Assembly: GCA_945861585.1 (NCBI GenBank)
Contig: CAMAVC010000001.1
Location: forward strand, 69,947 to 133,946
Direction of reading: 5' to 3'
DNA from: Planctomicrobium piriforme
GTDB lineage: Bacteria > Planctomycetota > Planctomycetia > Pirellulales > UBA1268
Length of the DNA: 64,000 nucleotides
Below the pieces are notes generated by a model. The model saw only the letters and a program-made list of their open reading frames with translations, was not told the DNA's origin and made no database searches. This document shows positions 1 to 64,000 of this stretch, one piece after another (position 1 is the first letter of the stretch; every line of letters begins with the position of its first letter). The position numbers and the translations under genes were made by a program.

Positions 1-119
1 TGTTCAACGCCCGACGCCGGCAATCGTTGCATGCCGAAAAGATTTCGGCCGTTGCGATTGTGAAATCGGTCGGGTGTGCGCAGGTTTCCCCCCGGATTTT
101 TCCAGGAAAATGGATGCCG

Positions 120-249
120 ACCATGCTCGTCATCGTCTCCGACCTCTCGCAGCAGCTTGCGACTGCAGTGAAGACCATGCCGCCCCTTGGAGGAGCGGTG
201 CCCGAGGTGAAGGCCGGGCTGTGGATTCGACCCTCACGAATCTGTGAAC
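120..249 (+). pseudogene. Remnant of a sulfatase C-terminus (3' gene fragment)
   Basis: Translation ...VSDLSQQLATAVKTMPPLGGAVPEVKAGLW aligns with the C-terminus of the intact sulfatase at 24267-25808 (VADLSKQLAAAVKTTLPADGTVPEIKPGLW). After LW the reading frame shifts by 1 nt, but the DNA still matches (..CTCACGAATCTGTGA vs ..CTCACGAATCCGTGA). Upstream sequence is not sulfatase-like. Confidence 0.7.
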
Positions 250-303
250 ACTGTCACTGTGGTAGCGTGTTAACGTGCGATTGGGGCTGGGCGGCAGAGA
301 GGC

Positions 304-843
304 ATGGATATGAACCGGGATGCGGACGAGCGCGCGGCGATGGCCGGCCTCTGGCTCGAAGCCGAGCCGGCCGTGCGGGCCTACGTGTTTGCCGCCGTGC
401 AGAACTTCCAGGATGCGGAGGACGTCGTGCAGCAGACGGCCCTCACGGCGGCCCGGCGGTTCGACGAATTCGATGCGAAGCGTCCGTTCGTGGCCTGGGC
501 GCTGTGGCTCGCCAAGTCGCGGATCATCGATCACTACCGGGCCCGGGGTCGGCAACGGGCCGTCTTCTCCGAAACGCTGCTCGACGGGATCGCCGAGGCG
601 CTCGTGGAACGGCATCCGCCGCGAGTCTCCGCGCACGCCGTCGCCCTGGAGCGGTGCCTGGAAAAACTTCCGCCCAAGTCGCGCCGCCTCCTTGACATGC
701 GGTACGCCGACGACGCCTCGATGGAGACGATCGCGGTGGCGATCGGATCGACCGCCGGGGCCGTGCGCGTGATGCTGTTCCGCATCCGCAACCTGCTGGC
801 CGAGTGTGTCCGCGGCGAACTGGCGACCGACGACCGCCCGTGA
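304..843 (+). CDS. ECF-type RNA polymerase sigma factor
   Basis: 179 aa; sigma-70 region 2 (FQDAEDVVQQTALTAARRFDEF) and region 4 (LPPKSRRLLDMRYADDASMETIAVAIGSTAGAVRVMLFRIRNLL). Confidence 0.9.
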   Translation: MDMNRDADERAAMAGLWLEAEPAVRAYVFAAVQNFQDAEDVVQQTALTAARRFDEFDAKRPFVAWALWLAKSRIIDHYRARGRQRAVFSETLLDGIAEALVERHPPRVSAHAVALERCLEKLPPKSRRLLDMRYADDASMETIAVAIGSTAGAVRVMLFRIRNLLAECVRGELATDDRP

Positions 844-919
844 GTGGCTTCCGGCCACGTTCTCCACGGGCCTGTTTCGCCGCGTGTTAACGTCTGTCGG
901 TTACGGGCGGCATACGGGC

Positions 920-2455
920 ATGGAACCCCGCAGCCTCGACGAAGACTTCCGCCAGGAGATCGACGATCTCCTCGACGCCCACGCGTCTGCAGCCGATCCG
1001 ACAGCGGACGACATCGCGCGGTGGGAGGCTCTCGCGAGCCGGCTCGAGTCCGACGCCGCGGCACGGGGGTATTTCGCCGAGCGGGCGCTGTTGCATGCGT
1101 CCCTCGAACGGTCGTTGACCCGCCGCCAGCTCGGCCAGTGGGCCGTCGAGCAGGCGCACGCGAGCGTCCGGTCCACGGCGAGCGTGCCACGAGTGACGTG
1201 GCGCTGGGCGACGGCCGGGCTCGGTGCGGTCGCCGCGCTCGTCGCCTTCGTGCTCCTCGTGCCGGCTGGGTGGGGCCGACCCTGCGCCACCGTCACGCGC
1301 GGCGTTGGCGCGGGCGTGCCCACGGCGGGCACGGCACTCGGCCACGAGCCCCACGACCTCGCCGCCGGTTTACTCGAACTGGCGACGCAGCGCGGCGGGC
1401 GGATCGTGATCGAGGCGCCGGCCTCGTTCCGGTTTGAGTCGGCGCAGCGGCTGCGGCTGTTCCAGGGCCGTGTGTCGGCCGACATCCCGCCCGCTGCCAA
1501 GGGTTTCACGGTGGTCACGCCGTCGGGCGAGGCCATCGACCTCGGCACGCGATTCGCCGTGGACGTGCCGCCGACGGGCAAGGCGGAGGTGCATGTCTTC
1601 TCCGGTGAGGTGATCGCCCGGGGGGACGCGACGCCGGCCCGCAGTCTGCGGGATGGCGACGCGTATTCATTGGCCACGAACTCCGCCCGCGAACTCCGCT
1701 CAGCGGCGTTTATTTCGGGCGACGAGGTAGGCGAACTTGCCGCTGCGGTGGCGGACGGCCGCGAGCGCGTGTCGCTCGACGCGGCCGCCCGGTTGCAGGC
1801 CGACCCGGCCCTGGTTGCATGGCTCGACTTCGAGGGCCGCGACGCGGCTGCCGCGGCCGGCCAGTATCGCCTCGTGCAGGGCCGGTGGCCGGGCTCGCGG
1901 GCGGCCGACTTCACGGAGATAGGCGACCACATTCCGATCGACGTCGGCGCAGGCGTGGCCTACCCCCAACTCACGCTCGCCGCCTGGGTGCGGCTCGACC
2001 GGCTCGGCGCACCCTACCAGTCGCTCTATCACACCGACGGTTGGGAGGCCGACAACCCCGGCCAGGTGCACTGGATGCTCACGCATTCGGGCGTGATGCG
2101 GCTGGCCCTACGCGGCATCCAGCCCGCACCGGGAGCGGTCAAGCAGCAGGGGCATCCCGATTCGCGGTCGCCCGTGCTCGGCGAGGAGGGGCGGTGGATC
2201 CACCTTGCGGCCGTCTACGACAGCGAGGCGAAGACGGCCCGCTTCTACGTCGATGGAGTGTTCGACAGCGAAACACATCTCGCCGTGGCCCCGCCCGCAC
2301 GGCTGGGCGCCGCACGGATCGGCAACTGGAACATGAACGACCGCCGGCTCAGCGGACGGATCGACGAGTTTTTCATTATCAGGCGGGCGCTTGGCGACGA
2401 CGAAATCCGCGCGATTCACGCGAGCGGCAATCCCTACGAGGTCGCGCGTCGATGA
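920..2455 (+). CDS. FecR-like anti-sigma/regulator with TM helix and C-terminal LamG (concanavalin-like) domain
   Basis: Start chosen at ATG 920 (MEPRSLDEDF). Single TM (WRWATAGLGAVAALVAFVLLVPAGW), FecR-like region (FTVVTPSGEAIDLGTRFAVDVPPTGKAEVHVFSGEVIARGD), LamG-like C-terminus (LTLAAWVRLDRLGAPYQSLYHTDGW...). Confidence 0.8.
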   Translation: MEPRSLDEDFRQEIDDLLDAHASAADPTADDIARWEALASRLESDAAARGYFAERALLHASLERSLTRRQLGQWAVEQAHASVRSTASVPRVTWRWATAGLGAVAALVAFVLLVPAGWGRPCATVTRGVGAGVPTAGTALGHEPHDLAAGLLELATQRGGRIVIEAPASFRFESAQRLRLFQGRVSADIPPAAKGFTVVTPSGEAIDLGTRFAVDVPPTGKAEVHVFSGEVIARGDATPARSLRDGDAYSLATNSARELRSAAFISGDEVGELAAAVADGRERVSLDAAARLQADPALVAWLDFEGRDAAAAAGQYRLVQGRWPGSRAADFTEIGDHIPIDVGAGVAYPQLTLAAWVRLDRLGAPYQSLYHTDGWEADNPGQVHWMLTHSGVMRLALRGIQPAPGAVKQQGHPDSRSPVLGEEGRWIHLAAVYDSEAKTARFYVDGVFDSETHLAVAPPARLGAARIGNWNMNDRRLSGRIDEFFIIRRALGDDEIRAIHASGNPYEVARR

Positions 2456-5298
2456 CCCGCTCCATCTCGTCGTTTCGTGCAGTGGTCTCGGCGGCATGCG
2501 TCGTCGCGTTAGGCATCGGCGTAGTCTGCGCCGCCGATAGGCCCGAGTTCGTGCGGGACATTCGCCCGCTCCTCGAAAAGCACTGCTATGCCTGCCATGC
2601 GGGCGATACGCCCAAGAGCGGCCTGCGGCTCGATATCAAGGAGGCGGCGTTCAAGGGGGGCGACGGCTGGGGCGCGGCCATCGTGCCGGGCAAGCCCGAC
2701 GACAGCCCACTTGTGCAATTCGCCCGGGGCGACGATCCGGATTTGCAGATGCCGCCCAAGGATGCCGACGTCGCGTTGCTCGACGAGCATGAGGTCGCCC
2801 TGCTTGCAGCCTGGGTCGAAGCCGGCGCCGTCTGGCCCGACGGGATCGACACGGCGACCGTCGTCGACACGTTGGATCACTGGGCTTTCAAGCCTGTTGC
2901 GAGGCCGGCCGCGCCCAGCGTGGCCGATGCGTCGTGGCCCAGAAACGACATCGACCGCTTCATCCTCGCCCGCCTCGAGGCCGAAGGCCTGGGGCCGGCG
3001 CCCGAGGCTGATCGCCTGGCGTGGCTCCGGCGGGTCACGTTCGACCTCGCGGGCCTGCCGCCCACCCCTGAGGAGCTCGCGCACTTCGCGGCCGACGCCT
3101 CACCCGGCGCCCACGAGCGAGCCATCGAACGCCTGCTTGCCTCACCGCGCTACGGCGAGCGGTATGCCCAGCACTGGCTCGACGTCGTCCGCTATGCCGA
3201 CACGCACGGTTATGAGGTGAACACCGAGCGGCCCAACGCCTGGCCCTACCGCGACTATTGCATCGCGGCGTTCAATGCCGATCTGCCCTACGACCGGTTC
3301 GTTCGCGAGCAGATCGCGGGAGCGGAGCCCGGCAAGGAGGCGTCGACTGGGTTTCTCGTGACGGCGGCTGTGCTGCTCCCGGGGCAGATCGGCAAGGACG
3401 AGGCTTCGAAACGGGCGGCCAGGCAGGACGCGCTCAACGACATCATCGTCAACACCTCCGACACGGTCCTGGGCCTCACGGTCGGCTGCGCCCGCTGTCA
3501 CGACCACAAGTTTGATCCCATCACCGCCCGCGACTACTACTCGCTGCAGGCGTTCTTCGCCGGCGTCGAATACGGCGAGCGGATGTTCGAGACGCCCGAG
3601 GCGGCACTTTTGCGGCAGGAGCACGACGACGCCCGGAAGCGGATCAGCGAGATCGACCGAGAACTGCCGCGGTATCAGCCGCTCGCCCGCGCCGGCCACA
3701 CCCGACCGGCCGTCACGTCGCCCCTCAACACCGATCGCATCGCGGCTGTGTCGGCCCGGAGGCTGCGGTTCACGATCCTCGACACGAATGCGCTCGAGCC
3801 GTGCATCGACGAGCTCGAGGTCTTCGACAGCGAAGGCCGCAACGTCGCCCTCGCGACCGCGGGCACGAAGCCGTCGTCATCCGGCAACCTCGTCACGGCC
3901 GGCGTACACGAACTCGAGCACGTCAACGACGGCCAGTATGGCAACGGCCGCAGCTGGATGGCGGCGACGCGGAAGGACGGCTGGGTGATGCTCGAGTTTG
4001 CGGAGCCCGTCACGATCGAGCGGATCGCGTGGGGCCGCGACCGCACGGAGAAATTCAAGGATCGCACCCCGACGGCCTACCGGATCGAGGTGTCGGCCGG
4101 CACGGGTGTCGACGATCCCTGGGCGCTCGTGGCCGACTCGACCGACCGGCTGGCCTTTGGCACGAAGGACAAACCGCCGCTCGCAGGGCTCTCAGCCGAG
4201 GAGCAGAAAAAGGTCGCGGCGCTGGAAAAGGAAAAAACCACGCTGCAGGCCACGATGCGGGCGATCGTTCGTGACACGCGCGTGTTCGCCGGCAGCTTCA
4301 AGGATCCGCACCCCGTGCATCTGCTCAATCGCGGCGACGCCGAACAGCGGAAGGAAGAACTGGCCCCGGAGTCGATCGCCGCCTTTGCCGGGCTGGTCGC
4401 GCCCGTCAGCCTGGCGAAAGACGCTCCCGATCCAGAACGCCGCCAGGCTCTCGCGGGTTGGCTTACCGATCCCAAGCATCCGCTGCCGGCCCGCGTGATC
4501 GTGAACCGGATCTGGCAGTGGCACTTCGGCACCGGCCTCGTGGACACGCCGAACGATTTTGGTCGCAATGGATCCAAGCCAACGCATCCCGAACTGCTCG
4601 ACTGGCTCGCCGATGAGTTCGTGAAGGGCGGCTGGTCGATCAAGAACCTGCACCGGCTGATCCTCGGCTCGGCCACGTATCGGCAGGCGAGCGCGGCCAC
4701 GGCGGCCGGCCTCGCCAAGGACGCCGACACGCGGCTCCTGTGGCGGTTTCTGCCGCGGAGGCTCGAGGCCGAGACGATCCGCGACACGATGCTCGCCGTG
4801 AGCGGCCGGCTGAACATCGACATGGGAGGCCGCGGGTTCGACCTCTTCAAGTCGCGGGGCGGACTCTCCGGTTTCCCGCCGGTCGAAACGTTCGATGCCG
4901 CCGGACGGCGGCGCATGATCTACGCCCACAAGGTGCGGATGGAGCGGGATGACGTGTTCGGCGCATTCGACTGCCCCGACGCCGGCCAGTCGATGGCCCG
5001 TCGCCGGCAATCGACCACGCCGATCCAGGCCCTCAATCTCTTCAACAGCCCGTTCACGATCGACGAGGCCAAGGCGTTTGCCGAGCGCGTGGAGGCCGAC
5101 GTAGCACAGGCGTCGCCAGCTTCGTCGGCGGGCGAGGACTCTGTGCGCCGGCAGATCGACCGCGCCTTCCAGCTGGCCTACGCCCGCCCGCCCGATCCGG
5201 TCGAAATGTCCGCGGCGGAGGGAATGATCCGCGAGCACGGCCTGCCGCTGCTCTGCCGCGTGATCTTCAATTCCAACGAGTTTCTGTTCGTTCCCTGA
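2452..5298 (+). CDS. Planctomycete cytochrome c (PSCyt1) / DUF1549 / DUF1553 protein
   Basis: Signal peptide, CxxCH (KHCYACHAG), [15 protein letters not shown]-terminal DUF1553-like ([26 protein letters not shown]). ATGA overlap with the upstream CDS. Confidence 0.9.
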
Positions 5299-5323
5299 TT
5301 CGGAAGCGTCGAGGAGCCCTGGC

Positions 5324-6802
5324 ATGACACCGTCTGAACGAATCTCCTGCGCTGGCCGGCAGCTCCTCGATCGCCGCCGGTTCCTCGGCGACTCGGCCAC
5401 TGCTCTGGGATCGATCGCGCTCTCGAGCCTGCTGGCGAGCGACAACCTGCTCGCCGCCGCTGATCCGATCCGGCCGCTGATCGACCCGGCCCACCCCTAC
5501 GCTCCGCGGCAGCCGCACTTTTCGCCGAAAGCGAAAAACGTGCTTGTCATCTTCTGTGCCGGCGCCGTGAGCCAGCTTGAGACGTGGGACTGGAAACCGG
5601 AGCTCGTGAAGTGGGACGACACGCCACTGCCGGGCGGTCCGGCGGTGACGTTCCAAGGGCCGGCCGGCAACCTCGCGCGGCCGCAGTATGCGTTCAAGCC
5701 GCGCGGCCAGACGGGGAAGATGGTGTCGGAAATGATCCCGCACCTCGCGGACCTCACCGACGACATCGCCTTCGTTCATTCGCTCACGAGCAAGACGAAC
5801 ACGCACGGCCCCGCCGAGAATTTTCTCTCTACGGGCTCGATCTTCGACGGCTTCCCGAGCATCGGGTCGTGGGTGACGTATGCGCTCGGCAGTGACAACC
5901 AGGACCTCCCCGCGTTCGTGTCGCTCCTCGATCCGCGTGGCATCCCGCAGGCGAGCAGCAACAACTGGGGGCCGGGGTTTTTGCCCGCGGAGTTTCAGGG
6001 CACGACGCTCTCCGCCAAGGACCCGGTGCGGCACCTTGCGCCGGCTGGAGGCATCGGCCCCGAGGCCGACCGCGCCGCCCGCGACCTGCTCGTGCGGATG
6101 AACGAGCAGCACCTGGCCCGGCATCCCGACGACAACTCGCTCGCCGCCCGGATCGCGAGCTATGAGCTCGCGGCGCGGATGCAGCTGTCGATGCCCGCGC
6201 TCAACGACCTCTCGACGGAGTCGGCCGCGACGCTCGAAGCGTACGGTGCCAACGATTCGCAGAACCCGACGAAGGCCGCGTTCGCGAAAAACTGCATCCT
6301 CGCCCGCCGGCTGATCGAGAAGGGCGTGCGGTTCGTGCAGCTTTTCAACGGCGCGTATGCCAGCGGCGGCGAGCTCAACTGGGACGGCCACTCGAAGCTC
6401 AAGGAGCAGTACGACCGCCACGCGGCGATCCTCGACCAGCCGGCTGCGGCGCTGATCAAGGATCTCAAGCAGCGGGGCCTGCTCTCGGAAACGCTCGTCG
6501 TGTGGTGCACCGAGTTCGGCCGGATGCCGTTCTTCCAGAAGGGAGCCAAGGGCCGCGACCACAATCCCGACGGCTTCACCTGCTGGATGACTGGCGCCGG
6601 CGTGAAGCCGGGCGTGAGCCACGGCGCGACGGACGAACTGGGCGTGAAGGCCGTGGAAAACAAACGCTCGCTCTACGACTTCAACGCCACGATCCTGCAC
6701 CTCCTCGGCCTCGACCACACGCGGCTCTCCTTCCGCCACAACGGCTTCGACCGCCGGCTCACCGACGTGCATGGCCACGTCATCCGCGAGATCCTGGCCT
6801 GA
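5324..6802 (+). CDS. DUF1501 domain protein
   Basis: [22 protein letters not shown] twin-arginine-like leader; [43 protein letters not shown] near the C-terminus. Confidence 0.9.
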
Positions 6803-6823
6803 CCCGGGGCTGGCTAGCCCATT

Positions 6824-8548
6824 TCAATCCTCGCCGGGCGGAAGGCCGACCTGCGCCCGGAGCCAGTTCCGGATGAATTCCCGCGCCGGGGTGGGCCGCA
6901 GGGAAAAGATCGATCCGTGGTTGACCCACGGCAGCGGATAGAACGTCACCTCGCTCGTCGCCGGCTTGTGCGCTGCGATGAGTTCGCGGGTCTTCGTCTG
7001 GCTCGAGTCGTAGATCGGCTTGAGCTTGAAGGCCGCAATGGCCTCGCCGATCGTAGTGCAGCCGGCCGCCTCGATCTTTGGGACGAGTTGCGTGTCCGGA
7101 TTGCCGTTGAGGGGATCCGTGTTGTATTCCGCGATGCACAGTTGCGAGATCCTTCCCAGCCGCGCGATGCTCTTCGCGGCGACCTCCTTGTAGTCGGCGC
7201 CGCCGAGGGCGATCTTGGTGCCCGTGATGTCGAGACCGGCGTGGAAATAGTGGGCGCCCGGCACCATCGCCTTCCACAGCGACGCGATCTCGTCGTCGTA
7301 GAGACCGATGAGGTTGCAGGCGATGCCGCCCCGGGAGTTGCCCACCAGTACGCAGTTGGCCGGGTCTCCGCCCCAGTTGTCGCACACCTCGCGCACGGCC
7401 TGCTTGGCGTATGCGACGGTGTTCGGGAGCGCGGCACCGGCGCCCCAGTTCACCTGGACATCGGGCTGCGTCGCCGGGAATTCGCTCACGATGGGGAGGA
7501 TCACCCAGATGAAGTCCCGGCCGCCGGTGAGCCCGTAGCCGATGCCTTTCAGGCTCTGCACCCCCACGGTGTTGCCGAGGTATTCGAACACGACGGGATG
7601 CTTTTTTCCCGGTTCCCAGTTGGTCGGCAGGTAGACGGCATGCCCCTGCAGCGCGTTGGGAGAGGCGGGCCGGCCGGAAGGAAAGAACTTCGGATTCGCA
7701 ATCTGGTCCATGACCACCTTCCCAGGCCCGGGCGTGTCGGAAAACTCGATCGGCCGGGTGAGGTCTTCGGGAATCGTGCGGATGTCGTACGGGACATCGA
7801 GCCGCGGGGCGGGCGCCACCGCCGCCGGCGCGACGGCGGGCCCTGGCTGCCCCGCGCGGCGGGCATCGCCGAGGTGGTAGGCGGCGAGCACCCGCTCCAC
7901 GAGCGGTCGCGACGTCTCATTCATCCGCTCGAGGAGGAGCGGCCGCGGGTCGCCGGGGGCAGCAGCCACGGGGTTTTCCCGAATCCGCGCCTCGAGTTTC
8001 TCGCGGGAATATTCGGCCGCGATGACGGCCTTTGCCTCGTCCGGGGCGACGCCTTCCAAGCGTTTGAGAATGTCGCCAAACATCACGGGGGTGAGACGAA
8101 CCGCGTCGGCGTCGGGCCGCTCGACTTCGAACGTCGGAAACCACCCGAAGGACCGCCCGTCGGGAAGCGGGTCGGCGCCAAGTTTCTCGCAGACGAGATA
8201 ACGCCGGTCGCCGAGCGGCGCAAGCCACGCCTTCCACCACGCCAGCCCCGCCGCACCGCCAGGGCCGAACGTGCCGAGCCGGCCGTCCTTGGCTGCATAG
8301 AACGAGATCGCCGTCACGAGATAGCAATGCTCGTCGAAGGCCTTCACGAGGTAGATGGTCTGCTGCCGCCCGGGGCCATACTCAACGCCGCCGACCGCAC
8401 ACTGGGCCAATTCCAGGCCGTCGTGCAGCCAGGTGCCTTCAAGCGTGGGGTCAACCGTGCTCGTTGCCGGATCGCCGATCGGCGAGGGCAGGCAGCCCGC
8501 GAGCATCCCGGTCACGAGGACGATGGCGACCAGCAGCCAGCGATTCAT
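6824..8548 (-). CDS. Lipoprotein with C-terminal alpha/beta-hydrolase (esterase/depolymerase-like) domain
   Basis: Lipobox (VTGMLAGC); GNSRGG nucleophile elbow (GxSxG); C-terminal NHGSIFSLRPTPAREFIRNWL. Confidence 0.75.
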   Translation of the reverse strand: MNRWLLVAIVLVTGMLAGCLPSPIGDPATSTVDPTLEGTWLHDGLELAQCAVGGVEYGPGRQQTIYLVKAFDEHCYLVTAISFYAAKDGRLGTFGPGGAAGLAWWKAWLAPLGDRRYLVCEKLGADPLPDGRSFGWFPTFEVERPDADAVRLTPVMFGDILKRLEGVAPDEAKAVIAAEYSREKLEARIRENPVAAAPGDPRPLLLERMNETSRPLVERVLAAYHLGDARRAGQPGPAVAPAAVAPAPRLDVPYDIRTIPEDLTRPIEFSDTPGPGKVVMDQIANPKFFPSGRPASPNALQGHAVYLPTNWEPGKKHPVVFEYLGNTVGVQSLKGIGYGLTGGRDFIWVILPIVSEFPATQPDVQVNWGAGAALPNTVAYAKQAVREVCDNWGGDPANCVLVGNSRGGIACNLIGLYDDEIASLWKAMVPGAHYFHAGLDITGTKIALGGADYKEVAAKSIARLGRISQLCIAEYNTDPLNGNPDTQLVPKIEAAGCTTIGEAIAAFKLKPIYDSSQTKTRELIAAHKPATSEVTFYPLPWVNHGSIFSLRPTPAREFIRNWLRAQVGLPPGED

Positions 8549-8585
8549 GGTTCGGCAAGGCCTGTCATGCGGACGAAATCGCCGC

Positions 8586-9449
8586 TCACGAGCCCTTCAG
8601 CTTCTCGAGGATTGGCTTGAGCCGCGCGGCATAGGCATCGTAGCCTTCCGCAGAGAGGTGGATGTTGTCCGGCTTGAAGAGGCTCTTCTTGAGCGTGCCG
8701 TCGGCCTCGACGAAGTCCGGGGTGAGATCGAGCACCTGGACCATCGGATCGGCGGCGAGGTCGAGGCCGTCGATCGCGGCGTTGGTCTTCTTGATGTCTT
8801 CGTAAAACCGGTTGCCAGGGGCGTGGGCGGGCAGCACCTTGGCCACGATCAGGTGGGCCTTCGGGAACTTTTCGCGCAGGTTGAGCGCACACGTCTTGAT
8901 GCCCTGGGCCGCCGGCTCGATGCCGGTCTCGGGTGTGAAGAACATGTTGTTGTTGCCGATCATGAGGATCACGACCTTGGGCTCGAGGCCGGCGACGCCG
9001 CCGTGGTCGAGCCGCCAGAGAACGTTTTGCGTCTTCTCGCCTCCGATACCGATGTTCACGGCCTTGGAGTCGGGAAAGTTTCGCTTCCAGGAGTCGCCCC
9101 ACTGGATTGTGATCGAGTCGCCCACGAGCAGGACGTCGATCGGCCCCTTGTTCGCCTCGACCATCGTCACGAGCTTGGCGTGGGTGTCGAGCCAGCTGCG
9201 GCCGCCGAACGACCCGGCCGTCGGCACCACGGGCCAGAGATTCGGCATGTGCTTGTTTTGTTCCTTCCCGGGCCGCCGCTCGAATTCCGGCTTTATGGTG
9301 TAGGCCTCGGCCTCGGGCGTGAGCGGCCAGCCGGTCTTCTGGGGCTCGGCCGTCTCGTAGGCGTAGTCGAGGGCCACAATCGGAACCATATGGAGCGTCG
9401 AGAGAGTCGTGGCCACCATCGCTACAGTGATCAGGGAGCGGGCGTGCAT
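8586..9449 (-). CDS. SGNH/GDSL-family hydrolase, type 1
   Basis: GDSITIQWGDSW, IGIGGEKTQNVLWRLDHG, MIGNNNMF and DNIHLSAEGY blocks; signal peptide; start at MHARSL. Confidence 0.85.
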   Translation of the reverse strand: MHARSLITVAMVATTLSTLHMVPIVALDYAYETAEPQKTGWPLTPEAEAYTIKPEFERRPGKEQNKHMPNLWPVVPTAGSFGGRSWLDTHAKLVTMVEANKGPIDVLLVGDSITIQWGDSWKRNFPDSKAVNIGIGGEKTQNVLWRLDHGGVAGLEPKVVILMIGNNNMFFTPETGIEPAAQGIKTCALNLREKFPKAHLIVAKVLPAHAPGNRFYEDIKKTNAAIDGLDLAADPMVQVLDLTPDFVEADGTLKKSLFKPDNIHLSAEGYDAYAARLKPILEKLKGS

Positions 9450-9493
9450 GCGAAGCCTTTCGAAAGTCAGGGAACAAATCCTCGAGGGAAACA

Positions 9494-10444
9494 TCATGTG
9501 CCGTCGTCGGCGAGCACCTTGGTGAGCACCGGGGCGAGGGCGTCGGCCAGGAGGCCGTAGCCCACCGGGGAGAGATGGAGGTGGCCGTCGGAATAGGCCG
9601 CTGGATTGAGCTTTCCCTCGGCGGCGAAAAAGCCGGCGCCCGCATCGACCACGTGCACGTGGTCGTCCTTCGGGAGTTCGAGCGCGTCGAGGGCCGCGTT
9701 GATCGCCAGGATGCCGCGGTGCACGGCACTGTCCGGGGCGAAGGCCGGCACGACTTTCACGACGACGATCCGCGCCGCCGGCGCCTTCAGTCGCACGTTC
9801 TCCACGCACAGCGCGACGCCCTGGGCCACGGCCTCCGGGGGCACGCCGTTGGCCGCGACGTGCGGCGCGTTGTTGACGCCGATCATGAGCACGACCGCCC
9901 GGGGCGTGACGCCGTCGAGCAGGCCGTGTTCGAGCCGCCAGAGCACGCTCTCCGTGCGGTCGCCGCCGATGCCCGCGTTGACCGTGCGAAACCGGCCGAA
10001 GGGTTTCTGCCACGCCTGGCCGAAGGGCACGTTGTCGATCGGGCTGCCGCCCCAGCCCTGCGTGATCGAGTCGCCGACGAGGAGCACGTCGAGATCTTTG
10101 CCGGCTGCCCGCGCCTGCTCGATGGCCTTGGCGTGGTGGTTGATCCAGATGTTCTCCTCCGGGGCCTTTCGCCAGCGGCTCGCCGTCGGCACGACGGGCC
10201 ACATGTCGGGGCGATGCTTTTTCACGTCCTTGCCCGGCTTGCGTTCGAACTCCGGGATCTGGACGTAGGCGTGCTCCTCCGCCGAGAGCGGCCAGCCGAA
10301 CGGCTGCGGATCGAGACGGCCCTCCGCGTAGGCCGGATACGGATAGGCAGGGCTTCGTGCCTCCGCGGCGACACAGTGGTCGGCACGGGCTGCGATGAAG
10401 GAGAAGGAGACGAGGAGAACGGCGAGGAGGCGATGCTTGCTCAT
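9494..10444 (-). CDS. SGNH/GDSL-family hydrolase, type 2
   Basis: GDSITQGWGGSPIDN, GIGGDRTESVLWRLEHG, MIGVNNAP, DGHLHLSPVGY; start at MSKHRLL with signal peptide. Confidence 0.85.
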   Translation of the reverse strand: MSKHRLLAVLLVSFSFIAARADHCVAAEARSPAYPYPAYAEGRLDPQPFGWPLSAEEHAYVQIPEFERKPGKDVKKHRPDMWPVVPTASRWRKAPEENIWINHHAKAIEQARAAGKDLDVLLVGDSITQGWGGSPIDNVPFGQAWQKPFGRFRTVNAGIGGDRTESVLWRLEHGLLDGVTPRAVVLMIGVNNAPHVAANGVPPEAVAQGVALCVENVRLKAPAARIVVVKVVPAFAPDSAVHRGILAINAALDALELPKDDHVHVVDAGAGFFAAEGKLNPAAYSDGHLHLSPVGYGLLADALAPVLTKVLADDGT

Positions 10445-10592
10445 GCCTGCGACTCTACGGTCATGCTCCGCTGGAAAAGAGTCGGAATCTTGCGGACACG
10501 CCGGCGAGACACGCGCCCTCGCTGGCAGACTTTCCTCTACGGGGCTTCGGCCCCCATCCCTCCCGACTCCCAAGCAAACCAGGATCATCACC

Positions 10593-12539
10593 ATGCGCCG
10601 TCGCGTGTTCCTCGGTGCCGCCGCCGGCACCGCGCTTGCCCTCCTCGCCGGCCGGCGCGGCGCTGCCGCCCCGACCACGAACGAGTTCGTGTTTCTGGAG
10701 GCCGAGGGCTTCGACGATCTCGGCGGCTGGGTGGTCGATCAGCAGTCGATGGACCAGATGGGATCGGCCTACCTGCTCGCCCACGGTCTTGGCAGGCCCG
10801 TGGCCGACGCCGTCGTACGCGTGACGTTCCCGGCGGCGGGCCGCTACCGGCTCTGGGTGCGGACGCGCGACTGGGTGGCCCCGTGGGGTGCGCCCGGTGC
10901 GCCGGGGAAGTTTCAGGTGCTGCTCGATGGCCGGCCCGTCGGCGAGACCTTCGGCACGAAGAACGCCGACTGGCACTGGCACGACGGAGGCACGGTCGAG
11001 GTCGGGGCGGAGACGACCATTGCGCTCCACGACCTCACCGGCTTCGAGGGCCGGTGCGAAGCGCTGCTCTTCTGCCGGGATCTTGGATTCGAGCCCGTGA
11101 ACGACGTCGCGGCGATCGACGCCTTCCGTCGCCGACTGCTCGGCCTGCCGGACCGGCCCGACGACGGCGGCACGTTCGATCTCGTCGTGGTGGGCGGCGG
11201 CCTTGCGGGCACGTGCGCCGCAATCGCGGCGGCACGGCAGGGGCTCACGGTCGCCCTCGTGCAGGACCGGCCCGTGCTCGGCGGCAACGGCTCGTCGGAG
11301 GTGCGGGTCTGGCCCGAGGGCACAACCCGCGTCGCGCCCTTCCCCCACGTGGGCGACATCGTCGAGGAGATCCTCCCCGACTTCAAACGCGCCGGCATGA
11401 TGGCGGGCAAGACGGCCGAGTATTTCGCCGACGACTTGAAGCTGCGGGTGGTGAGCGCGGAGCCCACCGTCACGCTCTTTCTCGAGCATCGCGTGAATGC
11501 CGTGGAGGCGAATGCGGGCCGGATCACGGCCGTCGTCGCCGAGAGCACCCGTGGCGGCCGGCGGACGCGGCTCGAGGGCCGGCTGTTCGCCGACTGCACG
11601 GGTGACGCGGTCGTGGGACACCTCGCGGGCGCCGACTACGAGTTTGCGATCGGCGGCAACATGGGGATGACCAACTGGTGGCGGCCGATGGACGCCGCCA
11701 ACGAAAAGCACGTGCTCGCATGCGAGTGCAAGGACAAGGATGCGCTCACGGCGGCCTTCCAGCAAGGCGACCACGAGCAGCCGTTCCCCCGCTGCCCGTG
11801 GGCGATCGACCTCTCCGACAAGCCGTTCCCCGGCCGCGGGAAACTGACGGCCCAGTGGCCCGGCAACGGCCTCTACGGCACCGACGATCCCCTCGGCAAT
11901 CTAGGTGGTTGGTTCTGGGAGAGCGGCTTCGACAAGAACCCGATCGAGGACGTCGAGCGGATCCGTGACAACAACTTTCGCGCGATGTACGGCGCATGGG
12001 ATGCGCTCAAGAACGTGGACAAGCTCTACCCGACGCACCGCCTCGGCTGGGCCGCGTACATTGCCGGCAAGCGGGAATCGCGCCGGCTCCTGGGCGACGT
12101 GATCCTCTCCGCCGACGACTTTCGGGCGCGGAAGAACTGGCCCGACCAGGCGTTTCCCTGCTCGTGGCACATCGACGTCCACTCACCACACCCCGACTAC
12201 GACACCGGCCTCGAGGGCACAGAGTTCATCTCGCGGGCCACCGACGGCGAGCACTTCAAATACGGCGGCCCCTACTGGGCCCCGTATCGCTGCCTCTACA
12301 GCCGCAACGTGGCGAACCTATTCATGGCGGGCCGCGACATCAGCGTGACCAAGGAGGGCCTGGGCCCGGTGCGCGTCATGCGGACCTGCGGCATGATGGG
12401 CGAGATCGTGGGCAAGGCGGCGGCGATCTGCGTGCGCGAGTCCACGACGCCGCGTGGCGTCTATGAGCGGCACCTCACGGCGCTCCACGACCTGATGCGG
12501 CTGCCGGGAGACTTCCGGGCCGCACGGCCTGCGAGTTGA
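10593..12539 (+). CDS. FAD-dependent oxidoreductase, secreted (Tat-like leader)
   Basis: MRRRVFLGAAAGTALALLAGRR leader; dinucleotide-binding motif DLVVVGGGLAGTCAAIAAARQGLTVALVQDRPVLGGNGSSE. Confidence 0.85.
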   Translation: MRRRVFLGAAAGTALALLAGRRGAAAPTTNEFVFLEAEGFDDLGGWVVDQQSMDQMGSAYLLAHGLGRPVADAVVRVTFPAAGRYRLWVRTRDWVAPWGAPGAPGKFQVLLDGRPVGETFGTKNADWHWHDGGTVEVGAETTIALHDLTGFEGRCEALLFCRDLGFEPVNDVAAIDAFRRRLLGLPDRPDDGGTFDLVVVGGGLAGTCAAIAAARQGLTVALVQDRPVLGGNGSSEVRVWPEGTTRVAPFPHVGDIVEEILPDFKRAGMMAGKTAEYFADDLKLRVVSAEPTVTLFLEHRVNAVEANAGRITAVVAESTRGGRRTRLEGRLFADCTGDAVVGHLAGADYEFAIGGNMGMTNWWRPMDAANEKHVLACECKDKDALTAAFQQGDHEQPFPRCPWAIDLSDKPFPGRGKLTAQWPGNGLYGTDDPLGNLGGWFWESGFDKNPIEDVERIRDNNFRAMYGAWDALKNVDKLYPTHRLGWAAYIAGKRESRRLLGDVILSADDFRARKNWPDQAFPCSWHIDVHSPHPDYDTGLEGTEFISRATDGEHFKYGGPYWAPYRCLYSRNVANLFMAGRDISVTKEGLGPVRVMRTCGMMGEIVGKAAAICVRESTTPRGVYERHLTALHDLMRLPGDFRAARPAS

Positions 12540-12554
12540 TCGCTGCCAAAGGGT

Positions 12555-12576
12555 GACAGGCTGAAGCCTGTCCTAC
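12555..12576 (+). repeat. 22-bp imperfect palindrome GACAGGCTGAAGCCTGTCCTAC, copy 1
   Basis: Same motif near-identical at 39975-39996 and, inverted, at 58567-58588. Confidence 0.75.
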
Positions 12577-12608
12577 GGGCCGAGGCACAAGCGCGGGACG
12601 CGCCGCGT

Positions 12609-13052
12609 TTAGTCGGCTTTGGGAGGATCCCCGAGCGAGACGTCGATGTTGATGACGTTGGCGCCCGGCTTCACGGTCTTCACGAGCGGCGATTTCGGGC
12701 CCCGGTAGCGGGCTGGGATCGGAAGGGCCCGTAGGGCGTCACTCATGGCGATGCCGCGGGAAGCATTGAGGTCGTCATCGATCGAGAGCGACACCACGTT
12801 TTCACCCGGCATCACGCCGCGGATGCTCGCGTTGAACCACAGGTCGTATGCTCCCTCGGCGTTCGTGATCGCCATCGATGAGGAGCCATTCGGCCCCTGC
12901 GGATAGAAGACGACCAGGACGCCGGCCGGTGCCGGGACGCCGTTGAACGAGATGACACCGGTGGCCGTCGCGCCAACGGTGCGCTGGCACCCGGCCAGAA
13001 CGACCGGCAGTACCAGAAGCGAGCACGCGATCCCAAGTCGAAGAGCACGCAT
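12609..13052 (-). CDS. Small lipoprotein (carboxypeptidase-regulatory/transthyretin-like), partner of DUF1559 gene
   Basis: MRALRLGIACSLLVLPVVLAGC lipobox; ATGVISFNGVPAPAGVLVVFYPQ. Confidence 0.7.
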   Translation of the reverse strand: MRALRLGIACSLLVLPVVLAGCQRTVGATATGVISFNGVPAPAGVLVVFYPQGPNGSSSMAITNAEGAYDLWFNASIRGVMPGENVVSLSIDDDLNASRGIAMSDALRALPIPARYRGPKSPLVKTVKPGANVINIDVSLGDPPKAD

Positions 13053-13056
13053 CGAT

Positions 13057-14094
13057 TCAGAAGTCCGCCGGAGACGTGCCATCCGCGACGCTGCTCAACT
13101 GCTGGTAGACAGCGGTGAGGCCCTGCGCCTGATTCTGCACGGTCGTCGCCTGAGCGTCGCCGCCGAAGTTTGACGGGGAGATCGTCTTGAAGCCGATGAC
13201 GTTGTCCGTCGACGCGATCATGCTGTTGATGAAGCGGGTGGAGCCGTCGCACATCGCGAACTGGGCGCCGTCGGGATGGGAGCTGCCGAAGGCCGAAGAG
13301 TCGCCACTGTTGAGCTTGTACCGGGTGGTGCGGCTGATCGAGAGCGACAGGGCCCCGTCGTAGATCGGATAGTACGTGCCGGCCCAGAGCCCCGGCATCT
13401 TGTTGTCGCTCACGCCGACGGCAGCCTTACCGCCGACCTCGCCAAACAGAAACGTCTTGGAGAGCCCGTCGGTGATTTCCCGGAGGGGTCGGCCCCGCGC
13501 CTTCCGGATCGCGCCCAGCGACGCCGCCGAGCATGGTCCGGCGGTGTTCGCCGTAAAGTTGGAGCAGCCGATATTCGCCGGCCCGGTGCAGGCGGCGTAG
13601 TTGCACTTTCCCGATTTCGGCCCCGACGTGTATTGCGCCTCGACGTCGGCCGGCAGGACCCGGCAACTCGGACAGAGAAACATCGGCACCGGCGTCCGCA
13701 CGAGGTCGAGGTGGGCCCCGCTCAGCGCCGTCACGTTCGCCGTCGCCGTGCCGGTCGCCAGCACGTCGTAAATGGCCGACTGCTCGGCATAGGGCATGAT
13801 CAGAAAGGTCCAGCCCCAGCCTTTACGTTTGTCGGCCGCGGGGGCCGTGGCGGGCAGCAGCATGTCGTCCGCCGATGCCTGTGGGGGAAGTACCTTCTTC
13901 GCGTCGGCGTATCCATGAACTCCGAGTGCGATCTGCTTCACGTTGTTGGAGCACGCGGAGCGGCGGCTCGATTCGCGGGCCGCCTGTACGGCTGGCAGGA
14001 GCAGGCCGACGAGCGTGCCGATGATCGCGATCACGACCAAGAGCTCGACGAGGGTAAATGCCCGGGTCGCGTTCGTTCGGTGTTTGGTCCCCAT
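13057..14094 (-). CDS. DUF1559 protein with type IV prepilin N-terminus
   Basis: AFTLVELLVVIAIIGTLVGLLLPAVQAARESSRR; HPDGAQFAMCDGSTRFI (H-X9-DG) near the C-terminus. Confidence 0.92.
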   Translation of the reverse strand: MGTKHRTNATRAFTLVELLVVIAIIGTLVGLLLPAVQAARESSRRSACSNNVKQIALGVHGYADAKKVLPPQASADDMLLPATAPAADKRKGWGWTFLIMPYAEQSAIYDVLATGTATANVTALSGAHLDLVRTPVPMFLCPSCRVLPADVEAQYTSGPKSGKCNYAACTGPANIGCSNFTANTAGPCSAASLGAIRKARGRPLREITDGLSKTFLFGEVGGKAAVGVSDNKMPGLWAGTYYPIYDGALSLSISRTTRYKLNSGDSSAFGSSHPDGAQFAMCDGSTRFINSMIASTDNVIGFKTISPSNFGGDAQATTVQNQAQGLTAVYQQLSSVADGTSPADF

Positions 14095-14190
14095 CGCGCA
14101 GCCCCGTCTGAATCACCCTTCTCAATCGACGAATCGTACGCCACGGCCCCACCACGCCGAGCGTCTGAAACTTGCAGGCGAAACCCGCCG

Positions 14191-14856
14191 CTACCGACTC
14201 TTCGACCAGGCCACCATCTCACGGCGGCACGAGACATGAAGCTTCTCGTAAATCCGCTCCACGTAGGTGCCGACCGTGCCGATCGAGATGCCGAGCTGTG
14301 CTGCAGTTTCCTTGTACGAATATCCCTCGACGAGCAGTTCGAGCACCTGCCGCTCGCGCGGCGTGAGCGGGTCGTTGGTCGCCGTCGGCGATTTTTCCGA
14401 TGGGGTCGCGGCGGCGGCCTGCCTTTCCTGGAGCGTTCGGAACGCCTCGATCACCTGCCGTGCGATGGCCCTGCTCATCGGCACGCCCCCCTCGCGCACC
14501 TCAAGGATCGCCTCGACGAGCCGCTTCGGCATCACCGGCTTGACGAGGTAGCCATGGGCGCCCGCGGCGATCGCCTGGAACGCCGTGTCGGGATCCTGGT
14601 AGACGGTGAGCATGAGGATCTGCGTGCCGGGAAGCTGCGGGGCGAGTTCGGCCACGCACTCCACACCGCTGCGGTCGGGGAGGTTCACATCCATCAGGAT
14701 CACGTCGGGGGCGAGTGCCGGAATGTCGCGGATCGCGTCGGCTGCCGTGGCGAACATGCCGACCAGACGGCAGGTGTCGGCCCCGGCGAGCCCGCGTTCG
14801 ACGGCCTTGCGCAGCCGGGCGTCGTCTTCCACGAGTGCGACGTTGATCTTACGCAT
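14191..14856 (-). CDS. NarL/FixJ-type response regulator
   Basis: Receiver (VALVEDDARLR...DVILMDVNLPDRSG...GYLVKP) and LuxR HTH (LTPRERQVLELLVEGYSYKETAAQLGISIGTVGTYVERIYEKL). Confidence 0.92.
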   Translation of the reverse strand: MRKINVALVEDDARLRKAVERGLAGADTCRLVGMFATAADAIRDIPALAPDVILMDVNLPDRSGVECVAELAPQLPGTQILMLTVYQDPDTAFQAIAAGAHGYLVKPVMPKRLVEAILEVREGGVPMSRAIARQVIEAFRTLQERQAAAATPSEKSPTATNDPLTPRERQVLELLVEGYSYKETAAQLGISIGTVGTYVERIYEKLHVSCRREMVAWSKSR

Positions 14857-16615
14857 GGGTTGGTGCTCCCGGGGTCGCTTCGGCGGGCCATGGCAGCTGG
14901 AACCGCACGCGGGTGCCGCGCCCGGGTGCGGTCTCGATCGAGCACGTTCCGCCGATCTCTCCCATTCGTTGCCGCATGTTGTCGAGGCCGTCATGTTCGG
15001 CGTCGGCTGGCGGACGCGTGAGGTCGAAGCCCGCGCCGTCGTCGTCGACGTCGATTTCGAGCATACCGTCGGCGAGCCGCAGCGACAGGGTGACAGACTG
15101 GGCGCAGGCGTGTTTGACGACGTTGTTGAGGGCTTCGCGCACGGCCATCAGCAGGCGGTGCCGTACGGTGCCGGCCAGCGGCGTCGCGGGGAGCGGCGAG
15201 GGCACCTGGAATCGCATCGAGAGGCCGGCCGCGTCGAGGAACTGCTCGGTCGATTGCACGAGGTAGGCGGCGAACCGGTTGAGCGTGTCGTTGGCGGGAT
15301 TCACCGCCCACACGATCGCATCGACGCTACGGACGAGCGATACGGCAGACCTGCAGATCCCGTCGGTGAGCTGCATCGCCTCAGGCGAGGCCACGTCTTC
15401 CACCTCGTGCCGCACGGCGTCGGCCTGCATCGCGATCTCGGTGAGGGCCGCCCCGATCTCGTCGTGGAGGTCGCGGGCGATGCGGGCCCGCTCGCGCTCG
15501 AGCGCATGGGCCCGTTCGAGTTCGTCGAGCGTGCGCTTCAGGCGCCGTGCGGAGATCGTCCGGCCCGCGAACACACCCGCCGCCACGAGCCCCGTCGCGC
15601 CGACTGCCCACACGTCGCGCCGTTGGTGGAATGGCGGCGCGAGCACGAGTTCGAGGCCCGTTTCTTGCTTCGGACCGTTGCCGTCGGGGCGGAAAGCGCC
15701 CACCCGAAGCCGGTAGCGGCCCGCCGCAAGTCCTTCGTAGGTGGCCGTCCCGTCACCGCCGATGCCAAAACTGTGGGCCGTCGTCCATGAAAGTGTCACG
15801 CGGTCCCCCGGCCGGGTCTCGGGCAGCACCCGCGCCGTCACCGTCCAATTGCCAAAACGGCGGGCGTCGTCGTCGTCGAGTACGAGAATCGGATGAGGCT
15901 CCGGCGTTGTGCGGATGCGAACGGTGCTCAGCTCCGGCCGTGTGCCCACCCGCTGCCAGCCCGCCGGCAGTGACGAGGGCCGGATGTCCTGTTCGGCGAA
16001 CTCGAGCGGCGACAGCCGAAGCACCTGCGGCTCTTCGCCGGATCGCTCGCGTGTCAGACGGATCTCGTCGATACCGAGACAGCCCACCACCTTTTCGCCA
16101 CTGTGCGAGAGAAACGACACCATGACACCAGAGGTGCCTTCGGGCGCGACTGCCGAGATGGATTGCGGCACGAATGCCGAGGTTTTCACGTCGCCCGTCC
16201 AGCCAGGTGTCTCGCCCGGTATCGGTTCATCGAGACCGGCGACGACGAGCCCTTCCTTGTCGACGAACCAGAGCAGCGTGCGGCCCGCGGCGGGGAGGTC
16301 GCGCCACGCCGTGTCGCGGCCGTCGAGGCGATACCGCAGCCGAGCGTCGCCCCCCATCGTGGGCGAGGGTTTCGTTTCACGAAACGCGAATGTCACGCTG
16401 CCCGCGCTCGATGGCACCCGCACCGTCGCAGCGACGGGCCGCTCGACGCCGTCGATGGCGACCGCGGTCACCTCGAGGCCGGGCGCGGCGCGGGCTGCCG
16501 AGGCCACTGCTAGACCGCCAAGGATCGAGACGAGCATCGAGGCAAGCACGACGGCGCACCCCGGCCACCGCCGGCGGCGCGTGTCGAATCGTGGCAGAAT
16601 GACCGGGGTGCACAT
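14849..16615 (-). CDS. Sensor histidine kinase (HisKA_3 / HATPase_c)
   Basis: ERARIARDLHDEIGAALTEIAMQADAV H-box; VREALNNVVKHACAQSVTLSLRL N-box; DDDGAGFDL; one TM. Start at MCTPVILPRF is an estimate. Overlaps the RR start by 8 bp. Confidence 0.9.
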   Translation of the reverse strand: MCTPVILPRFDTRRRRWPGCAVVLASMLVSILGGLAVASAARAAPGLEVTAVAIDGVERPVAATVRVPSSAGSVTFAFRETKPSPTMGGDARLRYRLDGRDTAWRDLPAAGRTLLWFVDKEGLVVAGLDEPIPGETPGWTGDVKTSAFVPQSISAVAPEGTSGVMVSFLSHSGEKVVGCLGIDEIRLTRERSGEEPQVLRLSPLEFAEQDIRPSSLPAGWQRVGTRPELSTVRIRTTPEPHPILVLDDDDARRFGNWTVTARVLPETRPGDRVTLSWTTAHSFGIGGDGTATYEGLAAGRYRLRVGAFRPDGNGPKQETGLELVLAPPFHQRRDVWAVGATGLVAAGVFAGRTISARRLKRTLDELERAHALERERARIARDLHDEIGAALTEIAMQADAVRHEVEDVASPEAMQLTDGICRSAVSLVRSVDAIVWAVNPANDTLNRFAAYLVQSTEQFLDAAGLSMRFQVPSPLPATPLAGTVRHRLLMAVREALNNVVKHACAQSVTLSLRLADGMLEIDVDDDGAGFDLTRPPADAEHDGLDNMRQRMGEIGGTCSIETAPGRGTRVRFQLPWPAEATPGAPTHA

Positions 16616-16655
16616 TTTTCCGACGGGCGAGGCTGGCCCCGCGGGACTACGATGC

Positions 16656-19370
16656 ATGAGACCCATGACGCAGTCTAGCCCGACGACGATCTGCTTGCTG
16701 GCGCCGAGACGGTGGTTCGTCGCGGTCGTGGCTGTGTGCATCACCACGGCGTGCTTCGCAGCAGCAGCGCCCGCCGCCTCGCTCGAGGCCTTTCTCGAGC
16801 GGCACTGCTACGCCTGTCATTCGGGCACGACGCCCGAGGCGGGGCTCGACCTCGCCACGCTGTCGCGTGATCTTGCTGATCCCGTGGTGCGGGCCCGGTT
16901 CGTGCGCATCCACGACCGTGTGGCCGCCGGCGAGATGCCGCCGCCCGACGAGGAGCGGCCGGACAAGGCGGAGAAAAAAGAGGTCGTGCAGTGGCTCGAT
17001 CGTGAACTCACCACCGCCGACGAAGCGCGGGTGGCGAAGCAGGGACGGATTCGCATGCGGCGCATGACCCGCAGCGAATATGAAAATACGCTCCGCGACC
17101 TCCTCGCCCTGCCCCGGCTCGACGTCCAGGATCTCTTGCCAAAAGACGCCGAAGTGGCGGGATTCGACAAGGTGGCCGACGCCCTCGACCTGTCGCCCGT
17201 GCATCTGGCCGCGTACGCCGCGGCTGCCGAGGAGGCGCTCACCCGGGCGATCGCCACCCGCAGCACGCCGCCGCCGGTCTACAAGAAACGGCTCACGCCT
17301 GCCGGGCTCTTCAAGTTCACGTTCAACCTGCAGAACGGCGATTTTGTGCTCTTGAAGAACCGCCAGCCCGACCCGGCGTTTCCGGTGCGGGGAGGCTTTG
17401 AAGATGTCAAAGGCATCATCACCGCGCCGAATCAGGACGCCGACATGGCCGAGCGGAAGCGGATCTGGGATGCCAACAAGGTGGCCGAGAGCACGAGCGC
17501 CGTGGGCCTGCTCTGGCCGCCCGGGCCGGGATTCGAGGCGGCGTGGAACGTGGCGCCGGTCTTCGCCGGCCACTACCGGTTGCGGATGTCGGTCTGGGGC
17601 TTTCAGTGGAACGCGGGCAAGGTGGAAACAATTGCCGCGCAGGCGGCGGCGATTCGCGCCCATCCCCACGGCCGGCAGGAGGAGGGCGGCCGGCTGCTCG
17701 GGCTCTTCACGGCCCCGTCGCTCGAGTCGCAGGTACACGAAGTGACAGCCTGGCTCGACGCCCGCGACTCGATCGTGTTTTCGCCGGCCTCGCTCTACTG
17801 GCATGGGCTCAAACCCAACCAGATCGGCGGCCGGGCCGCCAAGCACGTCGGGCCGGGCGTGGCCGTGGACTGGTTCGAGGTGGAGGGGCCGATCAACGAG
17901 TCGTGGCCGCCGGAGAGCCACAAGCGGCTGTTCGGCGACCTGCGGATCGGGCGCGTGCCGCAGGGGGCCGACGTGGTGCCGCCGGTCCGCGAGCCGGTGC
18001 AGGGGATCGGTGGTTATCTGCCGAACTATTACGTGGACATCCCGCCGGCCGAGCGCACGCCGCCGCTGGAGACGGTGCTCACGAGCCGTCCGCTCGACGA
18101 CGCGCGGCGTCTCATGGCGGCGTTTCTGCCGCGGGCCTTTCGGCGGCCGGTCGCATCGGAAGAAACGGCCCCCTACGTGGCCCTCGTCGAGGAGCGGCTT
18201 GCCGCCAAGGACTGTTTCGAAGACGCGATGCGGCGGGCCTATGTGGCGGCGCTGACGAGCCCGGAGTTTTTGTTTCACGCACCCGGTGCGGCCGATGACG
18301 ACGCGTTCGCTTCGCGGCTCGCCTACTGGCTCTGGAACGGTCCGCCTGACGAGCGGCTGCTGGCCGCGGCGCGGTCCGGCCGGCTCGCCGACACGCAGGT
18401 GATCCACGACGAGGTCGAGCGGCTCCTCGCCGATCCGCGGAGCGGACGATTCCTCGACGGTTTCACCGATCAGTGGCTCGAGCTCGACCGGATCGACGAG
18501 ACCACGCCCGACCGCCAGCTTTATCCGGAATTCTCCTGGCTGCTCCGCGACTCGATGGTTGCCGAGACCCGCGGCTTCGTGCGCGAGTGCCTCGATAAGA
18601 ACCTCCCGGCAAAGACGCTCGTCGATGCCGACTTCACGATGCTTACCCAGCGGCTTGCCGAGCACTATCGAATCAAAGGCATCGAGGGCGTCGAGGTCCG
18701 ACGGGTCGCCACTCCCGCCGACAGCCACCGCGGCGGGCTGCTCACGCAGGCGGCGATCCACAAGCTCACTGCCAACGGCACGACGACGTCGCCGGTGAAG
18801 CGGGGCGTGTGGGTGATGGACCGGCTCTTCAACATGCCGCCTCCGCCTCCGCCCCCGGGCATCTCGGCGATCGATCCCGACACCCGCGGCACGACGACGG
18901 TGCGCGAGCAGCTCGACAAGCACCGGTCCGACCAGAGTTGCGCGGTGTGCCACCGCAAGATCGACCCGCCGGGCTTCGCGCTGGAGTGCTTCGACCCGGT
19001 GGGGGGCTACCGCGACCGCTACCGCTCCGGCGACAAGGGGGATCCGGCGCTGCCCGCAGGGGAGCGGTTCCCGTGGTACGTCTGGTATCTGAACTACAAA
19101 CTCGGCCCCCGGGTGGATGCCTCGGGGACGTTGCCCGGCAACAAGACGTTCGCCGGGATCGACGACTTCCGGGACCTCGTCGCAACGTACGACGACGCGG
19201 TGGCTACGGCGTTCGTTTCCCATCTCGTGCGGTACGCCACCGGTGCCGACCTCTCCTATGCCGACCGTGCGGAGGTGGCCCGGATCGTGGCGGCTACCGC
19301 GGCCGACGGCCATGGCCTGCGGTCGCTGCTCCACGCCGTCGCCGCGAGCAAGCGGCTCATGCGCCGCTGA
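16656..19370 (+). CDS. DUF1587/1592/1588/1595/1585-type planctomycete cytochrome protein (copy 1)
   Basis: ERHCYACHSG and CAVCHRKIDPPGFALECFDPVGGYRDRY heme motifs; RIRMRRMTRSEYENTLRDLLALP; PPPPPPPGISAIDPDTRGTTTVREQL. Confidence 0.92.
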   Translation: MRPMTQSSPTTICLLAPRRWFVAVVAVCITTACFAAAAPAASLEAFLERHCYACHSGTTPEAGLDLATLSRDLADPVVRARFVRIHDRVAAGEMPPPDEERPDKAEKKEVVQWLDRELTTADEARVAKQGRIRMRRMTRSEYENTLRDLLALPRLDVQDLLPKDAEVAGFDKVADALDLSPVHLAAYAAAAEEALTRAIATRSTPPPVYKKRLTPAGLFKFTFNLQNGDFVLLKNRQPDPAFPVRGGFEDVKGIITAPNQDADMAERKRIWDANKVAESTSAVGLLWPPGPGFEAAWNVAPVFAGHYRLRMSVWGFQWNAGKVETIAAQAAAIRAHPHGRQEEGGRLLGLFTAPSLESQVHEVTAWLDARDSIVFSPASLYWHGLKPNQIGGRAAKHVGPGVAVDWFEVEGPINESWPPESHKRLFGDLRIGRVPQGADVVPPVREPVQGIGGYLPNYYVDIPPAERTPPLETVLTSRPLDDARRLMAAFLPRAFRRPVASEETAPYVALVEERLAAKDCFEDAMRRAYVAALTSPEFLFHAPGAADDDAFASRLAYWLWNGPPDERLLAAARSGRLADTQVIHDEVERLLADPRSGRFLDGFTDQWLELDRIDETTPDRQLYPEFSWLLRDSMVAETRGFVRECLDKNLPAKTLVDADFTMLTQRLAEHYRIKGIEGVEVRRVATPADSHRGGLLTQAAIHKLTANGTTTSPVKRGVWVMDRLFNMPPPPPPPGISAIDPDTRGTTTVREQLDKHRSDQSCAVCHRKIDPPGFALECFDPVGGYRDRYRSGDKGDPALPAGERFPWYVWYLNYKLGPRVDASGTLPGNKTFAGIDDFRDLVATYDDAVATAFVSHLVRYATGADLSYADRAEVARIVAATAADGHGLRSLLHAVAASKRLMRR

Positions 19371-19555
19371 GCCCCCCCTGCCGAGGCGGTGCGGTTGGGG
19401 CAGCTGTCCGCAAGTTTTGGACAGGTTTACCGGCCCATGCCTGTAGGTTTCCGACAGATTCGCGGTGCGGGCAGGGGTAGTCTCGCTCATGTCCGACAAC
19501 GGTGGTTTCGGCGGCGGGGCTTCCGTCGTCGATCAGCCAAAAATGGGGTGAGATC

Positions 19556-22009
19556 ATGGTGGGGAAAGTCATTCGCTCGCTCGCATGCTGTGCGGTGGCG
19601 TTGGCTTTGGTGTCGAGCGCTCGTGCGGTCGCGGCGCCCTTCACCTGGAACGGCGGCACGACGGGCACATGGACATCCGCCGCCAACTGGCTGCCGAGTA
19701 CCACGTGGTCGGGTTCGACGAACAATGCCGACACGGCCACGTTTCTCACCGGCGATGCGACGACGGTCACAATCCCCAACAATCAGATTTTTCTGAATGC
19801 ACTCACCGTCAATCGGGACCTCACCATCAACGGCACGTCCAGCACGTTTTCGACCGGCACTGCCTATACGCAGGCCGCGAACACGTCGGTGACAATCGGG
19901 CTCACGAATGCGAGTGCTTTGTTTCGGATGGGGCATGCCTCGTCGCAGGCCTTCAACACGCTCGGCGGCAATGCGAGCCTGACGGTCAACGTCAGTGCAA
20001 CGACGACCGGTCAGAGCGTCGTGACACTCGGTGCCAATTCGCTGCTGACGTATGCCGCGCCTATCAACTTTGGAGCCGGCAACTCGATCTACGCCGGGAG
20101 TGGCACCGTGGCCTATGCCGCGGCATCCGGAACGAGTGGGGGCCTCAAGTTTTATCTCAACGACACGACGAATCTCCTGATCAAATCGACAGCCAGCGCC
20201 GCGACCGGAACGGCGCAGGCACCCCTCATCGCGGCGAGCGGCACGAACACCGTGACGCTTGAACGGAACCTCGATCTCATGACACCGGTAACTTCGGGCA
20301 CAGCCGGCTCGGTTGTCCTCGGATTTTCGCGAAGTTCGGTGAATCCCACGAACTCGGTGTCGGCCAACGCGGCCGTCACGGTCACCGGGCCTTCGACACT
20401 GAGCATGAATCTGCTCGGCATCAACACCGGCATCGCCGGCATCCAAAAACTCGTCGTGGACAACGGCGCGGTCGTGCAGGTCGGCGACTTCTCGGCCGGG
20501 AAGGCGCAGGGTGTCTCGATGGTCAACACGAGCCTGGCTTACTTCCAAAACATGGCGAGTTCCGGCACGTTTCAGGTTGATTCGGTGAGCGGCGGCACGC
20601 TCCGCGTGAATGCCGATTCGTCGTTCAACGCGGCCACTGCGGCCAGCGGTTCGTTGTCGCTCGGCCTCGGCCTTGCGGTCACCGGCTCCGCCACGCTCGT
20701 CAACAACGGCGTGTGGACGAATCGCAACTATCAGACCACCACGATCATGCAGGGGCTCTCGGTGGCCCAGGCGGCCACGCTCAGCGGCACGGGCTCGTTC
20801 AATATGACGAGCGGCAACGTCGGCCAGACGGTCGGCAAGAGCGTGGCGATCAATGGCACCGTCGCCCCCGGCGACGTCGTGGCCGGCGTCAACGGCGTGG
20901 GCACGCTCACGATCAACTCGGGCACGGTGAGCTTCGGCGCGGCGAGCAGGGTGGCGATCAGTGGGAGCAACGCGACGCTTGACCGGCTCGTGTTGAATGC
21001 GCCGGTGAGCGTGACGAACGGCGCGGTGGTGGACTTCGCCGCTACGAGCAACCTCACCCAGGGCCGCTACCAGGTGCTCACCGGCTCGAGCGGCGTGAAC
21101 ACATTCACGGCGTCGAACGCGCCGGCGGCCTATTCGTTCGGCACGTCCGGCACCGACGCCTACCTCTGGGCGAAGCCCGTGTTCGGCACGATCACGGCGA
21201 CCCCGGCGGCCGCGCAGGTGATCACCGGCGGCACAGTGGCCTTCGGATACACCGTCGCCAATGCGGCACCGGCGGGCGGCCAGGATCTGGTGTTCACGAG
21301 TGCGGCCGGCAGCGGCGTCGTGGGCACTGTCAGCGGCTCGACGACGGTGGCGCCGGGCGCAGCAAGTGGGTCGCTCTCCGGCCTCTCATACGTCGGCAGC
21401 ACTCCCGGCCTGGCCCAGGCAGCGACGTTCACCGTGTCAGACCCGAACGCGTTCGCCACATCGGCGACGGGCACGGTCGCGCTCGACGTCCTCGCTCACG
21501 CGACGCCAGGGTTCGCGACGGCGGCAGGGGCGAGCATTCTCGATCCATTTGCCACCGGCACGATTTCGCTCGACTTTGGCTCACTCGCCGTGTCGGCCGG
21601 CCTGCAGACCCTCACCTACTCGCTCACGAACCTCGCCAGCCAGACCTACGGCTCGTCGCTCACTGCCGGGCTCGCCCTGACCGGCTTCACGGCCGACGGC
21701 GACGGCTTCGAGTCGGGCTTGGCGACGTTCGCGAGCCTCGCGGCGGGGAACACGAGCAGCATCTTCCAGGCGGAGTTCACGCCCACGAGCGAGGGCTCCT
21801 TCTCCCGCAGTTACACGCTGACGTTCTTCGACGACCAGAGCGTGGCTGGGTCGACCCAGCAGCGAAGCCTGACCGTGAACATGCAGGCCGTCGTCGTGCC
21901 AGTCCCCGAGCCTGGGGCCCTCGCCCTTGCCGGCGTGGGCGTAGTCCTCGCTGGCTGGCGGCTCAGCCGCCGAAGGCCGTGCGGGCGTTCGTGCAGCACA
22001 CGGCCGTGA
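19556..22009 (+). CDS. Secreted PEP-CTERM protein with autotransporter/passenger-like repeats (copy 1)
   Basis: Signal peptide; Ser/Thr/Gly/Ala-rich body; C-terminal VPEPGALALAGVGVVLAGWRLSRRR sorting signal. Start at MVGKVIRSLACC. Confidence 0.85.
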   Translation: MVGKVIRSLACCAVALALVSSARAVAAPFTWNGGTTGTWTSAANWLPSTTWSGSTNNADTATFLTGDATTVTIPNNQIFLNALTVNRDLTINGTSSTFSTGTAYTQAANTSVTIGLTNASALFRMGHASSQAFNTLGGNASLTVNVSATTTGQSVVTLGANSLLTYAAPINFGAGNSIYAGSGTVAYAAASGTSGGLKFYLNDTTNLLIKSTASAATGTAQAPLIAASGTNTVTLERNLDLMTPVTSGTAGSVVLGFSRSSVNPTNSVSANAAVTVTGPSTLSMNLLGINTGIAGIQKLVVDNGAVVQVGDFSAGKAQGVSMVNTSLAYFQNMASSGTFQVDSVSGGTLRVNADSSFNAATAASGSLSLGLGLAVTGSATLVNNGVWTNRNYQTTTIMQGLSVAQAATLSGTGSFNMTSGNVGQTVGKSVAINGTVAPGDVVAGVNGVGTLTINSGTVSFGAASRVAISGSNATLDRLVLNAPVSVTNGAVVDFAATSNLTQGRYQVLTGSSGVNTFTASNAPAAYSFGTSGTDAYLWAKPVFGTITATPAAAQVITGGTVAFGYTVANAAPAGGQDLVFTSAAGSGVVGTVSGSTTVAPGAASGSLSGLSYVGSTPGLAQAATFTVSDPNAFATSATGTVALDVLAHATPGFATAAGASILDPFATGTISLDFGSLAVSAGLQTLTYSLTNLASQTYGSSLTAGLALTGFTADGDGFESGLATFASLAAGNTSSIFQAEFTPTSEGSFSRSYTLTFFDDQSVAGSTQQRSLTVNMQAVVVPVPEPGALALAGVGVVLAGWRLSRRRPCGRSCSTRP

Positions 22010-23360
22010 CGAGGGCGTCGAGCCAGTCGCAGCGGTCGGGGAGCCGGCCCGTCTCGACGTCGCTTCCCACAAGGTCGCAGAGGATCCGCCGGAAGTACTC
22101 GTGCCGCGGATAGGAGAGGAACGATCGCGAGTCGGTTACCATCCCCACGAACCGCGCGAGCAGCCCAAGGTCGGAGAGCATGTTCATCTGCTCGCGCATG
22201 CCCCTCTCCTGATCGAGGAACCACCAGGCGCTCCCCCACTGGATCTTCCCCGGCACGGCACCGTCTTGGAACGACCCCGGCAGCGCCGCGAAGAGCGCGT
22301 TGTCGGCGGGGTTGATGTTGTAGAGGATCGTGCGGCCGAGGGCGTTGTCATCGGCGAGCCGGCCCAAAAACCGCACGAGTCCCGGGCCCTGGCGGGCGTC
22401 GCCGATCGTGTCGCAGCCTGCGTCGGACCCGAGCGCCCGGGCGAGCTTCGGATTCGGATCGCGGAACGGCCCGAGGTGCAACTGCGTGACGTGGCCGCGG
22501 GCATGGTTCCAGCGGGCCACGTGGAGCACGAGCCACGTGGCAAAGCGCACCGTCTCGTCGGGCGTGGCGGCGGTGCCCGCGAGGGCGCGCGTATAGATAT
22601 GGCTTGCCTCGGCGTCGGTGACGTCGGCATCGGCCAGGTGCAAAATCCCGTGGTCGCTCGCCCGGCAGCCGGCCGCGGCGAAGTCGGCGTGGCGCTGTTC
22701 GAGCGCGGCGAGTAGGCCGCGGAGTGTGTCGGCGGAGGTACCCGAGATCGTCGAGAGCCGCTTCGTCCAGGCTCGAAGTGCCTCGGGCCGATCGACGCGG
22801 GCCGCGGCGTCGGGCCGAAACGTGGGCACGACGCGGGTCGCAAAGCCAGACTTCGCGATCGCCGCGTGCCAGTCGAGCGGGTCGGACGGATCGTCGGTCG
22901 TTCCCACGAGTTCCACGTTCATCCGAGCGAGGATCCCGCGGGCTGTGAGATCGCCTGTGGCAAGCTGGCGGTTGGCCTCGTGCCAGATTCCGTCGGCCGA
23001 CGACTCCTCGAGCAGGTCTTCGATCCCGAAATGCCGGCGGAGTTCGAGGTGCGTCCAGTGGAAGAGCGGGTTGCGAAGCGTGTGCGGCACGGTGCGGGCC
23101 CAGGCCCGGAATTTTTCGTGCGGCGTTGCAGACCCCGTGATCAATTCTTCGGCCACGCCGTCGGCCCGCATCGCGCGCCATTTGTAATGGTCGCCCGCCA
23201 GCCAGACAGCATGCAGGTTTTCAAACCGCCGGTCTTCGGCGATGTCCTGCGGGCTCAGGTGGCAGTGGTAATCGACGATCGGCTGCCGCGCGGCCACGCG
23301 GTGGTAGAGATCACGGGCCACGGGCCCGGAAAGCAGGAAGTCGGAGTCGCAAAAAGACAT
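21963..23360 (-). CDS. uxaC: Glucuronate isomerase (uronate isomerase)
   Basis: Start MSFCDSDFLLSGPVARDLYHRVAARQPIVDYHCHLSPQDIAEDR; GSAWWFLDQERGMREQMNMLSDLGLLARFVGMVTDSRSFLSYPRHEYFRRILCDLVG, characteristic of UxaC. Confidence 0.95.
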   Translation of the reverse strand: MSFCDSDFLLSGPVARDLYHRVAARQPIVDYHCHLSPQDIAEDRRFENLHAVWLAGDHYKWRAMRADGVAEELITGSATPHEKFRAWARTVPHTLRNPLFHWTHLELRRHFGIEDLLEESSADGIWHEANRQLATGDLTARGILARMNVELVGTTDDPSDPLDWHAAIAKSGFATRVVPTFRPDAAARVDRPEALRAWTKRLSTISGTSADTLRGLLAALEQRHADFAAAGCRASDHGILHLADADVTDAEASHIYTRALAGTAATPDETVRFATWLVLHVARWNHARGHVTQLHLGPFRDPNPKLARALGSDAGCDTIGDARQGPGLVRFLGRLADDNALGRTILYNINPADNALFAALPGSFQDGAVPGKIQWGSAWWFLDQERGMREQMNMLSDLGLLARFVGMVTDSRSFLSYPRHEYFRRILCDLVGSDVETGRLPDRCDWLDALVTAVCCTNARTAFGG

Positions 23361-23427
23361 TGGTGACAGAAGATAGGATATAGTTCTGAAGAGTGGAACC
23401 GAAGCAGCCCGCAACGGGAGTTTCCCC

Positions 23428-23772
23428 ATGGCGACTGCCATCTCAGACTTGCGTCTGTCTCCGCACGAGCGGGATGGGATACGTCGCAGCGTGGATTCTG
23501 CGTGCGCTGCAACCGGGATACGATGGCGACGAATCGTCGTGTTCGGATCGCGAACCGATCCAGCCTGTCGCGGCGGCGACATCGATCTGCTCGTGGAGAT
23601 TGATCCGAACCACGATGTCGATTGCGAGCGGCTGAAACGTCGGCTGCGACTCGCACTCGAAGACGAAATCGGGGAGCAGCGAGTGGACCTCGTCATCGAT
23701 GACGGGATGCAGAGCGGGCCATTTCCGTCCCTGGCACGCGGACATGGAGTCGAGCTGTGGTCGAACACCTGA
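23428..23772 (+). CDS. MNT-type nucleotidyltransferase domain protein (putative antitoxin)
   Basis: VVFGSRTDPACRGGDIDLLVEID (GS...DxD nucleotidyltransferase signature); overlaps the next CDS. Confidence 0.8.
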   Translation: MATAISDLRLSPHERDGIRRSVDSACAATGIRWRRIVVFGSRTDPACRGGDIDLLVEIDPNHDVDCERLKRRLRLALEDEIGEQRVDLVIDDGMQSGPFPSLARGHGVELWSNT

Positions 23773-24209
23773 CACGCCTCCTGAAGGAGCAGTTGGTGCT
23801 GATGCAGGCGGCTGCTCAGGTTTTGGAGGAGTCGCGGAGCCGCGTGGCGGCCTTTGCGAACCGCCTCGGTTCGGCACTTTCCGTTGAAGAGCGCGAGTCA
23901 TGCGAGGCTCTGACCTCGCGGTTTGCCAGGCTCAACGACTTCCTCGTGCAACGCATGTTTCGCACACTCGACCAGATCGAGTTGGTAGATGAGGGTACGG
24001 CGCTGGATCGTCTGCAACGGGCCGAGGCCCGCGAGCTCATCGACTCGGCTCATCGCTGGCGAGAAATGCGCCTCCTGCGAAATGCGATCGCCCATGATTA
24101 CCTCATCGAGAGCGCCGACGCGGTGCTGGCCGATGCCCTGGCTGCAGCGCCCGAACTCGCCGAAACGGTCCGGCGGGTACTTCGGTATGTCACCATGAAG
24201 CAGTATTGA
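23757..24209 (+). CDS. HEPN-like putative toxin partner of MNT
   Basis: All-alpha 150 aa protein with RNAIAHDY (RX4HXY motif); starts at GTG inside the 3' end of the MNT gene. Confidence 0.75.
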   Translation: MVEHLTRLLKEQLVLMQAAAQVLEESRSRVAAFANRLGSALSVEERESCEALTSRFARLNDFLVQRMFRTLDQIELVDEGTALDRLQRAEARELIDSAHRWREMRLLRNAIAHDYLIESADAVLADALAAAPELAETVRRVLRYVTMKQY

Positions 24210-24266
24210 ACGGCGGACACGAAGAGACACCAACCTCTCGGTTGAGCACGACGTCTTGGTCCTCAC

Positions 24267-25808
24267 ATGTGCCAGAAGGATCAACCAGTGATATTCCGCA
24301 TCGGGCTCGTCTGTGTCGCGTTCCTCTTCGGGGCTGGCGTGGCCGATTCTGCCGACTCGCGGCAAAACGTCCTGTTCATCGTTTCCGACGACCTGAACTG
24401 CTTTCTCGGCTGCTACGGCGATCCGATCGTGAAGACGCCCCACATCGACAGGCTCGCGGCCCGCGGCGTGCGGTTCGAGCGGGCGTACTGCACGTTTCCG
24501 CTCTGCGGCCCGAGCCGCAACTCGTTCCTCACTGGGCTCTATCCGAACTCCACTGGGATCCATGGCAACGGCCAGATCTTCCGGCAGTCGATTCCGTCGC
24601 AGCTTTCGATGCCGCAGGCGTTTCGCCTCGCGGGCTACTTCGCCGCCCGCGTCGGCAAGATGTATCACTACAACGTGCCGATGTCGGTCGGCACCAACGG
24701 CCACGACGACCCTGGCTCATGGGAGCTTGAGATCAACCCCGCTGGCTGCGACCGGCTCGAAGAGGAGCCGAAGATCTTCTCGCTCGAGGCCGGAAAGTTT
24801 GGCGGCACGCTGAGCTGGTATGCCTCGCCCCGGGGCGACCGTGCGCACACCGACGGGATCATGGCCGACGACGCGGCCTGGGTGCTCGAACGCTGCGCCC
24901 GCGACCGCTCACGGCCGTTCTTTCTCGCGGTCGGCTTCTACCGGCCGCACACGCCATACGTGGCCCCGAAGACACCCTACTTCGAGACGTACCCCGAGGC
25001 CGAGATGCCGCTCGTCACGGGCGTGGCCGAGGATCAGCAGGACCTGCCGAAGGCGGCACTCGGCAGCCGCAAGGCCGAGCAGGATCGGATGACCGACGAC
25101 CAGCGGCGGCAGGCGCTGCAGGCGTATCTGGCGAGTATCAGCTTTCTCGATGCCCAGGTCGGCCGTGTGCTCGATGCGCTCGATAAGCACGGCCTCACCG
25201 ATGACACGATCGTCGTGTTCACGAGCGACCACGGCTATCACATGGGCGAGCACGGCCTCTATCAGAAGATGAGCCTCTTCGAGGAGAGCGCCCGCGTGCC
25301 GCTTCTGATCGCGGCGCCGGGTCGCTGCCAGGCCGGGAGCGTGGCGAAGTCACCCGTGTCACAGGTCGATATCTTTCCGACGCTCGCGGCGCTCTGCGGC
25401 GTCGATCCCCCGAAGAATCTCCAGGGTCAGAGCCTGGTGCCCTTGCTTGCCGACCCTTCGGCCGCAGGCCGCGGCTGGGCCATCACGCAGGTGACCCGGG
25501 GCAACCCCGGCCGGACGTCGCAGCCGAAGGAAGAGGGTGCCAAGGGCAAGCAGTTCTATGGCTACTCGCTGCGGACGCCGCGCTGGCGATACACCGAATG
25601 GGACGAAGGCCGCGAGGGACGCGAGCTCTACGACCACGATGCCGACCCGAAGGAACTCACAAACCTCGCCGAGGTGCCGGCCCATGCGGCGACGGTCGCC
25701 GACCTCTCGAAGCAGTTGGCCGCGGCCGTGAAGACGACCCTCCCGGCCGACGGCACCGTGCCGGAGATCAAGCCCGGCCTCTGGAACCCGAATCTCACGA
25801 ATCCGTGA
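24267..25808 (+). CDS. Sulfatase (iduronate-2-sulfatase-like)
   Basis: NVLFIVSDDLNCFLGCYGD; LCGPSRNSFLTG (CxPxR formylglycine site); VVFTSDHGYHMGEHGLYQKMSLFEESARVPL. Confidence 0.92.
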   Translation: MCQKDQPVIFRIGLVCVAFLFGAGVADSADSRQNVLFIVSDDLNCFLGCYGDPIVKTPHIDRLAARGVRFERAYCTFPLCGPSRNSFLTGLYPNSTGIHGNGQIFRQSIPSQLSMPQAFRLAGYFAARVGKMYHYNVPMSVGTNGHDDPGSWELEINPAGCDRLEEEPKIFSLEAGKFGGTLSWYASPRGDRAHTDGIMADDAAWVLERCARDRSRPFFLAVGFYRPHTPYVAPKTPYFETYPEAEMPLVTGVAEDQQDLPKAALGSRKAEQDRMTDDQRRQALQAYLASISFLDAQVGRVLDALDKHGLTDDTIVVFTSDHGYHMGEHGLYQKMSLFEESARVPLLIAAPGRCQAGSVAKSPVSQVDIFPTLAALCGVDPPKNLQGQSLVPLLADPSAAGRGWAITQVTRGNPGRTSQPKEEGAKGKQFYGYSLRTPRWRYTEWDEGREGRELYDHDADPKELTNLAEVPAHAATVADLSKQLAAAVKTTLPADGTVPEIKPGLWNPNLTNP

Positions 25809-25875
25809 TGTTGCGGCCACCGGGTCGGTAAATGAGCGACTGTTGACCGGGCGAGCAGTGGCCTAGGGTCAAGAC

Positions 25876-27180
25876 ATGCGGAGATTCAATCCCGGCCGCT
25901 CCGTGTCGGTGTCGCGGCGCTCGCTGTTGCGGGCGGCCGGAGCCGGCATTGCGCTGCCGCTGCTCGAGTCGCTCCTGCCGCGAGCTTTGCGGGCAGAGCC
26001 GGCGCTGGCCCCGCGGCGGCTCGTGCTCGTCCACAATGCCCTCGGCATGATGCCGCAGTTTTTCTTTCCCACCGCTGCGCCAGCCGCCGGTGCAGCCCCA
26101 TCGAGCCCCTACCTCGACCTCCTCGGCGGTCACCGCGGCCGCTTCACCGTATTCTCTGGGATGTCACATCCTGAGGTGGATGGTAATCATCACGCTGCCC
26201 AGTGCTTCCTCACGGGCAGCCCGCATCCGGGGCAGCCGAGCTTCCGCAACACGATCTCGCTCGATCAGGTCGTGGCCGAGAAGTTCGCGACCGAAACACG
26301 GTTTCCGTTTCTCGCGATGAGCGTCCGTAACGGCGACCATTATTCCAATACGCTCTCCGTGTCGCGGTCGGGCGTGCCGATCCCGGCCGAGACGAGCCCG
26401 AAGCGGCTCTACCGGAGTCTGTTCGTGGCGGGCACCGCCGCGGAGCAGGCGGCTGCCATGCGTCGGATCGAGGCTGGCGGGAGCGTGCTCGACCTCGTAC
26501 TCGACAAGGCCGTGAGCCTGGAGAAGCGCGTCCACCGGGCCGATCGGGCCAGGCTCGACCAGTTTTTCACAAGCGTGCGAGAGATGGAGGATCGGCTCGC
26601 GCAGGCTCGCGCATGGGAGCACAAGCCGAAACCGAAGGTGGACTACCCGGAACCGAGCGACATCGCCGACGCCAACGAGGTGATCGCGAAGTCGAAGCTG
26701 ATGTTCGACCTGACCCGGCTCGCTCTCGAGACGGATTCCACCCGGGCTGTCACGCTCTCGATCGCGACTTTCTCCGTCGTGCCGCACGTGCCGGGCGTGA
26801 AGAGCGAGGTCCACGGCCTCACGCACCACGGCAACGAGCCGGACAAAATCGCCGAACTTCGAAAGATCGAGGAGGCCCAGATGACGGCCTTCTCCACATT
26901 CCTTGCGGGGCTCGCGGGCGTGCGCGAAGGGGAAGGCACGCTTCTCGACCACACGCAGGTGCTCTATGGCAGCTGCCTGGGTAATGCCAACGCGCATGCC
27001 ACGGTGAACCTGCCGCTCATCCTCGCTGGGGGCGGCTACCGCCACCCGGGCCATCTCGCATTCGACGAGCAGCGCAACGAGCCACTTGCGAATCTGTTCG
27101 TGACGATGCTCCGACGATTCGGCCTGGAAGCGGAATCATTTGCCACGAGTACCGGGTCGCTGCGAGGGCTCGACGCGTGA
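25876..27180 (+). CDS. DUF1552 domain protein
   Basis: SRRSLLRAAGAGIALPLLESLLPRA leader; GMSHPEVDGNHHAAQCFLTG; gene directly upstream of and overlapping a DUF1592-type gene. Confidence 0.88.
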   Translation: MRRFNPGRSVSVSRRSLLRAAGAGIALPLLESLLPRALRAEPALAPRRLVLVHNALGMMPQFFFPTAAPAAGAAPSSPYLDLLGGHRGRFTVFSGMSHPEVDGNHHAAQCFLTGSPHPGQPSFRNTISLDQVVAEKFATETRFPFLAMSVRNGDHYSNTLSVSRSGVPIPAETSPKRLYRSLFVAGTAAEQAAAMRRIEAGGSVLDLVLDKAVSLEKRVHRADRARLDQFFTSVREMEDRLAQARAWEHKPKPKVDYPEPSDIADANEVIAKSKLMFDLTRLALETDSTRAVTLSIATFSVVPHVPGVKSEVHGLTHHGNEPDKIAELRKIEEAQMTAFSTFLAGLAGVREGEGTLLDHTQVLYGSCLGNANAHATVNLPLILAGGGYRHPGHLAFDEQRNEPLANLFVTMLRRFGLEAESFATSTGSLRGLDA

Positions 27181-29855
27181 TGGCGAGGTTGGTGGCCGTT
27201 CTTTCGATGATCTCGGCGGCGGCGCAGCCCGCCGCGGCCGGCGACCTCGCCCCACTGCAAGGGTTTTTTCGCCGCTATTGCCACGACTGCCACGCGGGCA
27301 AGGAGGGGGAGGCCGGGCTCGATCTAACGGCACTGCCGGCCGAGCTCACCGACCCGTCGGTGCGGCAGCGGTTGACGCGGGTCTACGACCGCGTGATCGC
27401 CGGTGAGATGCCGCCGAAGGGAAGTGAACAGCCAGCGAAGGGCGATCGGAACGCGGCGCTCCGCTCCCTCGACGAAGTAATCGTGGCGGCCGACGAGGCC
27501 GCGGCTCGCGAAGCCGGGCGGATCCGCATGCGGCGCCTCACGCGCAGCGAGTATGAAAACACGCTCCGCGACCTCCTTGCGCTCCCCCGGCTCGAAGTCC
27601 GGGAGATGCTGCCGCCCGACGCGCGGATCGCGGGGTTCGACAAGGTGGCGGGCGCGCTCGATCTCTCGCTGGCCCACGTCACGGCCTACGCGGCCGCCGC
27701 CGAGCACGCCCTCACCGCGGCGATCGCAACCCGCAGTACGCCGCCCCCCGTGTACAAGGCACGGGTGAGGCCTGTTGATCTCTTCAAACTCAGGTCGCAG
27801 GTCGTCGAGGGTAATTCAGTGCTTCTTAAGAACCGCCAGCCGGATCCCGTGATGCCACTGTTGAACGCATTCTCCGACCGGCCTGGGCATTTGATACCGG
27901 AGATCATGGAACGAGACCCCGCGATCTGGAACGCCCGCTGGAAGCTCTTTGAAGAGGCCAAGCACACCTCGGGCGATGACTCGATCGGCATCCTCATGGA
28001 AAACATGGCCGGCCGGGAGTCGGCCGTCGATTTTTCGGCTCTCTATCCGGGGCGTTATCGGATGCGGTTCTCGACGTGGGGCTTCCATTGGAACAAGGGC
28101 AAGGTCGAACCGGCCCTCACCCGGCAAGCGATGGCGCTGCGGGCCCATGCCGAGGGTCGGCAGCAGGAGGAAGGCCGCCTGCTCCAGCTCGTCGATGCCC
28201 CCTCGCTGGAACCCACCGTGCATGAAGTGACCGCCTGGCTCGACGCCCATGAGACCCTCGTGCTCGACCCGGTGTCGGTGCGAAACAGGATGCACGTGTG
28301 GCTCAAGGGCGGTCAGACGGCGGGGTTTGTGGGCGACGGCGTGACGCTCGACTGGTTCGAGATCGAGGGCCCGATCGACAAGTCCTGGCCTCCCGAGAGC
28401 CACCGGCGGCTGTTCGGCATGCTGCCGATCAAGCCGTTCGATCCGCAAGCAGGTGCGATGCCGCCGCCCCGCCAGCCGTTCCGTGAAGTGGGGGGCGTCT
28501 TCCGACCGAAACTCCGCGAACTCCCGCCGGCGGAGCGATCGCCGCCGCTCGAGACCGTACACGCGGCGAATCCCTCCGCCGACGCCCGCCGGCTGCTTGC
28601 CGACTTCCTCCCGCGGGCCTTCCGCCGCCCGGTGTCGAAGGATGAGGTGGAGCCCTACGCCGTGCTCGTCGAAGCCCGGCTTGCTGCGTACGACTGCTTC
28701 GAAGACGCGATGCGGCGGGCCTACGTCGCGGTCCTCACGAGCCCCGAGTTCCTGTTTCATCCGGCGGAGGTGCCGGGCACCACGCCCGTTCTCTTCTCCC
28801 GCGCGTCGCGGCTCTCCTTCTGGCTCTGGAACTCACCCCCTGATGCCGATCTTCTCGCGTCCGCGGCCGCCGGCACGCTCGCGGACGAAGGCGTTCTCCG
28901 GAGACAGGTCGATCGTCTTCTCGCCGACGAGAAGAGCGGGCGGTTTATCGAGGATTTCACGAACCAGTGGCTCGAGCTCGAAAAGATCGACGAGACGATG
29001 CCCGACAAGACCCTCTACCCCGAGTATTCGTGGCTGTTGCGTGAGGGGATGCTTGCGGAGACCCGGGGGTTCGTCCGCGAGTGCATCGAGAAGAACGAAC
29101 CGGTGAAGGTGCTCGCCGACTCCGATTTCACGATCCTCACGCAGCGGCTTGCCGAGCACTACGAAATCGCAGGAGTCGAGGGCGTCGGCCCGCGCCGCGT
29201 GTCGCTCCCGAAGACGAGCCATCGTGGCGGGCTCCTCACGCAGGCGGCCATCCTCAAGCTCACGGCCAATGGCACGGTGAGCTCCCCTGTCACCCGCGGC
29301 AAGTGGGTGATGGACCGGTTTTTCAACGCACCGCCCCCGCCCCCGCCGCCTGGAATCTCGGCGATCGATCCCGACACCCGCGGGGCGACCACGATCCGCG
29401 AGCAGCTCGACCGCCATCGCAATGACGCCACCTGCGCCGCCTGCCACAAGAAGATCGATCCGCCGGGATTCGCCCTCGAGAGCTTCGATCCGGTCGGCGG
29501 CTATCGCACCCGCTACCGCATCACCGGGAAGGGGGATCCCCCGCCGCCACTGCCGCTCGTCGTGCAGCCGCTGCGGTTCAAGCTCGGGCCGAAGGTGGAC
29601 GACTCCGGCCGGCTTCCCAATGGCAAACCGTTTGCCGGCATCGAGGCCTTTCGCGACGAGTTGGCCGGCCGGCCGCACGTGATCGCGCGGGCACTCGTGA
29701 GCTACATGCTCCGCTACGCGACCGGGGCCGACATCTCGTATGCCGACCGGAAGGCGATCGAAGCTCTTGTGGCCTCCACGAAAGGCGACGACTACGGGAT
29801 CCGCTCGCTCATCCATGCCGTCGCCACAAGCGACCTGTTTTCCGGCGAGCAGTAG
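27177..29855 (+). CDS. DUF1587/1592/1588/1595/1585-type planctomycete cytochrome protein (copy 2)
   Basis: RYCHDCHAGKEGEAGLDL and CAACHKKIDPPGFALESFDPVGGYRTRY; strongly similar throughout to 16656-19370. Confidence 0.92.
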   Translation: MMARLVAVLSMISAAAQPAAAGDLAPLQGFFRRYCHDCHAGKEGEAGLDLTALPAELTDPSVRQRLTRVYDRVIAGEMPPKGSEQPAKGDRNAALRSLDEVIVAADEAAAREAGRIRMRRLTRSEYENTLRDLLALPRLEVREMLPPDARIAGFDKVAGALDLSLAHVTAYAAAAEHALTAAIATRSTPPPVYKARVRPVDLFKLRSQVVEGNSVLLKNRQPDPVMPLLNAFSDRPGHLIPEIMERDPAIWNARWKLFEEAKHTSGDDSIGILMENMAGRESAVDFSALYPGRYRMRFSTWGFHWNKGKVEPALTRQAMALRAHAEGRQQEEGRLLQLVDAPSLEPTVHEVTAWLDAHETLVLDPVSVRNRMHVWLKGGQTAGFVGDGVTLDWFEIEGPIDKSWPPESHRRLFGMLPIKPFDPQAGAMPPPRQPFREVGGVFRPKLRELPPAERSPPLETVHAANPSADARRLLADFLPRAFRRPVSKDEVEPYAVLVEARLAAYDCFEDAMRRAYVAVLTSPEFLFHPAEVPGTTPVLFSRASRLSFWLWNSPPDADLLASAAAGTLADEGVLRRQVDRLLADEKSGRFIEDFTNQWLELEKIDETMPDKTLYPEYSWLLREGMLAETRGFVRECIEKNEPVKVLADSDFTILTQRLAEHYEIAGVEGVGPRRVSLPKTSHRGGLLTQAAILKLTANGTVSSPVTRGKWVMDRFFNAPPPPPPPGISAIDPDTRGATTIREQLDRHRNDATCAACHKKIDPPGFALESFDPVGGYRTRYRITGKGDPPPPLPLVVQPLRFKLGPKVDDSGRLPNGKPFAGIEAFRDELAGRPHVIARALVSYMLRYATGADISYADRKAIEALVASTKGDDYGIRSLIHAVATSDLFSGEQ

Positions 29856-29945
29856 GGTTTTCGTGTAGATAAATGTTCGACGGGCGGCGGGGGCGGGGCG
29901 GGCCTAGGATAAACGCCGGTTTGTGTTCATCGCCGGGGGTTTTTC

Positions 29946-30989
29946 GTGACGACCTCGATCAGAAATGGCTCTCGCCCGTCCTCGCGCGCGTTTACGCTCG
30001 TCGAGCTGCTCGTCGTGATTGCGATCATCGGCGTGCTCGTGGGCCTGCTGCTGCCGGCCGTACAGGCAGCCCGCGAATCGGCACGCCGCAGTTCATGCAC
30101 GAACAAACTCAAGCAGATCGGCCTCGGCATGCATGGGCACCACGACGCCAAGGGGAAACTCCCCTGCACGTCGCAGATTACGCTCGGCGACGGCTGTGCT
30201 GCGGCCAACATGATCAATTCCGGACTCCTTGCCACGGGCACCAATCCGCCTTGGACGAACTGGAACGTAGACGTCATGCCGTACATCGAACTGCAGGAGG
30301 TCTATGACACGCTCAATAAGACCCTGAATCTCAACGCCACCGCCAACCGGGGGCTGTTCGTCTCCAGGCCCTTCCCGCATCAGGCGTGTCCGAGCAACGC
30401 CGCGGCGGCGACGATGCGGACGTCGGGATCATATTCCGGCTTCCGGTATTTCGTGGCCGGGGCCGGCGCACCGACGGGCGCGTCGTGCTATGCCACGATG
30501 TGCGGGCCGCAGCAAAACGGCGGCGCGACCACCGACTGTTCGGCCGCCGGGTCGCCTTCGTATTGCAACGTTTACGTCAATGAACCGGGCTGTGGGGCGG
30601 CGACGATGGGTACGAAACCACAGGCCTCGATGAACCCCGGAATGTTCGGGATCCAGAGCAGGTTTCAATGCAAATTCAAGGATGTGACCGACGGCCTCGC
30701 CAAGACCATCATGTTTGCCGAGCGGCGGCCTGAATGGTCGAGTTACGCCGGAATCGCCGGGGCCGAATCCTATGGCGTCTCCACCAGAAACGCCATCAAC
30801 AGCGCAAATTTCGACGTTACCAACGACAACTCGTCGGTGAACGCCACGATCGCAGCAAGCAACCATCCTGGCGGCGCCTTTTTCTGTTTCGGCGACGGTG
30901 CGGTGCGGTTTTTGGAGGAGTGGATCCAATTCGACGTCTACAACCGGCTCGGCGATCGGCGCGATGGCCAAAGCGTGAGTGTGCCATGA
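29946..30989 (+). CDS. DUF1559 protein with type IV prepilin N-terminus (copy 2)
   Basis: AFTLVELLVVIAIIGVLVGLLLPAVQAARESARR; HPGGAFFCFGDGAVRFL. Confidence 0.92.
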   Translation: MTTSIRNGSRPSSRAFTLVELLVVIAIIGVLVGLLLPAVQAARESARRSSCTNKLKQIGLGMHGHHDAKGKLPCTSQITLGDGCAAANMINSGLLATGTNPPWTNWNVDVMPYIELQEVYDTLNKTLNLNATANRGLFVSRPFPHQACPSNAAAATMRTSGSYSGFRYFVAGAGAPTGASCYATMCGPQQNGGATTDCSAAGSPSYCNVYVNEPGCGAATMGTKPQASMNPGMFGIQSRFQCKFKDVTDGLAKTIMFAERRPEWSSYAGIAGAESYGVSTRNAINSANFDVTNDNSSVNATIAASNHPGGAFFCFGDGAVRFLEEWIQFDVYNRLGDRRDGQSVSVP

Positions 30990-31405
30990 CGCGCGATGCG
31001 GTCGTTTGCCTTTCGCCGCTGCCAGCCACAATCGCGTCGTTTCTCGTGACGGGGATGATGTGCGTCGTTGGATGCAGGCCTGCAGTCCCGCCCGGAGCGA
31101 TCACCGTCGATGGCACGCTCTCATTGGCCGGCCAGCCGATCCCCAAAGGTGTGGTGCAGTTCATCGAAAACGACGGCCGAATGGCAGGCACAGCCCGGAT
31201 CACCGCCGGCCGGTTTCGGGTTGTCGTGAAACCCGGCGCATACAACGTGGCCGTGAGTTCACAGGAGGAACTCTACGACGCCCAAGGTAACTCCGCCGGA
31301 TTCAAGTCGCTGCTGCCCGAGAAATACGCGTCGGTGAAAACCAGTGGCCTTTCCGCGACGGTCGACGACGGCCACCGCACCGTAACTTTCGATCTCGCGC
31401 GTTGA
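30986..31405 (+). CDS. Small lipoprotein (transthyretin-like), partner of DUF1559 (copy 2)
   Basis: Signal/lipobox-like MMCVVGC; ITVDGTLSLAGQPIPKGVVQFIENDG; ATGA overlap with DUF1559 stop. Confidence 0.7.
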   Translation: MTRDAVVCLSPLPATIASFLVTGMMCVVGCRPAVPPGAITVDGTLSLAGQPIPKGVVQFIENDGRMAGTARITAGRFRVVVKPGAYNVAVSSQEELYDAQGNSAGFKSLLPEKYASVKTSGLSATVDDGHRTVTFDLAR

Positions 31406-31499
31406 CGGCCCTGTGGCCAAAATTGCGACTCTTGTCGGGACTCGGGCGGGGATAAGGTCGGCTCCCGTGGGAACGTTTCACCCCCGAGGAGATTATGCA

Positions 31500-33299
31500 G
31501 TGCGTTGCATACCGTCGATTCTGATCGTGATGGTTGCGGTCCTTTGGGTCCAAGGCGTTGCGGCGCTTGAGTACGCCTACGCCCCTTACAACAACGGCGT
31601 GATGGACCCGCAGCAGACGGGCTGGCCGCTCACGGAGGAGGAAAAGGCCTATGTGCTCAAGCCCGAGCACGACCGTCGGCCGGGTCGTGAGGAAAACCAG
31701 CACAAGCCCGCGCTGTGGCCCGTCGTGCCGTCGGCCGGCTTCTGGGGCGGCACGGCATGGCTCGATTTCCACGCGGGGCTTGTGAAGACGGTTGCAGCCT
31801 CAAAAGGCCCGATCGACGTGCTCTTGGTCGGCGACAGCATCACGCAGCAGTGGGGCCCGACGTGGGCCAAGAACTTCCCGGAGTGGAAGACGGTAAATAT
31901 CGGGATCGGCGGCGACAAGACGCAAAACGTGCTCTGGCGGCTTGACCACGGCGGCGTGGCCGGCCTCGAGCCCAAGGCCTGCGTGCTCCTGATCGGGAAC
32001 AACAACATGTTCTTCACGCCGGAAACAGGCGTCGAGGCGGCGGCCGAGGGGATCAAGGCCTGCCTCATGAACCTGCGGGAGAAGTTTCCCGAGGCTGCGA
32101 TCGTGGTGGTGAAGATTTTTCCCGCCCATGCACCGGGCAATGCCTTTTACGAGGACATCAAGAAGACGAACGCCGCGATCGACGCGCTCAACCTTACGGC
32201 CGATCCGAAGGTGCAGCTTCTCGACCTCACAGGCGATCTTCTCAACGCCGACGGCACCCTCAAAAAAGATCTCTACCACGCCGACAATATCCATCTCATT
32301 CCCGCAGGCTACGACCTCTACGCCGCCAAGCTGCGGCTGCTCCTGGAAAAGGTGCTCGGGGCGGGCGGCGGTGAGCCGGCGGCAAAGCCCGCCGCGGCAA
32401 CGCCCTCCACGGCCCCGAAGGCTGCCGCAAACTCAAAAAGCCCGGAGTATCCCTATGCGGCCTACGTCGCCGGGCGGATGGATCCGCAGCCCTTCGGCTG
32501 GCCGCTCACGGTGGCCGAATTGGCCTACGTGCAGACGCCGGAATACAGCCGAAAGCCCGGTCATGAGGAGCAAAAGCATCTGCCAGCGATGTGGCCGGTG
32601 GTGCCGACGGCGGCCCGGTGGGGCGAAGAACACTTGAGCAACGCCTGGATCGACCATCACCGGCGGATCATCGACGAAGTACGAGCCGCCGGCAGTGCTC
32701 TCGACATCCTTCTGCTTGGCGACTCGATCACGCAGGGCTGGGGTGGCAGCCCGATCGACCGGATGCCGCTCGGCGAGGCATGGCAGCGGCGGTTTCGCGA
32801 CGCGCGCACGGTGAATGCGGGCATCGGCGGTGACCGGACGGAGAACATCCTCTGGCGGCTCGAGCATGGGCTCGTCGATGGCGTGAGCCCGAAGGTCATC
32901 GTACTCATGGTCGGCGTCAACAACGCACCGCTCGTGGCGGCCAATGGCGTGCCGGCCGACGCGGTCGCCAAGGGCATCGCTCTGTGCGTGGACAACCTCC
33001 GGCGTAAGTGCCCGGCCTCGCAGGTGGTCGTCGTGAAGGTGCTGCCCGCGTTCGAGCCCGGCAGCCCCACGCACGAGGCCGTCGTCGCGATCAACGAAGC
33101 GATCGACCGGCTCGAACTCGGTGCCAATTCCTCCGTGCGTGTCGTCGATGCGTCGGCCCGGTTTTTGAAGGCGGATGGCGGGCTCAACGCCACCGCCTAT
33201 TCCGACGGCCACCTGCACCTCTCGGCAGAGGGGTATGCCCTACTTGCCGAGGCTCTCGAGCCCGCCATCCGGGCTGTGATTGCCGGAGCCGGGGCTTGA
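31500..33299 (+). CDS. Double-domain SGNH/GDSL hydrolase (type 1 domain fused to type 2 domain)
   Basis: Two complete SGNH sets: GDSITQQWGPTW...DNIHLIPAGY and GDSITQGWGGSPID...DGHLHLSAEGY. GTG start at 31500 with gaggag SD. Confidence 0.88.
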   Translation: MRCIPSILIVMVAVLWVQGVAALEYAYAPYNNGVMDPQQTGWPLTEEEKAYVLKPEHDRRPGREENQHKPALWPVVPSAGFWGGTAWLDFHAGLVKTVAASKGPIDVLLVGDSITQQWGPTWAKNFPEWKTVNIGIGGDKTQNVLWRLDHGGVAGLEPKACVLLIGNNNMFFTPETGVEAAAEGIKACLMNLREKFPEAAIVVVKIFPAHAPGNAFYEDIKKTNAAIDALNLTADPKVQLLDLTGDLLNADGTLKKDLYHADNIHLIPAGYDLYAAKLRLLLEKVLGAGGGEPAAKPAAATPSTAPKAAANSKSPEYPYAAYVAGRMDPQPFGWPLTVAELAYVQTPEYSRKPGHEEQKHLPAMWPVVPTAARWGEEHLSNAWIDHHRRIIDEVRAAGSALDILLLGDSITQGWGGSPIDRMPLGEAWQRRFRDARTVNAGIGGDRTENILWRLEHGLVDGVSPKVIVLMVGVNNAPLVAANGVPADAVAKGIALCVDNLRRKCPASQVVVVKVLPAFEPGSPTHEAVVAINEAIDRLELGANSSVRVVDASARFLKADGGLNATAYSDGHLHLSAEGYALLAEALEPAIRAVIAGAGA

Positions 33300-33514
33300 A
33301 CGCGGGCGATCGCGTGAAGTGGGTTTTTATGCCGAAAAAAGCCCGAGCGACCCGTCGAGAGCCGGCCCGTGGCGCCCCGCGGCGTGTGGATAAATGTGGA
33401 TAGAAGAGCGACAGGAACTGGACCGTGGGGCGGGATATTTTTTGCACTATGGAGGGGTGGAGTTTTGCCTGCATCCAACATTCGGTGCCGCGGTTTCCAA
33501 AAGGGAAGATTCAG

Positions 33515-35941
33515 ATGAGGCCTCTCGTGCTTGCGGCGGCGTTTGCTCGGTTTCTCTCGCGTGCGATGGCGACGCTGCTCGTCACGATCACCGTGCCTGT
33601 CGCAGCGGCGACGTATACGTGGACAGGTGCCGATAACGCCACCTGGAGCACGAACACCAATTGGTCGCCGTCGGGAACGCCTACGATCGCCGACACAGTG
33701 GTGTTCGGCAGCGGCACCGGGGGTACGAATGTGACGTTGTCCGCATCCGGCACGGCGGGGTCAACGGTCATCAACCGTAACACGACCTTTCTTGGCAGTC
33801 AGCTGACCACCGGCACGAGCCTCACGGTGGCGAATAACGTAAACGTGTCTTTCCAAAACTGGCAGATCACTGGCACGTCCGGTACCAGTGCGAATTCAAT
33901 CGGGTCTGGCGCTACGATCACGGTCAACGGCTTGGCGACTCAGGCTACGGCCGGGTCGATCACGTTGAACTCCAACTCGCTCCTGTCGTTCGCAAGCCAG
34001 GTGAATTTCGCCCGTAACAACCCAATTGGCGGCAGCGGCACCGTCGCCTGGGCGGCCACCTCGGGGAGCAATGGTGGCAGCCAGGCCTTCCGTTTCAATC
34101 TTAGCGATACGGTCACGTTTCGGATCAATTCCGATGCCGCGGCCACATCGGGCACCTCACAGTCAAACGTCATTGTTTCGTCCGGCACGAACACGGTGCT
34201 GCTCCAGCGCAACTTCGATTTCATGACGCCCACCACAACCGGCACCTCCGGGATTCTTGGGCTTGGCTACGCACGGACTATTGCCAGCCCGTCGAACCCC
34301 AGCCAACGAAACGCCTCTCTGTCGATCGCCGGAGCGTACACGCTGAGTGCCAACCTGCTTGGCGTCACCTTCCTGTCGGGCACGCAGACGCTTTTGATCG
34401 ACAGCGGCACCGTTCAGATCGGCGATGGTTCCGCTGGGAAGGCACAGGGCGTCTACACGACCAACGGCAGTACCGCCGGTACGATCTTGTATGGTGTCGC
34501 AAATTCGAGCACCTCCACGCTGGAGGTCGGTGGTGCTGCTTCGGCGGGCACGCTCCGCGTGAACGCCAACTCGTCGTTCAATGCCACGACGGATGCGAGT
34601 GGATCGAATTCGCTGGGGTACCAACTGAGCGTCCTCGGCACGAGCACGCTGGTGAACAACGGCGCATGGACGAACCGGAATTTCAAGGACCAGACGATCT
34701 ACACCGGCCTGAACATCGGCAGCAGTGCCAAGCTCAGCGGTACGGGCTCGTTCGACATGACGACCGGTTACACGGGCGTGGGCGCCACGGGCATCGGCAA
34801 GGCCGTGTCGGTCAGTGGGATTGTGGCACCGGGTGACGTTGTGAACGGCGTCAATGGCGTGGGCACGCTCACGATCAGTTCAGGCACGGTCTCCTTCGGT
34901 GCCGCGAGCCAGGTTGCGATCAGCGGCAGCGGGGCTACGCTCGACCGGCTCGTGCTCAACGCGCCGGTAAGCGTGACGAGCGGTGCCAAGATCGACTTCG
35001 CCGGCGCATCGAGCCTCACGCAGGGCCGCTACCAGGTGGTCACGGGCTCGAGCGGCGTAAACACGTTCACGGCAGCGAATGCCCCCTCGGCCTACTCATT
35101 CGGCACGTCGGGCACCGACGCCTATCTCTGGGCCAAGCCGGTGTTCGGCACGATCTCGACCACGCCCGCCGCCGCCCAGGTGATCACCGGCGGCACGGTG
35201 GCCTTCACCTACGCGGTGCAAAACGCATCCCCGACGGGCGGCCAGGATCTGGCGTTCACGAGTGCCGCGGGGAGCGGCATCGTGGGTGCGGTGTCGGGCC
35301 CGACGACGGTGGCGCCGCAGGCGACGAGCGGAAGCGTCTCCGGCTTCTCGTACGTGGGGGGCACGCCCGGCCTTGCGCAGGCCGCCACGTTCACCGTCTC
35401 GGACCCCAACGCATTCGCGACCTCGGCCACGGGCACCGTAGCGTTGAACGTGCTCGACCATGCGACGCCCGGGTTCGCGACGGCAGCGGGCTTGGCCGTG
35501 CTCAATCCGCTGACGACCGGCACGATCCTGCTCGACTTCGGCTCGGTCGACGTGTCGGCCGGCGCACAGAGCCGCACGTATTCCCTGACGAACCTCGCCA
35601 GCCAGACGTACGGTGCCAGCCTGACGGCGGGCCTCGCGCTCACGGCGTTCACAGGCAACGGCGACGGGTTCACGTCGGGGCTGTCCTCGTTCGCCGATCT
35701 CTTGGCGGGCGGGACGAGCAGCCTGTTTACGGCGCAGTTCACGCCCTCGACCGAAGGCTCGTTCAACCGGAGCTACACACTCACGTTCTATGACAACCAG
35801 AGCGTGGCGGGCTCGACGCAGCAGCGCGACCTGACAGTGACAATGCAGGCCGTCGTGGTGCCTGAGCCGGGAGCGCTTGTCCTGGCGAGTGTCGGCGTGA
35901 TCCTCGCGGGCTGGAGTCTGGCGCGACGCCGGGTGTCATGA
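33515..35941 (+). CDS. Secreted PEP-CTERM protein with autotransporter/passenger-like repeats (copy 2)
   Basis: C-terminal VPEPGALVLASVGVILAGWSLARRRVS; near-identical C-terminal third to 19556-22009. Confidence 0.85.
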   Translation: MRPLVLAAAFARFLSRAMATLLVTITVPVAAATYTWTGADNATWSTNTNWSPSGTPTIADTVVFGSGTGGTNVTLSASGTAGSTVINRNTTFLGSQLTTGTSLTVANNVNVSFQNWQITGTSGTSANSIGSGATITVNGLATQATAGSITLNSNSLLSFASQVNFARNNPIGGSGTVAWAATSGSNGGSQAFRFNLSDTVTFRINSDAAATSGTSQSNVIVSSGTNTVLLQRNFDFMTPTTTGTSGILGLGYARTIASPSNPSQRNASLSIAGAYTLSANLLGVTFLSGTQTLLIDSGTVQIGDGSAGKAQGVYTTNGSTAGTILYGVANSSTSTLEVGGAASAGTLRVNANSSFNATTDASGSNSLGYQLSVLGTSTLVNNGAWTNRNFKDQTIYTGLNIGSSAKLSGTGSFDMTTGYTGVGATGIGKAVSVSGIVAPGDVVNGVNGVGTLTISSGTVSFGAASQVAISGSGATLDRLVLNAPVSVTSGAKIDFAGASSLTQGRYQVVTGSSGVNTFTAANAPSAYSFGTSGTDAYLWAKPVFGTISTTPAAAQVITGGTVAFTYAVQNASPTGGQDLAFTSAAGSGIVGAVSGPTTVAPQATSGSVSGFSYVGGTPGLAQAATFTVSDPNAFATSATGTVALNVLDHATPGFATAAGLAVLNPLTTGTILLDFGSVDVSAGAQSRTYSLTNLASQTYGASLTAGLALTAFTGNGDGFTSGLSSFADLLAGGTSSLFTAQFTPSTEGSFNRSYTLTFYDNQSVAGSTQQRDLTVTMQAVVVPEPGALVLASVGVILAGWSLARRRVS

Positions 35942-37332
35942 GGTTGGGTGCCGTCGTCGCGGGTCTTGCATGCGTCGTCGCGGCAGCGGCGGGCGGCGCA
36001 GAGCCGCGGCGACCCAACATCCTGTTTCTCGTCGCCGACGACCTCGCCACGCGGCTCGGCTGTTACGGCGACAGGGCCGCGATCACGCCCAACCTCGACC
36101 GGCTCGCAGCGCAGGGGGTGCTCTTCACGCACGCCTACGCCCAGGGCTCGGTCTGCACGCCGAGCCGCACGGCCTTCATGCTCGGCCTCAACAACGCCCA
36201 CGCCGGGGCCAATCATTTTCAGAAGCACCCCGACACGATGACGCTCGGCCGGTGGTTCCGCACCCACGGCTACCAGACGTTTTCCGTGGGCAAGATCGAC
36301 CACACCGAGGAGTATCTCGATGCCGAGGCCTGGGACATCCATGTGCCCTACGCCGACCTGAAGCCGAAGCGGGGCCTGGGCGGCCTCACGAAACTGGATG
36401 AAGATGAACCCCAGCCCGATGGCAAGAGTCTCCAGCGGATTTTCTCGCACGTCGGCGTCGGCGATGGCCCGGAGCAGATGCACGACGCGCAGGTGGCCGA
36501 CCGGGCAATCGAGTTCCTCGCAACGCGGCGCGACGCCTCGAAGCCGTTCTTTGCGGCCGTCGGCTTCCACTCTCCGCATGTGCCGTGGAACACGCTCCGA
36601 ACACTCCACGAGACCCATGAGCGGGCGAAGTTCAGCCCGGAGAAAACCCCGCCCGACGCGACGCCGCTGCCAGCGGGCTCGCTCCACTATGAGCCGCCGC
36701 TCGCGGTGAGCGACGAAGTCGCCCGCGAGGCGATGCACGCTTATTACGCCGCCGTCTCGCTCCTCGACCAGCAGGTGGGCCAGATTCTCGCCGCCCTCGA
36801 GGCCGAGGGGCTCGCCGAAAACACCGTCGTTGCGTTTACATCCGACCACGGCTACCACCTCGGCTGGCGCGGTCAGTGGGTGAAGCACACGATCTCGGAG
36901 CAGGTGCTGCGTGTGCCGCTTATCGTGCGAGCTCCCGGGGCGGCTGCCGGCACGCGGGCCGACGGCATCGTGGAACTCATCGACCTCTTTCCCACGTTCT
37001 GCGAGGTGGCCGGCCTGCCGGCCCCCGATCATCTCGACGGCACGAGTTTTCAGCCGCTGCTACGGAATCCTGCCGCCGCGGGAAAACCGGCCGCGTTGAT
37101 CGCGATGCCCAAGGGCTGGGGCAACGGCCGCTCGGTGCGCACTGTCCGCTGGCGATACATTCAGCGGAACGACGGCTCCGTCGAACTCTACGATCACGCG
37201 AGCGACCCCGACGAATTCACGAACGTCGCCGCGAATCCGGCCCATGCACGCGTGATTCGCGAGCACGCGGCGCTGCTCGAGCAAACCTTCGGCCCGCACG
37301 CGGTCCGTCAAGAGCGCCGGCGAGCCGGCTGA
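35938..37332 (+). CDS. Sulfatase (iduronate-2-sulfatase-like)
   Basis: PNILFLVADDLATRLGCYGD; VCTPSRTAFMLG; FTSDHGYHLGWRGQWVKHTISEQVLRVPL; ATGA overlap with upstream PEP-CTERM gene. Confidence 0.92.
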   Translation: MRLGAVVAGLACVVAAAAGGAEPRRPNILFLVADDLATRLGCYGDRAAITPNLDRLAAQGVLFTHAYAQGSVCTPSRTAFMLGLNNAHAGANHFQKHPDTMTLGRWFRTHGYQTFSVGKIDHTEEYLDAEAWDIHVPYADLKPKRGLGGLTKLDEDEPQPDGKSLQRIFSHVGVGDGPEQMHDAQVADRAIEFLATRRDASKPFFAAVGFHSPHVPWNTLRTLHETHERAKFSPEKTPPDATPLPAGSLHYEPPLAVSDEVAREAMHAYYAAVSLLDQQVGQILAALEAEGLAENTVVAFTSDHGYHLGWRGQWVKHTISEQVLRVPLIVRAPGAAAGTRADGIVELIDLFPTFCEVAGLPAPDHLDGTSFQPLLRNPAAAGKPAALIAMPKGWGNGRSVRTVRWRYIQRNDGSVELYDHASDPDEFTNVAANPAHARVIREHAALLEQTFGPHAVRQERRRAG

Positions 37333-37353
37333 CGGCCGTGCTACGATGCAGGC

Positions 37354-39147
37354 ATGGAACGCTTCGCTCGATCTCCCGGCCGCTTGCACGGCACATGGGT
37401 CGCGGGACTCGTGGTGGCTGTCTGGGGTGGCTTCGGCACGGCGCGTGCCGCCGAGGTGACGATCAAAGAGATGCGAGTGGACGGCCGGCCCGTGGCCATC
37501 CCGGCGGCCGAGAGTGCGGCGCCGGCCGTACGGATTCCATCGACCGCCCGACAGGTTCAGGTGCGGTGTGTCGCCACGGATGATGACGACGCCCGGCCTG
37601 GTGCGCAGACTGCGCCCGCTCCTGAAAGCGGTCTCGAACCGCCGCAGGGCACGCGGCTGCGGTATCGGCTCGACGCGCTCGACCAGGCCTGGCGCGACGT
37701 TCCCGGAAAATTCAAGGCCGACATCCTGTTCGACGACGGATCGGCGGCCCGGATCGGGAGCAAGGAACACCTCATCGAGTTGGACAACAGCGGCTGGAAA
37801 GGCACCCCTGACGCCTCCACCTGGAAGCGGCATGTCTTCAAGGCGGAGGCGCCGCCACGTGCCCGAAGCGTGCTTGCGGACTTCATCACGGCTCCCAATC
37901 CGGAGAACGTTGGGATCGTCGCGATCGACGACGTGGTACTCACGATCGAACGGCCCGGCCGCGCCGATCCGATCCGGCATGAACTCACGCGCGATCTCGG
38001 GATCGCCGGCGATGCCTTCCACCCGTTGGCCAGGCCCAAAGGCTGGCAGCGTCTGGGCTCCAAGTCGGAGATCAGCCAGGTCCGCATGCGATCGCAGCCC
38101 CAGCCGCATCCGATTCTCGTCCTCGTGGACGACGATTCCAAGCGCTATGGCAACTGGGCGACGCAGGAATCGTTTCCGGTTGAACCAGGTGATCTGGTAA
38201 CGCTGGAATGGTCGATGGCTGCAACGTCGGGCCGGGGTGGTGAACTCGTGGCCGACTACGGGCGGCTCGAGCCCGGCCGATATCTTTTTCGCGCAGAGTT
38301 GGCGCAGCCCGGTGGGGAGCCGACCGGCATTGAGTCAAGCGTTGCGATCGAGGTCTACGTGCCCTTCCATCTGCGGCGCGACGTGTGGGCCGGCGCCGGA
38401 ATTCTCGGGGTGGCTGCGGTGGCAACCGGCGTGCGGGCCGCAGGCGTGCGGCGGATGAAGCGGCGGCTGCGCGAGATCGAACGGGAGCACACGCTCGAGC
38501 AGGAGCGTGCCCGGATCGCGCGCGACCTGCATGATGACGTGGGCGCGGGGCTCACCGAGATCGCCGTGCAGACCGACTGGCTCCGCCGCGACGTCGAGCG
38601 GCTCGCCGCCACGCACACGGCCGAGGTGCAGGAGGCGGGCATCCTCGACCGTGCCGGACGGGTCTGCGCTTCGGCCGTGGAACTGATTCGCAGCGTCGAT
38701 GCGATCGTCTGGGCGGTGAATCCCGAGAACGATACGCTCGACCGGTTCGTCGGATATCTCACCCACTCCGCCGCGCAGTTTGCGCAGTCGGCCGGAATCA
38801 CGATCCGGCTCGACGTGCCCGACGACATTCCTGCCACGCCGCTCTCGGGCCGGGTGCGGCACAACGTCCTGCTCATCGTGCGCGAGGCGCTCAACAACGT
38901 GGTCAAGCACGCCGGGGCGAAGGTGGTACGGGTCAGGGTGACGATCGACACCCGGCAGGTGGCCATCGGCGTCGAGGACGACGGCCAGGGGTTCGACGTC
39001 GCAGCCGCTTCCGGCCCGCATGCGGACGGCCGGCACGCGGGCCTCGACAACATGCGTCGCCGGGCGGAGGACATCGGCGGACGACTCCGGATTGACAGCC
39101 GGCACGGGGGCGGGACGCGGGTCGAGATCGCGGCGCCGCTTGCGTGA
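37354..39147 (+). CDS. Sensor histidine kinase (HisKA_3 / HATPase_c), paralog of 14849-16615
   Basis: ERARIARDLHDDVGAGLTEIAVQTDWL; VREALNNVVKHAGAKVVRVRV; EDDGQGFDV. Confidence 0.92.
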   Translation: MERFARSPGRLHGTWVAGLVVAVWGGFGTARAAEVTIKEMRVDGRPVAIPAAESAAPAVRIPSTARQVQVRCVATDDDDARPGAQTAPAPESGLEPPQGTRLRYRLDALDQAWRDVPGKFKADILFDDGSAARIGSKEHLIELDNSGWKGTPDASTWKRHVFKAEAPPRARSVLADFITAPNPENVGIVAIDDVVLTIERPGRADPIRHELTRDLGIAGDAFHPLARPKGWQRLGSKSEISQVRMRSQPQPHPILVLVDDDSKRYGNWATQESFPVEPGDLVTLEWSMAATSGRGGELVADYGRLEPGRYLFRAELAQPGGEPTGIESSVAIEVYVPFHLRRDVWAGAGILGVAAVATGVRAAGVRRMKRRLREIEREHTLEQERARIARDLHDDVGAGLTEIAVQTDWLRRDVERLAATHTAEVQEAGILDRAGRVCASAVELIRSVDAIVWAVNPENDTLDRFVGYLTHSAAQFAQSAGITIRLDVPDDIPATPLSGRVRHNVLLIVREALNNVVKHAGAKVVRVRVTIDTRQVAIGVEDDGQGFDVAAASGPHADGRHAGLDNMRRRAEDIGGRLRIDSRHGGGTRVEIAAPLA

Positions 39148-39236
39148 GCAGCGTGCCCGGCAGCCTGAGTGGTCGTGAAATTGTCTACACGGCGGTCGGA
39201 TGGCCGAAACGGGTTAGACCAAGAAGAACTTCACCT

Positions 39237-39953
39237 ATGACCACACCCTCAACGATTCGTGTCGCGGTGGTCGAGGACGACTCCCGGCTGCGACGCACGT
39301 TTACGGACATCCTCGAGTCGGCCGACGACTGCGAGTGCGTGGGCGTGTTTGCTACTGGTGAGCAGGCGATGAGCCGGATCCCACCGCTCTCGCCCGACGT
39401 CATCATCATGGACGTTAACCTCCCCGACTCGACCGGCGTCGAGTGCGTGGCGGCGCTCGCTCCGCAGCTCCCCGACACACAGATCCTCATGGTCACGGTC
39501 TACCAGGATCCGGAGACGACGTTCGACGCCCTCGCTGCCGGGGCCCATGGCTACCTCGTGAAGCCGGTGATGAAAGAGCATCTGCTGGCGGCGATCCGCG
39601 AGGTGCGCGGTGGCGGCGTGCCGATGAGTCCCACGATCGCCCGCAAGGTGATCCAGACGTTTCGGCGTCGTGAGCCTGCGGCGAAGGTGCCCGGCAAAAC
39701 CGTTTTTTCGGGCAGGTCGGTTATGCCGCATGCGACTGCCGCCCCCGCCGCTGCCGACGAGGAGAGCCTCGCGCCCCGCGAGCAGCAGGTGCTCGAACTG
39801 CTCGTGAAAGGCTATTCCTACAAGGAGGTGTCGAAGGAGCTCGGAATCTCGACGAGCACCGTGGGCACCTACGTGCAGCGCATCTACGAGAAGCTCCACG
39901 TGTCGAGCCGCCGCGAGATGATGGCCCGCTCGCGCCGCGGGGCCGACGCCTGA
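39237..39953 (+). CDS. NarL/FixJ-type response regulator, paralog of 14191-14856
   Basis: VAVVEDDSRLRRTFTDIL...IIMDVNLPDSTG...GYLVKP; LAPREQQVLELLVKGYSYKEVSKELGISTSTVGTYVQRIYEKL. Confidence 0.92.
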   Translation: MTTPSTIRVAVVEDDSRLRRTFTDILESADDCECVGVFATGEQAMSRIPPLSPDVIIMDVNLPDSTGVECVAALAPQLPDTQILMVTVYQDPETTFDALAAGAHGYLVKPVMKEHLLAAIREVRGGGVPMSPTIARKVIQTFRRREPAAKVPGKTVFSGRSVMPHATAAPAAADEESLAPREQQVLELLVKGYSYKEVSKELGISTSTVGTYVQRIYEKLHVSSRREMMARSRRGADA

Positions 39954-39974
39954 GGCACGGACTCTGTCGAGGGC

Positions 39975-39996
39975 GATAGGCTGAGGCCTGTCCTAC
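39975..39996 (+). repeat. 22-bp imperfect palindrome GATAGGCTGAGGCCTGTCCTAC, copy 2
   Basis: Matches copies at 12555 and 58567; overlaps the stop codon of the sulfatase gene ending at 39993. Confidence 0.7.
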
Positions 39997-41786
39997 TTGA
40001 CGGGGCGGAGGACGAGCCGGCGGATGTCGGCGACTGACGCGCCGGGAACATCCGTCGCCCGCAGCATGAGCGTCGTCGGGCCTTTTTCAAGCGTGATCGT
40101 GCCGAGCGTGAGCGGTCGGAACTGTTTCGAAAAACTCTCGCCGTGGCCGCGGGGCACGCGGTCGTCGGCCGTATTGAGCGGCGGATCCCAGCCGGGGGCG
40201 ATCGTGCCGGTGACCGTGCCGCTGCCGCCAGAGAGCGTGACCGTGGAGCCCGCGTCAGCGGGCGGGCAGGTGTACCAGAGTTCGGCCGTGTAGCGGCCCG
40301 GCTCAACGACATCGACCGCCCAAGTGATCGAATCGTCTGCCTTCGTCCAGTTCGTGAAGAACGAGCAGTTGGGGGCCTTGCCGCTGCGTACGACGCCACC
40401 GTGCGGCACGCCATCGCGGGCAGGCAGTTCGGTCAGCGCCGCCCCGGGATACCCAACGGGAAACCGCTCCTCCGTGGGCCGCGGCACAGCGTCGAGCACG
40501 TCGCGCCGCCAGGCTGCTGCGATTTCACGCAGCCGCGTCGCCTTCTCGGGCTGCTCGGCGGCGATGTCGCGGAGCTGCCCAGGATCCGTCTTCATGTCAT
40601 AGAGCCGGCCTTCGGCGTCGAGGCGATGGGTCGTGGTCCGCACGCTCACCTTGCCGCCAAAACTCGCCACGATGGGGCGGTCGGCGAGCGTGGTTGCGGT
40701 GGCTATCGATTCGTGGGCGTCGGTGAGCAGCGGCGCGAGATCGACGCCATCGAGTGGCTTTCCCTGGGGCGGCGCGAGGCCGGCGAGACCGGCGAGCGTG
40801 GGCAGGATGTCGATCGCGCCGGTCGCGTCATCGACGATCGTGCGCGGTTTGATTCGCGCAGGATACCGGATGCAACACACGCTCCGCACACCGCCGTCGT
40901 CGGTCGAACCCTTCTTGCCGCGCATGCCGCCGCACCAGCGGGTGCTGTTCGGACCGTTGTCGGAGCAGAAGACGACGATTGTGTCGCTGGCCATGTCGAG
41001 CCGCTCGAGCGTGGTGAGCAGCCGGCTGAGGTTCGTGTCGAGGTTTTCGACCATCGCGAGGGCGGCCCGCGTGAAGGTGAGGTCCTCCCGGTCGCCCTCC
41101 GGGCCGCGCTGGTCGATTGCCTTGTCGCGAAACCGCGCCCACGCCGTGTCGGGCACACTCATCGGCGAGTGCGGTGTGTTGAACGCGACGTAGCAGAAAA
41201 ACGGTTTCGCATTGCGTCGGGAAGCTTCGATGAACCCGATCGCATGGTTGGTGACGTCGTCGGCGATATATCCCCTGCCCTGCACGAACGCGCCGTCGTG
41301 TTCCATCTCCGCGTCGAAATAATCCCCCCAGTGACCTTCAGTGAATCCGTGAAAGGTGTCGAAGCCGCGGGCGAGCGGGTGGTAGGGCCACTGCGTGCCG
41401 TTGTGCCACTTGCCGAAGCAGCCGGTCACGAAGCCCGCGTCGTGAAACAGGTTTGCGAGCGTGCGCTCGTCGGGGGCCATGCGCTCTTGACCGAGCGATA
41501 CGCCTCGGACACCGCTTCGCGGGTAATAGCGGCCAGTGAGGAGTTCGGCCCGGGTGGGGGAGCAGACCGGCTGGACGCAGAACTGCTCGAGGACCGCCCC
41601 GTCGTGGGCCAACGAATCCAGGGCCGGAGTCGCGACCGACCGATTGCCCACGAATGAAAAATCCCCCCAGCCGGCGTCGTCGGCCACCACAAGGAGAACG
41701 TTCGGCGGGGTGGGCGGCGTGCCCCCGGCATCCCCCGCGACAAACAGGGCCGCGATGACGGCGATGGTCCTCAAAATCACGGACAT
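39993..41786 (-). CDS. Arylsulfatase A-like sulfatase
   Basis: PNVLLVVADDAGWGDFSFVGN; VCSPTRAELLTGRYYPRSGV; VVFCSDNGPNSTRWCGGMRGKKGSTDDGGVR. Confidence 0.92.
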   Translation of the reverse strand: MSVILRTIAVIAALFVAGDAGGTPPTPPNVLLVVADDAGWGDFSFVGNRSVATPALDSLAHDGAVLEQFCVQPVCSPTRAELLTGRYYPRSGVRGVSLGQERMAPDERTLANLFHDAGFVTGCFGKWHNGTQWPYHPLARGFDTFHGFTEGHWGDYFDAEMEHDGAFVQGRGYIADDVTNHAIGFIEASRRNAKPFFCYVAFNTPHSPMSVPDTAWARFRDKAIDQRGPEGDREDLTFTRAALAMVENLDTNLSRLLTTLERLDMASDTIVVFCSDNGPNSTRWCGGMRGKKGSTDDGGVRSVCCIRYPARIKPRTIVDDATGAIDILPTLAGLAGLAPPQGKPLDGVDLAPLLTDAHESIATATTLADRPIVASFGGKVSVRTTTHRLDAEGRLYDMKTDPGQLRDIAAEQPEKATRLREIAAAWRRDVLDAVPRPTEERFPVGYPGAALTELPARDGVPHGGVVRSGKAPNCSFFTNWTKADDSITWAVDVVEPGRYTAELWYTCPPADAGSTVTLSGGSGTVTGTIAPGWDPPLNTADDRVPRGHGESFSKQFRPLTLGTITLEKGPTTLMLRATDVPGASVADIRRLVLRPVK

Positions 41787-41876
41787 TTGCCTGCGACTGG
41801 CACGAGTCGGGCCCGAGTGGTGAAATAGTATGTCCGGAATCCGATCCGCCACCTATCCCGAGCGAGGAGTGCCCCG

Positions 41877-43385
41877 ATGTCCGAGCCTGTCGTCGCCCCC
41901 GAGTCCACCGCCGGAAACCTGTCCCGCCGTGGGTTCCTCGGTGCCTCCACTGTGGCCGCAGGGGCCCTCGCCGCCGGAGCCGCGCCCGCCTCGGCGGCCA
42001 ACGCCAACAGCCGGTTGCGGATCGGCTTCATCGGCCCCGGGGGCCGCGGTTTCGGCGCCCATGTGAAGACGCTCGCCAAACTGCGAAGCGAAGGGGCCAA
42101 CATCGACCTCGTTGCCGTGAGCGAGGTCTACAAGAAACAAGAGGATACGGTCTGCGACTTCATCAAGAAGGAGACCGGCGTCGAGGCGAAGCGGTACGTC
42201 GATTACACCGACATGCTCGCCGACAAGGACGTCGACGCCGTCTGCATCGGCACGCCCGACCACTGGCACCACCGCCAGATCGTCGACGCACTGCGGGCCG
42301 GCAAGCACGTGTTCGCCGAGAAGCCGATGACGAAGACCGTCGAGGAGGCGATCGACGTCGCGAAGGTGTGGCGTGAGACTGGCAAGGTGATGCAGGTGGG
42401 CGTGCAGTCCACGAGCCTGAAGGTCTGGGACCAGGCGCGGGAACTCATTGACTCTGGCAAGCTCGGCAAAGTGATGGGCTTCCAGACAGAGTATTTCCGC
42501 AACTCCTCGATGGGGCAGTGGCGGTATTACAAGCTCGACAAGGAGATGACGCCCCAGACGATCGACTGGAAGCGGTGGCTCGGCGTGTCGGCCGGTCTCG
42601 CTCCAGAGATGGACTTCGACCGGGCGGTCTACGCCCAGTGGCGGTGCTACTGGCCGTTTGGTTCGGGGATGCTCACCGATCTCTTCGTGCACCGCACGAC
42701 GGCGATGCTCAAGGCCACGGGGCTCCGCTACCCGGCCCGGGTCGTGGGCGCGGGCGGCATCTACCTCGAGCTCGACACCCGCGACGTGCCCGACGTGGCG
42801 ACCGTGGTCGCCGACTACAACGAGGGCTGCCAGGGGCTGATCTCGTCGACCATGTGTAACGAGAACTCCCGGCTCAAGCAGGTGATCCGTGGCCACAACG
42901 GCGCCTTTGAGTTTGGCAACGGCGAGCAGTTCACGGAGTTCAAGTTCGTGGCGGAGCGGCCGCAGGTGACGTTCAATGCCGACATCAAGGACGAGGTGAT
43001 CAAGACCGACCTGAGCGACGAGGATCTCAAGAAGAACGACACGACGTATCTGCACTTCAAGAACTGGCTCGACGCGATGGTCGCGGGGAAGCCCGAGATG
43101 TGCAACAACACGCCCGACCTGGGCGCAGCTGCCGTCGTGACCGTGATCTTGGGCGCGATGAGCTATCGCAACGGCAAGGTCTATCACTTCGACTCGGCGA
43201 CCGGCACCTACTCCGACGGCAGCCCCGCGTGGGCCAAGAAGTGGGAGACGCTCTCGAGGGAGCGAGGGGCACCCAAGCACGTGCCCGGCTGGCACGCCGG
43301 CGACACCGGTAGCACGCTCAAGCCCGAGGCATATATGTCGCTCGCCGGCCCGTGGGTCGGCGGCAAGGATCCCGCCGGAGCGTGA
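41877..43385 (+). CDS. Gfo/Idh/MocA-family oxidoreductase with Tat-like leader
   Basis: LSRRGFLGASTVAAGALAAGAAPASAA; RIGFIGPGGRGFGAHVKTL; GKHVFAEKPMTKTVEEAIDV. Confidence 0.92.
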   Translation: MSEPVVAPESTAGNLSRRGFLGASTVAAGALAAGAAPASAANANSRLRIGFIGPGGRGFGAHVKTLAKLRSEGANIDLVAVSEVYKKQEDTVCDFIKKETGVEAKRYVDYTDMLADKDVDAVCIGTPDHWHHRQIVDALRAGKHVFAEKPMTKTVEEAIDVAKVWRETGKVMQVGVQSTSLKVWDQARELIDSGKLGKVMGFQTEYFRNSSMGQWRYYKLDKEMTPQTIDWKRWLGVSAGLAPEMDFDRAVYAQWRCYWPFGSGMLTDLFVHRTTAMLKATGLRYPARVVGAGGIYLELDTRDVPDVATVVADYNEGCQGLISSTMCNENSRLKQVIRGHNGAFEFGNGEQFTEFKFVAERPQVTFNADIKDEVIKTDLSDEDLKKNDTTYLHFKNWLDAMVAGKPEMCNNTPDLGAAAVVTVILGAMSYRNGKVYHFDSATGTYSDGSPAWAKKWETLSRERGAPKHVPGWHAGDTGSTLKPEAYMSLAGPWVGGKDPAGA

Positions 43386-43387
43386 AT

Positions 43388-44476
43388 CTAGTACCACACG
43401 CCAGCGCGAACCACGAGCGTATCGTTCGGGCGGTAGTCGGCCGTGTCGGTGATGTAGTACTCGACGAGGCGGCCGAACACCCAGCCGGTCTCCACGCGCC
43501 ACGAGATGCCGAGGTCGGCCGGGCGGCGCTCCCAGCCGGCGAGTAACCGGTAGTCGTGGTACACGACGACGTCGTTGGCACCGCTGTCGCGCCGCACCGC
43601 CCACTGGTTGCCGCCGAATTCACCGGCGAGATACACCCACTGTGCTCCGCGGTCGGACTCCTTGACCCGCCACGCGAGCCGCGGTCGCGGAAAGATGAGC
43701 TCGAACCGGCGGTCGTCGGAGGGCGTCCAGAGCAGGCCGCCGGCGGGCAGGATGTTGACGTCGTAGCGGTCGAGATAGATGACACCCGCGACGATGCGAA
43801 GATCCTTCGTCGCCTCGTAGGCACCGAAGCCGTGGCCGGTGATGCGAAAGGCCTGTGGCGTGTCGTTGACGAAGTCGCTGTACCAGCCCGGGGCCACGGC
43901 CAGATCGACGCCGAACGAGTCGCCGACCTTCCGCATCCAGCGGGCCTGGAGCCACGCATCGTAAAGCTGCCCGGGGAGCCCCGGGTCCATCGGCCCACTC
44001 ACCTCGTCGACGAACGTACCGCCGAAGCCGGGCGTGAGCAGCAGCGGTGAATTAACGGTCGGCGCCGGCAGGCCGATCGTGAGGCTCGTGTCGAGCGTCG
44101 TGAGCCCGAGGCCGTTCGACCCCAGCCGCGGGAGTTCGGTGGCGGTGAAGATCACCTGCTGCAGCGCGCCGGGCTTGGCGCCGGGCGGGAGTTTTCGTCC
44201 GGCGGGCGGCTCAAACTCCTGCCGGGGCTGCCCGGGCGGCGCGAGGTCGTCGGGGAGGAGCGGTTCGGTGAGATCCTGCGGGTCGCCGAGCGCGGCCAGA
44301 CGCACATCGCCAAGCGCCGCGAGGCGAATCCGCTCGAACACCCCCTGCTCCACCGGCGGCAGCGGCACGACCTCGTCGTCGGCGCGCACAGTGAAGCAGC
44401 CGACGAACAACACCGTCGCCGCGACGATGGCGTCGACGCATCCTTTCGTGGCGGTGCGCCGGCTCGGGGGCGGCAA
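43388..44476 (-). CDS. Outer-membrane/beta-barrel-like hypothetical protein, paralog of 44602-45810
   Basis: Shares LLTPGFGGTFVDEVSGP, GVIYLDRYDVNILPAGGLLWTPSDDRRFELIFPRPRLAWR, YLAGEFGGNQWAVRR, NDTLVVRAGVWY with its neighbour. Lipobox-like LFVGC. Start uncertain (TTG 44476 assumed). Confidence 0.6.
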   Translation of the reverse strand: MPPPSRRTATKGCVDAIVAATVLFVGCFTVRADDEVVPLPPVEQGVFERIRLAALGDVRLAALGDPQDLTEPLLPDDLAPPGQPRQEFEPPAGRKLPPGAKPGALQQVIFTATELPRLGSNGLGLTTLDTSLTIGLPAPTVNSPLLLTPGFGGTFVDEVSGPMDPGLPGQLYDAWLQARWMRKVGDSFGVDLAVAPGWYSDFVNDTPQAFRITGHGFGAYEATKDLRIVAGVIYLDRYDVNILPAGGLLWTPSDDRRFELIFPRPRLAWRVKESDRGAQWVYLAGEFGGNQWAVRRDSGANDVVVYHDYRLLAGWERRPADLGISWRVETGWVFGRLVEYYITDTADYRPNDTLVVRAGVWY

Positions 44477-44601
44477 AAGTCTCGTCGCGTGGGCCGCGGC
44501 GGCCCAAGGCTCCTCGAGCGTTCGCCGACCCCCTCGCCTCCGTCTTCGACGTGCCAAGGGGTCACCAGTCCTGTCAACTGCCGGCCGTTTCCGCGGACAA
44601 T

Positions 44602-45810
44602 CTAGTAGGCGAGGCCGGCGCGGAGCATCAGCGTATCGTTCAGGTTTTGGTACTGCGGGGGGCCGTCCACGAAGAACAGCTGGCGGGCGAACACGTAGCC
44701 CACTTCGAAGCTGCCTGCGAGGCCGGTGGGCGTCTGCGGTACGAACTCGGTGCCGAGCGAGATCCGGACGTCGTTGTAGTCGAACGGCGAGATCTGGCCG
44801 CTCTGCCGGCGAAACGTCCACGCGCCGCCACCGTACTCGCCGGCCAGGAAGCCCCACACCGAGTGCTTACCGAGCTGCGTGAACCGTTTCGCCGCCTTCG
44901 GGGCTGGAAAGAAGATGTCGTAGCGCGAGTTGGCGTCGGGTGTCCAGGTGACGCCGACAGCCGGGAGCAGCTTCACGAGATTACGGTCGAGGTACACGAT
45001 GCCCGCCTTACCGACCATCGTCGGCGTGAGCTGCACGGTGCCGATCGCGCGGCCCATGATGCGCCAGCTCTGCGTGACGAGCACGTCCCAGTTGGTGTAG
45101 ATGCCGAGCCGGATGCCGAGCTCGGCACCGAAGACCGGGGTCATCTGTGGGTTCCAGGCCGTGTCGACGAACACGTCGTAGGTGTTGGGGGGCAGGTCGG
45201 CGAGCATCGTGGCCGAGGTCTGCGGACCGTCCCAGAGCTGCAGCCCAAACCCCGGCGTCACGAGGAGCGGAGCGTGGTTGAGATTCACCTGCGAGTTGTG
45301 GAAGAAGGGAATCGCGAACGTGGCGGTCGTGTCGAGCTCGTTGACGCCCACGCTCGTGCCCTGGCCGTTGCCGAACAGATACGCCCAACTGCCGCGGGCT
45401 CCCTGGTAGAGCCGCATCGTCTGCTGAAAGGTGGAGTTCTGCTGCGGGTAGCCGGGCGGAAAGAGCGAGGTGGGTGCGCCGGCAGGGTTTTGCGTCTGCA
45501 CGAGTGATGGAGCGGCGGTGGAGTAGCCCGGGTAGCCGGGCTGGCCGCTGATCGCCGAGGGCGCCTGCGCTGGGGCCCATGTGCCGGGTGAAGGAGACGA
45601 GGGAAACACCTGCGGCGCCTGCGGCGCGTAAGGATCCCAGGCCGGTGGTGGTGGCGAGAGCGGCGTGCCAAATGAACCGGCCTGCGCCAGACGGTCGAGC
45701 GACGAAGGCGCCGGCGACGGGAGGGCGACGGTCTGGGCGCCTGCGCGTGGCGCCGCCTCGAGCGCCGCAAGCGCCGTGAACCACGCCAGGATGAAACGCC
45801 AGATGCGCAC
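44602..45810 (-). CDS. Outer-membrane/beta-barrel-like hypothetical protein with Pro-rich N-terminus
   Basis: Signal peptide; Pro/Ala/Gln-rich linker; LLVTPGFGLQLWDGP, GIVYLDRNLVKLLPAVGVTWTPDANSRYDIFFPAPK, FLAGEYGGGAWTFRR, NDTLMLRAGLAY. Confidence 0.65.
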   Translation of the reverse strand: MRIWRFILAWFTALAALEAAPRAGAQTVALPSPAPSSLDRLAQAGSFGTPLSPPPPAWDPYAPQAPQVFPSSPSPGTWAPAQAPSAISGQPGYPGYSTAAPSLVQTQNPAGAPTSLFPPGYPQQNSTFQQTMRLYQGARGSWAYLFGNGQGTSVGVNELDTTATFAIPFFHNSQVNLNHAPLLVTPGFGLQLWDGPQTSATMLADLPPNTYDVFVDTAWNPQMTPVFGAELGIRLGIYTNWDVLVTQSWRIMGRAIGTVQLTPTMVGKAGIVYLDRNLVKLLPAVGVTWTPDANSRYDIFFPAPKAAKRFTQLGKHSVWGFLAGEYGGGAWTFRRQSGQISPFDYNDVRISLGTEFVPQTPTGLAGSFEVGYVFARQLFFVDGPPQYQNLNDTLMLRAGLAY

Positions 45811-45974
45811 GCGCTGCCCTGTCGGAAATTGCGAAACAGACCGCTTCCCGTGCCGCCCTCACGGTTTTGGAACCGGGGGGTACCAGCCGCGGCAAAGCAG
45901 GGTCAAGGTCGCAGGGGATGGCCGATGGGCCGCCCCATCCCGCAGAATGCCCTCTTTGCGCGGTTTGCCAATCG

Positions 45975-46796
45975 ATGACTCCAGACCCGATCGATGCCCA
46001 TGTGCTCCACGCTCAGGCTGGCATCGCTACGTTCGAGCATCTCGACGAGGTCGAGACGACGATGGACCGGGCGCGGGCCCTGGCCGCCGACCCGCCGACC
46101 CCGTTGCCAGCCCTCGTGGTCGCCGATCGGCAGGTGCGCGGACGCGGCCGGCGCGGCGCCCGCTGGTGGCAGCCTGATGGGGCGCTCGTGGCGAGCCTCG
46201 TCCTCGACGCCGGAGTCGTGGCGGGCAGCCCGATCCGCCCTGCCTGGTCGCTCGCCTGCGGAGTGGCGCTCGCCGAGGCGATCGGCAGTGTCGAGCCCGG
46301 GCTCGCGCCGCGCGTGCGCTGGCCCAACGACATCGAGATCGAAGGTGGAAAACTCGCGGGGATTCTCGTGGAGACGGTGCCGGATGGTCGTGTGATCTTC
46401 GGCTTTGGCGTCAATACGACCGGCTCCGCAGCCGCTGCGCCGGCGGGGATCGGCCGGCGGATCGCCACGGTGCCCGACCTCATCGGCCGGCCACTGCCAC
46501 GCGAGAGCGTGCTCGTGGCATTCGTGCCCCGGCTCGTCAGGCTGCTTGCGGGCATGGCTGTCGACGACGGCCTGCTCGCCGCTCGCTATCGGCCGCTCTG
46601 CGCCCTCACCGGCCAGGATGTCACCGTGTATCGGGGCCTGGGAGCGGGCGTTGTCGGCGACACCGTGCATGGGCCCTGCCTCGGCATCGATCGCTCCGGC
46701 GCCCTCGTGCTCGACACGGTCGTCGGACGGTTGCACGTCGAGTCGGGCAGCCTCAGCGACCCGGCGGCCGCGTGGCACGGGGAGGCGGGCGCCTGA
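45975..46796 (+). CDS. birA: Biotin--[acetyl-CoA-carboxylase] ligase
   Basis: FEHLDEVETTMDRARAL; VVADRQVRGRGRRGARWWQPDGALVASLVL; VRWPNDIEIEGGKLAGILVET. Confidence 0.88.
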   Translation: MTPDPIDAHVLHAQAGIATFEHLDEVETTMDRARALAADPPTPLPALVVADRQVRGRGRRGARWWQPDGALVASLVLDAGVVAGSPIRPAWSLACGVALAEAIGSVEPGLAPRVRWPNDIEIEGGKLAGILVETVPDGRVIFGFGVNTTGSAAAAPAGIGRRIATVPDLIGRPLPRESVLVAFVPRLVRLLAGMAVDDGLLAARYRPLCALTGQDVTVYRGLGAGVVGDTVHGPCLGIDRSGALVLDTVVGRLHVESGSLSDPAAAWHGEAGA

Positions 46797-47838
46797 CCGC
46801 TGTTCGCTCGGCGACGACGCAGATTTCCCGGCCCCCGGTCGACAGTTGGCGGGCCCGGGTCGTATAGCCCCAGCCGGTAAACCGCGCGAGCCACTCTGGC
46901 AGCTCGGCCGCCCGCGACCACGTGGGCAGCTTGAGCGTGGCGATGATGCCGCGGGGGGGCGTGCCGGGCGCTGACACAGCCCGCTCGATTGCGTCGAGCG
47001 TGCTCTTCGGGTCGATGTTCATGTCGGCCACCACCCAGTCGAATCCGCGAAACTGCCGGAGCTTCACGTCGCGGGCCCGCATCCGCCACTGCGTGAAGTT
47101 CGGATGTCGGGCGACCTCGTCATCGACGAGCGCCGGATCGATGCCCGTGACCATGAGGCCGGCTTCGAGGAGCCGCTGGCATGCACCGCCCGGTGCCGCG
47201 CCGAGCTCGACGGCCCGCTTGCCCGGCTCGAGGGCGAGGGCGAACGTCGCGATCGCCTCGTCGAGCTTCAGCCAGGCTCGCGACACTTTGCCGGCGGGCA
47301 GGCTGTGGGGATAGATGCCGCCCGGCCAGGTGCCAGCCGGCGTGTCGGCCACGTGCCAGCCCACCCACCAGCGGTCGGGGCCGTCGATCGCGCAGTCGAG
47401 CACGAGCGCACCGAGCCGAGTGGGTGCTGCGACGGCCGGCACGAGACCGCGACGATCCGGATCGAGACCGGCCACGAGCGCCGTGCGGATTGCGGCAGGA
47501 TCACCCTCCACGCGCGGCTCGCGCAGCCAGACGTGGATGTCGTCCCACGCATATGCGCCGGCGAGGTCATGAAGTGAGCGCACGAGTTGTGCGACGTCGT
47601 TGCCCGTCACTTGGCCGCACGAATGGACCACGGTGCGGGCGAACACGAGCCCGTCACGGTCGTTCGGAGTCAGCGCCGCGCCCCCGGCCGGCACCCGGAA
47701 CGTCAGCACACCCCGCCGCCAGGCTCCGCGGGCCAGGTCGGGCCGCACCGCCTGCTGCCGCGCGGCGAGGGCCGGTTCGGCACCCCCCTGGCAGGTGGCG
47801 AGCAAAAAGTCGCCGACGGGCGGGAGGATGGCAGCCAT
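46753..47838 (-). CDS. SAM-dependent RNA methyltransferase (FtsJ/RlmM-like)
   Basis: GGIYPHSLPAGKVSRAWLKLDEAIATF; AVELGAAPGGACQRLLEAGLMVTGIDPA; DWVVADMNIDP; FtsJ-type fold pattern. Confidence 0.75.
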   Translation of the reverse strand: MAAILPPVGDFLLATCQGGAEPALAARQQAVRPDLARGAWRRGVLTFRVPAGGAALTPNDRDGLVFARTVVHSCGQVTGNDVAQLVRSLHDLAGAYAWDDIHVWLREPRVEGDPAAIRTALVAGLDPDRRGLVPAVAAPTRLGALVLDCAIDGPDRWWVGWHVADTPAGTWPGGIYPHSLPAGKVSRAWLKLDEAIATFALALEPGKRAVELGAAPGGACQRLLEAGLMVTGIDPALVDDEVARHPNFTQWRMRARDVKLRQFRGFDWVVADMNIDPKSTLDAIERAVSAPGTPPRGIIATLKLPTWSRAAELPEWLARFTGWGYTTRARQLSTGGREICVVAERTAVRRPPPRATRPPGR

Positions 47839-47890
47839 GCCCGAGATGGTAGAGGGCTTTTCGTACGGCGACAGCCACCCTCAAAAAATC

Positions 47891-47926
47891 AGGCCGGCCC
47901 GGGCGCCCAAGGGCCCGGGCCGGCCT
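47891..47926 (-). terminator. Strong rho-independent terminator (14-bp perfect GC stem, 8-nt loop; T-tract on minus strand)
   Basis: AGGCCGGCCCGGGC-GCCCAAGG-GCCCGGGCCGGCCT; on the minus strand followed by GATTTTTTGA. Confidence 0.85.
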
Positions 47927-48036
47927 TTCTCGTCTGAACAGTCGACGGTTGTACGGTCGACGTGCCCGGCCGGCTGTTCGTCAGTCCGTCAGTCCCGAAG
48001 GCATGGCGGATCAACGAGGCAGGCACGGGCGAAGGA

Positions 48037-48099
48037 CTAGCCGTGGCCCTTCTTCTTCTTGGCAACCTTCTTGGCAGCCTTCTTCTTCTTCTTCGCCAT
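48037..48099 (-). CDS. 20-aa lysine-rich peptide MAKKKKKAAKKVAKKKKGHG
   Basis: ATG preceded by AAGGAG at about 8 nt; TAG stop; promoter-like and terminator elements flank it. Confidence 0.6.
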   Translation of the reverse strand: MAKKKKKAAKKVAKKKKGHG

Positions 48100-48250
48100 C
48101 GATATGGCTCCTTGCCACGAGCGCCCTGACACACACCACACGCCCGATCCCCCGGGCACTCTGTCGAAGGGATCGGACGACGATTCGAAATTTGTTTTGG
48201 TGAGGCTCTGCGAAGCGTTCCGCCCTGCTGTCGCAGCATCACTGGCAGTG

Positions 48251-48279
48251 TTTTGAGTGATTCCGCCAGAAACTGTCAA
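48251..48279 (-). promoter_or_regulatory. Sigma-70-like promoter (TTGACA, 17-nt spacer, TCAAAA) for the Lys-rich small gene
   Basis: Minus-strand TTGACA at 48279-48274, 17 nt, TCAAAA at 48256-48251; immediately upstream an AT-rich tract (48283-48312) unusual for this GC-rich window. Confidence 0.5.
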
Positions 48280-48282
48280 GAG

Positions 48283-48312
48283 AAATCCAGAAAAATTTTT
48301 CCGGATTTTTTT
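48283..48312 (-). terminator. AT-rich hairpin AAATCCAGAAAAA/TTTTTCCGGATTT plus T-tract; possible ino1 terminator and/or UP element
   Basis: 13-bp near-perfect inverted repeat with no real loop; located between ino1 3' end (minus) and the Lys-rich gene promoter. Confidence 0.5.
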
Positions 48313-48391
48313 GCGACGCCTACCGGGCGACCCTGATGCCGGACGTGTCACGCATCGTGTCGGGAGCGATGCATGACCACCGACGAGCACG

Positions 48392-49600
48392 TCAGTGGTG
48401 GTCTGCGTGCGTGCGTGCCCAGGCCTCGAGAGCGGCGAATTGCACGGAGAACTCCTGCTCGGTGACACCGAGTGGACTCTTGAAGAAACAGGCGAGCCAC
48501 TCGAGCACGCCGCATTCACCCGCGCGGTGGGCGCGTTCGACGAGCCGCACGAGGTCGATCACCAGTGGTGCCGCCAGAATCGAGTCGCATCCCTGCCAGA
48601 TGAACTGGAACGTCATGGGCGTGCCGAGGAACCCACGGAAGTGGACGTGGTCCCACGCCGTCTTCCAGTCGCCGAGGCTCTGGATGTATTCGATCGACAC
48701 GTGGGTCTGGGGTGGATAGCCGAGGATCGCGGCCAGCAGGTGATCCTTGCTCTTGACCTTCGCGGCCTTGTTGCGTGGATCGTCGAGCACCTTGCCGTCC
48801 ATGTTGCCGAAGATGTTGTGGCCGACCCAGCTCATGACGTCGAGATTGCGGGCCGCGAACATCGGGGCCAATACGCTCTTGAGGAGCGTCTCGCCCGTCT
48901 TGCCGTCGCAGCCGGCATGGGCCGTCTTGTGGTCGCGGGCGAACTGCCGGATGGCCTCCGGCGTGGACCCGGTCGAAGGCGTGAAATTCACGTATGACGC
49001 CCCGGCCTCGATCGCCGCCAGGGCATACAGGCTGCTCGCCGGCAGGGGGCACGCCGCGGCATTGTCGAGCAGTGGCTCGAGCTCCGCCCATCCCGGCGGG
49101 ATCGGGCGGGCTGCGGGCGGCTCGGTCGAGGCGAGGTTGACGACCACGACATGCCCCACGTCCGTAGCGCGGGCGAAGGCTTCGATGTCGGCCCGCACCC
49201 GCGCGATCGCCGCTCGCGGCGTCTCGGCCAGTGCCACGAGCGCCGGGTCGGCAAGCTCGCAGATCTTGTCGCCCGCCGCCACGACGGTGCCCGGCCGCAG
49301 CCGCGCTTCGACGGCCTTGAAGAAAGGTTCGGCACTGGCGAGGAGTTCGGGATCGATCGCCCGGCTCTCCACCCACATGCGCCGCGCCTCGTCGCCGAGC
49401 CTGCCGGGCCGGATGTCGTGTCCGCCCACGACGATGTCGGCACATGGCACGAGCTCGAGCCGTGTGAACGGCTCGAGCTCGGTGACGAGTCCGGTCGAGG
49501 GGATCGCCCCGCGGGAGAGCGCCGCAAGGCCGGTCATCACCGTCGTCGCCACGCCACCTTTCGCGCCGATGATCCACAGACCGAGTGACGGGCGAGCCAT
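48392..49600 (-). CDS. ino1: myo-Inositol-1-phosphate synthase-like protein
   Basis: IIGAKGGVATTVMTGL; YVNFTPSTGS; HAGCDGKTGETLLKSVLAPMFAARNLDVMSWVGHNIFGNMDGKVLDDPRNKAAKVKSKD. Confidence 0.85.
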   Translation of the reverse strand: MARPSLGLWIIGAKGGVATTVMTGLAALSRGAIPSTGLVTELEPFTRLELVPCADIVVGGHDIRPGRLGDEARRMWVESRAIDPELLASAEPFFKAVEARLRPGTVVAAGDKICELADPALVALAETPRAAIARVRADIEAFARATDVGHVVVVNLASTEPPAARPIPPGWAELEPLLDNAAACPLPASSLYALAAIEAGASYVNFTPSTGSTPEAIRQFARDHKTAHAGCDGKTGETLLKSVLAPMFAARNLDVMSWVGHNIFGNMDGKVLDDPRNKAAKVKSKDHLLAAILGYPPQTHVSIEYIQSLGDWKTAWDHVHFRGFLGTPMTFQFIWQGCDSILAAPLVIDLVRLVERAHRAGECGVLEWLACFFKSPLGVTEQEFSVQFAALEAWARTHADHH

Positions 49601-49723
49601 GCGGCACGACTTTCGACGAGACGAGGAGGTGGAGCGACGCGGCTCCGGCGGGTGGGAATCGATTCCGGCGGTGGTATCATACCTCGCTGACGACCTCCAA
49701 CCACGGAGCGCTTGGACCCGGAC

Positions 49724-50923
49724 ATGGGCACCCGAAACAGTCTGCAGTTGGCCCGCCGCATGGCGGCGCTCGAACCCTCGGCCACGCTCGCCATGGCGGC
49801 CCGCGCCCAGGCGCTCGCCGCGTCTGGTGTCGACGTGATCGATCTGTCGGTGGGGGAGCCCGACTTTCCGACGCCGCCCCACATCTGCGCGGCGGCCGAG
49901 GCCGCGATCCGCGCCGGAAAAACGAAATACACGCCAGCGGCCGGGATTCCCGACCTGCGCAAGGCCGTGGCCGCCGACTACACGCGGCGGTCGGGGCTGA
50001 CCGTCACGCCCGCCCAGGTGGTCGTGTCGAACGGCGCCAAACACTCGCTCCACAACGCCTTCATGGCCCTCCTCGACGAGGGCGACGAGGTCGTGGTGCC
50101 CGCGCCCTACTGGGTGAGCTATGCCGAACTCATCAAGCTTTCGGGGGCGAAGCCGGTCCTGATTCCGACCCGGATCGAGGACGACTTCAAGCTGCGGCCG
50201 GAGGCCCTCGCGGCCGCCCTCACGCCGCGCACGCGGATGCTCCTGCTCTGCTCGCCGAGCAATCCCACGGGCGTGGTCTATGCACCCGACGAACTTGCCG
50301 CGCTCGCCGACGTCGCCATCGAGGCCGATCTCGCGGTGATCGCCGACGAGATCTACGATCAGCTCGTGTTCGACGGTCGTCAGTCGCCGTCGTTCCCCAC
50401 GCTCCGGCCCGGTCTCGCCGACCGCACCGTGGTGGTGGCCGGCGTCAGCAAGACCTACTCGATGACCGGCTGGCGGATCGGGTGGACGATCTGCCCCGAA
50501 CCGCTCTCGAAGGCGATCGGCAACCTGCAGAGCCAGGAGACGAGCAATCCGTGCAGCGTGAGCCAGCACGCGGCGCTGGCGGCACTCACCGGCCCGCAGG
50601 AATGCGTGGCCGACATGCGTCGGGCGTTCGAGAAGCGGCGCGACCTCGTGGCCAGCCGGCTGGCGGCGATTCCCGGCGTGCGGCTGCCGGAGATCGGCGG
50701 CGCCTTCTATGCGTTCTTCGACATCAAGGCGGCGCTCGCCCGCGGCACGAACGGCATCACGACGAGTGCGGCCTGGTGCGAGAGCCTGCTCGAAAAGGAG
50801 CACGTGGCGCTCGTGGCCGGGAGCGCCTTCGGCGCCGAGGGGCACGTGCGGATGTCGTTCGCCGCGGCGGAAGAGAAGCTCACGGCGGGCCTCGACCGCA
50901 TCGCGCGATTCCTCGGGGCGTGA
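49724..50923 (+). CDS. aspC: PLP-dependent aspartate aminotransferase (class I/II)
   Basis: VIDLSVGEPDFPTPPHI; NPTGVVY; VIADEIYDQLVFDG; VVVAGVSKTYSMTGWRIGW. Confidence 0.9.
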   Translation: MGTRNSLQLARRMAALEPSATLAMAARAQALAASGVDVIDLSVGEPDFPTPPHICAAAEAAIRAGKTKYTPAAGIPDLRKAVAADYTRRSGLTVTPAQVVVSNGAKHSLHNAFMALLDEGDEVVVPAPYWVSYAELIKLSGAKPVLIPTRIEDDFKLRPEALAAALTPRTRMLLLCSPSNPTGVVYAPDELAALADVAIEADLAVIADEIYDQLVFDGRQSPSFPTLRPGLADRTVVVAGVSKTYSMTGWRIGWTICPEPLSKAIGNLQSQETSNPCSVSQHAALAALTGPQECVADMRRAFEKRRDLVASRLAAIPGVRLPEIGGAFYAFFDIKAALARGTNGITTSAAWCESLLEKEHVALVAGSAFGAEGHVRMSFAAAEEKLTAGLDRIARFLGA

Positions 50924-50930
50924 TGCTTCC

Positions 50931-51656
50931 GTGACGACGCACGCCGAGCCCACCGCGATCGGCATCGTGCTCGCCGGCGGAGCGTCGAGCCGAATGCAGG
51001 CGGCGCCTGTGGCTTCCGGCGAGCGTGGCGACGTGCCGGCCGTGCGCAAAGAATGGCTCGAGATCGGTGGCCGCACGCTCCTGGCTCGGGTGGTCGCGGC
51101 GGTCGCTGCCGAAACGAGCCGGACGATCGTGGTGACGGCACCGGGCAGGCCGTTGCCTCCGCTCGCGCACGCGGTCGAGGTTGTCCACGACACGGCGCCG
51201 AACGCAGGACCGCTCGCGGCGCTCGTCGACGGCCTCCGGGCGATCGGGCCGACCCCTGCCGAGCCCGTCGTCTTCGTGTCGTCGTGCGATCTGCCGCTGC
51301 TCGACGCCGCGGTCGTGCGGCTGCTTGTCGAGCGGGCGGCTGCCAGCGGTGCCGACTGGACCGTGCCCGTGATCGACGATCACCCCCAGGTTCTCGCATC
51401 GGTCGTGCGGCGTACGCTCATCGGGCCGATCACGTCCTGGCTCGAATCGGGGCGGCGCGACCCGCGCGGACTCCTCGCGACGTTGAGACAGCATGCGGCC
51501 ATCCAGCTGTGCACGGTCTCGGCGAGCGAGATCGCCGAGGTCGATCCACGGCTCGACTCGTTTCGCGACATCGACACGCCGGAGGAGCACGTCGAGATGA
51601 TCCGGCAACTGGCCTACGGCGGCCAGGGGGGCACGACCTATACTTCGCCTTCATGA
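50931..51656 (+). CDS. mobA: Molybdenum cofactor guanylyltransferase-like protein
   Basis: GTG start; IGIVLAGGASSRMQ; GPLAALVDGLRAI; VVFVSSCDLPLLD; DSFRDIDTPEEH. Confidence 0.8.
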   Translation: MTTHAEPTAIGIVLAGGASSRMQAAPVASGERGDVPAVRKEWLEIGGRTLLARVVAAVAAETSRTIVVTAPGRPLPPLAHAVEVVHDTAPNAGPLAALVDGLRAIGPTPAEPVVFVSSCDLPLLDAAVVRLLVERAAASGADWTVPVIDDHPQVLASVVRRTLIGPITSWLESGRRDPRGLLATLRQHAAIQLCTVSASEIAEVDPRLDSFRDIDTPEEHVEMIRQLAYGGQGGTTYTSPS

Positions 51657-54600
51657 AGGCGCGTTCTTTCCGACACTCTGCCGGCGGCCGGCCGCGGCGC
51701 GGCGCCGTCTTCGCGCTCGCGGCGCTCGCCGTGCTGCTCGGGGGCGCGTGGCTTCTGCCGGGCGTGCTCGTGCTCACCGATCTGCGCGACCGGCCGCTCC
51801 AGGCGGCGTTCGCCGGCATCGCCGGCACCGCGACGAGCCGCAGCGCCACCTGGAACTGGCTCGGCGGGATCGAGTATCACGACGTCGTGCTTGCCGATCA
51901 GAAGGGCCGAGCGGTGGTCGCCGTGCCACGGATCGTGATCGAACGCGGGCTCGCGGCCCTCGTGCTCGATCCGCGGGATCTCGGCACGGTGCGGCTGGTC
52001 GGCGGTGACGCCTTCGTCGAGGTGCGACCCGGTGGAAGCACGATCGAAGACCTGCTCGCGCCGTGGCTGGCGACCCTCGCGGAACCGACCGGAGCGGCGG
52101 TGTCGTTCGAGCTCGAGGTGCTCGACGGTGCGATCGAGCTGGTCGATCTCACCCGCCGCGATGCCTGGCGGGTGACCGACCTTGCGGTGGCCGGCCGGGT
52201 GATTCACGGCACCCTGGCGGCTGGCTGGGCGGTGTCGGGCCGCGTCGTGCATGCCGGCGAGCCGCTCCGCGATCGGGCGGCGACGGCTTCCGCACCCGCC
52301 AAGGGCCCCGTTCGTCTCGACCGGGCGACGATCGCCGCAGCGGCGACGGCCGCGCTCACGCGCGACGGCGGCTGGACCGTGTCGGCAGCTCCCGGAGCGG
52401 CTGGCGACGCGTGTCGCCCGATCGCCGTGGCGGCCACGCGCGTGCCGCTCGGCATCTCGAGCGTGTGGGCCACGCGGTTCATGACCCCGTACCTGGCCGA
52501 CGGCCTGGCCGACGTGCGGCTCGATATGGCAGTGCCGATCGCAGAGGCGCCGCCTGCGGTGGCGACAGCCACTGGCGATCGGCAACACATTCCGTGGCAG
52601 ATCGCCGGCACCGTCGGAGTGCGGCAGTTCGCCCTCTGCGCAGCCGACACGCTCACGGAACTGTTCGTCGTCGAACAGTGCGAGGCTCCGCTCGACCTGG
52701 CCTTCGACGGGGCGTCGTTGTCGATCCGCACGTTCAAGGCGTCGTCTCCGTTGTTCAAGGCGGAGGCGTCGGGGCGGATCGGACTGCCGATGCAGGGAGC
52801 GTGGGCCTGGGGTGACGCGCTGTTGGCAGACAATTTCGCGATCGCCGCGTCCGTCGATCTTGCGGCGGCGTCCCGCTCGACACCCGGCGGGCTCCAGGTG
52901 CGCGAGGACGTCGAAGTGACCGGTGGACAGCTCGAGTTGATGGCAAGCGCCCGCAGCGACGGGTCGGACCGCGTCCTCGAACTGCAGGCCTCGGCCCGAG
53001 ACCTCGCCGCTGTGCAGGGCGAGCGGCAGCTGCGGTGGAATCAGCCATTTTCGGCATGGTTGCGTGGTCGAAGGCGTGCGGCCCCGGACGCGACGTTCGA
53101 GATCGAGGAGGCAAAAGTCGCGTCGAGCGCCGTCGAACTCTCCGCATCGGGCAACGCCGAGGCGCTGGCCGTCCAGTGGACAGCTGATCTCGAGAAGCTC
53201 GTGACGGAGGTGGCCGAGGTGGTCGATGTCGCGGGGATGGCGCTCGCGGGCAGCGCCCGCGGGCGGCTCGATCTCGAGGCCACCGGGCAGCCCGGCGCGT
53301 CGACGGCCAGGCTTTCCGCGAGCCTGGCACAATTCGCCTGTGTGCTGCCAAACCGCACCGTATGGCGCGACGACGAGATCGTGCTCGAGGCCGAGGGCAG
53401 CGGCAGTCTCGTGGCCGGGGCGGCGGTGGTCGATGCCTGCCGCGGCGTGGTGCGGTCGGGCGATGATTCACTCGAACTCACGCAGACAGGCGGTGCCCTC
53501 GTGAACCTCGCCGCACTCTGGCCGTCGCGGTCTTCCGGTGCCGCGGCCCGGATCTTGCAGCCGGCGCCGCAGTCCGACGGTGTCTCGGCCGATGTCACGG
53601 TGGCCGGAGACCTCGGCCGTTGGCAGGCGCGGCTGGCGGCGCTTCCGGGCGGCTGGCATGTGGCCGGCTGGCAACTCGGGGGCCACCTCAAAGGATCGGC
53701 AGCCCTGGCCATCAAAGAGGAAGGGTGGCAGGTGACACGGGCCGGCGCGGAAATCGAGAAGCTCACCGCCTCGGGCGCTGGTCGGCAGATCGTGGAGCCG
53801 CGGCTCGTCGCCACCGGCGCCGGGATGGTCGATCCGGTGCGTGGCCTGTGCTCGATCTCGTCGGCGGAAGTCCTTACGGCGACGATGTCGCTGCGGACCG
53901 GTGGCCTCGTGCTGCGATCCACGGCGACCCCGGCCGCCGCGCTTGACCGCGTGCGGGGCAAACTCCAGTGGCAGGCCGACGTGGCCCGGCTCGAAAAGTG
54001 GCTCGTGCCACTCGCCACGGCCGAGGCATGGCCCGCGACCGGCCGCGCCTGGGGCACGCTCGAAGTGCTCGACACTCCCACGGGAACGAACCTGCTGGTC
54101 GACGCCACGGGCAATCAATTGACGCTCGCCCGCGGCCGCTCGTCCGGCGGCGTGGAGCGGATGTGGGTGGAGCCACGGGCGCGGCTGCTCGTCGAGGTCA
54201 CCAGACCCTCGGCCACCGAGGGCAGGGATCGGCTCGTCGTCAATCGTGTGAGTCTGGATTCGGCCACGTTCGCGGTGGCTGCCGCTGGCGGCGTCGACGA
54301 TCTTTCCGCGCGTCAGGTGGCGACGCTCGCCGGCACGGCGACCTACGACTGGGATCTGGTCTCCCGGCTGCTGACCCCCGTCACCGGCGGCCGGCTGCGC
54401 CTCACGGGAGCGGGTTCCCGTCCGGTGATGGTGCGTGTGCCTCTCGATGCAGTCGCCGAGGCGTTCGCGCCGTTGTGGCCGGCAGCCGGGGCGAGCCAGA
54501 TCGCCCAGCGGGCGGCGTCGGCAAAGCGGCCCGGCGACGTGCCCCTGCCCGGCGACTGGCTCTCGGCCATGCGTGGTCGCGACGACGCCCCGGATGCGCC

Positions 54601-55537
54601 GCGGGTCGCCCCGGTCACGCTGCCTGTCACGCCGCAGGCGCCCCCGGCCGCCGCATGGCTCGGCAGTCTCTCGGCGGAAACGTCGGCGACGTGGGCCGCC
54701 GCCGAGGTCGACGGGTTTCAGATCGACCCGGGGGCGATGGATGTGCGGCTCTACGAAGGGCAGCTGACCTTCGGCCCCTTCGATCTTGCCGCATCGGGTG
54801 GACGCCTGCGCGGGGCTCCCTGGATCAAGCTCCTGCCGCTGCCGGGCGAGCTGGTCGTGCCGCCGGGCCGCGTGATCGACCGCGTGCCACTCTCGGGCCG
54901 GTTCTGCGAGGAGTGGATCTCGTGGGTGACGCCGCTCGTGGGTCGCTCGACCCATACGCAGGGCGTGGTGAGCATCGACCTGGCGGGGGCCCGGGTGCCG
55001 CTGGCCGACCCGTTCGGCGGGGAGCTCGCCGGGCAGCTCATCTTCGAGAATACGGAGGTCACGCCCGGCGAACGGCTCGGCCCGCTGACCACCCTGATGG
55101 TGAAGCTCCAGACGCTCGTCGATCCACGGTTCGCCTTCGGCGACAAGGTGGTTCTGATGCGGGTGCGGCCGGAGCCCGTGCGGATGCGGCTCGCCGACCG
55201 GCGGCTGTGGCACGAGGGCCTCGTGATGGAGATGGGACAGCTCGTCATCCGGTCGTCCGGCAGCGTCGGTGCCGATGGCACGCTCGCGATGGCCGCCGAG
55301 GTGTCGTTCCGCGGAGACATCGCCGGCTCGACACCGGTCGTCGGCCAACTGTTGCGCACACCGCTCGTGATCCCGCTCAAAGGCACCGTGGCCCGGCCGC
55401 AGTTCGATGCCCGGGCGATCGACCAGATCGTGGGCAGGATCGTGGAGAACACGGCCGAGGCCGTGATCACCGACGGCCTGAGCCGTGGGCTCGAGCAACT
55501 GTTCGGCAACCCGCCGCCCGCCGCCCCGCCGCCGTGA
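51653..55537 (+). CDS. Large AsmA/DUF3971-like envelope protein (about 1294 aa)
   Basis: N-terminal TM; long Ala/Val-rich beta-rich body; C-terminal GTLAMAAEVSFRGDIAGSTPVVGQLLRTPLVIPLKGTVARPQFDARAIDQIVGRIVENTAEAVITDGLSRGLEQLFG. ATGA overlap with mobA. Confidence 0.65.
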   Translation: MKARSFRHSAGGRPRRGAVFALAALAVLLGGAWLLPGVLVLTDLRDRPLQAAFAGIAGTATSRSATWNWLGGIEYHDVVLADQKGRAVVAVPRIVIERGLAALVLDPRDLGTVRLVGGDAFVEVRPGGSTIEDLLAPWLATLAEPTGAAVSFELEVLDGAIELVDLTRRDAWRVTDLAVAGRVIHGTLAAGWAVSGRVVHAGEPLRDRAATASAPAKGPVRLDRATIAAAATAALTRDGGWTVSAAPGAAGDACRPIAVAATRVPLGISSVWATRFMTPYLADGLADVRLDMAVPIAEAPPAVATATGDRQHIPWQIAGTVGVRQFALCAADTLTELFVVEQCEAPLDLAFDGASLSIRTFKASSPLFKAEASGRIGLPMQGAWAWGDALLADNFAIAASVDLAAASRSTPGGLQVREDVEVTGGQLELMASARSDGSDRVLELQASARDLAAVQGERQLRWNQPFSAWLRGRRRAAPDATFEIEEAKVASSAVELSASGNAEALAVQWTADLEKLVTEVAEVVDVAGMALAGSARGRLDLEATGQPGASTARLSASLAQFACVLPNRTVWRDDEIVLEAEGSGSLVAGAAVVDACRGVVRSGDDSLELTQTGGALVNLAALWPSRSSGAAARILQPAPQSDGVSADVTVAGDLGRWQARLAALPGGWHVAGWQLGGHLKGSAALAIKEEGWQVTRAGAEIEKLTASGAGRQIVEPRLVATGAGMVDPVRGLCSISSAEVLTATMSLRTGGLVLRSTATPAAALDRVRGKLQWQADVARLEKWLVPLATAEAWPATGRAWGTLEVLDTPTGTNLLVDATGNQLTLARGRSSGGVERMWVEPRARLLVEVTRPSATEGRDRLVVNRVSLDSATFAVAAAGGVDDLSARQVATLAGTATYDWDLVSRLLTPVTGGRLRLTGAGSRPVMVRVPLDAVAEAFAPLWPAAGASQIAQRAASAKRPGDVPLPGDWLSAMRGRDDAPDAPRVAPVTLPVTPQAPPAAAWLGSLSAETSATWAAAEVDGFQIDPGAMDVRLYEGQLTFGPFDLAASGGRLRGAPWIKLLPLPGELVVPPGRVIDRVPLSGRFCEEWISWVTPLVGRSTHTQGVVSIDLAGARVPLADPFGGELAGQLIFENTEVTPGERLGPLTTLMVKLQTLVDPRFAFGDKVVLMRVRPEPVRMRLADRRLWHEGLVMEMGQLVIRSSGSVGADGTLAMAAEVSFRGDIAGSTPVVGQLLRTPLVIPLKGTVARPQFDARAIDQIVGRIVENTAEAVITDGLSRGLEQLFGNPPPAAPPP

Positions 55538-56879
55538 CCGTCGCGCCGTCGCACCCCCGCACGATCCGCCGCTCCATGCCCCGCACGAGCCGTTCGAGTG
55601 TTTTGCGGTAGGAGAAGTGCTCCACCTCGAGATGGTGGCGGGGTGAATCGACGTACCGGATTGGCCCCGGCTCGGCCGCCCGCTGCCGCTGGCGATAGAG
55701 CCAGGCTGCCGCCTGCGGTGCGACCCGCGCGGCGCGGGCCAACCGGGCGACGAGCTGGGCCTGCACATCGGTGATCCCCCACTGGCCGCTGTCGGGCTGG
55801 ATGAGCCCCACGACGGCGAGGTCATCGTGCGTCGGGTGCAGGAGATTCATGAACAGTCGTGGGACGCCATCGACGACGGCCAGATGCTCCGGAGCGATGA
55901 AGGGGTGTTCGATCCGGTAGCCAGTGGCACAGATTACGACGTCGAACGCCGCACGGCTGCCATCGGCAAACACGACCTCATCACCGGCGAAGGCCGCCAC
56001 GTCGCCGGCCGGTGCGAGCACCCCCGCATCGATCCGGGAGAAGAGCTCATCGTTGACGACAGGGTGGGTTTCGAAGAGCCGATGGTCGGGCCGGCGCAGG
56101 CCGTGCCGCCACGGCAGGCCGATGGTGCGGTCGATCATGCGCAGGCTCACGAGCCGGCGCAGCCAGAGCGGTGCCCGCATGGCGAGGAGCCGCTCTCCGC
56201 GGACGTCGGCAGGCCGTCCGAGGATGAAGCGGGGCACGACGTGGTAGCCGCGGCGGGTGGAGTGCACGGTGCGCGCGGCGTGGTGCGACACCTCGACGGC
56301 GATGTCGCAGCCGGAGTTGCCGCCACCGATCACGAGCACCCGCTTGCCCGCGATGGCCACCGGGTGCGTTGGCGACTTGTAGCCGGCGGCGTGGAGGAAC
56401 GCGCCGGTGAACGTGCCGGGCACGGCGGGCCAGCGCGGCTCGCGATTGTGCCCCGACGCGATCACGACGCCGGCGTAGCGGGTCGTGGTGCCGGCGGAGG
56501 TGGTCACGAGCCAGCCGGGCAGGCCGTCGCCCGGCCGCTCGATGCGCTCTGCGCCCACGCCGAACCGCACGTGCTCGAGCAGTCCGAAGTGGCGGGCATA
56601 GCCTTCGAGGTAGGCGAGGCACTGGCGGTGATCGGGATAGGCGGGCCACTCGCGCGGCAGCGGATAATCGACGAACTGGGTGAGCCGCTTCGAACTGATG
56701 AGGCGGGTCGAGGCGAACACGCGCGCCGACGGCGAGCCGAACCGCCAGTTGCCGCCGGGGCCGTCCTCACGTTCGAGGCACTCCGCCGCGATCCCCACGC
56801 CGCGTAGGTTTTTGAGGGCCGTGAGCCCCGACGGGCCGGCGCCGATCACGCACCAGCGGTCGCTCGGGTCAGCAGGCAT
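55467..56879 (-). CDS. Flavin-containing monooxygenase-like FAD/NAD(P) oxidoreductase
   Basis: CVIGAGPSGLTALKNLRGVGI; VLVIGGGNSGCDIAVEVSHHA; DVVICATGYRIEHPFI. Confidence 0.88.
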   Translation of the reverse strand: MPADPSDRWCVIGAGPSGLTALKNLRGVGIAAECLEREDGPGGNWRFGSPSARVFASTRLISSKRLTQFVDYPLPREWPAYPDHRQCLAYLEGYARHFGLLEHVRFGVGAERIERPGDGLPGWLVTTSAGTTTRYAGVVIASGHNREPRWPAVPGTFTGAFLHAAGYKSPTHPVAIAGKRVLVIGGGNSGCDIAVEVSHHAARTVHSTRRGYHVVPRFILGRPADVRGERLLAMRAPLWLRRLVSLRMIDRTIGLPWRHGLRRPDHRLFETHPVVNDELFSRIDAGVLAPAGDVAAFAGDEVVFADGSRAAFDVVICATGYRIEHPFIAPEHLAVVDGVPRLFMNLLHPTHDDLAVVGLIQPDSGQWGITDVQAQLVARLARAARVAPQAAAWLYRQRQRAAEPGPIRYVDSPRHHLEVEHFSYRKTLERLVRGMERRIVRGCDGATVTAAGRRAAGCRTVARAHGSGRR

Positions 56880-58095
56880 GGGCGGCGAGCACCTTTGCGA
56901 GGCGGGCGAGGTCGCGCGGCTCGTGGAGCCACGACAGACTCACGCGCACGAGGCTGCCGCCTGCCGGCACGCTTGGCGGCCGGATCGCCGGCACGAAGAA
57001 ACCTTCGTCGAAAAGCTGTTCGGCGAGGTTCACGGCGGCGTGCGGTGCGCCCACGATCACCGGCACGATCTGGGCTTCAGCACCGCCGATGTCGAGGCCG
57101 GCGTGCCGCAGCCGCGCGGTGAAGTCTGCGGCTCGGACGACGAGATCGCGGCGTCGGTCGGGCTCTTGCTCCACGAGGGCGATGGCCCGCGTCGCCGCCG
57201 CGGCCACCCCGGGCGGATGAGCGGTAGAAAACATCCAGGCTCGCGCCTTGTGCCGCAGCCAGTGGATGAACGTGGCGTTGCCGGCGACGAACCCGCCTGC
57301 TGCACCGAGCGCCTTCGAGAGGGTGCCCACGCGCACGTGGACGCCGTCGGCCGTGGCCGTCTCTTCGACGAGGCCGCTGCCCCGGGCACCGAACACGCCG
57401 GTGGCATGGGCCTCGTCGACGAGCAGCATCGCAGAGTGCTTACGGGCCAGGTCAGCGAGCCCCGCGAGCGGCGCGATCGTGCCATCCATCGAGAACAGCG
57501 TGTCGGTGACGATCAGACGGCGGCGGGCGTCACGGGCCGTGGTCAAGAGCGCGTCGAGGGCGGCGAGGTCGCGATGGGGAAAGATGCCGATCCGGGCCCG
57601 GGAGAGCCGGCAGCCGTCGATGATGCTCGCATGGTTGCGTTCGTCGCTGGCGATGAAGTCTTCGGCACCGGCGAGGGCGGCGATCGTGGCAGTGTTGGCC
57701 GCATAGCCGCTCGGGAAGACGAGCGCCGCCTCGACGCCGAGCAGCCTCGCGAGCGATAGCTCGAGTACTTCATGGGCCTGCGAGTGACCGCTCACGAGCG
57801 GGCTGGCGCCAGCGCCGAAGCCCTCGGCGCATGAACCTTTCGATGCGGCTTTCGTGAGCCGCACGTCGCCGGCATACCCGAGATAGTCGTTGGAGCCGAA
57901 GTTGACGAGCGTGCGGCCATCGAGACACACCTCGCCTGCCTGCCGCCCCTCCCGCACGCGGGCGGGGCGTTCGAGGCCCGCGGCACGCAGGGCGTCGATC
58001 TCTCCCTCGATCCACGCGAGGGCCTCCGGGAGCGGACCGACGCTCGGTGCGGCAGCGGGCGCGGACGTGTCGATGCGGCAGGGCATGCCCGCCAT
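56869..58095 (-). CDS. bioF: 8-amino-7-oxononanoate synthase-like alpha-oxoamine synthase
   Basis: NFGSNDYLGYAGD; FPSGYAANTATIAALAG; DERNHASIIDGCRLSRA; DTLFSMDGTIAPL; LLVDEAHATGVFG; GTLSKALGAAGGFVAG. Confidence 0.85.
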   Translation of the reverse strand: MAGMPCRIDTSAPAAAPSVGPLPEALAWIEGEIDALRAAGLERPARVREGRQAGEVCLDGRTLVNFGSNDYLGYAGDVRLTKAASKGSCAEGFGAGASPLVSGHSQAHEVLELSLARLLGVEAALVFPSGYAANTATIAALAGAEDFIASDERNHASIIDGCRLSRARIGIFPHRDLAALDALLTTARDARRRLIVTDTLFSMDGTIAPLAGLADLARKHSAMLLVDEAHATGVFGARGSGLVEETATADGVHVRVGTLSKALGAAGGFVAGNATFIHWLRHKARAWMFSTAHPPGVAAAATRAIALVEQEPDRRRDLVVRAADFTARLRHAGLDIGGAEAQIVPVIVGAPHAAVNLAEQLFDEGFFVPAIRPPSVPAGGSLVRVSLSWLHEPRDLARLAKVLAAHAC

Positions 58096-58562
58096 TATGA
58101 CCGCTGGGCGGCCAGGTGCTCGATCATGCGAAACTCGGCCGCGGTGACGGGCGTGACCGACAGCCGGCTGCCCCGTCGCAAGAGTTCCATCCCGGCGAGG
58201 GCCTTCACGCCCCGCAGCTCGTCGAGCGGCACCTCACGGTGAAAGACCTGCATGAGTTTCACGTCGACCATCGACCACACGGGGTTCTCGGGCGACGCCT
58301 TTGGGTCGTGATAGTCGCTCTTCTTGTCCCAGGCGGTCGGATCGGGATAGGCCTCACGAACGACCTCGACGACGCCCGCCACGCCGGGTGGATCAGCGTT
58401 CGAGTGGTAGAAGAGAGCCCGATCGCCCTGCTTCATCGCCCGGAGAAAGTTGCGCGCCTGGTAGTTGCGCACGCCCTCCCAGTGCGTCGTCTTCCGCGGG
58501 CTCTTGGCGAGATCGCGGATCGAAAACACGTCGGGCTCGCTCTTGATCAGCCAGTGCTGCAT
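58095..58562 (-). CDS. EVE domain protein
   Basis: MQHWLIKSEPDVFSIRDLAKSPRKTTHWEGVRNYQARNFLRAMKQGDRALFYHSNADPPGVAGVVEVVREAYPDPTAWD, characteristic of the EVE/thymocyte nuclear protein family. Confidence 0.93.
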   Translation of the reverse strand: MQHWLIKSEPDVFSIRDLAKSPRKTTHWEGVRNYQARNFLRAMKQGDRALFYHSNADPPGVAGVVEVVREAYPDPTAWDKKSDYHDPKASPENPVWSMVDVKLMQVFHREVPLDELRGVKALAGMELLRRGSRLSVTPVTAAEFRMIEHLAAQRS

Positions 58563-58566
58563 GCAC

Positions 58567-58588
58567 GTAGGATAGGCTTCAGCCTGTC
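58567..58588 (-). repeat. 22-bp imperfect palindrome, copy 3 (inverted orientation)
   Basis: GTAGGATAGGCTTCAGCCTGTC, reverse complement of the copies at 12555 and 39975 with a single-base change relative to copy 1. Confidence 0.75.
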
Positions 58589-58838
58589 ATGCCTCAACGT
58601 CCGCCGGCTCGGGGTAACCCCGTACCGTCTCGCCGGACGTTCGCTGCGCCCATCCTGGGCTTCACTCACTCGGATGTGCCTGCGCTGCGCCATCCATGGC
58701 TTCGCTGGTCACATACGCCGTCTCAACGGCAGGGGTAACCCCGAGCCTCCCGTGTTCGGAGGCCCGGGTGAGGACCAGGCGACGGAGGTCGCCCAAGGGA
58801 AGTTCGGCAGGATGCCGAGACTTCCCGTGAAGTAAGAA
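58589..58838. other. Structured intergenic element with multiple hairpins and paired near-identical blocks
   Basis: GGCTCGGGGTAACCCC near 58606 and GGGGTAACCCCGAGCC near 58732 form an almost perfect inverted pair; hairpins GCCCAtccTGGGC, GCCATccATGGC, GCCTCC..GGAGGC, GGCGACggagGTCGCC, and GGGAAGT..ACTTCCC (58797-58826). Confidence 0.55.
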
Positions 58839-58869
58839 GGCGGGGCGGACGCCCGTCGTCCGCCCCGCC
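58839..58869 (-). terminator. 13-bp perfect stem hairpin downstream of the YTV gene
   Basis: GGCGGGGCGGACG-CCCGT-CGTCCGCCCCGCC, followed on the minus strand by TTCTTACTT. Confidence 0.65.
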
Positions 58870-58916
58870 CCGTTGCTTACGCGTCTGTCCGTCGGCCGCA
58901 TGCGGCCGACGAGAGA

Positions 58917-60242
58917 CTAGCAGCCCTTCTTGCAGCCGCGGAGGCAGCCGCCCTTGTGGCCACGGCCGCTGTTGCCGCCGTTGCCACAGGCACCGGCGTC
59001 ACCGGCGGGAACCTGCTCTTCGACGCACTTCTTGACCTTCACGCACACCTGCTTCGTGACCTTCTGGGGCACGCGCACGACGTACTTCTCGGTCTTCGTT
59101 TCCTCGACGCAGTCGCTCGCACACACCGTGTAGGTGGCGGTCTTCTGGACCGGCACCATCACCGTGAAGTGGCACTCGCGGGTCCGCGTCTCGGGCACGC
59201 ACTTGTTCACCGTCACCTCGCGGGTGCGGGTCTCGGTGCGGCACTTGTTGACGCACACCGTGCGGGTCCGGGCTTCCGGCACCATCTTCGTGACACAGTA
59301 GTTCCGCGTCCGCTCCTCACAGCGCGAGAGCTTCACGCAGTAGGTGCGGGTCCGCTCCTCGCAACGGCTCTTCCGCACGCACACCATGCGGCTCCGCTCC
59401 TCGGTGCGGCACTTCTTCACGCAGTAGGTGAAGGGCACCTGCTCGCACTCGGTCTTCCACATCGTGACCTCGATCTCCTTGGTCTCGCACGTGGGAACCC
59501 ACTTGCGGCAGCAGACCACCTTCGGGCAGCAGGGATTGCCGGCGGCGTCATACTTGCCGTTCGCCGAAATCTCCTTGGCCTCGGTGACCCAGTGGCCGCC
59601 GCGGCAGGTGACCGTCTTCGTCGACTTGACGGGAACCCGCTTCGAGACGGTCCGGTAGCCGGTCATCTCTTCGGTGTAGGGGACCTGCACCGTGTACTTC
59701 TCCTCCACCTGCTCGGTGTAGGGGACGTTCACCTTGTAGGTCGCGGTCCGCTCTTCGGTGTAGGGGACGTTCACCTTGTAGGTGGCCGTCCGCTGTTCCT
59801 TGACCGGCACGCACACCGTGTAGGATTCCTCACGCTGTTCGGTGTAGGGAACCTTCACGGAATACTCGATCGTCTTCGTCTCCGGCACGTTGACGTTGAC
59901 GGTGTACTCGACCGTCTTCGTGCGGTGTTCCGGCACCATCACCGTGTAGTTCCGCGTCTTCTCTTCGATCCGCGGAACCCGCTTCTTCACCGTGAAGGAC
60001 CGTTCGCGGACTTCCGTCGTCCACTCGGTGGCCTCCACGTCCCGGATCTCCGGGACCATCTTCCAGACCTTGACGGTCTTCATGCACGCGTCGGCCGGGG
60101 CGGCAGCCGCGTCCGTGGCTGCTGCGGCGGCCTCACCGCCGACGAGCACCGAGCCCTCCTCGCTCCGGGCGAACGAGCCACCGAGGCACACGCCGGCAGC
60201 CGCAACCCAGGGCAGGAAACTGAACGTCAATCGCTTCTTCAC
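58917..60242 (-). CDS. Planctomycete YTV-type repeat protein with Cys-rich half and Cys-rich tail
   Basis: Tandem about 14-aa units (YTVNVNVPETKTIE / YSVKVPYTEQREES / YTVCVPVKEQRTAT / YKVNVPYTEERTAT / YKVNVPYTEQVEEK) then Cys/Arg units (VCVRKSRCEERTRT / YCVKLSRCEERTRN). GTG start with GGAGG SD; signal peptide. Confidence 0.8.
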   Translation of the reverse strand: MKKRLTFSFLPWVAAAGVCLGGSFARSEEGSVLVGGEAAAAATDAAAAPADACMKTVKVWKMVPEIRDVEATEWTTEVRERSFTVKKRVPRIEEKTRNYTVMVPEHRTKTVEYTVNVNVPETKTIEYSVKVPYTEQREESYTVCVPVKEQRTATYKVNVPYTEERTATYKVNVPYTEQVEEKYTVQVPYTEEMTGYRTVSKRVPVKSTKTVTCRGGHWVTEAKEISANGKYDAAGNPCCPKVVCCRKWVPTCETKEIEVTMWKTECEQVPFTYCVKKCRTEERSRMVCVRKSRCEERTRTYCVKLSRCEERTRNYCVTKMVPEARTRTVCVNKCRTETRTREVTVNKCVPETRTRECHFTVMVPVQKTATYTVCASDCVEETKTEKYVVRVPQKVTKQVCVKVKKCVEEQVPAGDAGACGNGGNSGRGHKGGCLRGCKKGC

Positions 60243-60470
60243 AGAAACCTCCAGAGGAAAAAGAACTTGTCCCAAACGGTTCGCGAACACTTTTTCCAGG
60301 CTTTCGAGGAGGCCATCCCCAGTCGGTGGCGTTCCGCAAGCGAGCCCGGCCGAGCCGGCCGCCTTGCCCCCACGATCATTGAACGCATCCGTGGCGTTGT
60401 TCCGTGATCGCGAGGGTTTGCGCAGGCGGCAAACTCACACCAGAAGATCGATCTTTGCCGACCGAAAAAC

Positions 60471-60683
60471 TCAACCGTCGCGAGAAGTGCGCGGTTGGTC
60501 TGAATCTGCGGATGGTGCCGGCGGCTGCTCGCAGGCTAAAGACGAGCCCATCGGGCCGCCTTCGCAGCACGTCTCGAGGATCATGCCGCACTGCCGGCAC
60601 ATGAGCTTGGCGCGGATCTCGAACGTCTCGCCGTGGCAGACCGGACAGCGTGGCAGATGCATGGGTACCGATCCTCCGGCCAC
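60471..60683 (-). CDS. Small zinc-ribbon-like protein downstream of hemE
   Basis: CPVCHGETFEIRAKLMCRQCGMILETCC: two CxxC knuckles; 23 bp after hemE stop on the same strand. Confidence 0.6.
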   Translation of the reverse strand: MAGGSVPMHLPRCPVCHGETFEIRAKLMCRQCGMILETCCEGGPMGSSLACEQPPAPSADSDQPRTSRDG

Positions 60684-60706
60684 CGTCGATCACGGGCGGG
60701 CGACGG

Positions 60707-61783
60707 CTAGCCGCCTTTCACCGTGGCGATGAGTTCGAGCACGTTCTCGACCGGCGTCTGCGGCAACACGCCGTGGCCGAGATTGAAGATATGGCCAGGT
60801 CGGCCAGCGGCGTGCGAGAGAATCTCGCTGGCCCGGCGGCGGACGGTGTCGCGATCGGTGAGCAGCACCGCGGGATCGAGATTGCCCTGCACGGCACGGT
60901 CGTGGCCGACGATCCGCCAGGCCTCGTCGAGTTCGATCCGCCAGTCGATGCCGATGACCGTGCCGCCCGCCTCGCGCAACAGCGGCAGGAGCGCGGGATT
61001 GCCGGTGGCGAAGTGGATCACGGGGCCATGCTTCGACGCCTCCGCGATCGCTGCCCGGCTGTGCGGGAGCACGTAGCGCCGGTAGTCGGCGGGCCCGAGG
61101 CAGCCCACCCAGCTGTCGAAGAGCTGCACGATCTGCGCGCCAGCCTCGAACTGCGCCACAAGGTAGCGGCTCACGGCCCGGGCAAGCCGGCCCATGAGAT
61201 CGTGCCAGGCCGTCTCATGCGAGTACATGAGCGACTTCGTATGGAGCCAGGCCTTGCTGCCGCCCCCTTCGACGCAGTAGCTCGCGAGCGTGAACGGCGC
61301 GCCGGCGAAGCCGATCACCGGGATCGAGTCGTCGAGGCCGGCCCGGGTCGCCCGCACCACGTCCATCACGAATTCGAGCCGATCAAGGTCGTCGAGTTCC
61401 ACGAGCCGGCTGACGTCGCCCGCCGAGCGGATCGGGTTGTGGATCACCGGACCTTCGCCCGCCGCGAACTCGAGGTCCATGCCCATCGGTTCGAGAATCG
61501 GCAGGAGATCGCTGAAGATGATCGCCGCATCGACTCCCAGCCGGTCGACCGTCGCGAGCATCACCTCGGCCGAGAGCCGGGGATTTTTGCAGAGCTCGAG
61601 AAACCCGACCTGCTGGCGGATGGCACGGTATTCGGGCAGATAGCGGCCGGCCTGCCGCATCAGCCACACGGGCGTCCGCTCCACCGGCTCCAAGCGACAA
61701 GCCCGCATCATGAGCGCCTGCCGGCGACGCTCGGCCACGGTTGCGGCGGGGTCGGTCACGAGGCTGGCAGGGGCGTCGGGCAT
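60707..61783 (-). CDS. hemE: Uroporphyrinogen decarboxylase
   Basis: TPVWLMRQAGRYLPEYRAIR; AIIFSDLLPILEPMGMDLEF; PVIGFAGAPFTLASYCVEGGGSK; FATGNPALLPLLREAGGTVIGIDWR. Confidence 0.95.
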   Translation of the reverse strand: MPDAPASLVTDPAATVAERRRQALMMRACRLEPVERTPVWLMRQAGRYLPEYRAIRQQVGFLELCKNPRLSAEVMLATVDRLGVDAAIIFSDLLPILEPMGMDLEFAAGEGPVIHNPIRSAGDVSRLVELDDLDRLEFVMDVVRATRAGLDDSIPVIGFAGAPFTLASYCVEGGGSKAWLHTKSLMYSHETAWHDLMGRLARAVSRYLVAQFEAGAQIVQLFDSWVGCLGPADYRRYVLPHSRAAIAEASKHGPVIHFATGNPALLPLLREAGGTVIGIDWRIELDEAWRIVGHDRAVQGNLDPAVLLTDRDTVRRRASEILSHAAGRPGHIFNLGHGVLPQTPVENVLELIATVKGG

Positions 61784-61829
61784 CGGCGAGAGTATACCCG
61801 CGGCTCCTGTGCCCCTGCCCGGTGCCGTC

Positions 61830-61847
61830 GGTGAACTACAATTCACC
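61830..61847. promoter_or_regulatory. Inverted repeat GGTGAA-CTACAA-TTCACC overlapping a TACAAT -10-like box
   Basis: Perfect 6+6 bp dyad in the intergenic region between divergently transcribed hemE and CcsA/HemX-like-hemA. Confidence 0.4.
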
Positions 61848-61883
61848 TGCCGACCTTCGCATCCGCGTGCCGCCTGGCGTCCG

Positions 61884-62765
61884 ATGACCGAATTCATCTC
61901 CGGGATTTCCGTCGTCTGCTTCGCGGCGAGCTATTTCGTGGCGCTCGGCTGCGAGGCCTCCCGGCCGTTGTTTCGTTCGGGCCTGCGGGGTGCGATTCTG
62001 GTGGGCTTCGCAACCGCCGGCTTTCTCGCCCACACGCTGTTTCTCGCCTGGCGGGCGGCGAACGAGCCGAATGTGCCGCTCTCGAGTGCGTTCGATTGGT
62101 ACCTCCTCGCCGCGTGGCTCCTGGCGGGAGGCTATCTCTGGCTGCTCGTGGCGAATCCGCGTACGCAAGTGGGCCTGTTCCTCCTTCCCGTGGTGCTCGG
62201 CCTCGTGGGGGCCGCGCAGCTGTCGAGCCGCGCGCCGTTTCCGCAGAGCCCGGCCACGCAGGTGTGGGGGGTCATTCACGGTTCGTTCAACCTGGCAGCG
62301 AGCGTCGCCGTAGCCGGCGGCGCCGTCGCGGGCCTCATGTGGCTCATCCAGGCGACACGGCTCACGCGCAAGCGCACTCCCGCGCAGGGCTTGCGGCTGC
62401 CCAGCCTCGAGCTGCTCGCGGCGACGACGGGCCGGGCCGCGTGGATCGCCGCCTGGACCGCGGCTGCCGGCTTCGTCTCGGGGCTCGTGCTCAACGCCGT
62501 GAACCGGCAGCGCGGCCTGCTCGAGACCGTGCCCTGGAACGATCCCGTCGTCCTCCGGATGGGAATGCTCGTCGCCTGGCTGATCGCGGCGGCGATCGCG
62601 ACCCGGGCCTTCGCGCGGCGGCCCGAGGCGGCGCGGGTGGCGGCGTGGCTGTCTCTGGCCAGCTTCGTGGTGCTCACCGCGTCGATCCTCTGGGGGGTGC
62701 TCGGCACCACCAGGCACGGCGTGCCACCGACGCAGGCATCTGCAATCCGCGAGGTCGTGCCATGA
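61884..62765 (+). CDS. Multi-pass membrane protein, CcsA/HemX-like cytochrome c assembly family
   Basis: About eight hydrophobic segments; WGVIHGSFNLAASVAVAGGAVAGLMWLIQ; directly precedes hemA with ATGA overlap. Confidence 0.75.
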   Translation: MTEFISGISVVCFAASYFVALGCEASRPLFRSGLRGAILVGFATAGFLAHTLFLAWRAANEPNVPLSSAFDWYLLAAWLLAGGYLWLLVANPRTQVGLFLLPVVLGLVGAAQLSSRAPFPQSPATQVWGVIHGSFNLAASVAVAGGAVAGLMWLIQATRLTRKRTPAQGLRLPSLELLAATTGRAAWIAAWTAAAGFVSGLVLNAVNRQRGLLETVPWNDPVVLRMGMLVAWLIAAAIATRAFARRPEAARVAAWLSLASFVVLTASILWGVLGTTRHGVPPTQASAIREVVP

Positions 62766-64000
62766 CGCTCGCGTTCGTGGGAGGCACCCACCGCACCGTG
62801 CCGCTGGCCCTGCGCGAGCGGCTGGCCTTTTCCGCTGAGCAGGCGGCCGAAGCCCTGTGCCGGTTTCGCGACCGGTTTCCCGGCCGGGAAGTCGTGCTCC
62901 TCTCCACCTGCAACCGCGTGGAGCTGTACGCGGCCGGCGAGGAGGCCGCCGTGCCACCCCCGGCCGAGCAGCTGGTGTCGTTTCTCGCCGAGTGCCGCGG
63001 GATCGATGCAGCCGTGTTGGCGCCCGTGCTCGCCCGGGAGAGCGACGAGGCGGTCGTGCGGCACCTGTTCAGCGTGGCCTCAGGGCTCGACAGCATGGTG
63101 CTCGGCGAGCCGCAGATCGTGTCGCAGGTGAAGCAGGCCTGGGCGCTTGCGCAGCGGACGGAGACGGCTGGCCCGCTCACCGGAGGCATGTTCCAGGCGG
63201 CCCTGCGCACGGCCAAGCGGGTGGCGAGCGAAACGGCCCTCGGCCGCGAGCGGCTCTCGATTCCGAGCGTGGCGGTCGCCGACTTCGCCCGCGGGGTGTT
63301 CGAGCGGTTCGACGACAAGCGGGTGCTCGTGATCGGTGCCGGCAAGATGGCCCACGAGACGCTTCGCTACCTGCGGGAGGCTGGCGCTCACGACATCGTC
63401 GTGGTCAATCGCACCGCCGACCGCGCTCATCGGCTCGCGGCCCGGCTGGGCGGGCGGCCGGGCCGGTTCGACGATCTCGTCGCCGAGCTCGCCGCGGCCG
63501 ATCTCGTGGTGAGCACGACGGGCGCGAGCGAGCCCGTCGTGCCGGCCGACCTCTTCGCCCGTGCGGAGTCGGGCCGCGAGGGCCGGCCGTTGGTGGTGCT
63601 CGACCTCGCCGTGCCGCGTGACTTCGATCCGGCGATCGGCGCCCGCCCGGGCGTGTGGCTGTATTCGATCGACGACCTGGGCGCCGCCTGCGAGGCCAAC
63701 CGGCGCAGCCGGCACCGCGAAATGCCGGGGGCGCTCGCGATCGTCGATGAGGAGACGCGACGGTTCATGGGCGACCTCCACCACCGCTCGACGGCGCCGG
63801 TGATCGAACGGCTGCGGGCCGGCTGGACGGAGACGGGCGAGGCCGAATTGGATCGACTCTTCCGCCGCGTGCCATCGCTCGACGATGCCGCCCGGGCCGA
63901 GATCCGCCAGGCCTTCGAGCGGTACGCCGCCAAGATGCTCCACTCGCCGCTCGCGTCGCTCCGCAACGAGAGCCGCTCAGGGCCGCCCCACGGCCTCCTC
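62762..64000 (+). CDS. hemA: Glutamyl-tRNA reductase (partial, runs off window end)
   Basis: FVGGTHRTVPLALRERLAF; VVLLSTCNRVELYA; LFSVASGLDSMVLGEPQIVSQVKQAW; VLVIGAGKMAHETLRYLREAG; ORF remains open at 64000 and is absent from the supplied ORF track. Confidence 0.95.
   Translation, partial: MTLAFVGGTHRTVPLALRERLAFSAEQAAEALCRFRDRFPGREVVLLSTCNRVELYAAGEEAAVPPPAEQLVSFLAECRGIDAAVLAPVLARESDEAVVRHLFSVASGLDSMVLGEPQIVSQVKQAWALAQRTETAGPLTGGMFQAALRTAKRVASETALGRERLSIPSVAVADFARGVFERFDDKRVLVIGAGKMAHETLRYLREAGAHDIVVVNRTADRAHRLAARLGGRPGRFDDLVAELAAADLVVSTTGASEPVVPADLFARAESGREGRPLVVLDLAVPRDFDPAIGARPGVWLYSIDDLGAACEANRRSRHREMPGALAIVDEETRRFMGDLHHRSTAPVIERLRAGWTETGEAELDRLFRRVPSLDDAARAEIRQAFERYAAKMLHSPLASLRNESRSGPPHGLL

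Follow-up and report, generated by a model that had tools for sequence, protein, structure and literature searches.

Does a lysine-rich open reading frame (ORF) of 20 codons in the window, that is, the whole 64-kb stretch of DNA that was analysed, represent a gene in its own right, and if so, what might its peptide and the RNA preceding it do? The original prediction described a complete miniature transcription unit on the minus strand, and each of its elements was located in place, within a single-copy unit at 47883-48312 (minus strand) with a leader of about 145 nt (Table 1). No tRNA, tmRNA or Rfam family was found in the 64-kb window.

Table 1. Elements of the micro-ORF locus and its neighbours, in window positions.
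Feature	Position	Strand	Remarks
A/T-rich tract, UP-element-like	48283..48312	-	Adjoins the -35 on its upstream side; in nearly all family loci with the same promoter
-35 element TTGACA	48274..48279	-	Conserved in the form CTTGACAGTTTTC
-10-like TCAAAA	48251..48256	-	Weak; 17-nt spacer from the -35
Pseudoknot P1, 5' strand	48169..48179	-	94.1% of P1 cells paired; both-side changes in 7/11 pairs
Pseudoknot P1, 3' strand	48141..48151	-	Covariation
Pseudoknot P2, 5' strand	48154..48161	-	Inside the P1 loop; 99.6% of P2 cells paired
Pseudoknot P2, 3' strand	48119..48126	-	Ends 5 nt before the SD
Shine-Dalgarno (SD) AAGGAG	48108..48113	-	AAGGAGCCA nearly invariant
20-aa ORF MAKKKKKAAKKVAKKKKGHG	48037..48099	-	ATG at 48099, TAG to 48037; short ortholog of an H1-like protein made of Lys/Ala repeats
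Terminator CAGACGAGAAAGGCCGGCCCGGGCCCTTGGGCGCCCGGGCCGGCCTGATTTTTT	47883..47936	-	42-nt core almost invariant in the family
GC hairpin of terminator	47926-47891	-	14 bp, then TTTTTT
ino1 (myo-inositol-1-phosphate synthase)	48392..49600	-	Upstream syntenic neighbour; named from reading the sequence; start inside a longer ORF
SAM-dependent (rRNA 2'-O-)methyltransferase-like gene	46753..47838	-	Downstream syntenic neighbour in the family; named from reading the sequence

Searches of relatives with the 20-mer identified matches in 9 of 59 genomes at E<=0.001 (including the window's own), all 100% identical, and in 17 of 59 at E<=1, all within the window's own family, and the promoter, SD and terminator were conserved together with the micro-ORF. 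ORF lengths in the family differ by whole codons (18, 19, 20, 21, 22, 23, 24, 25 and 27 aa); also identified were longer forms of 48-57 aa (loci L035, L052, L053 and L061) and of 53-65 aa in the complete loci of genus g3, with the start MAKKK kept throughout these family ORFs except for MAKRK in L108. Among distinct 20-codon genes pN was 0.064, a value inflated by variants with a shifted AA pair, and pS was 0.246 (pN/pS about 0.26). The ORF is coding, its frame being kept through in-frame insertions and deletions. Neither of the outcomes named beforehand as refuting a gene, frameshifts or conservation of the RNA without the codons, was seen in relatives, and the proposal of a standalone gene gains support at the protein level. 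A fortuitous intergenic ORF accompanied by promoter-like noise would agree with a generic promoter scan that found no promoter at the locus, and with the ease with which low-complexity AAG repeats arise, but is refuted by the order-wide conservation with the same leader and synteny described below, leaving it a negligible probability.

Beyond the family, a K-rich ORF lies directly 3' of the leader motif in 24/24 non-family loci and true distant matches to R1, a covariance model of the leader. In other families of the order these ORFs encode proteins of 28-113 aa with AAKK, STKKK and SPKKK repeats ((S/T)PKK), which are H1-tail-like and syntenic where the neighbourhood is readable, in agreement with the predicted resemblance of the peptide to H1/HC-type Lys/Ala tails. 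In family f12 a partial match to R1 (L125) is followed by a K-rich ORF of 28 aa. By its size and charge, R. baltica RB6849 (101 aa, pI 12.8), listed in a stress-response table (PMC2754498), is a candidate ortholog. The R1 matches L123 and L124 lack a K-rich ORF and were judged false. At one locus (L132, genome G158) an in-frame TAG follows 15 codons of the H1-like ORF with K-rich coding continuing beyond it, which may reflect a pseudogene, an error or readthrough.

In most of the family the gene order is aminotransferase - ino1 - peptide gene - methyltransferase - biotin-ligase-like gene, with ino1 absent at some family loci. The ino1 gene and/or the aminotransferase also lie upstream of the gene in families f7, f15, f16 and f19; in the sequence compared around the gene from f2, f4, f9 and f20, none of these neighbours was matched. 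Because the long-form genes share the leader and, where readable, the neighbours, we regard the 20-mer as a short ortholog of the H1-like protein, an assignment drawn from leader and gene order rather than from residue alignment. The short form, 18-27 aa in most of the family, originated in an order dominated by longer forms. Concerning the direction of length change inside the family, the ino1 tree places a long-form genus at the base, and the combined aminotransferase and methyltransferase tree nests long forms among short ones; since the neighbour trees disagree, the long forms of the family may be ancestral or re-expanded, with shortening followed by later re-expansion being one conceivable course. 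A second Lys/Ala protein was not found in the window's own genome by a search run without a positive control.

Examination of the leader revealed an H-type pseudoknot, in which P1 comprises 11 bp and P2, of 8 bp, joins the P1 loop to a segment shortly before the SD. Across 31 distinct leaders, pairing was possible in 96.4% of cells and 11 of 19 pairs had changed on both sides, a level of covariation matched by 0 of 500 shuffles; sliding the partner by one column reduced pairing to 36-51%. Both-side changes affect 4 of the 8 P2 pairs in the family. In an order-wide alignment P2 alone is paired in 85.7% of cells and 6 of 8 pairs have changed on both sides, giving variants such as GUGCCC/GGGCAC, GCGCCC/GGGCGC, GCACCC/GGGUGC, GUACCC/GGGUAC, GUGUCC/GGACAC and ACACCC/GGGUGU. 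One-sequence tests gave a pseudoknot stronger than at least 59 of 60 shuffles in 53 of 73 distinct leaders, and folding the complete transcript as a single sequence, with pseudoknots disallowed, recovered P1 and the terminator, with a stability exceeding that of 100 shuffles (z = -3.3). Across the order invariance is confined to CC..G, G, the SD and the start, the stems being kept while loops and linkers vary, and for this reason no protein recognition site stands out. At 48109-48095, the nearly invariant GCCA..UGGC could form a small hairpin containing the start codon; given this near-invariance across families, covariation neither supports nor rejects such a hairpin.

Several small riboswitches share this arrangement of an H-type pseudoknot abutting the SD, and the leader might on this ground be a metabolite-sensing element, its pseudoknot binding a small molecule (as in preQ1 and SAM-II) to control the basic peptide gene. 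We consider this improbable: the variation of loops and linkers across the order means that no ligand pocket stands out, the leader has no Rfam match, searches at gathering and relaxed thresholds yielding nothing above chance level, and there is always one gene downstream, never a metabolic one.

The leader is shared by at least nine families of Pirellulales. R1 identified it in 64 of the family's 72 genomes, comprising 34/34 of those well assembled and 12/12 genera, with one leader per genome except in two, each of which has an additional copy at the end of a contig. Applied to a sample of 297 genomes of the order, a broader covariance model, R2, recovered the leader in 114, a count that does not establish absence within the order, as covariance-model filters lose weak matches. 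The R2 families were f1, f2, f4, f7, f9, f13, f15, f16, f19 and f20, of which nine, all but f13, had their matches inspected; f12, with its partial R1 match, is a tenth. Outside the order, under filters that likewise lose weak matches, no leader was detected at E<=0.01 among 398 genomes of the class or at E<=0.001 among 392 genomes of the phylum. Assemblies were also observed to break at or near the locus (G004 C21/C48, G021 C369/C294, L033/L045), perhaps at the perfect GC palindrome of the terminator, so that it is duplicated or split by contig ends. In addition, this Pirellulales-type locus and neighbourhood occur in several assemblies (L026, L031, L039, L043, L044 and others) whose titles, 'Candidatus Kuenenia stuttgartiensis' or 'Planctomicrobium piriforme', look mislabelled.

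Upstream, the family shares the promoter pattern TTGACAGTTTTC-N7-ATCCNTCACAAC. Aligned family loci begin with CTTGACAGTTTTC-N7-ATCC-N-(T/C)CACAAC and proceed through a variable 5' part of the leader to its conserved core, followed by (A)AGGAGCCA, the ORF, a variable 3' UTR and the almost invariant terminator. The predicted -35, spacer and weak -10 stand, being conserved across the family, but the -10 is not a sigma-70 consensus: the corresponding element reads TCACAA or CCACAA in relatives and TTCAAT in other families. Loci of other families (L116-L121, L128, L131, L135, L138 and L140) possess a distinctive conserved promoter type, (C)TTGAC(G/T/A)-N17/18-TTCAAT-(G/T)CGCGC, with a GC-rich stretch (GCGCGC) 3' of the -10. 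The A/T tract of the window forms an inverted repeat, AAATCCGGAAAAATTTTTCTGGATTT, and was considered as a conserved palindromic operator; this was rejected, as inverted repeats were significant in just 15 of 40 loci and no conserved half-site was evident. The repeats at these 15 loci differ in sequence from one another.

At the 3' end, the family terminators align as AGACGAGAAAG(G/A)CCGGCCCGGGCCCTTGGGCGCCCGGGCCGG. The terminator string alone matched 50 contig stretches in other planctomycete assemblies, many of them lake-derived by their isolate names, with a K-rich ORF upstream wherever the contig extends far enough. That the terminator is a genome-wide repeat was rejected, one copy being present in its own genome. 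Together with its upstream ACGAGAAAG flank (window 47895-47934, minus strand; L026-L075) it is near-identical across genera, beyond the needs of termination, and other families retain ACGAGA(A/C)AGGCCGG in part. The element may have a role beyond termination as a 3' RNA element. A further proposal is that of a dual-function or sRNA-like transcript whose main functional product is the RNA, especially this 3' element. The 42-nt core, which hardly differs between genera and occurs once in the genome, and the partial retention of ACGAGA(A/C)AGGCCGG in other families argue for it; set against them are the coding constraint on an ORF that expands to H1-like proteins elsewhere and the variable region between stop codon and terminator, and we judge this proposal distinctly unlikely. 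The earlier suggestion that the leader could be the functional RNA gains support, as the leader is a covarying pseudoknot, but not as an either/or: because the ORF is also conserved as a protein, leader RNA and peptide gene are not alternatives.

Taken together, the locus is probably an autonomous single-copy gene encoding a short H1-like nucleic-acid-binding peptide, with translation set by the leader pseudoknot, perhaps through feedback. Under this model, the conserved promoter would drive a short, strongly transcribed mRNA, which the conserved GC terminator would end, and the pseudoknot, whose second stem stops 5 nt short of the SD, would set translation as in known cases. Excess basic protein might then bind its own leader and block ribosome loading. 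The peptide, with 11 lysines in 20 residues, would be expected to be disordered, and could neutralise and condense DNA, or coat RNA or other polyanions; its target may be ribosomes, RNA or polyphosphate instead of the nucleoid.

A ribosomal target raises the further reading of a small, lineage-specific, ribosome-associated basic peptide (like bTHX, bS22 or bL37) preceded by an autoregulatory pseudoknot leader of the r-protein type. Such a peptide would suit a gene that is short, basic and standalone, and the GCGCGC that follows the -10 in promoters of other families, a stretch typical of growth-rate-controlled promoters. A pseudoknot upstream of the SD likewise recalls the rpsO leaders of Escherichia coli and Mycobacterium (PMC8470358). 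The protein, however, spans a roughly sixfold range of lengths (18-113 aa) with free change in repeat number, whereas r-proteins occupy a fixed pocket, and its (S/T)PKK and AAKK repeats are hallmarks of H1 tails; we rate the ribosomal reading as unlikely. Returning to the H1-like reading, its most far-reaching form would combine a new cis-regulatory RNA family confined to Pirellulales, an H1-like protein that limits its own translation, and a freshwater form of ~20 residues that keeps a chromatin or RNA job, a combination that we propose tentatively, as somewhat short of probable. If true, a self-limiting H1-like protein reduced to ~20 residues would be among the smallest chromosome-associated proteins.

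H1-like proteins are already known in bacteria, and the RNA element is the newest part of these results; no description of leader or protein was found in the open-access literature searched. The element contributes a strongly covarying structured RNA not represented in Rfam. The locus further shows that micro-ORFs of ~20 codons, a size class commonly discarded during annotation by pipelines, can have longer proteins as orthologs, and the series from 18 to 113 aa provides a natural experiment on the minimum length of an H1-like tail still kept by selection. The single-copy locus also offers a clean entry to planctomycete nucleoid compaction and regulation beyond HU; in Gemmata, no histone homologs and two HU-type proteins have been noted (PMC3440768).

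Comparison with known systems places the locus as follows. HU (PF00216), a DNA-binding nucleoid protein, is likewise small and basic, but has no fold or sequence relation to the peptide, which lacks a PF00216 match; two HU-family genes occur elsewhere in the same genome (G000 C66:6683-6949 and C150:354-647). In SAM-II and preQ1 riboswitches the 3' strand of the pseudoknot likewise adjoins the SD, but the present leader has no conserved ligand-binding loop and, even at a relaxed threshold, no Rfam match, with no covariance-model match above a gathering score. Closer in layout is the S15 operator of rpsO, also an H-type pseudoknot in the 5' UTR near the SD of a gene for a small basic nucleic-acid-binding protein; in E. 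coli and Mycobacterium, basic S15 acts through this pseudoknot and blocks productive initiation (PMC8470358). A pseudoknot adjoining the SD, here supported by covariation, is common to both, although gene and organism are unrelated, the present leader has no Rfam match, and P1 and P2 lie here entirely upstream of the SD. For the protein, no Pfam or NCBIfam match was found at E<=0.1, in searches whose HMMER bias correction disfavours low-complexity Lys/Ala sequences; our claim is that the peptide would work like bacterial H1-like proteins, and does not extend to formal family membership. The 20-mer and its orthologs (AAKK, SPKK, STKK) possess the low-complexity K/A(/P/S/T) repeats and high positive charge of this group, and repeat-number variation among close relatives is seen in the family (18-27, 48-57 and 53-65 aa), as in the nucleic-acid-binding H1-like tails of Hc2, where changes in repeat number give lengths of 165-237 aa (PMC2848022), and of AlgP, whose KPAA repeats likewise vary (PMC9239181). 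Short Lys/Ala-rich repeats are common to this locus and to chlamydial Hc1/Hc2, Bordetella BpH1 and the C-terminal tails of Pseudomonas AlgP/PhaF, whereas the gene described here is much shorter, carries no extra domain, and is distinguished by neighbours shared within the order and by a pseudoknot leader.
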